Source: Chlorobiota bacterium
GTDB lineage: Bacteria; Bacteroidota; Ignavibacteria; OLB7
Length of the DNA: 44,952 bases
Direction of reading: 5' to 3'
NCBI GenBank assembly: GCA_016788565.1
Contig: JAEUSP010000120.1
Span: 1-44,952 of the forward strand
This document shows positions 1 through 44,952 of this stretch, piece after piece. Under the pieces are notes generated by a model. That model saw nothing but the letters and a program-made list of their open reading frames with translations. It did not search any database and was not told where the DNA came from. Positions within the stretch are counted from its first letter, which is position 1, and each line of letters opens with the position of its first letter. The position numbers were made by a program, and so were the translations under genes.

Positions 1-132
1 CTCTTCACTCTTCACTCTTCACTCTTCACTCTTCACTCTTCACTCTTCACTCTTCACTCTTCACTCTTCACTCTTCACTCTTCACTCTTCACTCTTCACT
101 CTTCACTCTTCACTCTTCACTCTTCACTCTTC
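1..132. repeat. Heptanucleotide tandem array (TCTTCAC)n
   Basis: About 18-19 near-perfect copies of the 7-bp unit TCTTCAC (GTGAAGA on the minus strand). The array runs off the left edge of the window and stops three bases before the stop codon of the minus-strand gene that ends at 135, so on the coding strand it begins right after that gene. The same unit recurs after the LexA-like gene at the other end of the window. There is no spacer structure, so it is a simple repeat and not a CRISPR array. Confidence 0.97.
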
Positions 133-134
133 CC

Positions 135-3100
135 CTACCTCCGAATCTCCATCTCTACCACCTGCACATCCGTTGGGGTGTGGATCACAAGGTAGTAGCG
201 GCCCGACTCCATATCTGATGTTGGAATTGGTAGCCGTAGTTGCCCATGTTTTGCATAACCATCATGCAGCTGCAGCCGCTGGTGGCCAACCGCATCAACC
301 ACGGTTGCCCGCGTTTGGCCATCTTCCGTTAGGGTGATGATTGCTTCGGCAGCGGCCCCAGCTGGGTTCGGTTGCACGGTGATTTTTAACGCCCCAGTTT
401 GGCCAACCAAACGGCCATCCCCGGTTAGGCAAATCCCATCCAGAATAAAGGTGCCAGCAACGGTGGTGGCTTGCGCTTTGCCGCCGGCCCATGCAAAGGT
501 GTCAATGGCAATTGGTGTGGTTTGCGCATCGCCCAGCAACACCACGCAGCGGACCACTGCCAGCGTGTCGTTCCCCTCGGTTCGTTTCCCATTAATTTCC
601 ACCACGCGGTCGCGCCCCTGAACCACTCCAACATTTTGCAGCGGCAGCAGCAGCGTGCGGTTAAATCGTAGCGTTGCGGTGAACTCCTTGGCATTGCGCA
701 CGGTTAGGTTTTGGCTTGCAGCAAGAACAATCGGAACATCCACAACATCACCCGGCGCGCCTTGAATCTGGGACGGAAGAATCCCCACCACTGCGGTTCC
801 CGCCAGCGAGATGTAATCGAACGGCGCCGACACGCCACCGCAGCCGTTGGTGTCGGTGATTGCAACGGTGTAGCTTCCTTCGGTTGTTGGAGCATATCTG
901 CGCCCTGTTGCCGCCGGGATCATTACTCCATCCAACATCCATTGGTAGGATGCAACGGAGTCGGCAGATACCACCGCAAGCGTGTCGTCGGCTTGGGTGA
1001 TAACTGGGGCTGGCGGAAGCGGGTTCACCACAATGTTGATTGGCGTTGGCGATATGCCGCTGCACCCCCCGGCATCCCGCACCGTCACGGTGTAGCTTCC
1101 GGTTTGCCGCACGATAATTGCTTGGGTGGTGTCCCCCGTGGACCAGAGGTAGTTGGTGTAGCCCGCGCCAGCATCCAGCAGCACACTATCCCCCTGGCAC
1201 AGCTTTCTGCTTCCGGTGACGGTGATCCCCGGAGCAAGCGATGCCGCCACCGCAACATTCACCACCGTATCACTGCTGCACTTGGTGATGGTGTCCTCTT
1301 CATGCAGCCCCACCCATCCCGCGCCCGATGTGTTCCAATCCACCGTGATTGCCGAAGTCCCCTGCCCATTGGCGATTGCGCCGTTCGGGCTGATGCTCCA
1401 GAGATAGGTGCGGTTTGCCCTGGCCGAGACACCGTAGGCAACCCCTTTGGAGTTTTGGCAGGCAGCGTTTGGCCCAGCAATGGCCGAGCTTGGCGCGTCG
1501 GCCACCGTAATGCTCACTGCGGTTCGGGTTGGGCTAACACAACGGCTTGCGGTGTCGAACGACTCCACGTAGAATATGGTGTCGCGGGTGAGCGGGCCGG
1601 TGGTGAACGTATCTCCCGAATCAAGCAATGTTCCCCCCGTTGCCGAATCGTACCAGCGGAAGGTGGCATCGCGCAAGGGGAGCGGCGCAAGCGTTGCGGC
1701 CGCACCACGGCAAACTGTCAGATTGCTGATGGTTGGTGCTGGCGGGCGGTCTTTCACAATCACTGTCACTGCCGTTCGGGTGCTGACGCAAGGCGCGCCA
1801 ACCCCGGGCGAAACCGATTCGACATACCACGTCCGCGCTGCCGACACCGAGCCAACGGGATATTGCGCCCCGGTAAACTGTAAAGTCCCGCCAACCGCTT
1901 GGTCATACCATTGGAACTCCACCCCTTGTGGATCGGTGGCAATCAGCGTCACCGGTTCGCCGCTGCACGCGCTGGTGAATGTTGCCGTTGGCGGGGCCGG
2001 ACGCGAGCGCACCGTCACCATCACCGGGGTGCGTGGGTCGCTGGTGCAGCGGGTGATGGTGTCGTAGGCTTCAACAAAGTAGGTGGTGCTTGCCGCCAGC
2101 GGTGGCGTGGTGAAACTTGCGCCAAGCTGCGCTGGGGTTCCGCCAGTGGCAACGGTGTACCAACGGAGCGTGGCGTTGGCCGACGGGGTGACGCTGAGTA
2201 TCGCCGATTGGCCAGCGCAGATGCTGGGCGAAGGCACACCACTCACCGTTGGCCGTGGCCGCACCGTGACGGTGATGGGTGTGCGGGTCGCGCTGGCGCA
2301 TCCGCCGTCGGGGTCCACTGTTTGGGCGTAGAAGACCGTGGTTGCGGTCAGGTTGGGGGTGTCGTAGGTGGTTCCCGGGGCAAGCCGCGCGCCGCCGGTT
2401 GCGGTGGCGTACCACTCCACCGTGCTGAGGCCTTCCCCCTTTGCTTGCAGCCGGACCGATTCGCCGGGGCAGATAATTTTGTCATCCCCCACCGGCGGAT
2501 TTGGGCGTTGCCGAACGGTGATAGTGATGTAGCCGGTTTGGGCACAGTCGGTGCCATCGGTGACTTTCACCTGAAGCTGAGTGGTTTGGGTAAGGTTGGT
2601 AAGGCTTTGCGAGGAAGCCCCGCCGGTAATCGTTCCTGCCGGCAATGGCTTGTTGTTGGTGATGTCGTACCAATCAACCGTCAGCGTTCCGATGCCCGTT
2701 GCGCGTGCGGTTACGGTCACGTTTTGGTTGGCACAAATGGCGGTATCGGCCACGGCAAGCGTCACGCTTTCGCAAAGGGGAACCACCGTCACAAACGCAT
2801 CCTCGGCTGCCGATTGCGCGCTGTTGTAGGTGGTGTCGTAGGCGCCCGGCGTGATGGGATAATCGCTGCTGACAGTCCAGCCAGTGATGAACAATTTTCC
2901 GCCAGGATCAACCGCATTCCCCAATGCCACATCGCCGCTTCCGCCGCCGATGTAGCTAGAGTACAGCAGCCCGCTGCCATCAGAGCGGAGCTTCACCACA
3001 ATCACATCGCCGCTTCCGTTGTAGTCCGCATCGTACCCGTTTTTTGTGGTGGGGAAGGTGCCGGAGTAGGTTGCCCCGGTAACGTAGGCCGCCCCGGCTT

Positions 3101-4901
3101 TATCCACGCTGATGGCAAACCCCAGCGAGATCACCTCCCCCAGAAATGTTGAGTAGGCAAGCGCGCCACCGCCGCCAGCCACTTTTGTGACGATCATATC
3201 CTGGCCCCCACGCTGGCGATCAAACGCGCCCGGGGTGGTGGGGTAATCGTTAGAACTGGTGAACCCGGTGATGTAGGCCGATCCGTTGTCATCCACGGCA
3301 ATCGCTCCGCCACCTTCGGTTCCGTTTCCGCCAACAAAGGTGCTGTAGGTGAGTGCCGTTCCGGTGGGGCTGACTTTGGTCACGAACAGGTCTGCATTGC
3401 CGTTGTAGGTTTTGTCCACTCCGTTCGGCGTTGGGAAGTCGCTTGATTGCGTCACGCCGGTGATGTAGGCCGCGCCGCTTGCATCAATTGCAATGCCGGT
3501 TGCGTCGTCGGCCCGCTGCCCGCCGATGTAGGTGGAGTAAGTCATGCTGCTTCCGGCGGGGTTCAGCTTTGTCACCACAACGTCGTTATCAAGGTTGTAG
3601 GTGAGATCGAAGGAGCCAGCAACCGTGGGGTAATCGCTGCTGAGGGTGGTCCCGGCCAAATAGACCGCGCCGCTGCCATCTACCGCAATCGCATCGTTGG
3701 TTTCGGTGGAAGTTCCACCCAAGTAGGTGGCGTAGTTGATGGCCGTCAGGGCATCGTCCAATTTTGCGGCGAACATATCTCCATTCCCTCTATACGAAGG
3801 CTGTGCCGAACCGCCAGTGGTGGGGAAGTTGAGCGAGCTTGTTGTGCCGCTGATAAACACCGAGCCTTTGTCATCCACGGCAATCCCGCTCCCAACATCA
3901 TCCCCCTGCCCCCCGACGTAGGTGGAAGCCAGCAGCTGAGTGCCGTCGGCACTCAGCTTGCTCACGAACACATCGTTCCCGGCATCAAGCTGGGTGCGGT
4001 AGGCCCCGGTTTTTGTTGGGAAGTTGGTGGATTTGGTGTTCCCCACCACGTAGGCTTTTCCCGATTTATCGTAGGCGATAGCCGCGCCAATATCTGGCCC
4101 GCTTCCCCCCAAGTAGGTGGAGTAGAGAAGCGGATCAATCACCACAGGAAGGGAACGGTCATGCTCCCCCAAATGGAACTCAGCAATTCCGCCGCCGCTG
4201 TACATAAAATGGCACTGCACGGCTTTCCGTTTTCCGTTCACCACTTGGTAGGCTACCGGGGGATTATGCCGTATCGAGCCGATGCTGGTGTGGACCCACA
4301 GCTGGTTATCGGCAATGTGAATCCCGCCGGAGTTCGCCATTCGGAGACGGATGCGGGAAGCGGGGACGCCGGCGGCAAGATGAAAATCGTAGCGAAGCGA
4401 GCCGCTGTCGGGATAGAGCCGCAGGTCCACGCCGTCGTACAAGCCACGCATCCAGACTTCATTGAAGGCTTCAACACCGGTTGCCCAGCGTGATGGATCG
4501 TTCCCCAAAAAGTAATTCCGCACCGTGGCCAACGGGTTGGCGGCGGTGAGCGCCGGGGCCGGGTTGCTCCCCTGGAACTCCATCTCAACAACGTGCCCCG
4601 CAACCGTGAGAGCGTTCCGCAAAAGGCTCTTCCGGTCGGTTTTCCGAAGGTCGGCTGGTGGGCGTTGGATTTGGTAGAAATCGCAAACGATGCTGTTGGA
4701 GGTCACCCAGTAGTTGGCCTCGCGGGTCTGCATCAAAAATTTTGCTTGCCGCTCCCACTGCCCACGGTTCTGGATGAACTCCCCATTATTGGCAAACCTG
4801 TTGGGAAGCTCACGGCTGGCTACCTGGCCCCGCAGCGGAAGCGTGGCGGCAACAGCAAGAATCAACGTTAGCAAGCGGAACAGTGTTGGGAATAGGGACA
4901 T
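135..4901 (-). CDS. Giant secreted SBBP-repeat / Ig-like protein with T9SS-type C-terminal sorting domain
   Basis: 1588 aa. An N-terminal signal peptide (hydrophobic stretch about residues 5-25, then LRGQ) is followed by a region of the type seen before SBBP propellers in Bacteroidota (NNGEFIQNRGQW, about 30-260). Seven SBBP-like blades follow (about 260-715), each with a YSTYLGG-type strand, a sIAVDxxGxaYitG core and an FPTT-type motif. After them come several Ig-like repeats with the signature pairs W-Y-D/T and TVxVRxRPxPP (about 720-1140), further PKD/Ig-like segments, and a C-terminal beta domain with QPNPA and a final strand resembling Por/T9SS sorting domains. The likely role is a cell-surface or secreted adhesin-like protein exported by type IX secretion. 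ATG at 4901 is chosen; an adjacent upstream TTG at 4904 is the alternative. The domain classes are read from motifs by eye; the ligand is unknown. Confidence 0.9.
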   Translation of the reverse strand: MSLFPTLFRLLTLILAVAATLPLRGQVASRELPNRFANNGEFIQNRGQWERQAKFLMQTREANYWVTSNSIVCDFYQIQRPPADLRKTDRKSLLRNALTVAGHVVEMEFQGSNPAPALTAANPLATVRNYFLGNDPSRWATGVEAFNEVWMRGLYDGVDLRLYPDSGSLRYDFHLAAGVPASRIRLRMANSGGIHIADNQLWVHTSIGSIRHNPPVAYQVVNGKRKAVQCHFMYSGGGIAEFHLGEHDRSLPVVIDPLLYSTYLGGSGPDIGAAIAYDKSGKAYVVGNTKSTNFPTKTGAYRTQLDAGNDVFVSKLSADGTQLLASTYVGGQGDDVGSGIAVDDKGSVFISGTTSSLNFPTTGGSAQPSYRGNGDMFAAKLDDALTAINYATYLGGTSTETNDAIAVDGSGAVYLAGTTLSSDYPTVAGSFDLTYNLDNDVVVTKLNPAGSSMTYSTYIGGQRADDATGIAIDASGAAYITGVTQSSDFPTPNGVDKTYNGNADLFVTKVSPTGTALTYSTFVGGNGTEGGGAIAVDDNGSAYITGFTSSNDYPTTPGAFDRQRGGQDMIVTKVAGGGGALAYSTFLGEVISLGFAISVDKAGAAYVTGATYSGTFPTTKNGYDADYNGSGDVIVVKLRSDGSGLLYSSYIGGGSGDVALGNAVDPGGKLFITGWTVSSDYPITPGAYDTTYNSAQSAAEDAFVTVVPLCESVTLAVADTAICANQNVTVTARATGIGTLTVDWYDITNNKPLPAGTITGGASSQSLTNLTQTTQLQVKVTDGTDCAQTGYITITVRQRPNPPVGDDKIICPGESVRLQAKGEGLSTVEWYATATGGARLAPGTTYDTPNLTATTVFYAQTVDPDGGCASATRTPITVTVRPRPTVSGVPSPSICAGQSAILSVTPSANATLRWYTVATGGTPAQLGASFTTPPLAASTTYFVEAYDTITRCTSDPRTPVMVTVRSRPAPPTATFTSACSGEPVTLIATDPQGVEFQWYDQAVGGTLQFTGAQYPVGSVSAARTWYVESVSPGVGAPCVSTRTAVTVIVKDRPPAPTISNLTVCRGAAATLAPLPLRDATFRWYDSATGGTLLDSGDTFTTGPLTRDTIFYVESFDTASRCVSPTRTAVSITVADAPSSAIAGPNAACQNSKGVAYGVSARANRTYLWSISPNGAIANGQGTSAITVDWNTSGAGWVGLHEEDTITKCSSDTVVNVAVAASLAPGITVTGSRKLCQGDSVLLDAGAGYTNYLWSTGDTTQAIIVRQTGSYTVTVRDAGGCSGISPTPINIVVNPLPPAPVITQADDTLAVVSADSVASYQWMLDGVMIPAATGRRYAPTTEGSYTVAITDTNGCGGVSAPFDYISLAGTAVVGILPSQIQGAPGDVVDVPIVLAASQNLTVRNAKEFTATLRFNRTLLLPLQNVGVVQGRDRVVEINGKRTEGNDTLAVVRCVVLLGDAQTTPIAIDTFAWAGGKAQATTVAGTFILDGICLTGDGRLVGQTGALKITVQPNPAGAAAEAIITLTEDGQTRATVVDAVGHQRLQLHDGYAKHGQLRLPIPTSDMESGRYYLVIHTPTDVQVVEMEIRR

Positions 4902-4950
4902 CAACGCGTTGGATTGAATCGCTACCGGAAATCGGGGAGCGGCAACATAG

Positions 4951-4985
4951 TGATTGATAATTGATAATTGGCAATAGATAATTAG
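4951..4985. repeat. Short degenerate heptamer array (TGATAAT-type)
   Basis: About four to five degenerate 7-bp units (TGATTGA, TAATTGA, TAATTGG, CAATAGA, TAATTAG) lie in the gap between the giant gene and tRNA-Ile2. The period equals that of the other arrays in the window although the unit differs. The rest of the 4902-5118 gap holds only the candidate tRNA promoter. Confidence 0.75.
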
Positions 4986-5088
4986 TGGTGGTGGGTGGGT
5001 GGCACCCGGTTGGCAGATCAGGATTTAGACGGGAGGCCCACCACACCTTTTTGCAAACAGAAAGCAAACCGGCATTGGGAAACCATGC

Positions 5089-5096
5089 TATATTTG
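5089..5096 (+). promoter_or_regulatory. Bacteroidota-type -7 element upstream of tRNA-Ile2
   Basis: TATATTTG matches the Bacteroidota -7 consensus TAnnTTTG exactly and ends 22 bp before the mature tRNA 5' end. I see no convincing -33 TTTG at 19-21 bp spacing, so only the -7 element is called. Confidence 0.5.
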
Positions 5097-5118
5097 CCAC
5101 CCCGTTTCCCAACGGGAA

Positions 5119-5191
5119 GGGCCCTTAGCTCAACGGTTAGAGCAGTGGACTCATAATCCATTGGTTGGGGGTTCAAATCCCTCAGGGCCCA
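5119..5191 (+). tRNA. tRNA-Ile2 (CAU anticodon, lysidine type)
   Basis: A 73-nt cloverleaf: 7-bp acceptor stem GGGCCCT/AGGGCCC, D arm with GCTC...GAGC, anticodon loop CTCATAA, T loop GTTCAAATC and discriminator A. No CCA is encoded. The CAU anticodon could mean Met, but the TTAGCTCA start, the GACTCATAATCC anticodon arm and C4-G69/C5-G68 in the acceptor stem resemble the AUA-reading tRNA-Ile2 (ileX of E. coli), whose C34 is converted to lysidine by TilS. An intrinsic terminator follows directly. Elongator tRNA-Met is the alternative. Confidence 0.85.
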
Positions 5192-5196
5192 CAAAA

Positions 5197-5230
5197 ACGG
5201 CGATTCCGAATCGGAATCGCCGTTTTTTTT
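5197..5230 (+). terminator. Intrinsic terminator after tRNA-Ile2
   Basis: A 10-bp GC-rich stem (CGGCGATTCC / GGAATCGCCG) with a 5-nt loop is followed by a run of eight T. It starts only about 6 bp after the tRNA 3' end, so the tRNA is transcribed as a single-gene unit. Confidence 0.9.
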
Positions 5231-5275
5231 GAAAGCTGGCTGCCCGTTGCCACTCAAATCATCGCGGGTGCGGGA

Positions 5276-5977
5276 TCACGGGTGAGGTTTCCGTTCCACA
5301 AGTATCGCCTCTGCTTTTCTCACATCGTCCGGGTAGGTGATTTTTAGGTTTGCCAGTTCACCCTCCACTATCTGGACGGGGTGGCCAAGCAGTTCCACAA
5401 GGGAGGAATCATCGGTGCCAAGAATGTTGTGCAGCGTGGCGTGGGCGTAGGCGGAAAGAAGCAATTGGCGGCGGAAGCCTTGCGGGGTTTGGGCGGTGCG
5501 GAGTTCATGGCGCGGGATGGTTGCAACGATTGCGCCGTTGGCATCCACCCGTTTCACTGTTTCGGCAATCGGAAGCGCGGGGATTGCCGCGCCGTGGGCG
5601 GCAGCCGATTGAACAACCTGAGTAATCAACCGGCGCGACACGCATGGGCGCGCGGCATCGTGAACAAGGATGATCTCTGGGGTTGTCCGCAAGCCCAGCA
5701 GCCCGTTGGCGATTGAGTGCTGACGCTCGGTTCCGCCGGCCACGTAGGTCATTCGTTCAATTCCTGCTCCACATTCTTCCGCCACCGCCTGCCATTCTGG
5801 ATTGACCGCCACCACCACCTCCACACACTCCTCCATCTGGCTGAAAGCACGGATGCTATGCCACAGCACCGGCTTCCCCAACAACGGCAGATATTGCTTG
5901 GGAACGTTGCCGCCAACGCGGGAACCACTCCCCGCAGCCGGCAATATCACAGCAAACGAAGGGAAGAACGGTGGCAC
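5276..5977 (-). CDS. ispD: 2-C-methyl-D-erythritol 4-phosphate cytidylyltransferase
   Basis: 233 aa, the usual IspD length. It couples CTP to MEP to form CDP-ME in the non-mevalonate (MEP) isoprenoid pathway in the cytosol. The N-terminal nucleotide-binding signature LPAAGSGSRVGGNVPKQYLP (about residues 12-31) and the metal/nucleotide motif VHDAARP (about 104-110) are both present, and the C-terminal ITYPDDVRKAEAIL region is typical. The start is GTG at 5977, which gives the normal spacing to the first beta strand. The gene is monocistronic or co-transcribed with the upstream small protein gene (start 6511), which lies on the same strand about 110 bp away. Confidence 0.95.
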   Translation of the reverse strand: MPPFFPSFAVILPAAGSGSRVGGNVPKQYLPLLGKPVLWHSIRAFSQMEECVEVVVAVNPEWQAVAEECGAGIERMTYVAGGTERQHSIANGLLGLRTTPEIILVHDAARPCVSRRLITQVVQSAAAHGAAIPALPIAETVKRVDANGAIVATIPRHELRTAQTPQGFRRQLLLSAYAHATLHNILGTDDSSLVELLGHPVQIVEGELANLKITYPDDVRKAEAILVERKPHP

Positions 5978-6088
5978 TTGCTACTTGGCAATGATGTGAG
6001 TGTGTGGTGCGGAACAACAGCGGGAAACAGCTATCGCAAACGTAGCTGGAAGGATAATGGTGAGGAATCGAACCGGCTGGTTGCGGAT

Positions 6089-6511
6089 TTACCGGAACAG
6101 CTCTTTAATCATCCCCCAAGAACGGCGGACGCTGGAGACTTCTTGGCTGATGGTGACGGTGGAGGAGTAGGTCTCGGTCCCAACACCAACCGCTTTTACG
6201 CGGTAGTTGAAGGACTTTGCTGCGTCCGGTTTCAGGAATGCGGTGCGGTCGTTGTAGGCGTAGCTGTTGCCGCTGCCGCCGCGCGCGTCCACGCGGGCAA
6301 TTTTGCGGTACTCGCTGGTTTCTTCGCTTTTCCGTTCGATGTCGAAGCTGTAGATACCGGACTCCGTTGCGGTGCGCCATTCCACCACCACTTGCTCACT
6401 TTGGGCGGTGGCCCGCACGTAGCTGAAAATTCCGGAACTCCATGCCAGCAGAATGCCCGGCATCACGATTCCGGCAATCACCATCATTAGTGGTTTGGAA
6501 AGTGTTCGCAT
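6089..6511 (-). CDS. Small membrane-anchored or secreted FnIII-like protein
   Basis: 140 aa from ATG at 6511 (MRTLSKPL); an ATG at 6532 adds seven residues. One hydrophobic N-terminal segment (MMVIAGIVMPGILLAW) acts as signal peptide or anchor. The rest is a single beta-sandwich-like domain with VVVEWRTATESGIYSFDIERK, VDARG, YNDRT and FNYRVKAVG. This matches the pattern of fibronectin III-like modules that precede sorting domains in Bacteroidota surface proteins, but here it stands alone without a sorting tail. The C-terminus (SSVRRSWGMIKELFR) is basic. The function is not known; a periplasmic or surface accessory protein is the best guess. Confidence 0.75.
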   Translation of the reverse strand: MRTLSKPLMMVIAGIVMPGILLAWSSGIFSYVRATAQSEQVVVEWRTATESGIYSFDIERKSEETSEYRKIARVDARGGSGNSYAYNDRTAFLKPDAAKSFNYRVKAVGVGTETYSSTVTISQEVSSVRRSWGMIKELFR

Positions 6512-6637
6512 ACGGTTATCCAGTAAAAGCATATCGGCTACACTTTGGCAGCGGTCGCAAAGGTATGCCATGCAACGTTGCAATGCAAGTGAGTAGTTGA
6601 TTCCCCCCGCCGAATATCTGCGTGCAGGATTCCTCCG

Positions 6638-8311
6638 CTACGCAACGGCTGGGTACTCCATTTCTGCCGGTTGAAATTCTTCCGTTTGAAGTTCTGCGGG
6701 CTGATCCCCCTTGCGGCTGCCCCCCTGTTGCTGGCCCAGCAATTGTTGGTAGTAGTCTTTTGCCAGATCATACTCCTTCCGTGAAAGCTGCGCAAGCTCC
6801 TCCCCCGTTGTTTTTGCCGTCAGCCACAGGCCAAACCGGTGGACTTCCTGCATCGAGGATTCGTACGGGTCCAGCCGCAACAGGGCAAGCTCCTGCTGGG
6901 TTCCAAGAAAAATCGCTTGAAGCTCCTGCCGGGTCCGCATCCGAAGCAGGCGGCGGAAGCAGGAAAGGACAATGCGGTGGAACTGCGTTTGGTTCGGCTG
7001 CCGACTGAAATAACGATATGTGGACCGGATCAGATGTTCCATCAGCTCAACGTTCCCCAACTCGTAATGGATCATCAGATTGAACAGCCGTGCATTCTCC
7101 CATGCCAGCCTGCGAAGTTCCGGTGGTGGCGATGCCAGCACGCGATTGTTGCATTCCAACGCTTGCCGGTACTGCCCCGCGCCAAAATATGATTCGGCCA
7201 ACGCCAAGTGGTAGGCTTGTGTTAGTTCATCGGGGAGGTGGTTGCCATACTCTTCAATCCCCTGGTTGATCTGCGGCGCAAGAAGCGTTGCCTGGCGGAA
7301 CTCCCCCATCCGGTTCAGCAGCCGCAGCCGATGCAGGCAAGTGGTAAGAAAAAGGTAGGTGCGAAGATGCAGCCCCACCGGGCGGGTTTCGGCGCAGATC
7401 AGTTCGGTGCTGTGGCGCATTTTAGCGATGGTCATTTCCAGGCCTTCTTCGTCGTACAGCATCCGCTGGCTTGCCGCAAGATTATGCAGTGCCATCATGT
7501 ACGATCCGGCGCGCTCGCGGCACCATGCTGGGTTCTGCTCAAAGGTCTGCACTAACTGCGCGATTGCGTTGTGGGCCGCCACCAAATCTTGCTGGCCGAT
7601 TGAAAAAAGAAACCGCCCCAACAGCCCCCAAAGCTGGACGTTCAAGGAGTTGGGCGCGGCCTTGCCAAGCTCCACAATTTGCTCCATCCACCTGTTGGCC
7701 TCGGCCAGCTGGGTTGCGGTTCGGGGCGCGTCGTCGGGAAGCGCAAGGCGGATGCGGAACAGCGATTCTTCGGCCATCAGCGCGGCGCGGTATTGCTCCA
7801 GAGCATCATACAGCTCGGTGAAGTTTTGCGTCACCCCTGCTTCGGTCCGCAGCAGCCGGTCATCCACTTTCCCTTGCCAGTACAGGGCTTCAATCAGCAC
7901 TACTTGCAAGCCATGTTGGCGGGCCAGCGCAAGAAGTTTCTGCACAAGTTTCGCCGCCTGTGGTGTCAGCCCTTTTTCAAACAGGATAGCGATGGATTTC
8001 AGCAAATCCTTTGCTTCGGCGTTGGCGTTGTAGTCGGCATAGCAACCGCGCAGGCTTTTCAGGATCATGTTGTACAGGTATCCTTTGGCCACATTGAACT
8101 GCCGCACAAACCGCTCGTTCCCAAACTGTTGTTTTAAGGCACGCTCGTCGTACTCCTCCATCTGCTCGATAGCATCAAACAGCCGCAGGTATTGCTTCGC
8201 CCCTTTTTGCAGCGAGGCTGTTAATCGGAAGTGCCGCTTCTCCCCTTTGGTCAGCGATTGAATCAGTTGGAAAAGGTCGTCGGAAGGCTTCATGGAAGGT
8301 TGGGTCAGCAT
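6638..8311 (-). CDS. 557-aa alpha-helical repeat protein of unknown function
   Basis: The start is ATG at 8311 (MLTQPSMKPSDDL); ATG at 8293 is equally possible, and neither has a Shine-Dalgarno sequence. The N-terminus (LFQLIQSLTKGEKRHFRLTA) resembles the start of a large uncharacterised family in Bacteroidota and Kapabacteria. The body is helical with TPR-like spacing (for example LAESYFGAGQYRQALECNNRVL, about residues 370-390), and no catalytic motif is visible. There is no signal peptide and no membrane segment, so it is probably cytosolic. It ends in a low-complexity Q/G/E-rich tail. It is transcribed divergently from the GyrI-like gene across a 167-bp region. A scaffold role is plausible from the fold, but I cannot assign one. 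Confidence 0.85.
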   Translation of the reverse strand: MLTQPSMKPSDDLFQLIQSLTKGEKRHFRLTASLQKGAKQYLRLFDAIEQMEEYDERALKQQFGNERFVRQFNVAKGYLYNMILKSLRGCYADYNANAEAKDLLKSIAILFEKGLTPQAAKLVQKLLALARQHGLQVVLIEALYWQGKVDDRLLRTEAGVTQNFTELYDALEQYRAALMAEESLFRIRLALPDDAPRTATQLAEANRWMEQIVELGKAAPNSLNVQLWGLLGRFLFSIGQQDLVAAHNAIAQLVQTFEQNPAWCRERAGSYMMALHNLAASQRMLYDEEGLEMTIAKMRHSTELICAETRPVGLHLRTYLFLTTCLHRLRLLNRMGEFRQATLLAPQINQGIEEYGNHLPDELTQAYHLALAESYFGAGQYRQALECNNRVLASPPPELRRLAWENARLFNLMIHYELGNVELMEHLIRSTYRYFSRQPNQTQFHRIVLSCFRRLLRMRTRQELQAIFLGTQQELALLRLDPYESSMQEVHRFGLWLTAKTTGEELAQLSRKEYDLAKDYYQQLLGQQQGGSRKGDQPAELQTEEFQPAEMEYPAVA

Positions 8312-8396
8312 TGTGACGGGTGCGCAAACAAAGACCTTCTCACAAACGCAGATGTTTCAGCAAGGGAAGGAGGTTTTTTTTCACGACCGCACGTAA

Positions 8397-8414
8397 AGTG
8401 TTCGGATGAACACT
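8397..8414. promoter_or_regulatory. Candidate operator: 7-4-7 inverted repeat
   Basis: AGTGTTC-GGAT-GAACACT is a perfect inverted repeat ending 9 bp before the -7 element TATCTTTG. It therefore covers where the -33 element would lie, an arrangement typical of a repressor site. It sits in the intergenic region between the divergent 557-aa gene and the GyrI-like gene. Confidence 0.5.
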
Positions 8415-8423
8415 CTTCTGCTG

Positions 8424-8431
8424 TATCTTTG
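8424..8431 (+). promoter_or_regulatory. -7 promoter element of the GyrI-like gene
   Basis: TATCTTTG is an exact TAnnTTTG match 47 bp upstream of the ATG at 8479. The -33 position is occupied by the inverted repeat at 8397-8414. Confidence 0.55.
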
Positions 8432-8478
8432 CCGCGCAAACAACCACACAAACCTTTCACATTGCAGGAGCAAACCAG

Positions 8479-8952
8479 ATGCTTGACTCACCACAAATCA
8501 AACAAACAGCCGAACAGCAAGCCGCCGTCATCCGCCTCACGATTCCGCGTGCAGAAATTGGCAACATGATGGGCCCCGGCTTCCACGAGCTGATGGGGAC
8601 GATTGCCGCGCAAGGCATTGCACCAGCCGGTGCCTTCTTCTCGCACCACCTTCGGGTGGACCCCGATGTTTTTGATTTCGAGATTGGCGTTCCGGTCAGT
8701 TCCCCTGTTTCGCCAACCGGGCGCGTGGCCCAGGGAGTTCTGCCGGGCACGACCGTTATCCGCACCACCTACCGAGGCGGATACGAAGGATTAGGGGAAG
8801 CATGGGGAGAGTTCGAGGCATGGATACAAGCCGAGGGGCTGCAAACCACCTGCAGCTGTTGGGAAAGCTACCTTGCCGGCCCAGAGTCCAACCCGGACCC
8901 AGCAACATGGCGTACCGAGCTGAACCGCCCGCTGGCTACACCAGCACCATAA
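8479..8952 (+). CDS. GyrI-like small-molecule-binding (AraC effector-binding type) protein
   Basis: 157 aa. ATG 8479 is supported by AGGAG at 8466-8470. It is a stand-alone GyrI/AraC effector-binding fold: an N-terminal strand (VIRLTIPRAEIGNMMGPGFHELMGTI), a central DFEIGVPV strand, the VLPGTTVIRTTYRGGYEGLGEAWGEFEAWIQ segment in which the GYxxL-type helix lines the pocket, and a C-terminal strand with ESYLAGPESNPDPATWRTEL. Members bind hydrophobic cations or drugs, and some hydrolyse small esters or sequester toxic compounds. The conserved Glu near the end (WESYL) is present. No DNA-binding domain is fused. An inverted repeat over the promoter suggests induction by a regulator encoded elsewhere. 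Confidence 0.85.
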   Translation: MLDSPQIKQTAEQQAAVIRLTIPRAEIGNMMGPGFHELMGTIAAQGIAPAGAFFSHHLRVDPDVFDFEIGVPVSSPVSPTGRVAQGVLPGTTVIRTTYRGGYEGLGEAWGEFEAWIQAEGLQTTCSCWESYLAGPESNPDPATWRTELNRPLATPAP

Positions 8953-8982
8953 CCACCGGCAACCCTTCTTGTGGGAACCACA

Positions 8983-9016
8983 CCAGCCGGATACTCTGCA
9001 GAGAGTGTCCGGCTGG
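8983..9016 (+). terminator. Strong hairpin after the GyrI-like gene
   Basis: A 15-bp stem with one G-T wobble (CCAGCCGGATACTCT / AGAGTGTCCGGCTGG) closes a GCAG tetraloop, 31 bp after the stop codon. Only a weak T-run follows, as is common for 3' ends in Bacteroidota. Confidence 0.6.
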
Positions 9017-9032
9017 CCAATTTCTGGGGGTG

Positions 9033-9061
9033 TTGCGAATAACCGAATCGCCGTACCTTTG
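9033..9061 (+). promoter_or_regulatory. Bacteroidota-type promoter upstream of the small ORF and rsgA
   Basis: TTG at 9033-9035, 18 bp, then TACCTTTG at 9054-9061 (an exact TAnnTTTG). It lies just after the hairpin that closes the previous gene, so the rsgA unit appears to have its own promoter and a leader of about 270 nt. Confidence 0.6.
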
Positions 9062-9151
9062 CCCAACATTTTTTCCATCCTCTGGCATTGCGCGCAGCCA
9101 GAAATGGGAAGCCGAACAAGCAACCGCGCGCGAAAGGAGGAACGATGAACG

Positions 9152-9250
9152 ATGATTGAGCCAACCCAAAAAACCACGGTAGATGCCCGCGGCACAGCGG
9201 GCAGCAACGCCGCCGGAGTGGTGACGCGCTCAATCCGCACTGCCGGATAG
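9152..9250 (+). CDS. Possible 32-aa small ORF in the rsgA leader
   Basis: A short ORF starts MIEPTQKTTVDARG and ends SIRTAG. The strongest Shine-Dalgarno sequence in the region (AAAGGAGG, 9133-9140) lies 11 bases upstream of its ATG. The same site is better placed for an ATG at 9145 that encodes only four residues (MNDD) and stops at 9159, overlapping the start of the 32-aa frame. The pair could be a leader-peptide arrangement or a genuine microprotein. No family is recognised, and the rest of 8953-9341 shows no other gene. Confidence 0.35.
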   Translation: MIEPTQKTTVDARGTAGSNAAGVVTRSIRTAG

Positions 9251-9341
9251 CGCGCGGCGATCCCATTTCGGTGGCGGGTAGAGATGCGATGCGTAGAACA
9301 ACACCATCACACAGAACAACCCAACGAAGGGATCAACAACA

Positions 9342-10436
9342 GTGAATACCAACGAACAAACAACAAACAACAGCTTAGAATTGCTCGGTTGGAACAACTT
9401 CTTCCGGGCAGGATTTCAGGAATTTGCGGACGCCGGATTGCAACCCGCACGGGTGGCACTGGAGCATCGAAACGGATACACGCTTGTAACGGAACAGGGG
9501 GAGCTTCGCGCCGAGCTTTCGGGGCGATTACGCCACACCACTGCCGACCGCTGGCAACTGCCAGCCGTTGGCGATTGGGTTGCCGTAGCAGTGGAAAATG
9601 GAAACGACCTCGGCATCATTCACGCGGTGGTTCCGCGCCGCTCCGCCTTCAGCCGAAACGCCGTTGGCGGAAGAACCGAGCAGCAGATTGTGGCCGCCAA
9701 CATTGACACACTGGTGATTGTGGTCGGGCTTGACGGCAATTTCAATCTGCGGAGAATCGAACGCTACTTGGCCGCCGCATGGGATAGCGGAGCAACCCCG
9801 ATGGTGGTGCTGAACAAAGCCGACCAATGCCCAAACCTTGCCGAACGGCTGGCCGAAGTCGAGTCGGTGGCAATTGGAACAACAGTGGTAGCAATCAGCG
9901 CGCTGGAGGGGGAAGAAATCGAGCCGCTGCAACGGCTTCTGCGGCCCGGGACAACTGCGGCGTTGGTGGGGTCATCCGGGGTGGGAAAATCTACCATTAT
10001 CAACCGATTAGTTGGCCAGGATCGGCAATCAACCGGCAGCACCAGCCTGAGTGTCGGGAAAGGGAAGCACACAACCACACACCGGGAATTGATCCCGCTG
10101 GCCAGCGGTGCAATCCTGATGGATACCCCCGGAATGCGCGAGCTTCAGTTGTGGGGCGGAAGCGATGATGGAGTAAGCGAAACGTTCGGCGACATTGAGC
10201 AATTGGCAGCCAACTGCCGTTTCAGCGATTGCCAACACCAGGATGAACCAGGCTGCGCGGTGGCCGATGCCCTGCACAACGGCCAATTGGAGTACGGACG
10301 GTTTGAGAACTACCGCAAACTTCAGCGCGAGCTTGCCTACCAGAACCGCCGCCAAGATGAGGGGGCGATGCGTGCCGAAAAGGAGCGGTGGAAAAAGCTG
10401 ACGAAGCAATACCGAAGCAGGCCCAACCGGCCATAA
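9342..10436 (+). CDS. rsgA: Small ribosomal subunit biogenesis GTPase RsgA
   Basis: 364 aa, GTG start at 9342. RsgA is a circularly permuted GTPase that promotes late 30S subunit maturation, releasing RbfA and checking the decoding centre. It has an N-terminal OB-fold (about residues 20-95, with VGDWVAV), then the permuted GTPase motifs in the order G4 VLNKADQ, G5 ISALEGEEI, G1 GSSGVGKST and G3 DTPGMRE. The C-terminal zinc-binding module follows (CRFSDCQHQDEPGC) and then a basic helix. All diagnostic residues are present and the length is normal. A terminator follows at 10443, so it is probably the last gene of its unit. Confidence 0.96.
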   Translation: MNTNEQTTNNSLELLGWNNFFRAGFQEFADAGLQPARVALEHRNGYTLVTEQGELRAELSGRLRHTTADRWQLPAVGDWVAVAVENGNDLGIIHAVVPRRSAFSRNAVGGRTEQQIVAANIDTLVIVVGLDGNFNLRRIERYLAAAWDSGATPMVVLNKADQCPNLAERLAEVESVAIGTTVVAISALEGEEIEPLQRLLRPGTTAALVGSSGVGKSTIINRLVGQDRQSTGSTSLSVGKGKHTTTHRELIPLASGAILMDTPGMRELQLWGGSDDGVSETFGDIEQLAANCRFSDCQHQDEPGCAVADALHNGQLEYGRFENYRKLQRELAYQNRRQDEGAMRAEKERWKKLTKQYRSRPNRP

Positions 10437-10442
10437 CAGAAC

Positions 10443-10479
10443 AACGCGGCGCACGTGCGATCCCACGTGCGCCGCGTTT
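10443..10479 (+). terminator. Terminator hairpin after rsgA
   Basis: A perfect 15-bp stem (AACGCGGCGCACGTG and its complement) has a 6-nt loop (CGATCC). It lies 6 bp after the rsgA stop and ends in TTTC. Confidence 0.8.
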
Positions 10480-10500
10480 CAATGTTGATTAGGCAATTAT

Positions 10501-10610
10501 ACTCGAAACAGAGTGGTTTGCGAAAAACTCAATCACTGTCATTCCCGCGAAAGCGGGAATCCATAGCGAACCTAGCTGAGTAGAGTTTCGCAAACCAATT
10601 TGCGCCGAGT
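10501..10610 (+). mobile_element. MITE-like repeat element, copy 1 (110 bp)
   Basis: A non-coding element with imperfect terminal inverted repeats of about 25 bp. The left end is ACTCGAAACAGAGTGGTTTG and the right end, read inward, is ACTCGGCGCAAATTGGTTTG; both continue into CGAAA. The core is the widespread palindrome TCATTCCCGCGAAAGCGGGA. About nine mismatches separate it from copy 2 at 17558-17667, which is inverted and has the same length. No transposase is encoded. It lies between rsgA and glmS, and a two-unit heptamer remnant (AGTTGTC AGTTGAT, 10617-10630) adjoins it. Confidence 0.8.
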
Positions 10611-10709
10611 CTAATGAGTTGTCAGTTGATATTCTCTCCCCCTGATTCACCCGAAATCAATGGATAGGATTTCCCAGGCAACCATTGCGTAATTTGCGCC
10701 CCAATGTAC

Positions 10710-10746
10710 GGCCAGCAGGTTCCGGCAATCGCGCCGGCGGCTGGCC
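10710..10746 (+). promoter_or_regulatory. Stem-loop in the glmS leader
   Basis: A two-part stem (GGCCAGC...GCTGGCC enclosing CCGGC...GCCGG, loop AATCGC) lies 36 bp upstream of the glmS ATG, just after a weak TAATTTG promoter-like element at 10690-10696. It could be a 5' structural element of the mRNA. It is far too small and unlike the glmS ribozyme. Confidence 0.4.
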
Positions 10747-10782
10747 ACTCAATCACACTGCATTAACTGACTATAAACTCCC

Positions 10783-12612
10783 ATGTGCGGAATCGTTGGA
10801 TATGTTGGCCCAAAGGAAGCATTGCCAATCCTGATTAACGGCCTGAAACGCTTGGAGTACCGCGGCTACGATTCAGCCGGCGTTGCACTACTGAATGGCG
10901 AGCTAACGATCAAGAAAAAAGCGGGGAAAGTAAGCGACCTTGAGTCGGTGCTTCGCCCAGAAACCCTGCAAGGAACCGTTGGCATTGGCCACACCCGTTG
11001 GGCAACACACGGCGAACCGAACGACACCAACGCCCACCCCCACAGCGACCAACGTGGCGAAATCGCCCTGATCCACAACGGGGTGATCGAGAACTACGCA
11101 GCAATCAAAAAAACTCTGGAATCCGAAGGCTACACCTTCCACACCCAAACCGATACCGAGGTGCTGGTGCAGCTTGTGCGGTTTTTCTACGACCGCGTTG
11201 GCAGCATGGAAACCGCCTTCCGCCAAGCACTGAAGCAAGTGGTGGGAACCTACGGCGTGGCAATGCTCAGCAAGATGGAGCCAGGAAGAATCTACGCCGC
11301 ACGCAACGGGTCGCCGCTGGCGTTGGGCATTGGCGATGGTGAGTATGTGGTGGCAAGCGATGCCTCGGCAATCGTGCAACACACCCGGCAAGTGATCTAC
11401 TTGGGCGACCGTGAGATGGCCATTCTGGACCGCGACCGCTACGTCACAAAAACCATTGATGACGAAGTGGTCAACAAGCAGATCGAAGAGATCACCTTCG
11501 ACATTGAACAGATTGAACGTGGCGGATACGACCACTTCATGCTGAAAGAAATTTTTGAGCAGCCCGAGACCATCCGCAACGCCATGCGCGGGCGGCTGAA
11601 CCTTGAGGAAAGCACCGTCCGGCTTGGCGGGCTGCGAACCGTCACCAACAAACTGCGCGACGCACGCCGGATTATCATTTTGGGCTGCGGCACAAGCTGG
11701 CACGCGGGGTTGGTGGGGGAATACATGCTGGAGCAGATTGCGGGGATTCCGGTGGAGGTGGAGTACGCCAGCGAGTTCCGCTACCGCGACCCCATCCTCT
11801 ACAAGGATGACATCGTGATCGCCATTTCCCAGTCGGGCGAAACTGCCGACACACTGGCCGCGCTTCGCGAAGCAAAACGGCATGGCGCAACCACCCTGGG
11901 GATTGTGAACGTGGTGGGAAGCTCCATCGCCCGCGAAACCGATGCCGGCGTTTACTCCCATGCCGGCCCAGAAATCGGCGTGGCCAGCACAAAAGCGTTC
12001 ACCTCCCAACTCACCGTCCTTTCGCTGATGACCGTGATGCTTGCCCGGATGCGCCGCATGGGCGCGGCTGAAGGAGCGCACATCTTGAAAGCACTGACGG
12101 AGCTTCCCGAAAAAGTGGAGTACACGCTGGCCCGTGCCGAGCAAGTGCAAAAAATTGCTCACGAAATTGCGTCCACCCAGAATGCACTCTATTTGGGGCG
12201 CGGCTACAACTTCCCGGTGGCGTTGGAAGGGGCGTTGAAATTGAAGGAGATCAGCTACATCCATGCCGAGGGCTATCCGGCGGCAGAGATGAAGCATGGC
12301 CCAATCGCGCTGATTGATGCCAACATGCCGGTGGTGTTCATCGCGCCGAAGGATGACATCTACGACAAAATCGTCACGAACATCCAAGAAGTGCGGGCGC
12401 GAAGTGGGCGGGTGATTGCCATTGCCACCGAAGGGGACACCCGGATTGAGTCGCTTGCCGAACACGTCATTTACGTTCCGGAAACCCACCCCTTCCTGTC
12501 GCCAATTCTGAACGTGCTGCCGTTGCAGTTACTGAGTTACTACGTGGCGCTTCAGCGTGGCTGCAACGTGGATCAGCCCCGCAATCTGGCCAAGTCGGTG
12601 ACGGTGGAGTAA
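10783..12612 (+). CDS. glmS: Glutamine--fructose-6-phosphate aminotransferase (isomerizing)
   Basis: 609 aa, full length. GlmS makes glucosamine-6-phosphate from fructose-6-phosphate and glutamine, the entry step to peptidoglycan and LPS amino sugars. The N-terminal class II glutaminase domain begins MCGIVGYVG with Cys2 as nucleophile and continues with GHTRWATHGEP (about 72-82). Two SIS isomerase domains follow (CGTSWHAGL, then ISQSGETADTLAAL near residue 350, and HAEGYPAAEMKHGPIALI near 490). The C-terminus DQPRNLAKSVTVE is the standard active-site tail. It is preceded by a repeat element and a leader hairpin and probably forms a single-gene unit. Confidence 0.98.
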   Translation: MCGIVGYVGPKEALPILINGLKRLEYRGYDSAGVALLNGELTIKKKAGKVSDLESVLRPETLQGTVGIGHTRWATHGEPNDTNAHPHSDQRGEIALIHNGVIENYAAIKKTLESEGYTFHTQTDTEVLVQLVRFFYDRVGSMETAFRQALKQVVGTYGVAMLSKMEPGRIYAARNGSPLALGIGDGEYVVASDASAIVQHTRQVIYLGDREMAILDRDRYVTKTIDDEVVNKQIEEITFDIEQIERGGYDHFMLKEIFEQPETIRNAMRGRLNLEESTVRLGGLRTVTNKLRDARRIIILGCGTSWHAGLVGEYMLEQIAGIPVEVEYASEFRYRDPILYKDDIVIAISQSGETADTLAALREAKRHGATTLGIVNVVGSSIARETDAGVYSHAGPEIGVASTKAFTSQLTVLSLMTVMLARMRRMGAAEGAHILKALTELPEKVEYTLARAEQVQKIAHEIASTQNALYLGRGYNFPVALEGALKLKEISYIHAEGYPAAEMKHGPIALIDANMPVVFIAPKDDIYDKIVTNIQEVRARSGRVIAIATEGDTRIESLAEHVIYVPETHPFLSPILNVLPLQLLSYYVALQRGCNVDQPRNLAKSVTVE

Positions 12613-12672
12613 TGGTGGAGTGCCGCACACACTTCACCAACTGCGAAGCCAGTAAGGTTGGTAGAATACTTG

Positions 12673-12684
12673 CCTCACTTTATT
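12673..12684 (+). repeat. 12-bp direct repeat, left copy flanking the AlbA_2 gene
   Basis: CCTCACTTTATT occurs here, 13 bp before the ATG of the AlbA_2 gene, and again at 14453-14464, about 100 bp after its stop. This may mark the ends of an insertion, but a 12-bp match in 1.8 kb can also arise by chance. Confidence 0.45.
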
Positions 12685-12697
12685 GTCGAAGAATTCG

Positions 12698-14356
12698 ATG
12701 AAAGTAGATGAGCTATCTCAACTGCTGAATGTACTGATCGCCACGTGGGAAAACGAGGTGGTGGAGTTCAAGCAGGCGGGGAAGGATTACAGCACCGACG
12801 ATATCGGCAAATACTTCTCCGCATTGGCGAATGAAGCCAATCTGCGTAGCGTAGAGCCTGCATGGTTGGTGTTTGGTGTGCATGACAAAAGCCGCCAGGT
12901 GATCGGTACGGACTATCGCCCGGAAGCCGATCGCCTGCAATCGCTGAAGCATCAGATTGCGCAAAACACGGAGCCAAGCATTACGCTGCGCGAAATCCAT
13001 GTTCTGCACCATCAACAAGGGCGTGTGGTGTTTTTTGAAATCCCAGCGGCGCCGTGCGGTATTCCAATTGCGTGGAAGGGGCATTATTACGCTCGCGCTG
13101 GCGAAAGCCTGGCATCGCTTGGGCTTGATAAACTGGACAGCATCCGTGGCCAGACACTATCACAGGATTGGACGGCACAACTGCTACAACATGCCACGCT
13201 ATCTGACTTGGATGAAACCGCCGTGCGCAAGGCGCGCCAGTCCTTCTCAAAAAAACATGCTAATCGCTTTACAGCAGATGAGGTGATGCAGTGGCCGCTG
13301 ACGACTTTTCTTGATCGGGCACGAATCACCCAAAACGGCCAAATAACCCGCACTGCCCTTTTGCTATTAGGCAAAGCGGAATCAGCCTATCACCTTTCAC
13401 CACATCCAGCACAGCTAACATGGAAACTGGAAAATTCGGAGCGTGCATACGAGCATTTCGGCCCCCCGTTTCTGTTAAGCAGCAGCGCACTCTACCAGAA
13501 AATTCGCAATATCCAGATCCGTATTCTGCCTGATGACCAGTTGGTGGCCATTGAGCTGGCCAAATACGACCAAAAAATCGTACTCGAAGCCCTGCATAAC
13601 TGCATTGCTCATCAAGATTACACCCGTAATGGTCGGGTGGTAGTGAAAGAATTACCTGAGCGACTGTTGTTCGAAAATGAGGGATTTTTTTTTGAAGGAA
13701 GCCCAGATGATTACGTCCCAGGCGATAAGGTACCTCGGCGCTATCGCAATCCATTTCTGGCTCAAGCCATGGCTGAACTGAACATGATTGACACGATGGG
13801 CTACGGCATTCACGATATGCACACCCGGCAGGCACAACGCTACTTCCCCATGCCAGACTATGATCTTCGTGATGCTGAAACCGTCAAGCTGACGATCTAT
13901 GGTGGGATAGTAGATCCAGCCTACAGCCGTCTCCTAATCCAAAAAACTGACTTGCCGTTGACCGATGTGTTGGCTTTAGATCGTGTGCAAAAAAAACTCC
14001 CTATTCCCGATGAAATAGTAACCCGCTTGAAGCGGATGAAATTAATTGAAGGGCGCAAACCTCATTACTTCGTTTCGGCGGACGTAGCTGCTGCAACAGC
14101 AAGCCAAGCTGACTATATCCGAACCCGTACACAAGACGATGAGTTCTACGCAAAACTATTGATGGATTATCTTGAAAAATTTGGCCAAGCAACCCGCTCG
14201 GAAATTAACCGACTTCTGCTCCCCAAACTCAGCGAAGCACTAACAGACCAACAAAAGGAAGACAAGGTGAGCAATTTGCTGACCAGATTGCGGAGAAATG
14301 GACGTATCAGAAATACCGGCTCTCGTGGGCAACCTGCTTGGCGGCTTGCAGAATGA
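12698..14356 (+). CDS. AlbA_2/Schlafen-domain ATP-binding regulator-like protein
   Basis: 552 aa from ATG 12698 (an upstream in-frame TTG at 12683 is possible). The N-terminal AlbA_2 (Schlafen) domain covers about residues 10-135, with the EVVEFKQA motif at 20-27 and YYARAGES at 130-137. A HATPase_c_4-like domain follows with EALHNCIAHQDYTRNG at 297-312 and GYGIHDM near 370. The C-terminus looks like winged-helix segments (about 430-552). Such proteins are annotated as putative transcriptional regulators or helicase-related, and homologues occur near restriction and defence genes. The coding sequence is visibly more AT-rich than its neighbours, contains a T9 run, and is flanked by 12-bp direct repeats, all suggesting horizontal acquisition. 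The role is not established. Confidence 0.85.
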   Translation: MKVDELSQLLNVLIATWENEVVEFKQAGKDYSTDDIGKYFSALANEANLRSVEPAWLVFGVHDKSRQVIGTDYRPEADRLQSLKHQIAQNTEPSITLREIHVLHHQQGRVVFFEIPAAPCGIPIAWKGHYYARAGESLASLGLDKLDSIRGQTLSQDWTAQLLQHATLSDLDETAVRKARQSFSKKHANRFTADEVMQWPLTTFLDRARITQNGQITRTALLLLGKAESAYHLSPHPAQLTWKLENSERAYEHFGPPFLLSSSALYQKIRNIQIRILPDDQLVAIELAKYDQKIVLEALHNCIAHQDYTRNGRVVVKELPERLLFENEGFFFEGSPDDYVPGDKVPRRYRNPFLAQAMAELNMIDTMGYGIHDMHTRQAQRYFPMPDYDLRDAETVKLTIYGGIVDPAYSRLLIQKTDLPLTDVLALDRVQKKLPIPDEIVTRLKRMKLIEGRKPHYFVSADVAAATASQADYIRTRTQDDEFYAKLLMDYLEKFGQATRSEINRLLLPKLSEALTDQQKEDKVSNLLTRLRRNGRIRNTGSRGQPAWRLAE

Positions 14357-14378
14357 ATGCAGAATGAATGCAGAATGG
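14347..14378 (+). repeat. 11-bp tandem repeat overlapping the AlbA_2 stop codon
   Basis: Almost three copies of GCAGAATGAAT span the TGA stop of the AlbA_2 gene. Further GCAGAA motifs follow to about 14440, suggesting local repeat expansion. Confidence 0.7.
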
Positions 14379-14452
14379 AATACAGATTTAACAACAGAAT
14401 ATGCGTTTTACTGGTTGTGCTTGCAGAAAGAATGCAGAAAGGACACATCCCA

Positions 14453-14464
14453 CCTCACTTTATT
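14453..14464 (+). repeat. 12-bp direct repeat, right copy
   Basis: This is the second copy of CCTCACTTTATT, matching 12673-12684. The gene-free stretch 14357-14695 otherwise holds the 11-bp repeat, a hairpin at 14483-14525 and a promoter element at 14621. Confidence 0.45.
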
Positions 14465-14482
14465 CAGCTTCAAAAAAAATAG

Positions 14483-14525
14483 ATACCCGCACAAACGCAG
14501 CACCCACTGCGGCTTGTACGGGTAT
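14483..14525. terminator. Imperfect hairpin downstream of the AlbA_2 gene
   Basis: Stem segments ATACCCG/CGGGTAT, ACAA/TTGT and CGCAG/CTGCG surround a short loop, with an A-run before the stem. This is a plausible terminator, better on the minus strand because the A-run precedes it. Confidence 0.45.
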
Positions 14526-14620
14526 TTAGCTATCGCCACCATTCACTTCCCCCCCCCACGCCTTTCCCAAATCCATCACAAAACCAAAAAGTGCGTTTCA
14601 TGGCGGCTGTTGTCGGCCTG

Positions 14621-14628
14621 TAGTTTTG
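14621..14628 (+). promoter_or_regulatory. -7 element upstream of the secreted-protein gene
   Basis: TAGTTTTG fits TAnnTTTG exactly, 67 bp before the ATG at 14696. The -33 element is unclear. Confidence 0.45.
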
Positions 14629-14695
14629 CACATGTTCGATCAAGGAATCGGACAGAAGCAACAACATCAACAACACAATACAAGCAACACAGATC

Positions 14696-15247
14696 ATGAA
14701 ACAGACCATGAACACGACTTCAACAACATCGCTTTTCCGCACGCTGATCGTAGCGTTATTTCTGCTGACCGTTGCCATCAGCCAGGGGCTTGCCCAGGGG
14801 CGGAGACCGGTGACCACACACCCAGGCGACCCAGGCCCGTGCCGCGAAAAGATCACCACCAAAGTGACAAAAACCCCGTGGAAATTTTCTGGGTTAGGGT
14901 TTATTCGCGCAACTTCGGCGTTCGACACGCTGGAAATTCAGTCGGCCGCAACACAACTGTTTGGGGCGGTGGGTGGAAATCTGGGCAACTACACACTGGT
15001 CATCCAAAAAGCTGTGGAGTTGTTCAATTACGAAGGGGTTGTGTACGGCGAATGGACCCGAACCGTCACCATCACAACCACCGGAACAAAATGCGTCAAC
15101 GACCAGCCGGTGGCGGTCAACGAAACAAAAACGTTCACGGAAAGCACGGGATGGAAACGACTGTTCGGCCCAATCTTGTGGACAGGAATCACACCCACGA
15201 AACTGAAGTTCTACATTGACCAAGCAGCGGCAGCGTTGCCGAAATAA
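14696..15247 (+). CDS. Secreted protein of unknown function
   Basis: 183 aa. The N-terminal signal peptide (basic start, hydrophobic LFRTLIVALFLLTVAIS, then GLAQG) predicts Sec export, with the mature chain starting near residue 34. The mature part has two cysteines (PCREK and KCVND) that could form a disulfide. A region of small-residue strands follows and ends IDQAAAALPK. No family is recognised and no sorting domain is visible, so it is likely periplasmic. The start at 14696 is chosen; ATG 14708 would also give a good signal peptide. It precedes the secreted protease gene on the same strand, but a strong terminator separates them. Confidence 0.8.
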   Translation: MKQTMNTTSTTSLFRTLIVALFLLTVAISQGLAQGRRPVTTHPGDPGPCREKITTKVTKTPWKFSGLGFIRATSAFDTLEIQSAATQLFGAVGGNLGNYTLVIQKAVELFNYEGVVYGEWTRTVTITTTGTKCVNDQPVAVNETKTFTESTGWKRLFGPILWTGITPTKLKFYIDQAAAALPK

Positions 15248-15271
15248 CGAACGGCAGTGGCAAAAAACCGG

Positions 15272-15306
15272 AACGGGCGCGAAGCTATCTCAGCTTCGCG
15301 CCCGTT
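15272..15306 (+). terminator. Terminator hairpin after the secreted protein
   Basis: A perfect 15-bp stem (AACGGGCGCGAAGCT and its complement) with loop ATCTC lies 24 bp after the stop. The remainder of 15307-15562 shows no gene; a TTGACA hexamer at 15529-15534 precedes the protease gene. Confidence 0.85.
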
Positions 15307-15562
15307 GCTGTTCCGGGGGATTGCCAGCATCATCTTCCCCTTGTTCGTTCACCGTTCCCCCTTGATTTCCTACCGCTCCCTTAGCCGTTCCTGCCGCTCC
15401 CTTAAATCCCCCCGTTTTGCCGAAACCGATGCCTGATGTTTGCCACCAAGACGGCCATCAGCAGCGGGCGATAGCGGCATCGCACAGCACGCACGCACAG
15501 TTCGCCGATGGCTGCATGAATACACACTTGACACCGATTTATCAATCAGGAGCAACGCAACC

Positions 15563-16597
15563 ATGAAGACCAAAAACATCGTTCGCACCGCAGTGCTGTT
15601 CGGCACAGGGTTTATCGCCTGGAGCACGGCCATTGCCCAACCGCAAATTGACTACAACGCACGTGAGCTAAAAGCCCCCCCAGCAATCAAACAATCGCTG
15701 GAGAAACTACGGGCCGAGATCAAACAGAATAAATACTCCTTCACCGTCGGCTACACCGAAGCGATGGATCGCTCGCTGAAAAGCCTGACCGGAGCGTTGT
15801 TCGAGCAGGACCCGGCGGTTATCCGCCAGCAGAACGAGGAAGGGAAACGGAAGGATGAGCAAGAACCGGAAAACACACGCCGCCGTGGCGCGGCCTCATC
15901 CTCTTCATCCTCCGATAACCAAGGCCCGAACTCCTCCAAGTTTAGCTGGAAGGACAAAGGGAAAGTGACCTCCGTCCGGAACCAAGAAGATTGCGGAAGC
16001 TGCTGGGCGTTTGGTGCGGCCGCTGCCTACGAAAGCAGTTACCTGATCCGCAACGACAAAACCATCAACCTTTCGGAACAGCAGTTGGTAAGCTGCGGCG
16101 AAAGCGGCAGCGGGAAAGATGCCGGAAGCTGCGATGGCGGCTACGCATCACGGGCGGTGGATTACTTGGAAGAACATGGCTGCGGCGATGAATCCAGCTT
16201 TGGTTACACCGCCGAGAACACCGCCTGCGGAAGCCACGGGAGCAACACCACCTACAAAGCCTCAAGCTGGGGATACGTTGGCAACAGCTGGACCGTGCCG
16301 GACAAGGACAACATGAAAGAAGCACTCTGCAAGTATGGCCCGCTGGCCGTTGGGATTTATGCCGGGGATAAATTCCAAGCCTACACCGGCGGGGTGTTCG
16401 ATGCCCTCACCATCGGAATTCCGAACCACGTGGTGACGATTGTTGGGTGGGACGACGACAAAGGGAGCAAAGGCTGCTGGTTAGTGAAAAATTCGTGGGG
16501 AACGGGCTGGGGGGATAATGGCTACATCTGGATTCCCTACGGCCACAGCAGCCTGATTGGAATCGGCGCGATTTGGCTGAAAGCAAAATCAGAATAG
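15563..16597 (+). CDS. Secreted papain-family (C1A) cysteine peptidase
   Basis: 344 aa from ATG 15563, with AGGAG at 15548-15552. It has a signal peptide (about 1-25, cut near AIAQ), a propeptide-like helical region (about 35-100), and an Arg- and poly-Ser linker ([14 protein letters not shown], about 105-118) that may be the maturation site. The papain domain follows (about 125-344). The catalytic set is intact: oxyanion Gln141 and Cys147 in [10 protein letters not shown], His289 in PNHVVT and Asn310 in [13 protein letters not shown]. Additional cysteines (C178, C190, C207, C222) match the disulfide-rich layout of eukaryotic-like C1A enzymes. It is presumably secreted or periplasmic and made as a zymogen. 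No T9SS tail is visible. Confidence 0.93.
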
Positions 16598-16629
16598 AGG
16601 TCGCGGGATTGGATTGGGACTCCAGAACA

Positions 16630-16675
16630 GCACCGGCCCGATGCAGTACGTCAGCATCGGGCCGGTGCGTTTCTT
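16630..16675. terminator. Terminator between the peptidase and EVE genes
   Basis: A perfect 15-bp stem (GCACCGGCCCGATGC and its complement) with a 9-nt loop is followed by GTTTCTT. It lies between two convergent genes and may serve both strands. Confidence 0.85.
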
Positions 16676-16698
16676 GCAACTGGCCAACGGGGCTGGGA

Positions 16699-17169
16699 TT
16701 ACTCCCTCATCGCCGTCACAATCTCCCATTCGGTTGCCGTCACCGGCTGCACCGATAGCCGCGAGCCGCGTTGCGTCAGAACCATTGTTTCCAACCCCGG
16801 CGTTGCCTTGATTTCGGCAAGGGTGATCGGTTGGTCGAATTTCTTGGTGAACCTCACATCCACCATCACCCAGATGGGATTATCGGGGGTGTGCTTGGGG
16901 TCGAAATGGTCGTCGTCGGGGTTCAGCGCGGTGAAGTCGGGATACGGTTCGCTGCAAACCTCGGCAAGCCCCGCAACGGATGGAGGTTCAACACTGCTGT
17001 GGTAGTACAGCACTCCATCACCAACCTTCATGTGGTCGCGCATGAAGTTGCGGGCCTGGTAGTTCCGCACCCCGCACCAAAACGTTTGGCCGTCGCGCTG
17101 AAGGTCGTCAATGGAGTAGCAATCGGGTTCGGATTTCAGGAGCCAGAATTTTTTTTCGGATGCGGGCAT
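16699..17169 (-). CDS. EVE domain-containing protein
   Basis: 156 aa and cytosolic. It is a single EVE (PUA/YTH-like) domain with the family landmarks FWLLKSEPDCYSIDDL (about 8-23), FWCGVRNYQARNFMRD (30-45), the VGDGVLYYHS strand and AEV..EPYPD. The domain binds modified bases in nucleic acids. Bacterial members are small stand-alone proteins linked to RNA modification or to defence against modified DNA. The aromatic and backbone-binding region (W31, N36-Y37) is intact. The DUF3817 gene lies 37 bp upstream on the same strand and may be co-transcribed. The biological ligand cannot be read from the sequence. Confidence 0.92.
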   Translation of the reverse strand: MPASEKKFWLLKSEPDCYSIDDLQRDGQTFWCGVRNYQARNFMRDHMKVGDGVLYYHSSVEPPSVAGLAEVCSEPYPDFTALNPDDDHFDPKHTPDNPIWVMVDVRFTKKFDQPITLAEIKATPGLETMVLTQRGSRLSVQPVTATEWEIVTAMRE

Positions 17170-17205
17170 TGTTGCTGGTAGATGATGACAGTTCAGAGGC
17201 GATGA

Positions 17206-17532
17206 TTATGCAGCTTCCGTTTCTGCTGTTTCTGTTGCCTGTGGCGATTGCATCCAACGATCCAGCAGCACCATCCCAAACGGAATGACCGACGTGAGCA
17301 GAACCCGCAGAAGCCAACGCGTTGTTGCGCCAATCGCAATTTTCACCTGCAAAGCGTTGATGCAGAAAAGAACGAACAGCACCCCGTGGATCATCCCAGC
17401 GATCTGCACATACTCTGGCTTCCCTGCCCAGTATTTCATCGGCATGGCAACAAGCAGAAGGAAAAGGTAGGAGATGCCCTCAATCCAAGCAAGCAAGCGC
17501 AACTGCCGCATTCGGTTGTTCACAATAGCCAT
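17206..17532 (-). CDS. DUF3817-family membrane protein
   Basis: 108 aa from ATG 17532. There are three predicted membrane helices: LAWIEGISYLFLLLVAMPMKYW with the signature EGxSYLxLL, MIHGVLFVLFCINALQV, and LLRVLLTSVIPFGMVLL with the family's P-F-G motif. A short charged tail (ATETAETEAA) follows. The family is common in Actinobacteria and Bacteroidota and has no assigned function. A likely promoter (17742-17749) is separated from the start by MITE-like copy 2, so the transcript probably carries the whole element in its leader. Confidence 0.88.
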   Translation of the reverse strand: MAIVNNRMRQLRLLAWIEGISYLFLLLVAMPMKYWAGKPEYVQIAGMIHGVLFVLFCINALQVKIAIGATTRWLLRVLLTSVIPFGMVLLDRWMQSPQATETAETEAA

Positions 17533-17557
17533 TATTGATAGATGTGATTGTTGATAT

Positions 17558-17667
17558 ACTCGGCGCAAATTGGTTTGCGAAAATCTACCCAGCCAGGTGT
17601 GGTATGGATTCCCGCTTTCGCGGGAATGACAGTGATTGAATTTTTCGCAAACTACTCTGTTTGGAGT
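17558..17667 (-). mobile_element. MITE-like repeat element, copy 2 (110 bp)
   Basis: This is the inverted counterpart of copy 1: same 110-bp length, same terminal inverted repeats beginning ACTC, same TCATTCCCGC palindromic core, with about nine differences by eye. Both ends continue as TATACTC / GAGTATA, so the target may be TA-rich. It sits in the 5' leader of the DUF3817 gene, 25 bp before its ATG. The rest of 17533-17840 carries only the minus-strand promoter element. Confidence 0.8.
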
Positions 17668-17741
17668 ATAAACAGGTGATCTGGCCCCCCGCCGAACTGA
17701 CTCCACTGCCAGCTGTTCGCGTGGGCAGCTCCGGGGCGCGG

Positions 17742-17749
17742 CAAAGATA
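17742..17749 (-). promoter_or_regulatory. -7 element for the DUF3817 gene
   Basis: On the minus strand this reads TATCTTTG, an exact TAnnTTTG. It lies about 210 bp upstream of the ATG, with the repeat element in between. Confidence 0.4.
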
Positions 17750-17840
17750 GCCCTGTAGAAATCGCGCAGAAGGTTTAGGATTGTTGCCACGTGGCCTGAG
17801 TTGCTTGCGTTGCTCCGTTCCCCCGCTACGCTGCGGTTTC

Positions 17841-19235
17841 TCACCTCCCCAGCACAAACTCCAATCCCTCTTTCAGCTCCGGATTCCGGAAGCGGTAGCC
17901 GGTGGCCAGCAGAACCTGCGGCAGAACACGTTGGCTGGCAAGCAGCAGTTCCTTCCCCATTTGGCCCAGCAGCATTTTCAGCGCGAAGGCTGGCGCGGCC
18001 ACCATGCAAGGGCGATGCAGCACGCCGGCTAGGGTTCTGGAAAATTCTTGGTTGGTGGCTGGGTTGGGCGCAACAAGGTTCATTGGGCCGTGGATTGCTT
18101 CGTTCATCAGCGCGTGGTGGATGCCGCCGATGGTGTCGTCAATCGTGATCCAACTCCAGAACTGCTGGCCGTTCCCCAACGGCCCGCCAAGCCCCAAACG
18201 GAATGGGATCAGCATGGAAGCAAGCGCGCCGCCGGCGGGGGTTAGCACAATGCCGATGCGTGGATGCACCACCCGAATCCCCGCTTGGCGGGCGGGTTCG
18301 GCTGATTCTTCCCACCGCTTTCCAACCTCCGATAAAAACAGGTCGCCCGCCCCCTTCGATTCATCCAACAATTCCACGCCACGGTCGCCGTAGTAGCCAA
18401 TGGCCGATGCGGAGATCATCACCGCAGGTTTGTTGTTCAGTTGCGCAATGGTGTTTGCCAGCAATGCCGTTCCCCGCACTCGGCTTCCCACCACAGCTTC
18501 CCGTTTGCTTGCGGTCCAGCGCGCGGCAATCCGTTCTCCGGCCAGATGAATCACCGCATCAACCCCTTCCAACCGCGCCGAATCAATTTCCCCTGTTGCA
18601 GGGTTCCAGTGGATTGTTGTTTCCGATGAACGCCCTCTTGTTAGGCCAATCACTTGGTGCCCACCGCTGGTTAAGAACGCAGAAAGCTGAGTTCCAAGCA
18701 GTCCGTTCGGGCCGGAGATCAGCACCTTCAGCCGGGGTTTGTGGGCGTAAAGTTGGTGGTCGGCAAGGTCGCTGCGGGTTAGCTGGTGGCGGTAGCCGAA
18801 TGCGCGGTTGAACTTGCGGCGCGTGGCTCCGCCGGCCACCATTTTCCCAAAGCCGCCAAACCGGAACGCATACTCCATCCGGTCGGTAAGAATCGTTGTG
18901 TCATCGCCACCGGGGGCGAACTGATGAAGGTGCTGGTAGGTGGCAAACGGCCCTGATTCTTGGACATCCAAAAATTGCTTTCCAGAAATAAAATCTTGAT
19001 GCCGAATCACCCATTTCAGCGGAACGCCCCAGGGCCGAACGCGAAGCACCACACGCGCACCATCGCCGATTGCGCTGCCGATTCCGCTGCCAACTCCGCC
19101 AGTGCGGGAAATGACGTTCACCTTCTCCCAGGGGGGTGAAAGCCGGGTGAACGCGCCGGGGCGTTCGTGCCAATCGAAGACCTGCTGGGGTGTGGCAGTA
19201 ATCGGCGTTTGGTACTCGCAAATTTCTAATTTCAT
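17841..19235 (-). CDS. SRPBCC-domain / TIGR01777-type NAD-dependent epimerase fusion
   Basis: 464 aa. Residues 1-150 form an SRPBCC (START-like) domain (FDWHERPGAFTRLSPPWE, WVIRHQDFISGKQFLDVQ, then YAFRFGG), which usually binds hydrophobic ligands. Residues 168-464 form an extended SDR of the YfcH/SDR39U1 type, with dinucleotide-binding GPNGLLG at 175-181, DAVIHLAGE, SASAIGYYGDRG containing the catalytic YxxxD-type site, and the family C-terminus PQVLLATGYRFRNPELKEGL. The two-domain architecture is known in several bacteria, but the substrate is not. The next plus-strand gene (DoxX) is divergent, with a promoter in the shared region. Confidence 0.92.
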   Translation of the reverse strand: MKLEICEYQTPITATPQQVFDWHERPGAFTRLSPPWEKVNVISRTGGVGSGIGSAIGDGARVVLRVRPWGVPLKWVIRHQDFISGKQFLDVQESGPFATYQHLHQFAPGGDDTTILTDRMEYAFRFGGFGKMVAGGATRRKFNRAFGYRHQLTRSDLADHQLYAHKPRLKVLISGPNGLLGTQLSAFLTSGGHQVIGLTRGRSSETTIHWNPATGEIDSARLEGVDAVIHLAGERIAARWTASKREAVVGSRVRGTALLANTIAQLNNKPAVMISASAIGYYGDRGVELLDESKGAGDLFLSEVGKRWEESAEPARQAGIRVVHPRIGIVLTPAGGALASMLIPFRLGLGGPLGNGQQFWSWITIDDTIGGIHHALMNEAIHGPMNLVAPNPATNQEFSRTLAGVLHRPCMVAAPAFALKMLLGQMGKELLLASQRVLPQVLLATGYRFRNPELKEGLEFVLGR

Positions 19236-19315
19236 AACGGTGCGTTGTTGGTGCAGAAGTTGCTGGTTGCGGTTGCCGGTAATCTACGGCAGCGGCCCTT
19301 GCAATCGTTTTTTTA

Positions 19316-19347
19316 TTTGCTTCCCAGCACTTCCGAAGGTAGATTCG
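19316..19347 (+). promoter_or_regulatory. Promoter of the doxX-like gene
   Basis: TTTG at 19316-19319, 20 bp, then TAGATTCG at 19340-19347 (one mismatch to TAnnTTTG). It lies 76 bp upstream of the ATG at 19423. Confidence 0.5.
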
Positions 19348-19422
19348 CCCACACACACAACAGGCCCCTTTCTCAACTTCACATCAACAATTTCACATCA
19401 ACAACAAGCCCATCAGAACCTA

Positions 19423-19866
19423 ATGAAGCAACTGACACAATGGTTAGACTCCGCCAACAGCCGCGACACCGGGCTTCTTCTGCTTCGGCTGTTTGCTGGC
19501 TTCGCGTTGGCGTTCGCCCATGGCTACAACAAGGTGTTTGGGGACATCACCAAATTTGCCCAGGGGGTGAAGGAGATGGGGTTTCCCGCACCTGAGCTTT
19601 TTGCCACCCTTGCAGGATATTCGGAGTTCTTTGGCGGGCTGATGCTTGCGCTTGGCTTCGGCACGCGAATCAGCACGGTGATGATTGCCGGAACGATGAT
19701 TGTTGCGGGGTTCATCCGCCATGCCAGCGACCCGTTCCAAGCCCGCGAGCTTTCGCTAATGTATCTGTACGTGGCCACACTCTTCTTCTTTGTGGGGCCG
19801 GGGCAGTACAGCATAGATGGCATGATTGCCAAAAGGAAACGGAAATCGCAGCAACCAACTCAGTAG
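19423..19866 (+). CDS. DoxX family membrane protein
   Basis: 147 aa and integral membrane with four helices. The DoxX signature is clear: the N-terminal LLLLRLFAGFALAFAHGYNKV, GFPAPELFATLAGYSEFFGGLMLALGFGTRI with the conserved E in the second helix, and a third MIVAGFIRH helix. A basic tail (KRKRKSQQPTQ) follows. DoxX proteins are small membrane subunits often linked to redox or oxidative-stress complexes, but no specific partner is nearby. The start at 19423 gives the canonical length; frames further upstream have no family similarity. Confidence 0.93.
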   Translation: MKQLTQWLDSANSRDTGLLLLRLFAGFALAFAHGYNKVFGDITKFAQGVKEMGFPAPELFATLAGYSEFFGGLMLALGFGTRISTVMIAGTMIVAGFIRHASDPFQARELSLMYLYVATLFFFVGPGQYSIDGMIAKRKRKSQQPTQ

Positions 19867-19894
19867 CAATCGCGCTCGAAAGTAGAAGCTCCCG

Positions 19895-19927
19895 TTTGGA
19901 ACATACCCCGAAGTTGTGGTAGTATTG
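19895..19927 (+). promoter_or_regulatory. Promoter of the liv operon
   Basis: TTTG at 19895-19898, 21 bp, then TAGTATTG at 19920-19927 (one mismatch to TAnnTTTG). The expected start site is about 70 bp before the livJ ATG. Confidence 0.55.
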
Positions 19928-20003
19928 CCGCGCCTTTGGCAAGGGGGCGGTTTCCCAATCTTCCCCTGCATACTTCCTTCTGAACCATACCAACACCAAA
20001 TTC

Positions 20004-21176
20004 ATGAACCTTCGTCTGCTTACAACGGCAGCAGCAATTGCTGTATTCACGCTTGCCGGATGCTCCAAAACTGACAGTGGCGACAAGCCCGCTGGGGAAG
20101 CCGCCACCATCAAAATCGGCCAGATCGCTTCGATGACTGGCAAAGAAGCAACCTTCGGCCAACAAGTGGATGATGGAATCAAATTGGCAATTGAGGAGAT
20201 CAACAAGGCCGGCGGGCTGCTGGGGAAAAAAGTGGAGTTGATTACCGAAGACACTCAATCGCAAACGCCGCCAACCAAAACAGCAATGGAGAAATTGGTG
20301 AGCAAGGATCAAGTGGTTGCTGTGATTGGCGAAGTTGCCAGCAGCCGCTCGATGGCCGCCGCACCAATCGCCGAACGTGGGAAAGTGACGCTTCTTTCCC
20401 CAGCCAGCACCAACAGCAACGTCACGCTGGATAAAGATGGAAAAACCCTGAACTACGTCTATCGCATCTGCTTCATTGACCCGTTCCAGGGGACGGTGAT
20501 GGCGAAGTTCGCCAGCGAAAACCTGAAAGCAAAAAACATTGCTGTCCTGAAAGACAACGCCAACGATTACTCCGTCGGCCTTGCCAAAAACTTCACCGAA
20601 ACCTTCACCAAAAACGGTGGAACGATTGTTGAAGAACAAGCCTACGAAGGGGGACAAACCGACTTCAAAGCGCAACTGACAGCAATCAAAGCCAAAAACC
20701 CAGAAGCAATTTTTGTCCCGGGATACTACACCGAGGTCAGCCTGATTGCCCAACAAGCGCGCGAACTTGGCATCAAGGCCCCGCTGCTTGGCGGCGACGG
20801 CTGGGACAGCCCAGTGCTGACGCAAGGGGCAGCAAAGCAAGCGCTGGAAGGCTCCTTCTTCAGCAACCACTACTCCGAACAAGACACCAGCGCGGTGGTG
20901 TTGGAGTTCATCAAGCGGTACACAGCAAAGTATAATGAGGTTCCCGGGGCAATGTCGGCATTGGGCTACGACGCAATGAACATCATTGCCAAAGTGATTA
21001 AGGATGCGGGGAAAGCCGATGCCGAAACGATTGCCAAAGGCTTGGCCACCCTGAAAGACTACCCGGGCGTTACCGGAAAAATCACCATTGACGCGCAACA
21101 CAACGCCAACAAACCGGCAGTGGTGTTGCAAATCAAGGATGGGAAATACAGTTACTACTCAACAATCGCCCCCTAA
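20004..21176 (+). CDS. livJ: Branched-chain amino acid ABC transporter substrate-binding lipoprotein
   Basis: 390 aa. The N-terminus (FTLAGC, Cys20) is a lipobox, so this is a lipid-anchored periplasmic binding protein. The LivJ/Peripla_BP_6 fold is evident: IKIGQIASMTGKEATFGQQVDDGIKLAIEEINKAGGLLGKK (about 36-76), the conserved DTQS, VVAVIGEVASS and LLSPAST motifs that contact the ligand backbone, and GYDAMNIIAKVIKDAG near 330. It delivers Leu/Ile/Val, or a related amide such as urea or an aromatic acid, to LivHMGF. It heads the five-gene operon and is followed by a terminator, which would make it the most abundant product. Confidence 0.95.
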   Translation: MNLRLLTTAAAIAVFTLAGCSKTDSGDKPAGEAATIKIGQIASMTGKEATFGQQVDDGIKLAIEEINKAGGLLGKKVELITEDTQSQTPPTKTAMEKLVSKDQVVAVIGEVASSRSMAAAPIAERGKVTLLSPASTNSNVTLDKDGKTLNYVYRICFIDPFQGTVMAKFASENLKAKNIAVLKDNANDYSVGLAKNFTETFTKNGGTIVEEQAYEGGQTDFKAQLTAIKAKNPEAIFVPGYYTEVSLIAQQARELGIKAPLLGGDGWDSPVLTQGAAKQALEGSFFSNHYSEQDTSAVVLEFIKRYTAKYNEVPGAMSALGYDAMNIIAKVIKDAGKADAETIAKGLATLKDYPGVTGKITIDAQHNANKPAVVLQIKDGKYSYYSTIAP

Positions 21177-21190
21177 ACCAAATCGGAACC

Positions 21191-21236
21191 AGCGGGCCGC
21201 ACCGGCAAAAAAACGTCATGCGGCCCGCTGTTTTTT
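21191..21236 (+). terminator. Intrinsic terminator between livJ and livH
   Basis: An 11-bp GC-rich stem (AGCGGGCCGCA / TGCGGCCCGCT) with a 17-nt A-rich loop is followed by GTTTTTT. It lies inside the operon, so read-through probably sets the ratio of binding protein to permease. Confidence 0.85.
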
Positions 21237-21273
21237 CTTCGGCTCCTGCCCGTCCCTTCACAACGCTCTTTCA

Positions 21274-22182
21274 ATGGAAGAATTTCTACAACAGGTCATC
21301 AACGGTCTGTCGTTGGGCGCAATCTATGCGTTGATTGCCCTGGGGTACACCATGATTTATGGTGTGCTCCGGTTCATCAACTTCGCCCACGGCGATGTCT
21401 TCATGGTTGGTGCCTACATCGGATTTTTCATCTACCCCCTCCTTTCCGAATCGCTTGAAACCGGATACCTGACAGCGTTTGCGGTGCTGCTTGCGGCAAT
21501 GCTTGGCTGCGGCCTGCTTGGGGTGACGATTGAGTTTCTGGCCTATCGCCCGCTGCGGAACCGCCCCAAGCTCACGGTGCTTATCACCGCCATTGGCGTT
21601 TCACTCTTTCTGGAATACACAGGCCAAATTGATTTCGTCTTTGGTGCGGATTATAAAACCTACCCAACGTTGGTGGAGCGTTCTGCGGTTCTCTCCGGCA
21701 GCGGGTTATCGCTGGGAAGCGACCAAGTGATTGTATTTGTTGTGGCGATTGGGCTGATGCTGCTGTTGCGGGTGATTGTGATGAAGACAAAAATTGGCAT
21801 TGCAATGCGCGCCCTCTCCATGAACTTAAGCGCGGCCTCGCTGATGGGAATCAACACCAACCGGGTGATCTCCTTCACCTTCTTTATTGGCTCGGCACTG
21901 GCCGGCGCGGGGGCAACGCTGTACGCCATAAGCTACCCCAAAATCAACCCGCTGATGGGGGTTCTTCCCGGATTAAAAGCCTTTGTGGCCGCAGTGCTTG
22001 GGGGGATTGGAAATATCCCCGGCGCAGTGTTCGGCTCCTTCTTTATTGGCACTGCCGAAACCATGACCGCCGGCTACATCAGCCCCACCTTCCGCGATGC
22101 CATCGTCTTCGGCATCCTAATTCTCATCTTGATCTTCAAGCCGTCCGGCCTGTTGGGGAAAGGAGGTGTTGAGAAAGTATGA
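21274..22182 (+). CDS. livH: Branched-chain amino acid ABC transporter permease LivH
   Basis: 302 aa from ATG 21274. It is an integral membrane permease with about eight helices. The LivH landmarks are FLQQVINGLSLGAIYALIALGYTMIYGVLRFINFAHGDVFMVGAY (about 3-47) and the EAA-like loop IAMRALSMNLSAASLMGINTNRVISFTF (about 174-201). GLKAFVAAVLGGIGNIPGAVFG follows near 235. It pairs with LivM to form the channel. The last codons overlap the LivM start (ATGA), which implies translational coupling. Confidence 0.96.
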   Translation: MEEFLQQVINGLSLGAIYALIALGYTMIYGVLRFINFAHGDVFMVGAYIGFFIYPLLSESLETGYLTAFAVLLAAMLGCGLLGVTIEFLAYRPLRNRPKLTVLITAIGVSLFLEYTGQIDFVFGADYKTYPTLVERSAVLSGSGLSLGSDQVIVFVVAIGLMLLLRVIVMKTKIGIAMRALSMNLSAASLMGINTNRVISFTFFIGSALAGAGATLYAISYPKINPLMGVLPGLKAFVAAVLGGIGNIPGAVFGSFFIGTAETMTAGYISPTFRDAIVFGILILILIFKPSGLLGKGGVEKV

Positions 22183-23174
22183 GCAAAGTTGCGCGCCCGT
22201 ACCTTTTTCTTCTGGTTGGTATCATCGTTGCGTTTGGGTTATCGGCTTGGGCCGACGGCATTAACCCCTACGACCAACGAATCGTGATGAACATCGGGAT
22301 CAACATGATCCTTGCCGCCTCACTCAATCTGATTAACGGGTTCACCGGCCAATTCTCGTTGGGCCATGCTGGGTTTATGTCAATCGGGGCCTACGGCGCG
22401 GCCATTTTCACCACGATGATTGCCCCCGGAATGTTCGGCGAAGTTGCCGGAACCGGAATGCAAGATGTGGCGTTATTTATGGGGTTGCTGTTCGGTGGAA
22501 TTATTTCCGCGCTGATCGGGGTGCTTGTTGGTATCCCCTCGCTTCGGCTGAAAGGGGATTATCTGGCAATCGTGACATTGGGGTTTGGCGAAATTATCCG
22601 CGTCATTATTCAAAACATCCCCTCGCTTGGCGGATCGCTGGGAATTGCGAACATCCCACGCTACACCACATTTTTTTGGGTGTTTTTCATTGTGGCCATT
22701 GTGGTGTTTTTTATTCAGCAATTAACAAAATCAACCTACGGACAAGGCTTCCTTGCCGTTCGCGATGATGAAATTGCTGCCGAAGCAATGGGGGTGAACA
22801 CCACACGCTACAAAGTGGAAGCGTTTGTGATCGGCGCATTTTTTGCCGGCGTTGCGGGGGGATTGTACGGCCATTACAACGAACTTATCCGCCCTGCTGA
22901 TTTCGACTTTTTGAAGTCGGTAGAGATCATCGTGATGGTGATTCTTGGCGGGATGGGGTCCACCTACGGCGTGCTGTTTGCTGCGGCACTGCTAACCTAC
23001 GTGCCGGAATTTTTGCGCGGGTTCGAACTGTTCGGCGTGAAATTCGACAGCTTCCGAATGTCCATCTACTCCCTTGTGCTGATTATCCTGATGCTCACCA
23101 GGCCACAAGGATTATTCGGCGGAATTGATTTCAAAAAGCTGATGAAAAAAGAAATAAAATTTGGAAATAGATAA
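22179..23174 (+). CDS. livM: Branched-chain amino acid ABC transporter permease LivM
   Basis: 331 aa, with ATG overlapping the livH stop by 4 bp and an AGGAGG-type site inside the end of livH. It is a LivM-type permease: INMILAASLNLINGFTGQFSLGHAGFMSIGAYGAA (about 39-73), PSLRLKGDYLAIVTLGFGEIIRV, and the coupling loop QGFLAVRDDEIAAEAMGVNTTRYKVEAFVIGAFFAG (about 188-223). It forms the heterodimeric membrane channel with LivH. Confidence 0.96.
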   Translation: MSKVARPYLFLLVGIIVAFGLSAWADGINPYDQRIVMNIGINMILAASLNLINGFTGQFSLGHAGFMSIGAYGAAIFTTMIAPGMFGEVAGTGMQDVALFMGLLFGGIISALIGVLVGIPSLRLKGDYLAIVTLGFGEIIRVIIQNIPSLGGSLGIANIPRYTTFFWVFFIVAIVVFFIQQLTKSTYGQGFLAVRDDEIAAEAMGVNTTRYKVEAFVIGAFFAGVAGGLYGHYNELIRPADFDFLKSVEIIVMVILGGMGSTYGVLFAAALLTYVPEFLRGFELFGVKFDSFRMSIYSLVLIILMLTRPQGLFGGIDFKKLMKKEIKFGNR

Positions 23175-23205
23175 ACAATCTACTCCTTCTTTGCAACTGG
23201 CCACG

Positions 23206-23232
23206 GACAACTGACAACTGACAACTGACAAC
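23206..23232. repeat. Heptamer array (ACAACTG)n between livM and livG
   Basis: Almost four perfect copies of ACAACTG lie in the 69-bp gap between livM and livG, 12 bp before the livG ATG. It occupies the place of a Shine-Dalgarno sequence, so livG has none. Confidence 0.9.
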
Positions 23233-23243
23233 ATTCCAAATCA

Positions 23244-24011
23244 ATGTCTCTTCTGGCACTAAACAACGTCACGATCCGGTTTGGCGGATTAACCGCAGTT
23301 GGGAATTTAACCGAGACGTTCGAGCAAGGTTCCCTTTCGGGAATTATCGGCCCGAACGGAGCCGGAAAAACAACAGTGTTCAATTTAATCACCGGCGTGT
23401 ATGATCCAACCGAAGGTGGGATCACGTTCGGCGGACGCGACATTGTGCCGTTAAAGCCATACCAAATTGCGAACGTGGGAATCGCCCGAACCTTCCAGAA
23501 TATCCGGCTGTTTGGCGGGATGACCGTCAGCGATAATATCCGCGTGGCGTTCAACAACAACGCAAAATCTGGGTTGTTTGCTTCGGTGATGCAGTTGTTC
23601 AACTATCAACGCGAAGAGGAGAACTACCACAAGCAGATTGACCACTTGTTAGATATGTTCGGGATGCTGGATAAGCGGAACGAAATGGCGAAAAACCTGA
23701 ATTATGGAGATCAGCGTCGCCTGGAAATCGTCCGCGCATTGGCGTGTAAACCAAAATTGCTTCTGTTGGATGAACCTGCGGCTGGAATGAACCCCACGGA
23801 AAAACAGGAATTGATGAAGTTAATCCGCTACATCCGCGACACGTTTAACATTGCAATTATCTTGATTGAGCATGACATGAAAGTGGTGATGGGAATTTGC
23901 GAGCGGATTACCGTGATAGATTATGGCCACAAAATAGCGGTAGGAACGCCTGAGGAGGTGAAATCCAACCCAAAAGTTATCGAAGCCTACTTGGGGGAAC
24001 CCGCCCACTAA
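23244..24011 (+). CDS. livG: Branched-chain amino acid ABC transporter ATP-binding protein LivG
   Basis: 255 aa. It is an ABC ATPase with Walker A GPNGAGKTT (about 36-44), Q-loop in FQN at ARTFQNIRLFGGMT, a signature region LNYGDQRRLEIVRAL in place of LSGGQ (typical of LivG), Walker B KLLLLDEPAAGMNP and H-loop IEHDMKVVMGI. It energises import together with LivF. Its TAA stop is followed by the livF region. Confidence 0.96.
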   Translation: MSLLALNNVTIRFGGLTAVGNLTETFEQGSLSGIIGPNGAGKTTVFNLITGVYDPTEGGITFGGRDIVPLKPYQIANVGIARTFQNIRLFGGMTVSDNIRVAFNNNAKSGLFASVMQLFNYQREEENYHKQIDHLLDMFGMLDKRNEMAKNLNYGDQRRLEIVRALACKPKLLLLDEPAAGMNPTEKQELMKLIRYIRDTFNIAIILIEHDMKVVMGICERITVIDYGHKIAVGTPEEVKSNPKVIEAYLGEPAH

Positions 24012-24053
24012 TTGTTATCACGCATACTTCACACACTTTACACTGTACCGATC

Positions 24054-24761
24054 GTGCTTCAGGTTGAACATCTTCACGTAAACTACGGCGCAATTTCAGC
24101 GATTAAAGGGATTAGCTTCACAGTCCCTGAACGCTCCATCGTGACGTTGATTGGCGCAAACGGCGCGGGGAAAACAACCACCCTGCGAACAATTTCTGGG
24201 TTGGTAAAAGCCGAGTCGGGGAAAATTCTGTTTAAGGGGAAGGATATCACCTCAACTCCACCGCACCAGATCGTTTCGTTAGGCATCAGTCAATCACCGG
24301 AAGGTCGGATGATTTTCCCCGAATTAACCGTTCTGGAAAATTTAAAAATGGGGGCTTACCGCAGGAAGGATACGAAGGGAATTCAAGAGGATATGGAGTA
24401 CTGCTTTACTGTGTTCCCACGCTTAAAAGAACGGATAAAACAAGCTGGCGGAACGCTAAGCGGTGGCGAACAGCAGATGCTGGCCATTGCCCGCGCACTG
24501 ATGTCGAAGCCGTCTCTTCTGTTATTAGATGAGCCGTCGCTGGGGATTGCGCCGCTGCTGGTGAAATTAATTTTTGAGAAGATCGTTGAAATCAACCGCG
24601 ATTTGGGAACAACGATGTTGCTGGTTGAGCAGAACGCTGCAATGGCCCTGAATATAGCCCACCACGCATACGTGTTGGAGACAGGAGAAATAACCCTTGA
24701 AGGAAACGCCCGTGATCTTGCACAAAATGAGGAAGTTCAGAAGGCGTATTTGGGGATGTGA
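24054..24761 (+). CDS. livF: Branched-chain amino acid ABC transporter ATP-binding protein LivF
   Basis: 235 aa from GTG 24054, chosen because the family starts with LxVExLxVxYG and this gives VLQVEHLHVNYGAIS at position 1. An in-frame TTG at 24012 directly after the livG stop would add 14 unrelated residues. Walker A GANGAGKTTTLR, Q-loop SQSPEGRMIFPELT, signature LSGGEQQMLAIARAL, Walker B LLLLDEPSLGIAP and H-loop VEQNAAMAL are all intact. It is the second ATPase of the importer and the last gene of the operon, with a terminator 30 bp after its stop. Confidence 0.93.
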   Translation: MLQVEHLHVNYGAISAIKGISFTVPERSIVTLIGANGAGKTTTLRTISGLVKAESGKILFKGKDITSTPPHQIVSLGISQSPEGRMIFPELTVLENLKMGAYRRKDTKGIQEDMEYCFTVFPRLKERIKQAGGTLSGGEQQMLAIARALMSKPSLLLLDEPSLGIAPLLVKLIFEKIVEINRDLGTTMLLVEQNAAMALNIAHHAYVLETGEITLEGNARDLAQNEEVQKAYLGM

Positions 24762-24791
24762 TACCAGCGAACGTTTTCGGCATATTTTTGC

Positions 24792-24828
24792 AAAAGCAGA
24801 GCAACCCTATCGGTTGCTCTGCTTTTTT
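24792..24828. terminator. Bidirectional terminator shared by livF and the clc gene
   Basis: A 15-bp stem (AAAAGCAGAGCAACC and its complement) with a 5-nt loop ends in TTTTTT on the plus strand, with the matching A-run giving a T-tail on the minus strand. The last codons of the minus-strand clc gene (KKQSNR) are encoded within the hairpin. Confidence 0.9.
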
Positions 24829-26681
24829 AGAACGGACACCATTTTTTGCCCTCGCACTAAAATTTTCAACCCCTGGCGTTTCAGTGAAATATGTGTTTGT
24901 TTTTTCTCATGCTCATCGCTTCTTTGTTTGTACATGGAGATCACATGTTGGTATGTTAGAATACCCGTGATCGTATCATCCACCACAACAGGCAATATGT
25001 CCACATTTTCGCGCGCCATTATTTCCACTGCGGATCGCAAGGTTTCGGCAGGGGCGATAGATATATTATTGCGCTTCACCAAGCTACCAACCTCTTTATC
25101 AGGAACGTGATGTGCGCCATATAAACTGGATGAACTAAGAAGCCCTTTATATCCGCCGTCAACATCGGAGATGATGAAGTAATTGGTTTTCAGATCCGTT
25201 TCCTGTTCGAACCAATCCCGTACTTCGCTGAGCTTCATGGTATCGCTTACAACAAAGCCATCTTTATCCATCACTTGGCTAACAGTTGTTTTTTCAAGAA
25301 TATCTGGTTCGTACGAGTGAGGTGTGGTTATGCCTTTGCGCACTATTTTTTCTGTCATAATGGTGTTATCCATTAAAAAGTACGAAACGAAGTATGCGCT
25401 GGTACAGGTGGCCAAAAGGGGTAATAATGCGTTTGGCTGCCCGGTGGTTTCCAGCGCAAATACGATTGAGGTGAGGAAAGCTCTGGAAGCACCCGCAAAC
25501 ATTGCCGACATACCGACCAATACGGAGAGCGGAATTGTTATTCCAACATCGGGGAACCAGAACATACCGACGCTACCGAACAACGCACCGATAGCACCGC
25601 CAATAGTGAGTAACGGAGCTAACGTGCCGCCCGAAGTCCCACTACCTAACGAAATAGCCCAAGACAAAAATTTCAGCAAACAAAGGGATAGTATCACCTG
25701 CATTGGCATACTCCCCGATAGCAGGTCGGTGATATTTTCATAACCGACCCCCAATGTTCTGGGCGCAAAAAAACCGATAACGCCAACCGCTATCCCACCT
25801 ATTGCAGGCCACCAAGCCCAGTGAATTGGGAGTTCCTCAAACAGGTCTTCAATCCAATAAACAATTTTGGTGGCGATAACCGATAACAAGCCCATAGCAA
25901 TGCCCATAGCACTATAAAATAGGAGCGCGTAGTTCGACGGAGGGAGCACAACACTGCTCATTGCAAAAACAGATTCCTCCCCAAACAACAAGTGATGTCC
26001 GGCAGCTCCGGTAATGCAGGCCAAGGCAACGGGGATAAACGAGCGCGGTGAAAATTCAAATAGAAGCAGCTCAATCGCTAAAAAAATACCAGCAATAGGG
26101 CTGCCAAAAATGGCAGCCATACCGGCGGTCGCGCCAGCGGCAAGCAAAATTTTACGTTCGTTTGGTGTGATTTTTATCAGTTGCCCGACTGTCGAACCTA
26201 AGGCCCCACCGGTTGCAATAATTGGGCCTTCCGCACCAAACGGGCCGCCGGTTCCGATTGAGATGGCAGCGGAAAGAGGTTTCAAATAGGTGATGGATGG
26301 CTTTATTCTACTTTGGTTCGTGAGTATCTGCTCCATCGCTTCCGGGATACCGTGGCCACGAATTGCTTTGGATCCATATAATGCCATCAACCCAACAATA
26401 ATTCCCCCGATAATTGGGATCGCAATTACGAACACACCGTACGTGTTATCTGCTGGGCTTGATGGTGCAATAGAGAAATTTCCAAAAAATGTTAGGTTGG
26501 TAATTACATTAATTAGATAAACAAGCAGTTTGGCAAGGAAGCTAACACAGCCAGCTATGATGACAGAAGCAACCGACAGCAGAAAAAGCCTTTTTTTGTT
26601 GTAGTTCTTTTTCGTTGAGATGTCCTCCTGATGCAGTGTGGGGGTGAGTGAGGTAGAGACTGGAATACCGTTGCTAAGCAT
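24807..26681 (-). CDS. ClC-type chloride channel/transporter with C-terminal CBS domains
   Basis: 624 aa. About ten to twelve membrane helices of the voltage-gated ClC family occupy about 25-440. The filter regions are GHGIPEAM, GTGGPFGAEGP (in place of the usual GREGP, keeping the gating Glu), and GSGTSGGTLAP in place of GxFxP. FGSPIAGIFLAIELLLFEF is typical of helix G. Two CBS repeats follow (about 470-590: VSQVMDKDGFVVSDTM, then TLRSAVEIMARENVDILPVVVDDTITGIL), probably binding adenosine nucleotides. A Lys-rich tail closes the protein. The coding region is clearly AT-richer than its surroundings, which suggests transfer. Whether it is a channel or a proton-coupled exchanger cannot be decided. 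Confidence 0.94.
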   Translation of the reverse strand: MLSNGIPVSTSLTPTLHQEDISTKKNYNKKRLFLLSVASVIIAGCVSFLAKLLVYLINVITNLTFFGNFSIAPSSPADNTYGVFVIAIPIIGGIIVGLMALYGSKAIRGHGIPEAMEQILTNQSRIKPSITYLKPLSAAISIGTGGPFGAEGPIIATGGALGSTVGQLIKITPNERKILLAAGATAGMAAIFGSPIAGIFLAIELLLFEFSPRSFIPVALACITGAAGHHLLFGEESVFAMSSVVLPPSNYALLFYSAMGIAMGLLSVIATKIVYWIEDLFEELPIHWAWWPAIGGIAVGVIGFFAPRTLGVGYENITDLLSGSMPMQVILSLCLLKFLSWAISLGSGTSGGTLAPLLTIGGAIGALFGSVGMFWFPDVGITIPLSVLVGMSAMFAGASRAFLTSIVFALETTGQPNALLPLLATCTSAYFVSYFLMDNTIMTEKIVRKGITTPHSYEPDILEKTTVSQVMDKDGFVVSDTMKLSEVRDWFEQETDLKTNYFIISDVDGGYKGLLSSSSLYGAHHVPDKEVGSLVKRNNISIAPAETLRSAVEIMARENVDILPVVVDDTITGILTYQHVISMYKQRSDEHEKKQTHISLKRQGLKILVRGQKMVSVLKKQSNR

Positions 26682-26788
26682 TGTTGATTTGGTTTGGTTG
26701 TCAAAAAAACTACAATAAAAACTCAGTCATAAATAATTATATAAAGTAATTGTGGGCTGAGTGCAGCGTCGTAATTGTGCATGGTTAC

Positions 26789-27271
26789 TCACCCTTCCAA
26801 TTCCCCAGCAACTGATCTTTCCCCCCCAGCCAGTCGCATCCGAAATGCCCGAAGTCCTTTGGTGAGAGCGGTCAGAAGGTTCAGCGTTTCCAGCACGGGG
26901 GCTTGCACTTTGCGTTGGATATTCTGCTCCAGATCAAGCACGCTTACCACCACTTGCTTGGCAGAATCCACCACTTCGGTAACGTCGCGGCTGATGTCGC
27001 TGGCACTGACCACAATGCCTTCGATATTCTCCAGCTGGGTGTTCAGGCGTGCAACGGTTCCTTCCACTTGCTTGGTTACGCCTGCCAGATTTTCCACCAC
27101 ACCGGTCACCGCAGCGCGGGTTTGCTGAACTTCCCCAACAAGGTCCTGGACGCCGCGTGTGGCGGTGTCAATCAGCGGGCGGATTCGGGAAAGGAGAACG
27201 GTGAGGTAGATAAACAAACCAGCAAGCGCCAACAGCGCGATTGATGCAGTGACGTACAGTGCAAGTTCCAT
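26789..27271 (-). CDS. DUF948-family membrane-anchored coiled-coil protein
   Basis: 160 aa from ATG 27271. One N-terminal membrane helix (YVTASIALLALAGLFIYLTVLLS) is followed by a long amphipathic region with DUF948 features (IRPLIDTATRGVQDLVGEVQQTRAAV, NLAGVTKQVEGTVARLNTQLENIEGIV) that probably forms a coiled coil. It usually accompanies YtxH-family proteins, and here the ytxH-like gene lies about 100 bp upstream on the same strand. The role is described only as general-stress or envelope related in Firmicutes. Confidence 0.85.
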   Translation of the reverse strand: MELALYVTASIALLALAGLFIYLTVLLSRIRPLIDTATRGVQDLVGEVQQTRAAVTGVVENLAGVTKQVEGTVARLNTQLENIEGIVVSASDISRDVTEVVDSAKQVVVSVLDLEQNIQRKVQAPVLETLNLLTALTKGLRAFRMRLAGGERSVAGELEG

Positions 27272-27371
27272 AAAGTTGGAGAAGGTTTGGATGGAATGTG
27301 TGGAAGCAGAGGAAGTGCCAGAAAAAGAGTGGGGAGCAACGCGATTGCTGCTCCCCAGTTTCATCACAGGT

Positions 27372-27815
27372 TTACGATGCCGATGGGTTCCGAAGCTCTT
27401 CCTTGAAAGCGTCGGTTCCGGCTTTTACTGCCTCGGCAAATTTTCCAGCCGAGGCTTTTACGTCGCCGGCGGCTTTGCTGCCGCTGGTGGTTGCCTTTGC
27501 GCGGGCATCGCTTACGATTCGCTCGGCATCGTTAAGCAGGCTGGAGGCGCGCTCGCGTGCGTCGTCAACAAGGGTTTCGGCGCGCTTACGTCCTTCGTTC
27601 ACAATCTGCTGTGCCCGCTCGGACGCAGCCACCACTAACTCCCCGGCTTTGTCCTTGTACTGATTGGTTTTGTACTGGATGTCCGAGCGGAGTTCGCGGC
27701 CTGATTTTGGCGCGAACAACAGTGCCAATGCGGCCCCAACCGCTCCGCCAGTCAGCATTCCAATAAGCAGTCCTTTTGCAAATCCGGTGGTTTCGTCATT
27801 TGAGTAATCCGACAT
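27372..27815 (-). CDS. YtxH domain-containing protein
   Basis: 147 aa; ATG 27815 with GGAGG 6 bp upstream. It carries the YtxH signature, a Gly-rich membrane segment GLLIGMLTGGAVGAALALLFAPKSGRELR (about 15-43), followed by a Lys/Glu/Ala-rich helical tail (ASERAQQIVNEGRKRAETLVDDARERASSLLNDAERIV, then DAFKEELR) that looks apolipoprotein-like. It is likely a small membrane protein expressed with the DUF948 partner. Function is unknown. A good promoter precedes it at 27901-27933. Confidence 0.88.
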   Translation of the reverse strand: MSDYSNDETTGFAKGLLIGMLTGGAVGAALALLFAPKSGRELRSDIQYKTNQYKDKAGELVVAASERAQQIVNEGRKRAETLVDDARERASSLLNDAERIVSDARAKATTSGSKAAGDVKASAGKFAEAVKAGTDAFKEELRNPSAS

Positions 27816-27900
27816 GATAGCCTCCCCGTGTGTATGTAAGGGTTGATTGATTGTATGGTTAGCTCTATCTGTGCTTGGGGGTGCTGAAACCAGAACGCCC

Positions 27901-27933
27901 CAAGTATACAGCGGCAACAACGTACACTCCAAA
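27901..27933 (-). promoter_or_regulatory. Promoter of the ytxH-DUF948 unit
   Basis: On the minus strand TTTG (27930-27933), 21 bp, then TATACTTG (27901-27908, one mismatch to TAnnTTTG). It places the start site about 80 bp before the ytxH-like ATG. The rest of 27934-28216 holds only the hairpin at 28084. Confidence 0.5.
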
Positions 27934-28083
27934 CGATTCGATAGCGCAGATGTTTTCTACTTGCCCGCTGTTTTGCCCGCTGCTCACCCACCGCCCCACA
28001 CGCTTTTGCGATTGGGCAAGCTCACACACGCCGGTGGCGGGCTGTTGTTACATCCGTCCGACCCAAGCCCGCCCCCAGTACGC

Positions 28084-28123
28084 TTCGTGCCCTCACCACC
28101 AGAAAGATTGATGAGGGCACGAA
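28084..28123 (-). terminator. Hairpin downstream of sdhB
   Basis: A perfect 12-bp stem (TTCGTGCCCTCA and its complement) with a 16-nt loop lies about 95 bp beyond the sdhB stop. No T-run follows on the minus strand, so it is a 3'-end hairpin candidate rather than a canonical intrinsic terminator. Confidence 0.5.
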
Positions 28124-28216
28124 TACGGTGCAACTTGGATGTACCGGCAAAGAAAAAACGCTGAAGGCACCGTACCGAATCCCTTCTCAATCTGCGCACT
28201 TCACGCGCGCCCAATG

Positions 28217-28975
28217 CTACCCCCCCACCACCGCTTTCACGTACTCTCTTCGCATCATTGCAATCGCGCTGATGCTGATTTCTTTGGGGCAGGCGGCTTC
28301 GCATTCGCCGTGGTTCGAGCAGTCGCCGAAGCCTTCTTTTTCCATTTGCTCCACCATGTTGATAACGCGGCGTTTCCGTTCCGGCGCGCCTTGCGGAAGC
28401 AGCGCAAGGTGGCCAATTTTGGCAGCCGTAAACAGCGATGCGCTTGCATTTGGGCAAGCCGCAACGCAGGCTCCGCAGCCGATGCAGGCGGCGTAATCAA
28501 ACGCGCGGTCGCTGTCGTCCTTGCTTACCGGAAGTGAGTTTGCGTCGGGGGGCGCGCCGGTGTTGGTGCTGATGTAGCCGCCAGCCGCAATGATTCTATC
28601 CAACGAAGTCCGGTCCACCACAAGGTCGCGGATCATCGGGAAGGCAGCCGCGCGCCAGGGTTCCACCACAACATGGTCGCCATCCTTAAAATGGCGCATG
28701 TGAAGCTGGCACGCCGCCGTTCCGCGCTGCGGGCCGTGCGGCATTCCGTTAATCACCATGCTGCACGATCCGCAAATCCCTTCGCGGCAGTCGTTATCAA
28801 ACTCCACCGGAATTTCCCCCTTTGCCGATAGCTGCTCGTTCAGCAAATCGAACATCTCAAGGAAGGACATGTGGGGGTTCACCCCCGGAACGGTGTACTG
28901 AACAAACTTCCCCGGCTGCGTCGGCGCGTCCTGCCGCCACACCTTCAAATGGATGGTCATTAGTGTATCGCTCAT
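28217..28975 (-). CDS. sdhB: Succinate dehydrogenase/fumarate reductase iron-sulfur subunit
   Basis: 252 aa; ATG 28975 with GGGAAG 7 bp upstream. It carries the three Fe-S clusters of complex II. The 2Fe-2S domain has [16 protein letters not shown] (C63, C68, C71) and a later Cys in [10 protein letters not shown]. The C-terminal ferredoxin domain has [13 protein letters not shown] for 4Fe-4S and [15 protein letters not shown] for 3Fe-4S. It transfers electrons from the SdhA FAD to the cytochrome b anchor. It is the third gene of sdhCAB, 16 bp after sdhA. Confidence 0.96.
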
Positions 28976-28991
28976 CGTGTGCTTCCCTGAA

Positions 28992-30926
28992 TTATTTGTA
29001 GCTGCGCTGCGATGGCGCAACGTATTCAAAAGTGAGTGGTTCTTTGTTCATCGTCGGCAAGGCTCCTTCCCCCTGATACTCCCACGCTGCCGCAAAGCTG
29101 AAATTCTCATCGTCCCGTTTGGCTTCCCCTTCTTCGGTCTGGTATTCTTCGCGGAAATGCCCGCCGCACGATTCTTCCCGCTGCAAGGCATCGCGTGCCA
29201 TCAGCTCGCCAAGCTCCATGAAATCGGCCACACGCCCGGCGAACTCAAGGCTTTTGTTCATGGTGTCGGGGCTTCCCGGAATTTTCACATTCTGCCAGTA
29301 CTCCTCACGCATTTTCCCAATCTCCGTAATGGCGTGCTGCAACCCTTCGCGGGTGCGCCCCATGCCAACGTAATCCCACATCACTTTCCCAAGCGAGCGG
29401 TGGTAATCTTGCACGGTTCTGGAGCCATTGACGTTCAGCAGTTGGCCAATCCGCCCGCGTGCTTCGGCCTCGGTTGCGGCAAACGCATCGCTGGATTCAT
29501 CAACTTTCGGGAAGGTGTTGTTGGCAATGTAGTTGCCAAGCGTGTAGGGGATCACGAAGTAGCCATCGGCAAGGCCTTGCATCAGCGCGCTTGCGCCAAG
29601 CCGGTTTGCGCCGTGGTCGCTGAAGTTTGCCTCGCCCAGCACAAACAATCCGGGGATGGTGCTCATCAGGTGGTAATCCACCCACAAGCCACCCATGGTG
29701 TAGTGGACCGCTGGATAAATCCGCATCGGGACTTTGTAGGGGTCGTCGCCGGTGATTTTCTCGTACATCTGGAACAGGTTGCCGTACCGTTCGCTGATGG
29801 TGCTATCCCCCAACCGGCGGATGGAGTCGGCAAAATCCAGATAGACTGCCATGCCGGTTTCGCCAACGCCTTTGCCGCCATCGGCTTGTTCTTTGGCGTT
29901 GCGGCTGGCAACGTCGCGCGGGACAAGGTTGCCGAAACTGGGATATTTCCGCTCCAAGTAATAATCACGCTCTGCCTCCGGTATCTGCTCGGGCGAGCGT
30001 TTGTCGCCGATATTTTTCGGGACCCAAACGCGGCCGTCGTTGCGAAGGCTCTCGCTCATCAACGTCAGTTTGGATTGATAATCACCACTGACCGGAATGC
30101 AGGTTGGATGAATCTGTGTGAAGCATGGGTTCGCAAAAAATGCCCCCCGCTTGAAGCACCGCCACGCAGCGGTGACGTTGGAGTTTTTTGCGTTGGTGGA
30201 AAGGTAATAGACGTTGCCGTAGCCGCCGGTGCACAGAAGCACCGCATCGGCAGCGTGGCGTTCAATTTCGCCGGTGACAAGGTCGCGGACGATGATGCCG
30301 CGTGCTTTGCCATCAACCACCACAAGGTCCAACATCTCATGCCGGGCGTACATCTGGATTTTGCCGGCCCCCACCATTTTCTCCATTGCCTGGTAGGCCC
30401 CAAGCAGCAACTGCTGCCCTGTTTGCCCACGGGCGTAGAAGGTGCGGCTAACCTGCGCGCCGCCAAACGAGCGATTGGCCAGCAACCCGCTGTACTCACG
30501 GGCAAACGGGACCCCCTGGGCCACGCACTGGTCAATGATGTTATTGCTGATCTGCGCCAAGCGATAGACGTTCCCTTCGCGGGCGCGGTAGTCGCCCCCT
30601 TTCACGGTGTCGTAGAACAACCGCCAGATGGAGTCGCCATCGTTCGGGTAGTTTTTGGCGGCGTTGATTCCCCCCTGGGCCGCAATGCTGTGGGCGCGGC
30701 GGCCAGAATCTTGGACGCAAAACGCTTTCACGTTGTAGCCAAGTTCGGCCAGCGAAGCCGCTGCCGACCCGCCAGCCAACCCAGTACCCACCACAATAAT
30801 GGTGTGCTTCCGCTTGTTGTTCGGGTTCACCAGCTTGGCGGTGGATTTGAAGTTCGTCCACTTCTCGCTGATATGCCCCGAAGGAATTTTTGCGTCAAGT
30901 TTTGGATGTGTTGGGGTCTGGCTCAT
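28992..30926 (-). CDS. sdhA: Succinate dehydrogenase/fumarate reductase flavoprotein subunit
   Basis: 644 aa; ATG 30926 with AGGAG 8 bp upstream, overlapping the sdhC stop by 4 bp. The FAD-binding Rossmann motif [18 protein letters not shown] (about 47-64) is followed by [18 protein letters not shown], whose His is the covalent FAD site. The active-site loops HPTCIPVSG and [12 protein letters not shown] and the [18 protein letters not shown] capping motif are all present. It interconverts succinate and fumarate. The type matches the Bacteroidetes/epsilonproteobacterial form with a single diheme anchor. Confidence 0.97.
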
Positions 30927-31636
30927 ACGGTGGCTCCTCGGTGATTGATGTAAATCCAAATGGGAAGAATCAGAAACCCAACGGCAAGCAGCACGGCCAG
31001 CAAAAACGCCACTGAGTAAATGGCGGTTGAGTAGCGGGGCTTCATTGCCGCAAGCGATTGCAGCGCGCTCCAGATACCATGCCGCAGGTGGAAGCCGAGC
31101 ATCATCATCACCCCAACATAAAACGCCACCCACCAGATGTTGGAGAACACCTCCAGAACCAAGCGGTGCAGGTCGCGAACTTCCTGGCCGTTAATGATGG
31201 TGCTGTACCCCTGGCTGATGTTTGGCCCAAAGCGCATCTGGACGATATGGATCACCAGAAAAATCAGCAGGATGATTCCCGTGACGGCCATTGTGCGGGA
31301 GGAAAGCGACTGGCGGCTTGGCCCCCCTTTGCTGGCAACAACGTCGTAGCCTTGCTTGCGGGCCGCCCGCTTGCGCAGCATGATGGCAATGCCAAGATAT
31401 GCGTGCAGCAGAATCAGCAGCCCCAGGCCGATCTCCACGATAATCAGCAACATCCCAAAACTGTGCAGGGTTTGGGTGTACTGGTTGAACGGGGCCGAGT
31501 CCGAGCGCAGCAAGGCAAGGTTGCCGGAAAGGTGCGAGATCACGAACAGCACCAGCAGAACGCCGGTGATGCCGGTCAGCAGCTTGCGCCCCACCTGCGA
31601 CGTTAGCGCCGATAACAACTTGTTTGGTTCCTTCAT
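30923..31636 (-). CDS. sdhC: Succinate dehydrogenase cytochrome b subunit
   Basis: 237 aa from ATG 31636, with five membrane helices: [89 protein letters not shown] and [21 protein letters not shown]. Histidines in the first four helices (H35 in ISHLSGN, H78, H134, H184 region) fit two b-type hemes, as in the B. subtilis and W. succinogenes families. It replaces separate SdhC and SdhD. It is the first gene of the operon. Confidence 0.94.
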
Positions 31637-31766
31637 GGCAGTGTTAGTAGTCCAGAAGTTGATAGCCCCCACGGGGGACGTGTGTTTGAAACGGTTGGAA
31701 GAACCGAGAAAGGATTGCAGCCCACAATCAGCCCAAGCAAGAATGCGAGCATTGAAGAAAGGCGCG

Positions 31767-31796
31767 GCGAATTTACGAATTGAGCTTCCCCAACCA
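31767..31796 (-). promoter_or_regulatory. Candidate promoter of sdhCAB
   Basis: On the minus strand TTG (31794-31796), 19 bp, then TAAATTCG (31767-31774, one mismatch). It lies about 130 bp before the sdhC ATG. The rest of the 31637-31945 gap holds poly-T/A tracts but no gene that I can support. Confidence 0.45.
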
Positions 31797-31945
31797 AGCG
31801 TTTCCCCAGTTTTTTTTCCTCAATTTTTTTTCTCGGTTTCCACCGCACGAATTACGGTAATTTGCCCGCCCCGCAACCCTGACGGATGTCATCCTGCAAC
31901 ATTCCGATAGGGAAAAATGCTGGCAATGCCCACCGCCGCCCACTG

Positions 31946-32887
31946 CTACTTCCCCGCTTGATAGCCCCGCAAAAATTCTTCCACACCCATTGCCCGCTTC
32001 CCTTCTTGTTGCAGCTCGGTGATGGAAAGTGCAACGGTCCCGGTCCCGATAAGAAGCGCGTTCGGCTGGATGCGGATAACCCCAGCGGGAATATCGGTGC
32101 GGTCCGTGAGCTGCGAACGGAACAGCTTCAGCGTACGGCCATTGTGGAGCGTGAACGCGCCGGGGTGAGGCGAAAGCCCACGAATGAAATTATGGACCGA
32201 TTCTGCCGGGCGGCCCCAATCTACCTGGCAGTCGTTGCGGAAAATTTTTGGCGCAGGGGTTGCCTGCTGGTCGTCTTGCGGAAGCGGGTTGGCCGCCCCT
32301 TGTTCAATCATCCGAAGCGTATCAACAACGGCGGCGGCCCCAACGTGCATCATCACGTCGTGCAGCTGGCCAGCGGTCATTTCTGGAGTGATGGGGATGG
32401 CGCGGCGCACGATGACGTTCCCCGTATCCACCTTCTGCTTCAGGAAAAATGTGGTGACACCGGTTTCCGTGTCGCCGTTGATGATGGCCCAGTTGATCGG
32501 CGCAGCACCCCGATACTTCGGCAGCAGCGACCCATGCAGATTGAAGCTCCCCAACCGTGGAATCGTGAACACCGACTCCGGCAAAATTCGGAACGCCACC
32601 ACACAGATAATGTCAGCGTTTGCCTGGCGAATCGCTTGGGCAACGTCGGGGTCCTTCATCCGCTCGGGGGTCAGCACCGGGATGTTGTGGCGGGTTGCAG
32701 CCTCCTTCACCGCCGATGGCGTTAGCCGCAACCCGCGCCCTTTTGCCCGGTCCGGCGTTGTCACCACCAACGGCACGGTGTATCCATGCTCCAAAATTTT
32801 TTCCAGCGATGCCACCGCAAACTCGGGCGTTCCCATAAACAGAACCCGCAGCCTCCGTTTCGGTGATTCGGCTGTCTCTTCGGCCAT
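31946..32887 (-). CDS. fmt: Methionyl-tRNA formyltransferase
   Basis: 313 aa. It formylates initiator Met-tRNA using 10-formyl-THF. The N-terminal Rossmann domain (RVLFMGTPEFAVASLEKIL, about 13-31) leads to the catalytic HGSLLPKYRGAAPINWAI (about 119-136) and the GVTTFFLKQKVDTG loop containing the catalytic Asp. The C-terminal OB-like tRNA-binding domain (about 215-313: VHNFIRGLSPHPGAFT, then VALSITELQQEGKRAM) is complete. The miaE gene lies immediately upstream, 18 bp away, so the two tRNA-modifying genes are probably co-transcribed. Confidence 0.97.
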   Translation of the reverse strand: MAEETAESPKRRLRVLFMGTPEFAVASLEKILEHGYTVPLVVTTPDRAKGRGLRLTPSAVKEAATRHNIPVLTPERMKDPDVAQAIRQANADIICVVAFRILPESVFTIPRLGSFNLHGSLLPKYRGAAPINWAIINGDTETGVTTFFLKQKVDTGNVIVRRAIPITPEMTAGQLHDVMMHVGAAAVVDTLRMIEQGAANPLPQDDQQATPAPKIFRNDCQVDWGRPAESVHNFIRGLSPHPGAFTLHNGRTLKLFRSQLTDRTDIPAGVIRIQPNALLIGTGTVALSITELQQEGKRAMGVEEFLRGYQAGK

Positions 32888-32905
32888 TGATTGCTTCCCC
32901 TTTTT

Positions 32906-33481
32906 TTATCCGTGCATGGTTGGTTGCGATTCCAGCGCCAGCACAATCTCCGACTCACGCTCGGTTAGCGCGTCTAACCGCTGGCGGACCTCACGTTCGG
33001 GGAAGTACTGGCAGGCGATGTCGTAGAAGGTGCGGTAGTGGCCGGCCTCGCTGGCAAGCAACGAACGGTAGAACTCCTGAAGCTCGGCATCCGGCACGTG
33101 CTTGCTCAGGATGGAGAAGCGTTCGCAGGAGCGCGCCTCGATGATTGCGGCCACCAGAAGCTGATCCATCAGCCGCTCCGGCTCGTTCTTCCGAACCTCC
33201 TTGTGCAGAGCTTGCGCATACGGGTCGCCGGGGTCGCGTTGCAGCGTGAACCCCCGTTTGCGGATGTACTCATACACCATGCCGAAGTGCTCCATCTCCT
33301 CCTGGCACAGCGCGATCATCTGCCGCACCAGCATCTCTTTTTCTGGGTAGCGACTCACCAGCGACATGGCATTGACGGCAGCTTTTTTTTCGCAGTGGGC
33401 GTGGTCAATCAACACCTTCTCAAGGTTCGATTCAGCAGCCGTAACCCACGATGGTTGCGAGGGGACTTTTAAGCAGAGCAT
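32906..33481 (-). CDS. miaE: tRNA-(ms2io6A37)-hydroxylase MiaE
   Basis: 191 aa from ATG 33481. It is a non-heme diiron hydroxylase that converts ms2i6A37 to ms2io6A37 in tRNA. The ferritin-like four-helix bundle has iron ligands spaced as expected: E in AESNLEKVLIDHAHCEKKAA, QEEMEHFGMV, EARSCERF and EAGHYRTFY. Family length is about 190-200 aa. Its presence implies that miaA and miaB exist elsewhere in the genome. MITE-like copy 3 begins 24 bp upstream. Confidence 0.94.
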   Translation of the reverse strand: MLCLKVPSQPSWVTAAESNLEKVLIDHAHCEKKAAVNAMSLVSRYPEKEMLVRQMIALCQEEMEHFGMVYEYIRKRGFTLQRDPGDPYAQALHKEVRKNEPERLMDQLLVAAIIEARSCERFSILSKHVPDAELQEFYRSLLASEAGHYRTFYDIACQYFPEREVRQRLDALTERESEIVLALESQPTMHG

Positions 33482-33504
33482 GGTTGGAAATGGATAATGG
33501 GTAA

Positions 33505-33662
33505 ACTCCGAACAAATTGGTTTGCGGAAATCAAGGGATAGTTCTCCTAAACTCACGCCCCGTCATCGCGAGGAGTCTTCGACGAAGCGATCTCGCGGGT
33601 TTCTGGGAAGGAAATCGTCCCCGCTAACCCTTCTGATATTCGCAAGCCACATTGTTTGGAGT
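33505..33662 (-). mobile_element. MITE-like repeat element, copy 3 (158 bp, different core)
   Basis: The ends match copies 1 and 2: left ACTCCGAACAAATTGGTTTG, right read inward ACTCCAAACAATGTGGCTTG. The interior is different: a GTCATCGCGAGGAG...CGAAGCGATCTCG palindrome of a class seen in many environmental genomes replaces the TCATTCCCGC core. It is non-coding and fills most of the gap between miaE and the TSUP gene. Confidence 0.7.
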
Positions 33663-33679
33663 ATAGTATGCCAACTCTT

Positions 33680-34450
33680 TCACCACAACGACCAGATGGT
33701 GAAGCCAACGGCGAAGGCCATCATTAATGCGCCGTAAATTCGTTCCAGCGTGGCACTGTGAAGCCGGGTGGCCAGCCGTGCGCCAAGCATACTGCAGGGG
33801 ATCGAGGTGCAGCAGAGCAGCAGCCCCGTTGGCCAATCAATGTTCCCCTCCAACCCGTGCGTGATGGTGTTGGGAATGGAAAGGCAGGCAACGCAAAACA
33901 GCGAGGTGGCCACTGCCGTTTTGGTTGGCAGTTTCGCCACGTTCATAAACGCTGGCCCCAACACAATCCCGCCGCCAATGGCAAGGAAACCGGAAAGGAA
34001 GCCGGAGAGCGCGCCCGCGCCGTACATCATCGCGCCAGCTTGATTGGGGCTGTCAGCCGGATGAGGCTGAGTTTTTCCACGCTTGCCGATTTGCCAACCC
34101 CGCTCGATAAAACTCCATGCCGACCAGATCAGCACAAGCCCTGTCAGCACCATCAACACTGCATCGGGCGTTTGGCCGGTGAGCAGCGCGCCAACGGCGG
34201 TGAGCGGGAAGGCCACCACCAGCGTCCGCCATGCGATATCGAACCGCACCATCTTCTGCCGGGCGTAGATGATGGAGCCGGAGATTGCCGCCGGGATTGC
34301 CGCCGGTAGCGGCGTTGCCACCGCCAACACCGCCGGCATCCCAAGCAACAGGCGAAGCAGCGGCGTGGAAAGGAGCGCGCCACCCACCCCGAACATCCCA
34401 GCCGAAAAGCCGATGATTGCGCCGATAAGTAAAGTCAGCAGAATATCCAT
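33680..34450 (-). CDS. TauE/SafE (TSUP) family sulfite/anion exporter-like permease
   Basis: 256 aa with seven to eight membrane helices arranged as two repeats. The family signature GxxAGxFGVGGALLxTP appears in GFSAGMFGVGGALLSTP (about 15-31), and the second repeat has GFLSGFLAIGGGIVLGPAFM (about 150-169). A hydrophilic loop (KRGKTQPHPADSPNQAG) separates the halves. TSUP members export sulfite, sulfoacetate or similar organic anions; the substrate here is unknown. It is the last gene of the minus-strand run that starts at pyrE. Confidence 0.9.
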   Translation of the reverse strand: MDILLTLLIGAIIGFSAGMFGVGGALLSTPLLRLLLGMPAVLAVATPLPAAIPAAISGSIIYARQKMVRFDIAWRTLVVAFPLTAVGALLTGQTPDAVLMVLTGLVLIWSAWSFIERGWQIGKRGKTQPHPADSPNQAGAMMYGAGALSGFLSGFLAIGGGIVLGPAFMNVAKLPTKTAVATSLFCVACLSIPNTITHGLEGNIDWPTGLLLCCTSIPCSMLGARLATRLHSATLERIYGALMMAFAVGFTIWSLW

Positions 34451-34507
34451 AGTTGCGGCGAAGATAGAAAGATGTGGCGAAGATGTGGCTGGGGATCACT
34501 CCCTTAC

Positions 34508-35734
34508 TCACTCACTCTCCTCCCCCCTTCCCGCAGCCCTTCCCACGTAGGGGCGATAGACCAGCCCGAAGCCAAGCCGGAAGTAGAGTATCCCCCCGGC
34601 AAATGTGGGATCGTAACCGGCAAGCGCGCCGCCGGAATATCCAACCCGCGCACGCACGTTGATGTGAGGTCCTTCATCGAACGGGATACGGTAATCGGCA
34701 ACGCCGGAAAGATCGAACCCAAGCCCGAAACCGGTTTGGATTGCTTGCTCCTGCTGGCGTATCGCGTCCCCCGATTGCACCGACATTGCCGCCAACCCAA
34801 ACATCGGCGTGAAGGCAATCCTCCCCTGGCGGAGCTCATATCCCAAGCTCAGTGTGGCATTGGTCATGCTGGCATCCCCAGCCGGCCACTGATCCCCGGC
34901 AGCAACAAACTGGGCGGGAACCGCAAGGGAAAGAAATTGCACCGCGCCAGACAGTGTGAACTGGGACAGATACCCCTCAAGCTCCACCGCAATGCCATGC
35001 AGCTTCCCGAAACGATTGCCAAGTTCCCCAACCGGAACCCCACCGCCGTAGCCAGCCTGAATCCCCAACCCGCCAACTTGTTCGGAATACTGGCGGCGGA
35101 TATGCGATTGCGCCAGCGGCAAAAATCGGCTTCGCGGATACTGGGCAGCGAACTGCTCCACCAGTGTGTTCAGCGATTCTTGCGCCCGCAAGCCACGGGC
35201 GGTCAGATGATTCAGCAGCAGATTGAAGAACCGCCGCTCCTCCTCCGTTGGGCGGTAGCCGTCAAACCGGTCGCTTGCCGAAGCCGCGCCGGAACGGAGC
35301 AGGTAGCGAAGTCGGTCGCGAACTCCATCGGGCCTGAGCGACCCGGCAACGCCCCATGTTTCGGCAAGCATCGGGTCCAGTGCGGCGGGGTTCAGCAACG
35401 TAGCGGTGTCGGTCAGAATCGTCAGCAGCAGCAACCGCTCGGGGCCGTTCAGCCAGGGGCCGTTGTTCTGGCGGTTGTCCATGAACGCCAGCAGCAGCTT
35501 GGCTTCATCCCACGCGCCACGCTTCACCGTTTCCGCCATTGCCAGCCGTGCATTTGCCACCACCGGCTTGCGCCGATTGATCCCCACCAACCATGCTTCG
35601 TACGCCGCCGAATCGGCTGATCCTTCCGGTTGATCTTGCGGCTGGTTTTGTGGCTGACTCTGCAGCTGCTTCTGCGTTGCGGCCATGCAGAGCAGAAGGA
35701 GGATGAGGGAGATATTCCACTTAACGCCCGGCAT
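34508..35734 (-). CDS. Probable outer-membrane or periplasmic protein of unknown function
   Basis: 408 aa from ATG 35734 (MPGVKWNISLILLLLCMAA), whose N-terminus is a signal peptide; frames further upstream run into the previous gene. A Gln-rich linker (QSQPQNQPQDQPEG) and a helical central region (about 40-220) are followed by a C-terminal half (about 235-400) of alternating aromatic/hydrophobic strands with frequent Gly, consistent with a beta-barrel (LGIQAGYGGGVPVGEL, AVELEGYLSQFTLSGAVQFLS, FGLGFDLSGVADYRIP, NVRARVGYSG, ILYFRLGFGLVYRPYVG). It ends without a terminal Phe. It overlaps the upstream lipoprotein gene by 14 bp. No family is recognised. Confidence 0.75.
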   Translation of the reverse strand: MPGVKWNISLILLLLCMAATQKQLQSQPQNQPQDQPEGSADSAAYEAWLVGINRRKPVVANARLAMAETVKRGAWDEAKLLLAFMDNRQNNGPWLNGPERLLLLTILTDTATLLNPAALDPMLAETWGVAGSLRPDGVRDRLRYLLRSGAASASDRFDGYRPTEEERRFFNLLLNHLTARGLRAQESLNTLVEQFAAQYPRSRFLPLAQSHIRRQYSEQVGGLGIQAGYGGGVPVGELGNRFGKLHGIAVELEGYLSQFTLSGAVQFLSLAVPAQFVAAGDQWPAGDASMTNATLSLGYELRQGRIAFTPMFGLAAMSVQSGDAIRQQEQAIQTGFGLGFDLSGVADYRIPFDEGPHINVRARVGYSGGALAGYDPTFAGGILYFRLGFGLVYRPYVGRAAGRGEESE

Positions 35735-36281
35735 TGGAGCTATCCCGCGAAAGGGTTTCCACGCAGGCAACCAAGCGTTCCACCAGGCCGCTATCCATCC
35801 CAACAACAAAGGCTTGCAGCTGCATCGGCGTTGCACCAGCCTTGCCGATTGGGAACGGATACTCAATAATCACCTCGCGCTGAAGCACCCTGGGCGTTTC
35901 ATCATCCAGGGTTGCCTCGTTCCAGTCAATCCCGTTTCCAAACAGTATCCCCTGGGTTTTACGTGTGGCCATCGAGTCGGGGACAATCGGGACGGGGGTT
36001 TGCCGAACTTGGATCACCGCCATTCCCCGCTGGGTGGTGCTGCTGTCGGCTGGATTGACGATGTAGAACATATCATGCTTCGCCTCGGGGACTGCCTCAA
36101 TCATAAATCCAAACGGAATCTGGACGGTAAGATCAGGGCCTTTTGTTCGGCTGAATTGCATGACCGACGGAACTAACCGAACCCCTTTCAGCACCGCAGC
36201 GCGGTCGCTGGTGGGCTGGCAACCGGTTAGCAGAAACGCCAACAACCACAGCAGAAAAAAGGGACGGGACAGCATCATCAT
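35721..36281 (-). CDS. Lipoprotein, paralogue of the 36308-36895 product
   Basis: 186 aa; three consecutive ATG codons allow starts at 36281, 36278 or 36275. The N-terminus MMMLSRPFFLLWLLAFLLTGC is a signal with lipobox LTGC, so the protein is a membrane-anchored lipoprotein. The mature domain has a DLTVQIPFGFMIE strand, HDMFYIVNPAD, MAVIQVRQTP and a final amphipathic helix (GLVERLVACVETLSRD). The layout matches the next upstream gene product (DFWIELPPGYQ, DEFYIFRSDD, FLRIYMGTV, TQVAALMAAATTL), indicating tandem duplication. Function is unknown. Confidence 0.82.
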   Translation of the reverse strand: MMMLSRPFFLLWLLAFLLTGCQPTSDRAAVLKGVRLVPSVMQFSRTKGPDLTVQIPFGFMIEAVPEAKHDMFYIVNPADSSTTQRGMAVIQVRQTPVPIVPDSMATRKTQGILFGNGIDWNEATLDDETPRVLQREVIIEYPFPIGKAGATPMQLQAFVVGMDSGLVERLVACVETLSRDSSNAGR

Positions 36282-36307
36282 CAACTGGGGAAATCTTTGG
36301 AGAAACC

Positions 36308-36895
36308 TTACGGTGTTGTTGCCAGCGTTGTGGCGGCGGCCATCAGCGCGGCAACCTGTGTTGTGTCGGTTCCGCCGATGTAGATATGCAGAAACAGAGG
36401 CGTTTTTTTCAGGTTGGGGAACGTGGTTTGGAAGAAGTCCTGGGCAGCAATCTCGGCAACGTAGAACGGTTTCCCCCCGCTGGTTGGTTCCTTCCACTCG
36501 CGCCAGCGTGTGTGGTAGCTCATCAGTTGCGCCCCGGTTTCGGTGAACGTTGTGCGGCTGTCCAGCCCGGTTTGGGCAACGGTCCCCATGTAGATGCGGA
36601 GGAACCCGGGGCTGGTCGCGGTGGAGTCGGCCAGGGTTGGGTCGTCGCTGCGGAAGATGTAGAACTCATCCGACGGCAGCCGCCCAACAAACTTCACCTG
36701 ATAACCCGGGGGAAGCTCTATCCAAAAATCGGGGGCCGGCGTGTGCTTTGTTGGAAGCTGGAACCGTCCGGAAGGAAGGTTTTTCACCAGCCTTGCGGTG
36801 TCGGGCGTTGCTCTGTTTTCCGAAGGCTTATCGCTGCATCCGGCAATGGCCAACAGCAGCAATCCAGCAACTACACCCGGGCGATTTGCGGCCAT
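36308..36895 (-). CDS. Lipoprotein of unknown function
   Basis: 195 aa. The N-terminus PGVVAGLLLLAIAGC carries lipobox IAGC (Cys20). The mature protein starts with a flexible S/T/N-rich linker and then a compact domain with PDFWIELPPGYQVKFVGRLPSDEFYIFR and an end helix. It is related to the following gene product. Its ATG at 36895 is 3 bp after the pyrE stop, so the pair is probably co-transcribed with pyrE. The motif layout does not match a family I can name. Confidence 0.82.
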   Translation of the reverse strand: MAANRPGVVAGLLLLAIAGCSDKPSENRATPDTARLVKNLPSGRFQLPTKHTPAPDFWIELPPGYQVKFVGRLPSDEFYIFRSDDPTLADSTATSPGFLRIYMGTVAQTGLDSRTTFTETGAQLMSYHTRWREWKEPTSGGKPFYVAEIAAQDFFQTTFPNLKKTPLFLHIYIGGTDTTQVAALMAAATTLATTP

Positions 36896-36898
36896 ACG

Positions 36899-37558
36899 TT
36901 AGGCGATCCCCGTTGCAAACGTGGCCAGATGTTCGCGCAGGCGTTCGGCCAGCTGGGGCCGGGTTTCGATGATGTCGTGCACCGAAAGGATGGCGTGGAC
37001 CGGAAGCCCGGTTTCCTGCTGGAACGATTCGCGTGCGGTGCGGCCGCTGCCGTCAATCGGCTCGCAGCGGTCGAAGGCAATCACAAACCCAACCGGCGTG
37101 CATCCGGCCTGGCGCAGCTTCTCGATAGCCTCCAATTTTGTTCCGCCGGTGGTGATCACGTCATCTACAATCACCGCCGAATCGCCGGCACGAATCACCC
37201 CCAAAAACCCACTGACATCACCATGCGTTTTGGCCTCTTTCCGGTCGCTCACGGCGCGGCGTTCGCCGTCGCCATCGGCGGCAAGCGCGGTTGCGGTGGC
37301 AACCGCAATCGGTATCCCCTTGTAGGCCGAACCGAAGATAACCGGGGCTTCGGCAAACTGCGTAATCTGCTGGATTGCCCCGGCGTACAGCCGCCCCATC
37401 ATGGCAAGCTGGCGGCCAGAGCAGAGCGATCCGGTGTTGAAAAAGTATGGCGATTTACGCCCACTTTTCAGCGTGAAGTCGCCGAACGTCAGGACGTTCT
37501 CCGCCACAAAAAACTCCAAGGCTTCGGCACGGAGCAGGGAAAAATCAGGGTAAAGCAT
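36899..37558 (-). CDS. pyrE: Orotate phosphoribosyltransferase
   Basis: 219 aa from ATG 37558. It adds PRPP-derived ribose phosphate to orotate, giving OMP in pyrimidine synthesis. Diagnostic segments: FTLKSGRKSPYFFNTG near 28-43, PVIFGSAYKGIPIA (about 74-87), the flexible catalytic loop with EAKTHGD (about 110) and the PRPP-binding motif VIVDDVITTGGTKLEAI (about 127-143). It has normal length. It heads a five-gene minus-strand series (pyrE, two lipoproteins, a probable outer-membrane protein, a permease). It has no clear promoter, and the upstream region is rich in repeats. Confidence 0.96.
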   Translation of the reverse strand: MLYPDFSLLRAEALEFFVAENVLTFGDFTLKSGRKSPYFFNTGSLCSGRQLAMMGRLYAGAIQQITQFAEAPVIFGSAYKGIPIAVATATALAADGDGERRAVSDRKEAKTHGDVSGFLGVIRAGDSAVIVDDVITTGGTKLEAIEKLRQAGCTPVGFVIAFDRCEPIDGSGRTARESFQQETGLPVHAILSVHDIIETRPQLAERLREHLATFATGIA

Positions 37559-37690
37559 AGTAGCTGGTTGGATATGCTGAATTGATGCCGAGCAAAATAG
37601 TGGCTTCGGCGGTGATGCGGGGCGTGGCTTGCATTGTGTCACAGTAGGGGGGGCGGCGTTCGGTGGCTCTGCTCTTACTTCCACGGGGCT

Positions 37691-37723
37691 GGGAGTCGGG
37701 GATCGGGAGTCGGGGATCGGGAG
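37691..37723. repeat. 14-bp (2 x 7) tandem array GGGAGTC/GGGGATC
   Basis: Two and a third copies of GGGAGTCGGGGATC, two related heptamers in alternation. It lies in the 37559-37877 gene-free stretch upstream of pyrE, which holds nothing else except repeats. Confidence 0.85.
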
Positions 37724-37748
37724 AAGAAGGCTTTGAACCTTGCCTGTC

Positions 37749-37791
37749 CGGTGGCTCCGCTCATACTTCGACGGAGCTCAGCATGAGCGGA
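37749..37791 (+). repeat. Dispersed palindromic repeat R2, copy A
   Basis: The core CGGTGGCTCCGCTCAT...ATGAGCGGA forms an imperfect hairpin (CCGCTCAT/ATGAGCGG). It matches copies at 38945-38987, 40315-40357 and, inverted, 44836-44879. Confidence 0.85.
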
Positions 37792-37831
37792 GGGCGCGAT
37801 TCGCACTAGTGGTCAGTGGCAAGAATCAACT

Positions 37832-37876
37832 TGGCATTTGGCATTTGGCATTCGACATTCGACATTCGGCATTTGA
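37832..37876. repeat. Heptamer array (GGCATTT/GACATTC)n next to a stop codon
   Basis: About six units GGCATTT or GACATTC end one base before the stop codon (complement of TTA, 37878-37880) of the minus-strand CoA-transferase gene. On the coding strand the array begins directly after the stop. A two-unit remnant (AGTGGTC AGTGGC) lies at 37808-37820. Confidence 0.9.
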
Positions 37877-37877
37877 T

Positions 37878-38798
37878 TTACTCTTCCCCCCACGGCCCCA
37901 CAAGATCAACGCAGGAATCGTGTCCGGCAAATGTTTCGCGCCACTGGTGGGTTGTGCGGCTTTTCACCGCGGCCAGTATCAGTTGCTTCACCTCAGCGGC
38001 GCGCTCCCCCTGTGCCAAGCCATCGTCATCACTCAGCATCGTCAGCCCTGTCAGGTTGCGGAATCGTTCCCAAAATTTTGGTTCCACTGCGGCCACCGCA
38101 AGGTAGCCACCATCGGCGGTGCGGTAGATATTGTAGCAGGGGAATCGCCCGTTGTGCAGAAACGTGGCGGGGGTCCGCTGCTGGATGGAGGCTGGGTAGT
38201 AGGCATTGGTGGATTGATCCACCGCATCTTGCAAGTAACACCAATTCTGGAGCGGCTCCGTTTGCCCTTTTTGGCGGATCACCGTTGCCAGCACCGTCAC
38301 GGCAATATGGTAGCTGAAAAACATCCCCGTCACCGGAAGCAGTGGCGGGGCAATGATGTCATCGCGGCGGTCAAGGATGTGCATTTTCAGAAGGTTGCTT
38401 TGCGCCAACGTGTTCAGGTCGTGGGCCGAATGGTCATCGCCCGGGCGGAAGCCAAGCCGGGTGAAACAGACCCCACGGAATTTTGCAGCGATAACTTCCG
38501 GGGTTAGCCCCAGTTTCAACTCCACCCGTGGCGGAAGCCCCATCACCACAGCATCGGCGTGGCGGATTGCTTCGTGAAGCTGGGTCAGGTCGGCGGGGTC
38601 GCCAAAATCAATCAACCGCAACTCCTTTGGCCCCTGGAACGCGCCGTACACTTCGGCAAACGCAGGGTCCCAACTCCATTGCAGGAACGGGTCGCGGTGG
38701 TGGCGGTCTTCGTATTTCACAACGGTCATCCCCTGCTGCGCCAGGTAGTAGGTTGCCAGCGGGCCGGGAAGCCGCCAGGTTAGGTCAATGATGGTCAT
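37878..38798 (-). CDS. CaiB/BaiF (class III) CoA-transferase family protein, short form
   Basis: 306 aa from ATG 38798. The N-terminal motif DLTWRLPGPLATYYLAQQGMTVVKYED (about 4-30) and the acyl-CoA binding region are family-typical. AHDLNTLAQSN resembles the GHDINY active-site motif of 2-methylacyl-CoA racemases, and YRTADGGYLAVAAVEPKFW is the standard domain-2 motif. The length is below the usual 360-400 aa, so the C-terminal part is reduced. It may act as a racemase or CoA-transferase on an unknown acid. The 3' end abuts a heptamer array, and a hairpin lies in its leader. Confidence 0.88.
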   Translation of the reverse strand: MTIIDLTWRLPGPLATYYLAQQGMTVVKYEDRHHRDPFLQWSWDPAFAEVYGAFQGPKELRLIDFGDPADLTQLHEAIRHADAVVMGLPPRVELKLGLTPEVIAAKFRGVCFTRLGFRPGDDHSAHDLNTLAQSNLLKMHILDRRDDIIAPPLLPVTGMFFSYHIAVTVLATVIRQKGQTEPLQNWCYLQDAVDQSTNAYYPASIQQRTPATFLHNGRFPCYNIYRTADGGYLAVAAVEPKFWERFRNLTGLTMLSDDDGLAQGERAAEVKQLILAAVKSRTTHQWRETFAGHDSCVDLVGPWGEE

Positions 38799-38838
38799 GC
38801 AAGTTGTGCGGGTAACGGGAAAAATGGGACAAGCCACA

Positions 38839-38862
38839 TGGCCAGCCGGTAGCGGCTGGCCA
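38839..38862. promoter_or_regulatory. Hairpin in the leader of the CoA-transferase gene
   Basis: A perfect 10-bp stem TGGCCAGCCG/CGGCTGGCCA with loop GTAG lies about 41 bp upstream of the CoA-transferase ATG on the opposite side. It has no T-run. It resembles the CCAGCCGG-type hairpins at 8983 and 10710. Confidence 0.45.
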
Positions 38863-38933
38863 CAAGCCAAAGTACAAAAATGCTTTGGCTCATCTCAAAT
38901 TCGTGTGCGAACTGAAGAGGTGGAGCATGGGCC

Positions 38934-39012
38934 GCTTCTCGGTTCGGTGGCTCCGCTCATACTTCGACGAAGCTCAGCATGAGCGGGGACGATGTTCGGT
39001 AGTTCGCATCAT
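38934..39012 (+). repeat. 79-bp direct repeat left of ddl (contains R2 copy B)
   Basis: It matches 40304-40382 over 79 bp with about four mismatches in the same orientation. It includes the R2 palindrome at 38945-38987. The rest of 38799-39219 shows a hairpin, a 12-bp palindrome ACTCTGCAGAGT (39043-39054) and a promoter element. Confidence 0.85.
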
Positions 39013-39170
39013 ACCTTGGACACTATTGAGACACGCCAACTAACTCTGCAGAGTGAGGTTCCTGGGTTGGCTGTGCCGCTGGTCTCCCTGCCCCCCCTTT
39101 GAGGCAAAGAGCAAGTGAACACCGGGCGTGGTAACGCTTGCTGCGGAAGTGCGAGTGTGTGGCAAGATTG

Positions 39171-39178
39171 TAGCTTTG
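39171..39178 (+). promoter_or_regulatory. -7 element of ddl
   Basis: TAGCTTTG is an exact TAnnTTTG, 42 bp before the ddl ATG. A -33 element is not clear. Confidence 0.45.
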
Positions 39179-39219
39179 CACGCGCATACACCGTTGATCT
39201 AAACAACACACACACGCAC

Positions 39220-40233
39220 ATGAACATTGCTGTTTTGCTGGGGGGAACATCGCCCGAACGTCACGTTTCGATGTCCAGCGGGAAAGGGGTTGCCACGGCA
39301 CTGATGGCCGCCGGCCACACCGTCCACCTGTACGACATCGCGCTTGGGGCCAACGCCCTGATCTCCTTCGGCGACCTCCATCTTCCCACCGAGCAAGCCC
39401 CCGACGATGCCGAACTTTCCAGCTTCAACAACAACGCGATTATCACCGCAGTGCAATCGCTTCCCAGTGATCTTGACGTTGCGTTCCTGGCGTTGCATGG
39501 CGCGCCGGGGGAGGATGGAACCGTGCAGGGATTGTTGGAGTTGCGCGGAATCCCCTACACCGGGTCCGGCGTGCTGGCCAGCGCGCTGGCGATGGACAAA
39601 GCAATGTCCAAACGGGTGATGGAACACTACGATATCCCCACCCCACGTTGGTTCCAGGCAACCCGTGGCCAGCTTGACGCGCCGATGTTGCTGGCACGTG
39701 TTGAGCAGTACACCGACTTCCCTGTGGTGGTTAAGCCGAACGATGGAGGTTCCACCGTGGGGCTGACGATTGTGAACGATGCCGACGGGTTGGAATCGGC
39801 GTTCCAGTTGGCAGGGCATTATTCGGCAACGGTGCTGTTTGAAGAGTTCATCGAAGGGCGCGAACTGACGGTGGGGATATTGGGGGAAGAAGCCTTGCCG
39901 ATTGTTGAGATTCGCCCCAAAAGTGGCATCTACGATTACGCCAACAAATACACCGCGGGGCGCACCGAATACTTCTGCCCTGCAGAGTTGCCCCGCAGCC
40001 TTACCGAAGAAGTGCAGGAACTTGCGCGGCGTGCCCACGCTGCGTTGGGTTGCAGCGGCTACAGCCGCGTGGATTTCCGGTTGGATAACGATGGCCAGCC
40101 GTTTTGCCTGGAGGTCAACACACTTCCCGGAATGACCGCCACCAGCCTTGTCCCCAAAGCTGCGGCGGCGGACGGAATGAGCTACCAAGAACTGTGCGAG
40201 CAGATCATCCGGTTGTCGCGAAGAAGTGGGTGA
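39220..40233 (+). CDS. ddl: D-alanine--D-alanine ligase
   Basis: 337 aa from ATG 39220; the preceding leader is CA-rich. It joins two D-Ala for peptidoglycan precursors using ATP. The ATP-grasp signature is complete: the N-terminal GGTSPERHVSMSSG (about 8-21), FLALHGAPGEDGTVQG, VVVKPNDGGSTVGL (about 175-188), FEEFIEGRELTVGIL (about 207-221), SGYSRVDFRLDNDG and the C-terminal CLEVNTLPGMTATSL. It is bracketed by 79-bp direct repeats. No neighbouring murein genes are present, so this is a solitary locus. Confidence 0.97.
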   Translation: MNIAVLLGGTSPERHVSMSSGKGVATALMAAGHTVHLYDIALGANALISFGDLHLPTEQAPDDAELSSFNNNAIITAVQSLPSDLDVAFLALHGAPGEDGTVQGLLELRGIPYTGSGVLASALAMDKAMSKRVMEHYDIPTPRWFQATRGQLDAPMLLARVEQYTDFPVVVKPNDGGSTVGLTIVNDADGLESAFQLAGHYSATVLFEEFIEGRELTVGILGEEALPIVEIRPKSGIYDYANKYTAGRTEYFCPAELPRSLTEEVQELARRAHAALGCSGYSRVDFRLDNDGQPFCLEVNTLPGMTATSLVPKAAAADGMSYQELCEQIIRLSRRSG

Positions 40234-40303
40234 GCGGAGGGGGGGTGAATATCCATTGGGATCAACTCAAGGTAGCGTGTGAAGCGGAGGCGGGGCATCG
40301 GTA

Positions 40304-40382
40304 GCTTCTCGGTTCGGTGGCTCCGCTCATACTTCGACGGGGCTCAGCATGAGCGGGGACAATGTTCGGTAGTTCGGATCAT
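40304..40382 (+). repeat. 79-bp direct repeat right of ddl (contains R2 copy C)
   Basis: This is the right copy of the 79-bp repeat, with the R2 palindrome at 40315-40357. The 40234-40429 gap contains no gene. Confidence 0.85.
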
Positions 40383-40429
40383 GCTTCGCACGATAGCTGC
40401 AAATGAGCCAACTATTCTTGATGAAAACC

Positions 40430-42124
40430 TCACCGCCGCCCGGGCCGGCCCTGGTAACCGCTGTTTCGCCACAGCGTGACGCGGCCTATTCTATCGAACG
40501 GAGGGAATAGGTGCATCCCCCCGCCAACCACGTCAGGAAGGTGGTCGCCGTTCAGATCGCCCACGTCAATCGTCAGCAGGTGCGTTGGCGCGGTGGCGAT
40601 TCCGTGGCCCAGAAATTTCTGCTTGCCGGTGTTCTCTAACCAGATCAAACTTGCGCGGTGCGGGTCGCTCCAGTCGTTGAACAGGCTGCTGGCCACCACG
40701 TCGGTGTCGCCGTCGCCATCAAGGTCGGCGGCCTGGGCGCGGTAGGCCCCGTAGTAGCGGAGGATGTCGTGCGGAACGAACTTCAGCTTCCCCTTGTTTT
40801 CCAGCCATTGCACCCCGTGGTACGGGCGGACAACGATGGTGGGAAGGTCTAAGTTGTCGCCGTTGGAGTACAGGATGTCCAGATCGCTATCGCCGTCCAT
40901 ATCCACCAGTTGAATGCCGGACGAGCCGTAGCTGGGGGTCGGGGCCTTGAAGATAATTTTCTCCTGAAACCGCTTGGCCGGTGCCACCGGTTTTGCATTT
41001 TTTTTTCGCGATTTTTTCTGGTTCAGAAACAGGCTCACCTCCTCATGCTCCTGGGCAATCACCGCCACGATGTCCAATTGGTGGTCGCCATCCAGGTCGG
41101 CCAGCGGGACGTTAATCGCGCCAGCTTTTCGGCTGATGACGTGGTACTCAAATCGCCCAGCTTCTTTCTGCTCAAGCCAGCCAACGCCGCCACGGTTCAG
41201 GTAGCCAAAATCGGCCACCGAAAAATCCAGATCGCCATCGCCGTCCAAATCCCCCGGCTGCACGTCGGCGGCGCGGCCAATCGAATCAAGAATCACCCTC
41301 CCTTTGAAATTCATGGCTCCGTCGTTTATCAGCAATCCAACCGAGCCAACGGGATCATCGGTGGGGGCCATGCTGCCGATGCACGTCACCACAATGTCCA
41401 GCGCGCCATCGTTATTCCAATCCAGCACCTCGACATGGCTGGGGTTGGGAAGTTGTGCAATCGTATCCTCGCGCCAGGCCGGGCCAACGCGGTGAATCCA
41501 CGAAAGCAATTCGCCGCCGGCATCGCAGACCAGAATGTCGTTCTGGCCGTTTTGGTCAAGGTCCACCACCTTCACGTGGCCGATAGCGGGGCGGCTGGCG
41601 GTGTCAATCGCCAGGCCGATTGGCTGCGCCGAAAACCCAATCGGCGATGTCAGCGGATCGGGGGCAAGCTGCGGCTGGTGTTGGGGGCTGAAGGTATAGT
41701 AGTAGTGGAGCACCTCTAACCAAACGCTATCGCTGTAGTTGGCCATTTTGCGGGTACGCAGCACCCCTATCATGTGCTGCATTGCTTCGGACCAGCTATC
41801 CATTGGCAGCAACTCTGGCTGGGGAACAAGGTGGCACCCGCCACAACGGAACTGCAAGTTGATGTTCTTCCCCCATGCTTGCTTGCTAAGGCTTGCGTTG
41901 GCGTTCAGATAATTTTTGGGGTCATCGCCAACGTGGGTTGCTGTTCCATCTTCATGGCAAGCGTTGCATGGGGTGCGGGTTTCGGAAGCGGTTGGCCCTG
42001 TTCCTCCCGCTGTTGGTGGCGCGGAGGTTGCAGCCCCAACGCCAGCCAGCAGAATCACCGCAAGAAGAACACCCACGGAAACAAGCGCAAGGGGTGAGTA
42101 AGAAGTAGAAGTTGGCGTTGGCAT
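40430..42124 (-). CDS. Di-heme c-type FG-GAP/VCBS beta-propeller protein
   Basis: 564 aa from ATG 42124. An N-terminal membrane helix/signal (LALVSVGVLLAVILLAGVGA) is followed by two heme-binding motifs, CNACH (C53-H57) and CGGCH (C94-H98), within a region ending near residue 140. The rest carries at least six FG-GAP/VCBS-type blades with Ca-binding DxDxDGxxD motifs: VVDLDQNGQNDILV, VLDWNNDGALDIVV, PGDLDGDGDLDFSV, LADLDGDHQLDIVA, LVDMDGDSDLDILY, AADLDGDGDTDVVA and VGDLNGDHLPDVVG. It looks like an exported electron-transfer protein with a beta-propeller platform. A class I cytochrome c gene lies 48 bp upstream on the same strand. The partner and substrate are unknown. Confidence 0.88.
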   Translation of the reverse strand: MPTPTSTSYSPLALVSVGVLLAVILLAGVGAATSAPPTAGGTGPTASETRTPCNACHEDGTATHVGDDPKNYLNANASLSKQAWGKNINLQFRCGGCHLVPQPELLPMDSWSEAMQHMIGVLRTRKMANYSDSVWLEVLHYYYTFSPQHQPQLAPDPLTSPIGFSAQPIGLAIDTASRPAIGHVKVVDLDQNGQNDILVCDAGGELLSWIHRVGPAWREDTIAQLPNPSHVEVLDWNNDGALDIVVTCIGSMAPTDDPVGSVGLLINDGAMNFKGRVILDSIGRAADVQPGDLDGDGDLDFSVADFGYLNRGGVGWLEQKEAGRFEYHVISRKAGAINVPLADLDGDHQLDIVAVIAQEHEEVSLFLNQKKSRKKNAKPVAPAKRFQEKIIFKAPTPSYGSSGIQLVDMDGDSDLDILYSNGDNLDLPTIVVRPYHGVQWLENKGKLKFVPHDILRYYGAYRAQAADLDGDGDTDVVASSLFNDWSDPHRASLIWLENTGKQKFLGHGIATAPTHLLTIDVGDLNGDHLPDVVGGGMHLFPPFDRIGRVTLWRNSGYQGRPGRR

Positions 42125-42172
42125 TCTGAGCAAGGTGAGTAATGACGGTGAGTAATCTCTGTCTGGTTGGCA

Positions 42173-42586
42173 TTATCGCAGTTTCGCAAGCATGAAATCG
42201 AGCGCAAGCGTCACCTGTTTTTTGGTGAGGGTTGTGTGGCCCCCTTTGGCCGGCATCAGCCCGAAGCCTTCCAGCGAATGCTTCAGCAAGGTTTTGCGCC
42301 CTTTTTTTAACCGCTCTTTCCACTCTTCCTGGTTCCCAATCCGCGGCGCGCCTTGCGCTCCGGTTTCGTGGCAGGTGTGGCAGGTCAGCTGGTAAATCTC
42401 TTCCCCCTTGGATAGCCGTTTGGGGGATTGCCCTTCTGGCAACGCCGCCGCTCGGGATGTCACCATCGGCTGATTCGCCCCACCTACTCCATCACAATTT
42501 CCGATTCCGCCAACGGCCATTGCCGCCCCGGCCCCAAACAAGGCCACCAGCAATGCCGCTAACAAGCTATGACGCAGTATCTTCAT
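42173..42586 (-). CDS. Monoheme class I c-type cytochrome
   Basis: 137 aa. A signal peptide (LLAALLVALFGAGAAMA, cut near 24) precedes a short linker and one cytochrome domain with CHTCH (C69-H73) and a distal Met in GLMPAKGGH (M111). This pattern is that of the cytochrome c5/cbb3-associated type with a C-terminal helix TKKQVTLALDFMLAKL. It is likely a periplasmic electron carrier. It is transcribed toward the di-heme propeller gene and divergently from the rhodanese gene, whose shared intergenic region is about 160 bp. Confidence 0.93.
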   Translation of the reverse strand: MKILRHSLLAALLVALFGAGAAMAVGGIGNCDGVGGANQPMVTSRAAALPEGQSPKRLSKGEEIYQLTCHTCHETGAQGAPRIGNQEEWKERLKKGRKTLLKHSLEGFGLMPAKGGHTTLTKKQVTLALDFMLAKLR

Positions 42587-42749
42587 GCTAAAGAAACGAA
42601 TAAGAGGCCGCAGAAATTACCAACCCAGAAGATTTTTCCGGTTGGCAGGCAATGTCCCGGCTGGGGTTTGCGTCCAACTGTCGGCCTATCCAGCATCGTT
42701 CCTCAGCTTCGTTGGCCTAACCTTCAACAACCTGTTTACCAGCTTCCAG

Positions 42750-43478
42750 ATGACGCAGAACACCAACACAACCCCCTGGCGCAAAGCCTTCCGCGAAGCA
42801 CGCAGCGTGCTGCTTCCGGCGATTATTGTGGCCATCGGGTTCAACCTGTTCTCCGCTACCGGCGTGCCGTGGATGCGCACAATGCCGCAGGGCCAGGCCA
42901 TCAGCAACGATGAACTTCTTGGAGAAGATACGGCAGCGGTGGCGACCACTCCCCCACCTACGATTGATACCGCCAGCCACGATAGCGCGGCGGCCCAGCA
43001 TCACGACAGCGCGGCAGCGATTGCCGCAGCGGAGAAACAACGGGTTGAGGACTCACTGAAAGCCGCACGCAAAGCCGCCGCCGACAGCATCCAAAAAGCA
43101 AAAACTGCCGAAGCCCAAATGAAGGATGCCGAGAACGTCCAGAAAGGGGTGGTGAAGGAGATCACCACCGACCAGGCGAAGATGCTGTTCGACCGGAAGA
43201 AAGGTTTCTGGATAGATGCACGCCCGGCGGATCTGTACGCCCAGGGGCATATCCCGCGGGCAATCAACATCTTCCCCGAAGAGCTTCGCAAGCATATCAA
43301 CGACCTTCCCGCCAGCGATTTGAACACCCTGATTGTGGTCTATTGCAACGGCGGATTGTGCGAGCTAAGCCACGAACTTGCCAACAGCCTGGTGGCAATG
43401 GGCTTCACCCGCGTGGTGGTTTATACCGGCGGCGAAGCCGAATGGCGCGAACGGGGCTACCCAATGGTCACGAAGTAA
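42750..43478 (+). CDS. Membrane-anchored rhodanese-domain protein
   Basis: 242 aa from ATG 42750; the upstream frame to 42585 overlaps the cytochrome gene and is not counted. An N-terminal helix (SVLLPAIIVAIGFNLFSATGV) anchors it. An Ala/Lys-rich coiled-coil stretch (about 80-135) leads to a rhodanese domain (about 137-242): FWIDARPADLYAQGHIPRAINIF, then VVYCNGGLCELSHELANSL with the catalytic Cys199 in a CNGGLC loop that has a second cysteine (C204), and the C-terminal AEWRERGYPM. It probably handles persulfide or another sulfur/selenium transfer at the membrane face. It is the first gene of a three-gene run with the MauE-like and LexA-like genes. Confidence 0.9.
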   Translation: MTQNTNTTPWRKAFREARSVLLPAIIVAIGFNLFSATGVPWMRTMPQGQAISNDELLGEDTAAVATTPPPTIDTASHDSAAAQHHDSAAAIAAAEKQRVEDSLKAARKAAADSIQKAKTAEAQMKDAENVQKGVVKEITTDQAKMLFDRKKGFWIDARPADLYAQGHIPRAINIFPEELRKHINDLPASDLNTLIVVYCNGGLCELSHELANSLVAMGFTRVVVYTGGEAEWRERGYPMVTK

Positions 43479-43519
43479 TCCGCACAACCAACCCAAGCAC
43501 GCACAACCAACAACAACCG

Positions 43520-44044
43520 ATGAGCAACCAGATATCCGCCAACTCAACGTTTCTTCCAGAGAACTCTGCGCCCAGGGAAACCCCTTTGATGCAGGGAATT
43601 TCGCTTGCTGCCCGGCTGTTGGTCGGCTTTGTGATGCTGATTGCCGGCGCGGGGAAGTTAGGGGCAATCGAGCAGTTCGGCCACAACATCTACAACTACC
43701 AACTGCTCCCGTTATCGCTGGTGAACATTGCTGCACTGCTGTTTGTTTGGGTCGAGATCACCATCGGCATTTTGCTGATTGTTGGCGCGGCGGTGCGGGG
43801 AAGCGCGTTGCTGAGCGGCGCGCTGCTGCTGCTGTTTATCGCTGCGGTGCTTTGGGCAATGTCGCAGGGGTTGGAGATTGATTGCGGCTGCTTCGGCAAC
43901 GCCAACGGCGAAGGCGGAGTAAAAGTTGGCTGGCCAAAAGTGTTGGAGAATCTGGGGCTGCTTGCCGCCTCCATCTTCCTGATCTACTTCCCCCGCTCCT
44001 ACTTCAGCTTGGACAGGGTTATTCACGAGCACTGGGAATCGTAA
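43520..44044 (+). CDS. MauE/DoxX-like redox-associated membrane protein
   Basis: 174 aa from ATG 43520. Four membrane helices carry the signature G-K in AGAGKLGAIEQFGHNIYNYQLLP and the conserved CGCFG motif (C122-C124) in IDCGCFGNANGEGGVKVG just after the third helix. The family (DoxX/MauE) is thought to cooperate in disulfide or quinone-linked redox steps. It has a serine-containing N-terminal tail of about 24 residues. It is followed 46 bp later by the LexA-like gene. Confidence 0.9.
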   Translation: MSNQISANSTFLPENSAPRETPLMQGISLAARLLVGFVMLIAGAGKLGAIEQFGHNIYNYQLLPLSLVNIAALLFVWVEITIGILLIVGAAVRGSALLSGALLLLFIAAVLWAMSQGLEIDCGCFGNANGEGGVKVGWPKVLENLGLLAASIFLIYFPRSYFSLDRVIHEHWES

Positions 44045-44090
44045 ACTCCATCTCCATCTCCATTTTCATCATTCACACAGCTTACGCCCA

Positions 44091-44732
44091 GTGGTTCGCA
44101 CATCGCTAACGCCGCGCCAGAACGAGATTTATGAGTTCATCCGCAACTGCATCCAGCAGCAGGGCGCGCCGCCAACCATTCCCGAAATCGGGGCGCGGTT
44201 CGGGATGAAATCGAACAACGGCGTGAACGACCTTCTGAACGTGCTGGAGCGGAAAGGCTACATCATCCGCCGCCGCGGGACCGCTCGCGGCATCGCCCTT
44301 ACCGACCACGCCCCCCCCGCCGACCCCAAAAGCAAAGGGGTGAAGAAGCTGCCAATCGTTGGCGAAGGGGAAGCCTCCAACCCTTTCGCCATGTTTTTAA
44401 GCCCGCAAGGGATGCTGGCGTTGGACCCCCAACTTGTCCCCCCCGGCAACGCCTTCCTTGCCATTGTGGCCGATGATGGGATGGACAAAGAGGGGATTCT
44501 GAAAGGGGATTACGTGGTGGTCCAGCAAAACCCAAACCCACCACACGGCGCGCTGGTGTTCGCCCTTTCCGGAAGCGACCAAATCGTCCGCCGCCGCAGC
44601 CCCGATGGAGCGCGCCTTCTATCAGCCAACCGATTCTACCCCGCCGTGGAAATTCAGGATACCGAGCAGGTAGCCGTGGTGGGGGAAGTAACCGCAATCC
44701 TCCGAACCGTGAGACGGAAGAGTGAAGAGTGA
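44091..44732 (+). CDS. LexA-like repressor with inactivated self-cleavage site
   Basis: 213 aa from GTG 44091. The N-terminal LexA DNA-binding winged helix is intact (LTPRQNEIYEFIRNCIQQQGAPPTIPEIGARFGMKSNNGVNDLLNVLERKGYI split at 7-57). The C-terminal S24 fold aligns without gaps to E. coli LexA (FLAIVADDGMDKEGILKGD and ALVFALSGSDQIVRRR), but the catalytic Ser is Gly130 (codon 44478-44480) and the catalytic Lys is Arg167 (codon 44589-44591). The scissile Ala-Gly is Ala95-Ser96. It should therefore bind DNA but not autocleave. The last codons (KSEE, stop) are encoded by a heptamer repeat. It follows the rhodanese and MauE-like genes. Confidence 0.9.
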   Translation: MVRTSLTPRQNEIYEFIRNCIQQQGAPPTIPEIGARFGMKSNNGVNDLLNVLERKGYIIRRRGTARGIALTDHAPPADPKSKGVKKLPIVGEGEASNPFAMFLSPQGMLALDPQLVPPGNAFLAIVADDGMDKEGILKGDYVVVQQNPNPPHGALVFALSGSDQIVRRRSPDGARLLSANRFYPAVEIQDTEQVAVVGEVTAILRTVRRKSEE

Positions 44733-44762
44733 AGAGTGAAAGGTGAAGAGTGAAGAGTGAAA
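44717..44762. repeat. Heptamer array (GTGAAGA)n at the 3' end of the LexA-like gene
   Basis: About six units GTGAAGA, with one AGGTGAAG slip, start inside the last four codons of the LexA-like gene and extend beyond its TGA. The unit is the reverse complement of the TCTTCAC array at position 1. Confidence 0.92.
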
Positions 44763-44779
44763 TGAAGACAAAGCCGGAA

Positions 44780-44816
44780 ACTGACCACTGACAACTAACC
44801 ACTGGCGACTGACCAC
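44780..44816. repeat. Heptamer array (ACTGACC)n
   Basis: Five diverged units (ACTGACC, ACTGACA, ACTAACC, ACTGGCG, ACTGACC) in immediate succession, related to the ACAACTG array at 23206. Confidence 0.85.
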
Positions 44817-44835
44817 CCCACCGCAAACCCCGCCC

Positions 44836-44879
44836 TCCGCTCATGCTGAGCCCCGTCGAAGTATGAGCAGGAGCCACCG
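44836..44879 (-). repeat. Dispersed palindromic repeat R2, copy D (inverted)
   Basis: This is the inverted copy of the R2 element, beginning TCCGCTCATGCTGAGCC. It has one extra base relative to copies A to C. Confidence 0.8.
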
Positions 44880-44895
44880 AACCGAGCCGCCATCG

Positions 44896-44915
44896 CCCCG
44901 ACGAGTCGGGGTTTT
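44896..44915 (+). terminator. Short intrinsic terminator near the window end
   Basis: A CCCCGA-CGAG-TCGGGG hairpin is followed by TTTT. It is the first candidate 3' end for the rhodanese-MauE-LexA unit, about 165 bp after the LexA-like stop. Confidence 0.5.
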
Positions 44916-44952
44916 CAACAAGGAGCGACAGCGGCGAAGCCCATCTCGCGCC

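Follow-up and report, generated by a model that had tools for sequence, protein, structure and literature searches.

The repressor of DNA repair, LexA, is a textbook case of self-destruction, and dyad mutants of the E. coli protein cannot be released through self-cleavage. Canonical LexA (E. coli type, TIGR00498; MEROPS S24) joins a winged-helix domain (PF01726) to an S24 C-terminal fold and carries a Ser-Lys catalytic dyad and an Ala-Gly cleavage bond. Described variants depart from this plan in different ways. The LexA of Synechocystis PCC 6803 has Asp in place of the Ser and Gly-Gly in place of Ala-Gly (PMC3091678); SOS control is not thought to be its role (PMC3091678, PMC7567884), and modification has been proposed as its means of control (PMC7567884). 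The non-canonical LexA of Bacteroidetes (Sanchez-Osuna 2021) has a CI-type HTH, keeps both the dyad and the Ala-Gly bond, and runs SOS (PMC8565304). A further point of comparison is MraZ, a known regulator of dcw, the division operon found across bacteria.

Here we describe a LexA branch that, judging by its phylogeny, abandoned self-destruction in a single ancient event and that appears wired to septum and cell-wall genes. If this is true, it provides an example of SOS repressor rewiring and a second dcw regulator beside MraZ. The gene under study lies in a 44,952-nucleotide stretch of DNA that was analysed as a whole (the window), and its features are as follows.

44091..44732, + strand: dyad-less LexA-like repressor gene (ORF, 213 aa, GTG start)
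44100..44291, + strand: LexA winged-helix DNA-binding domain (PF01726 match; recognition helix region MKSNNGVNDLL)
44373..44378, + strand: Ala95-Ser96 codons, at the place of the E. coli LexA cleavage bond Ala84-Gly85 (alignment)
44472..44483, + strand: D128-D129-G130-M131 codons, where the nucleophile Ser has become Gly (alignments)
44589..44591, + strand: Arg167 codon, standing in for the general base Lys156 (alignments)

The overall build of the protein is that of LexA. Its DNA-binding domain, which the initial annotation had judged intact, matches PF01726 at 69.8 bits (cut-off 23.7) and is 45% identical to the 1lea NMR structure, and the C-terminal part matches Peptidase_S24 (PF00717) at 45.7 bits. 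A Foldseek search with an AlphaFold2 model built from seven sequences (mean pLDDT 77.5, pTM 0.53) returned 1jhh and 1jhf as top matches, with full-length LexA structures ranking first, so that winged helix, S24 fold and full-length structural match are all shared with canonical LexA. Directly past the stop codon lies a short tandem repeat of GTGAAGA-like units (window 44730-44765). Elsewhere in the window, at 40430-42586, a gene for a multi-FG-GAP protein with a dihaem cytochrome c stretch adjoins a small cytochrome c gene; the two probably form a secreted electron-transfer pair.

The cleavage machinery is another matter. HMMER alignment to E. coli LexA (1jhf) places A95-S96 on A84-G85, G130 on S119 and R167 on K156, which is residue for residue what the initial annotation had read by eye: Gly130 for the nucleophile, Arg167 for the general base and Ala-Ser as the cleavage dipeptide. 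We also considered an alternative placement of Ser and Lys in the active site and rejected it, as several alignments of the protein and its relatives contain no replacement Ser/Lys pair nearby. The dyad is lost, and self-cleavage is therefore not expected from the sequence, as had been proposed. By these residues the protein is a LexA-family pseudo-peptidase, with the DNA-binding domain and S24 dimerisation fold kept and the Ser-Lys dyad gone.

Searches of related genomes with the window protein and with a profile revealed the same loss in about 50 relatives, distributed over the class of the window and another class of the phylum. Position 128, which is Gly in cleavable LexA, is Asp throughout this clade; position 167 is Arg in all members, and position 130 is Gly, Ala or Thr, and once Ser, then paired with Arg167. 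In a tree built after removal of the active-site columns, one branch (support 100/99) divides the 39 dyad-less from the 40 canonical proteins, and dyad loss needs one change. On this tree the dyad was lost in one ancient event and is not a local quirk, while the inner order of the dyad-less clade, which holds several long branches, is uncertain. An S24 LexA-like protein from another genus of the family (G004; L051:3501-4304, contig C25) was left out of the tree. It has lost only the Lys, keeping Ser (VADDSM) and carrying Ser for the base (TISY), and its sequence suggests a second, separate partial loss of the dyad.

The missing catalytic residues, together with the absence of the gene from two other genomes of the window's family (G002 and G003), could be read as the mark of a LexA duplicate decaying without function. 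Against an 87%-identical congener, however, the window gene shows purifying selection, with dN/dS of 0.17 overall and of 0.16 and 0.18 in its two domains (the latter C-terminal), and the reading frame is open in all loci read except one (L262). The dyad loss is therefore not decay or chance. The new residues D128 and R167 are moreover conserved and the clade is deep. On dN/dS and clade depth we rejected a pseudogene, and decay is extremely improbable.

These comparisons separate the protein from each of its described counterparts. Unlike canonical LexA, it has neither the Ser-Lys dyad nor the Ala-Gly bond and stands in a separate clade; lacking these three defining features, it should not be filed as an SOS repressor. 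Automatic annotation nevertheless takes such dyad-less proteins for SOS LexA; that of the window clears the NCBIfam lexA model (TIGR00498) at 112.3 bits against a cut-off of 110.95, a margin of 1.4 bits. Synechocystis LexA, invoked earlier as a precedent, is a fair one in that nucleophile and Ala-Gly bond are lost in both. The Synechocystis protein is, however, a single LexA with Ser replaced by Asp and a Gly-Gly bond, whereas here a paralogue clade tied to mraZ shows Ser replaced by Gly, Ala or Thr and Lys by Arg. We regard the two losses as analogous, a likeness of residues. The non-canonical Bacteroidetes LexA is likewise an S24-family repressor from the same phylum, but it has a CI-type HTH and an intact dyad where the window protein has a PF01726 domain and no dyad.

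A canonical LexA coexists with the dyad-less protein in several genomes. The search for a second lexA recommended by the initial annotation found one in the window genome itself (G000:C83:100699, L002), with its AAG cleavage site, GDSM and TVKR motifs all intact; the ORF that follows it, starting MCGRY, looks like an SRAP (YedK-type) gene. Both kinds also occur together in family f7 and at Rhodothermaceae loci. Such coexistence, with the LexA-like fold and DNA-binding domain, would suit an uncleavable competitor or heterodimer partner that acts on canonical LexA operators and makes the DNA-damage response harder to trigger. Three observations argue against this retained SOS role. The dyad-less protein is the only LexA of two genomes (G028 and G038); the recognition helices of the two kinds differ in the alignment; and the conserved block that precedes the canonical lexA genes of the family, GGTGTTCA-N3-GA-N-GAC, is unlike the palindromes described below. 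We consider an SOS role quite unlikely.

The initial annotation had taken the neighbouring rhodanese and MauE-like genes as a hint of redox control. These genes are indeed adjacent and co-oriented in the window and its congener (L033), which speaks for a redox regulator of them. The association is limited to the genus, however: in a second genus of the family the orthologue (L040) lies among genes for a HAD hydrolase, ACPS, MbnP and MauG, with no rhodanese or MauE, and neither was found beside the more distant relatives looked at. Nor does the alignment of dyad-less relatives contain conserved cysteines. We rejected the redox link as genus-limited, and a redox regulator is very improbable. What recurs instead is adjacency to mraZ and its upstream palindromes.

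In most families the dyad-less gene is divergent to mraZ, the first gene of the dcw cluster. This holds for 11 of 14 loci in family f7 (the other three end at a contig edge), for all loci in f16 (7/7), f15 (4/4) and f29 (2/2), and for 15/15 loci of the other class, part of which is recorded publicly as Rhodothermaceae; the gene lies away from mraZ in f1, f6, f24, f27 and f28. Pfam matches identified mraZ, rsmH, ftsL, ftsI, mur and mraY genes nearby, and where the cluster was read further the order after mraZ is rsmH, ftsL, ftsI with PASTA, murE, murF, mraY and murD. Among open-licence papers, searched for LexA together with MraZ or dcw and for LexA in Rhodothermus and Salinibacter, we found no report linking a LexA-like protein with mraZ or dcw.

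Most genomes read carry GTGGG-type repeats directly upstream of mraZ, which we take to be MraZ sites. Farther from mraZ than these repeats, a palindrome with the pattern TGAA-N6-TTCA occurs twice; its usual sequence is ACTGAAAATATTTTCAGT in the window's class (ACTGAA-N6-TTCAGT) and GGTGAAAATATTTTCACC in the other class (GGTGAAA-N4-TTTCACC). The spacing between the copies of 31-33 or 40-42 bp is near whole helical turns, placing both in phase on the same helix face. The pair is present in 23/42 genomes with the dyad-less gene (0.08 by chance) and in 0/46 genomes without it (shuffle expectation 0.24), the genomes being related and the counts thus not independent trials. By class, it occurs in 13/28 gene-bearing genomes of the window's class (shuffle expectation 0.06) and 10/14 of the other (0.02), under a strict pair rule that misses some, such as G159, whose pair is visible on reading. 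Dyad loss, a single clade, mraZ adjacency and operator co-occurrence are facts at the level of sequence.

Pairs persist at mraZ where the gene has moved away, in f27, f28, f24 and one f6 genome. Where this region was read (f27, f6 and f1), the gene preceding mraZ is co-oriented with it, and the palindromes can therefore serve only mraZ. In one genome (G247), two of the three near-consensus sites are the mraZ-upstream pair.

This protein-site link is a correlation only, and in f7, where mraZ adjacency is kept, the recognition helix differs (STRAVSD) and the conserved blocks include no convincing palindrome of this kind. Both points would fit palindromes that belong to another, co-inherited transcription factor, leaving the dyad-less protein with other targets. 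The sites, however, have LexA-box architecture, with inverted CTG/CAG outer halves as in canonical operators, and lie beside the gene itself in several families; they are also present or absent together with the gene even within f1. On balance we regard attribution to another factor as unlikely.

A non-SOS regulon, one of the options the initial annotation had raised, is likely. The candidate operators lie at mraZ and not, as for canonical LexA, at SOS genes. Our favoured explanation, which we hold to be probable, is that the protein acts as a non-SOS dcw repressor at these palindromes and is released otherwise than by RecA-triggered self-cleavage. DNA binding, repression rather than activation, and a signal are what we infer. 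Cooperating dimers would bind the paired palindromes on the same helix face and would repress, or set the level of, mraZ, rsmH, ftsL, ftsI, murE, murF, mraY and murD, and likewise control the repressor's own gene where it is divergent to mraZ. MraZ is expected at the same promoter region; it belongs to a family unrelated to the LexA-like protein, which would be a second independent layer on that promoter. Autoregulation could bring about release through protein level or dilution; other possible routes are a ligand or other signal in the remodelled D128/R167 pocket, another protease, or the kind of modification put forward for Synechocystis LexA (PMC7567884). Rather speculatively, the former catalytic pocket (Asp128 and Arg167) might now bind a cell-wall or cell-cycle metabolite, making the ex-protease domain an allosteric sensor that tunes dcw to envelope synthesis. 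The genomes that supplied the other class's members are near-complete, and some consist of a single contig; a cultured species may therefore be available.

For the window's own organism, an uncultivated member of the Bacteroidota-Chlorobiota group, dcw control is likely on the sequence evidence, with weaker support than in relatives. Its mraZ (G000:C38) heads the series mraZ-rsmH-ftsL-ftsI-murE-murF-mraY-murD. A candidate site, ACTGGTATTTTTTTCAGT, starts at C38:46193. It lies past the end of the preceding gene, about 250 bp ahead of mraZ. A site matrix built from other families alone gives it 13.4, a value reached by 2/500 shuffles; the top score anywhere in the 45-kb window is 8.0. At the aligned place the congener scores 9.3 and the other genus (G004) 27.6, a perfect palindrome. 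The G000 candidate is single and degenerate; a genome-wide pattern search in G000 stood at background (3 matches vs 4 in the control), and no well-scoring operator was found in the window upstream of the dyad-less gene itself or of the rhodanese gene. The pattern suggests that the regulator moved away from mraZ here, with one weakened operator remaining. Of the family members that lack the gene, G002 also lacks the site. G003 (L068) retains two weak ones, scoring 11.3 and 5.9 and separated by 39 bp, some 260-300 bp upstream of its mraZ. Sites in a genome without the gene weigh against the favoured explanation; these two look like a pair that decayed once the regulator was lost.

Some further elements were noted in these genomes. 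About 4 kb upstream of the dyad-less gene lies a cell-wall gene for D-alanine--D-alanine ligase (window 39115-40233), and the congener (L033) has one in the gene's vicinity too; no operator was found at the window copy. Between candidate operators and MraZ repeats runs a second conserved element, approximately TGTAAAC-N4-AATAAC or ATAATTAC, seen at L265:2225-2250 (G000:C38) and likewise in L071, L068, L144, L153, L156 and L163. It occurs also in G003, which is without the dyad-less LexA, and could mark a distal promoter or be bound by another regulator. In G000 a very stable hairpin (L265:2272-2334, C38), at -44 kcal/mol (z -6.25), separates the putative operator from mraZ; an Rfam search matched no family to it or to the mraZ leader of G000. 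L153 and L163 have shorter hairpins in a similar position, and a leader, an attenuator or the terminator of a short transcript are possible identities for these mraZ-upstream hairpins.
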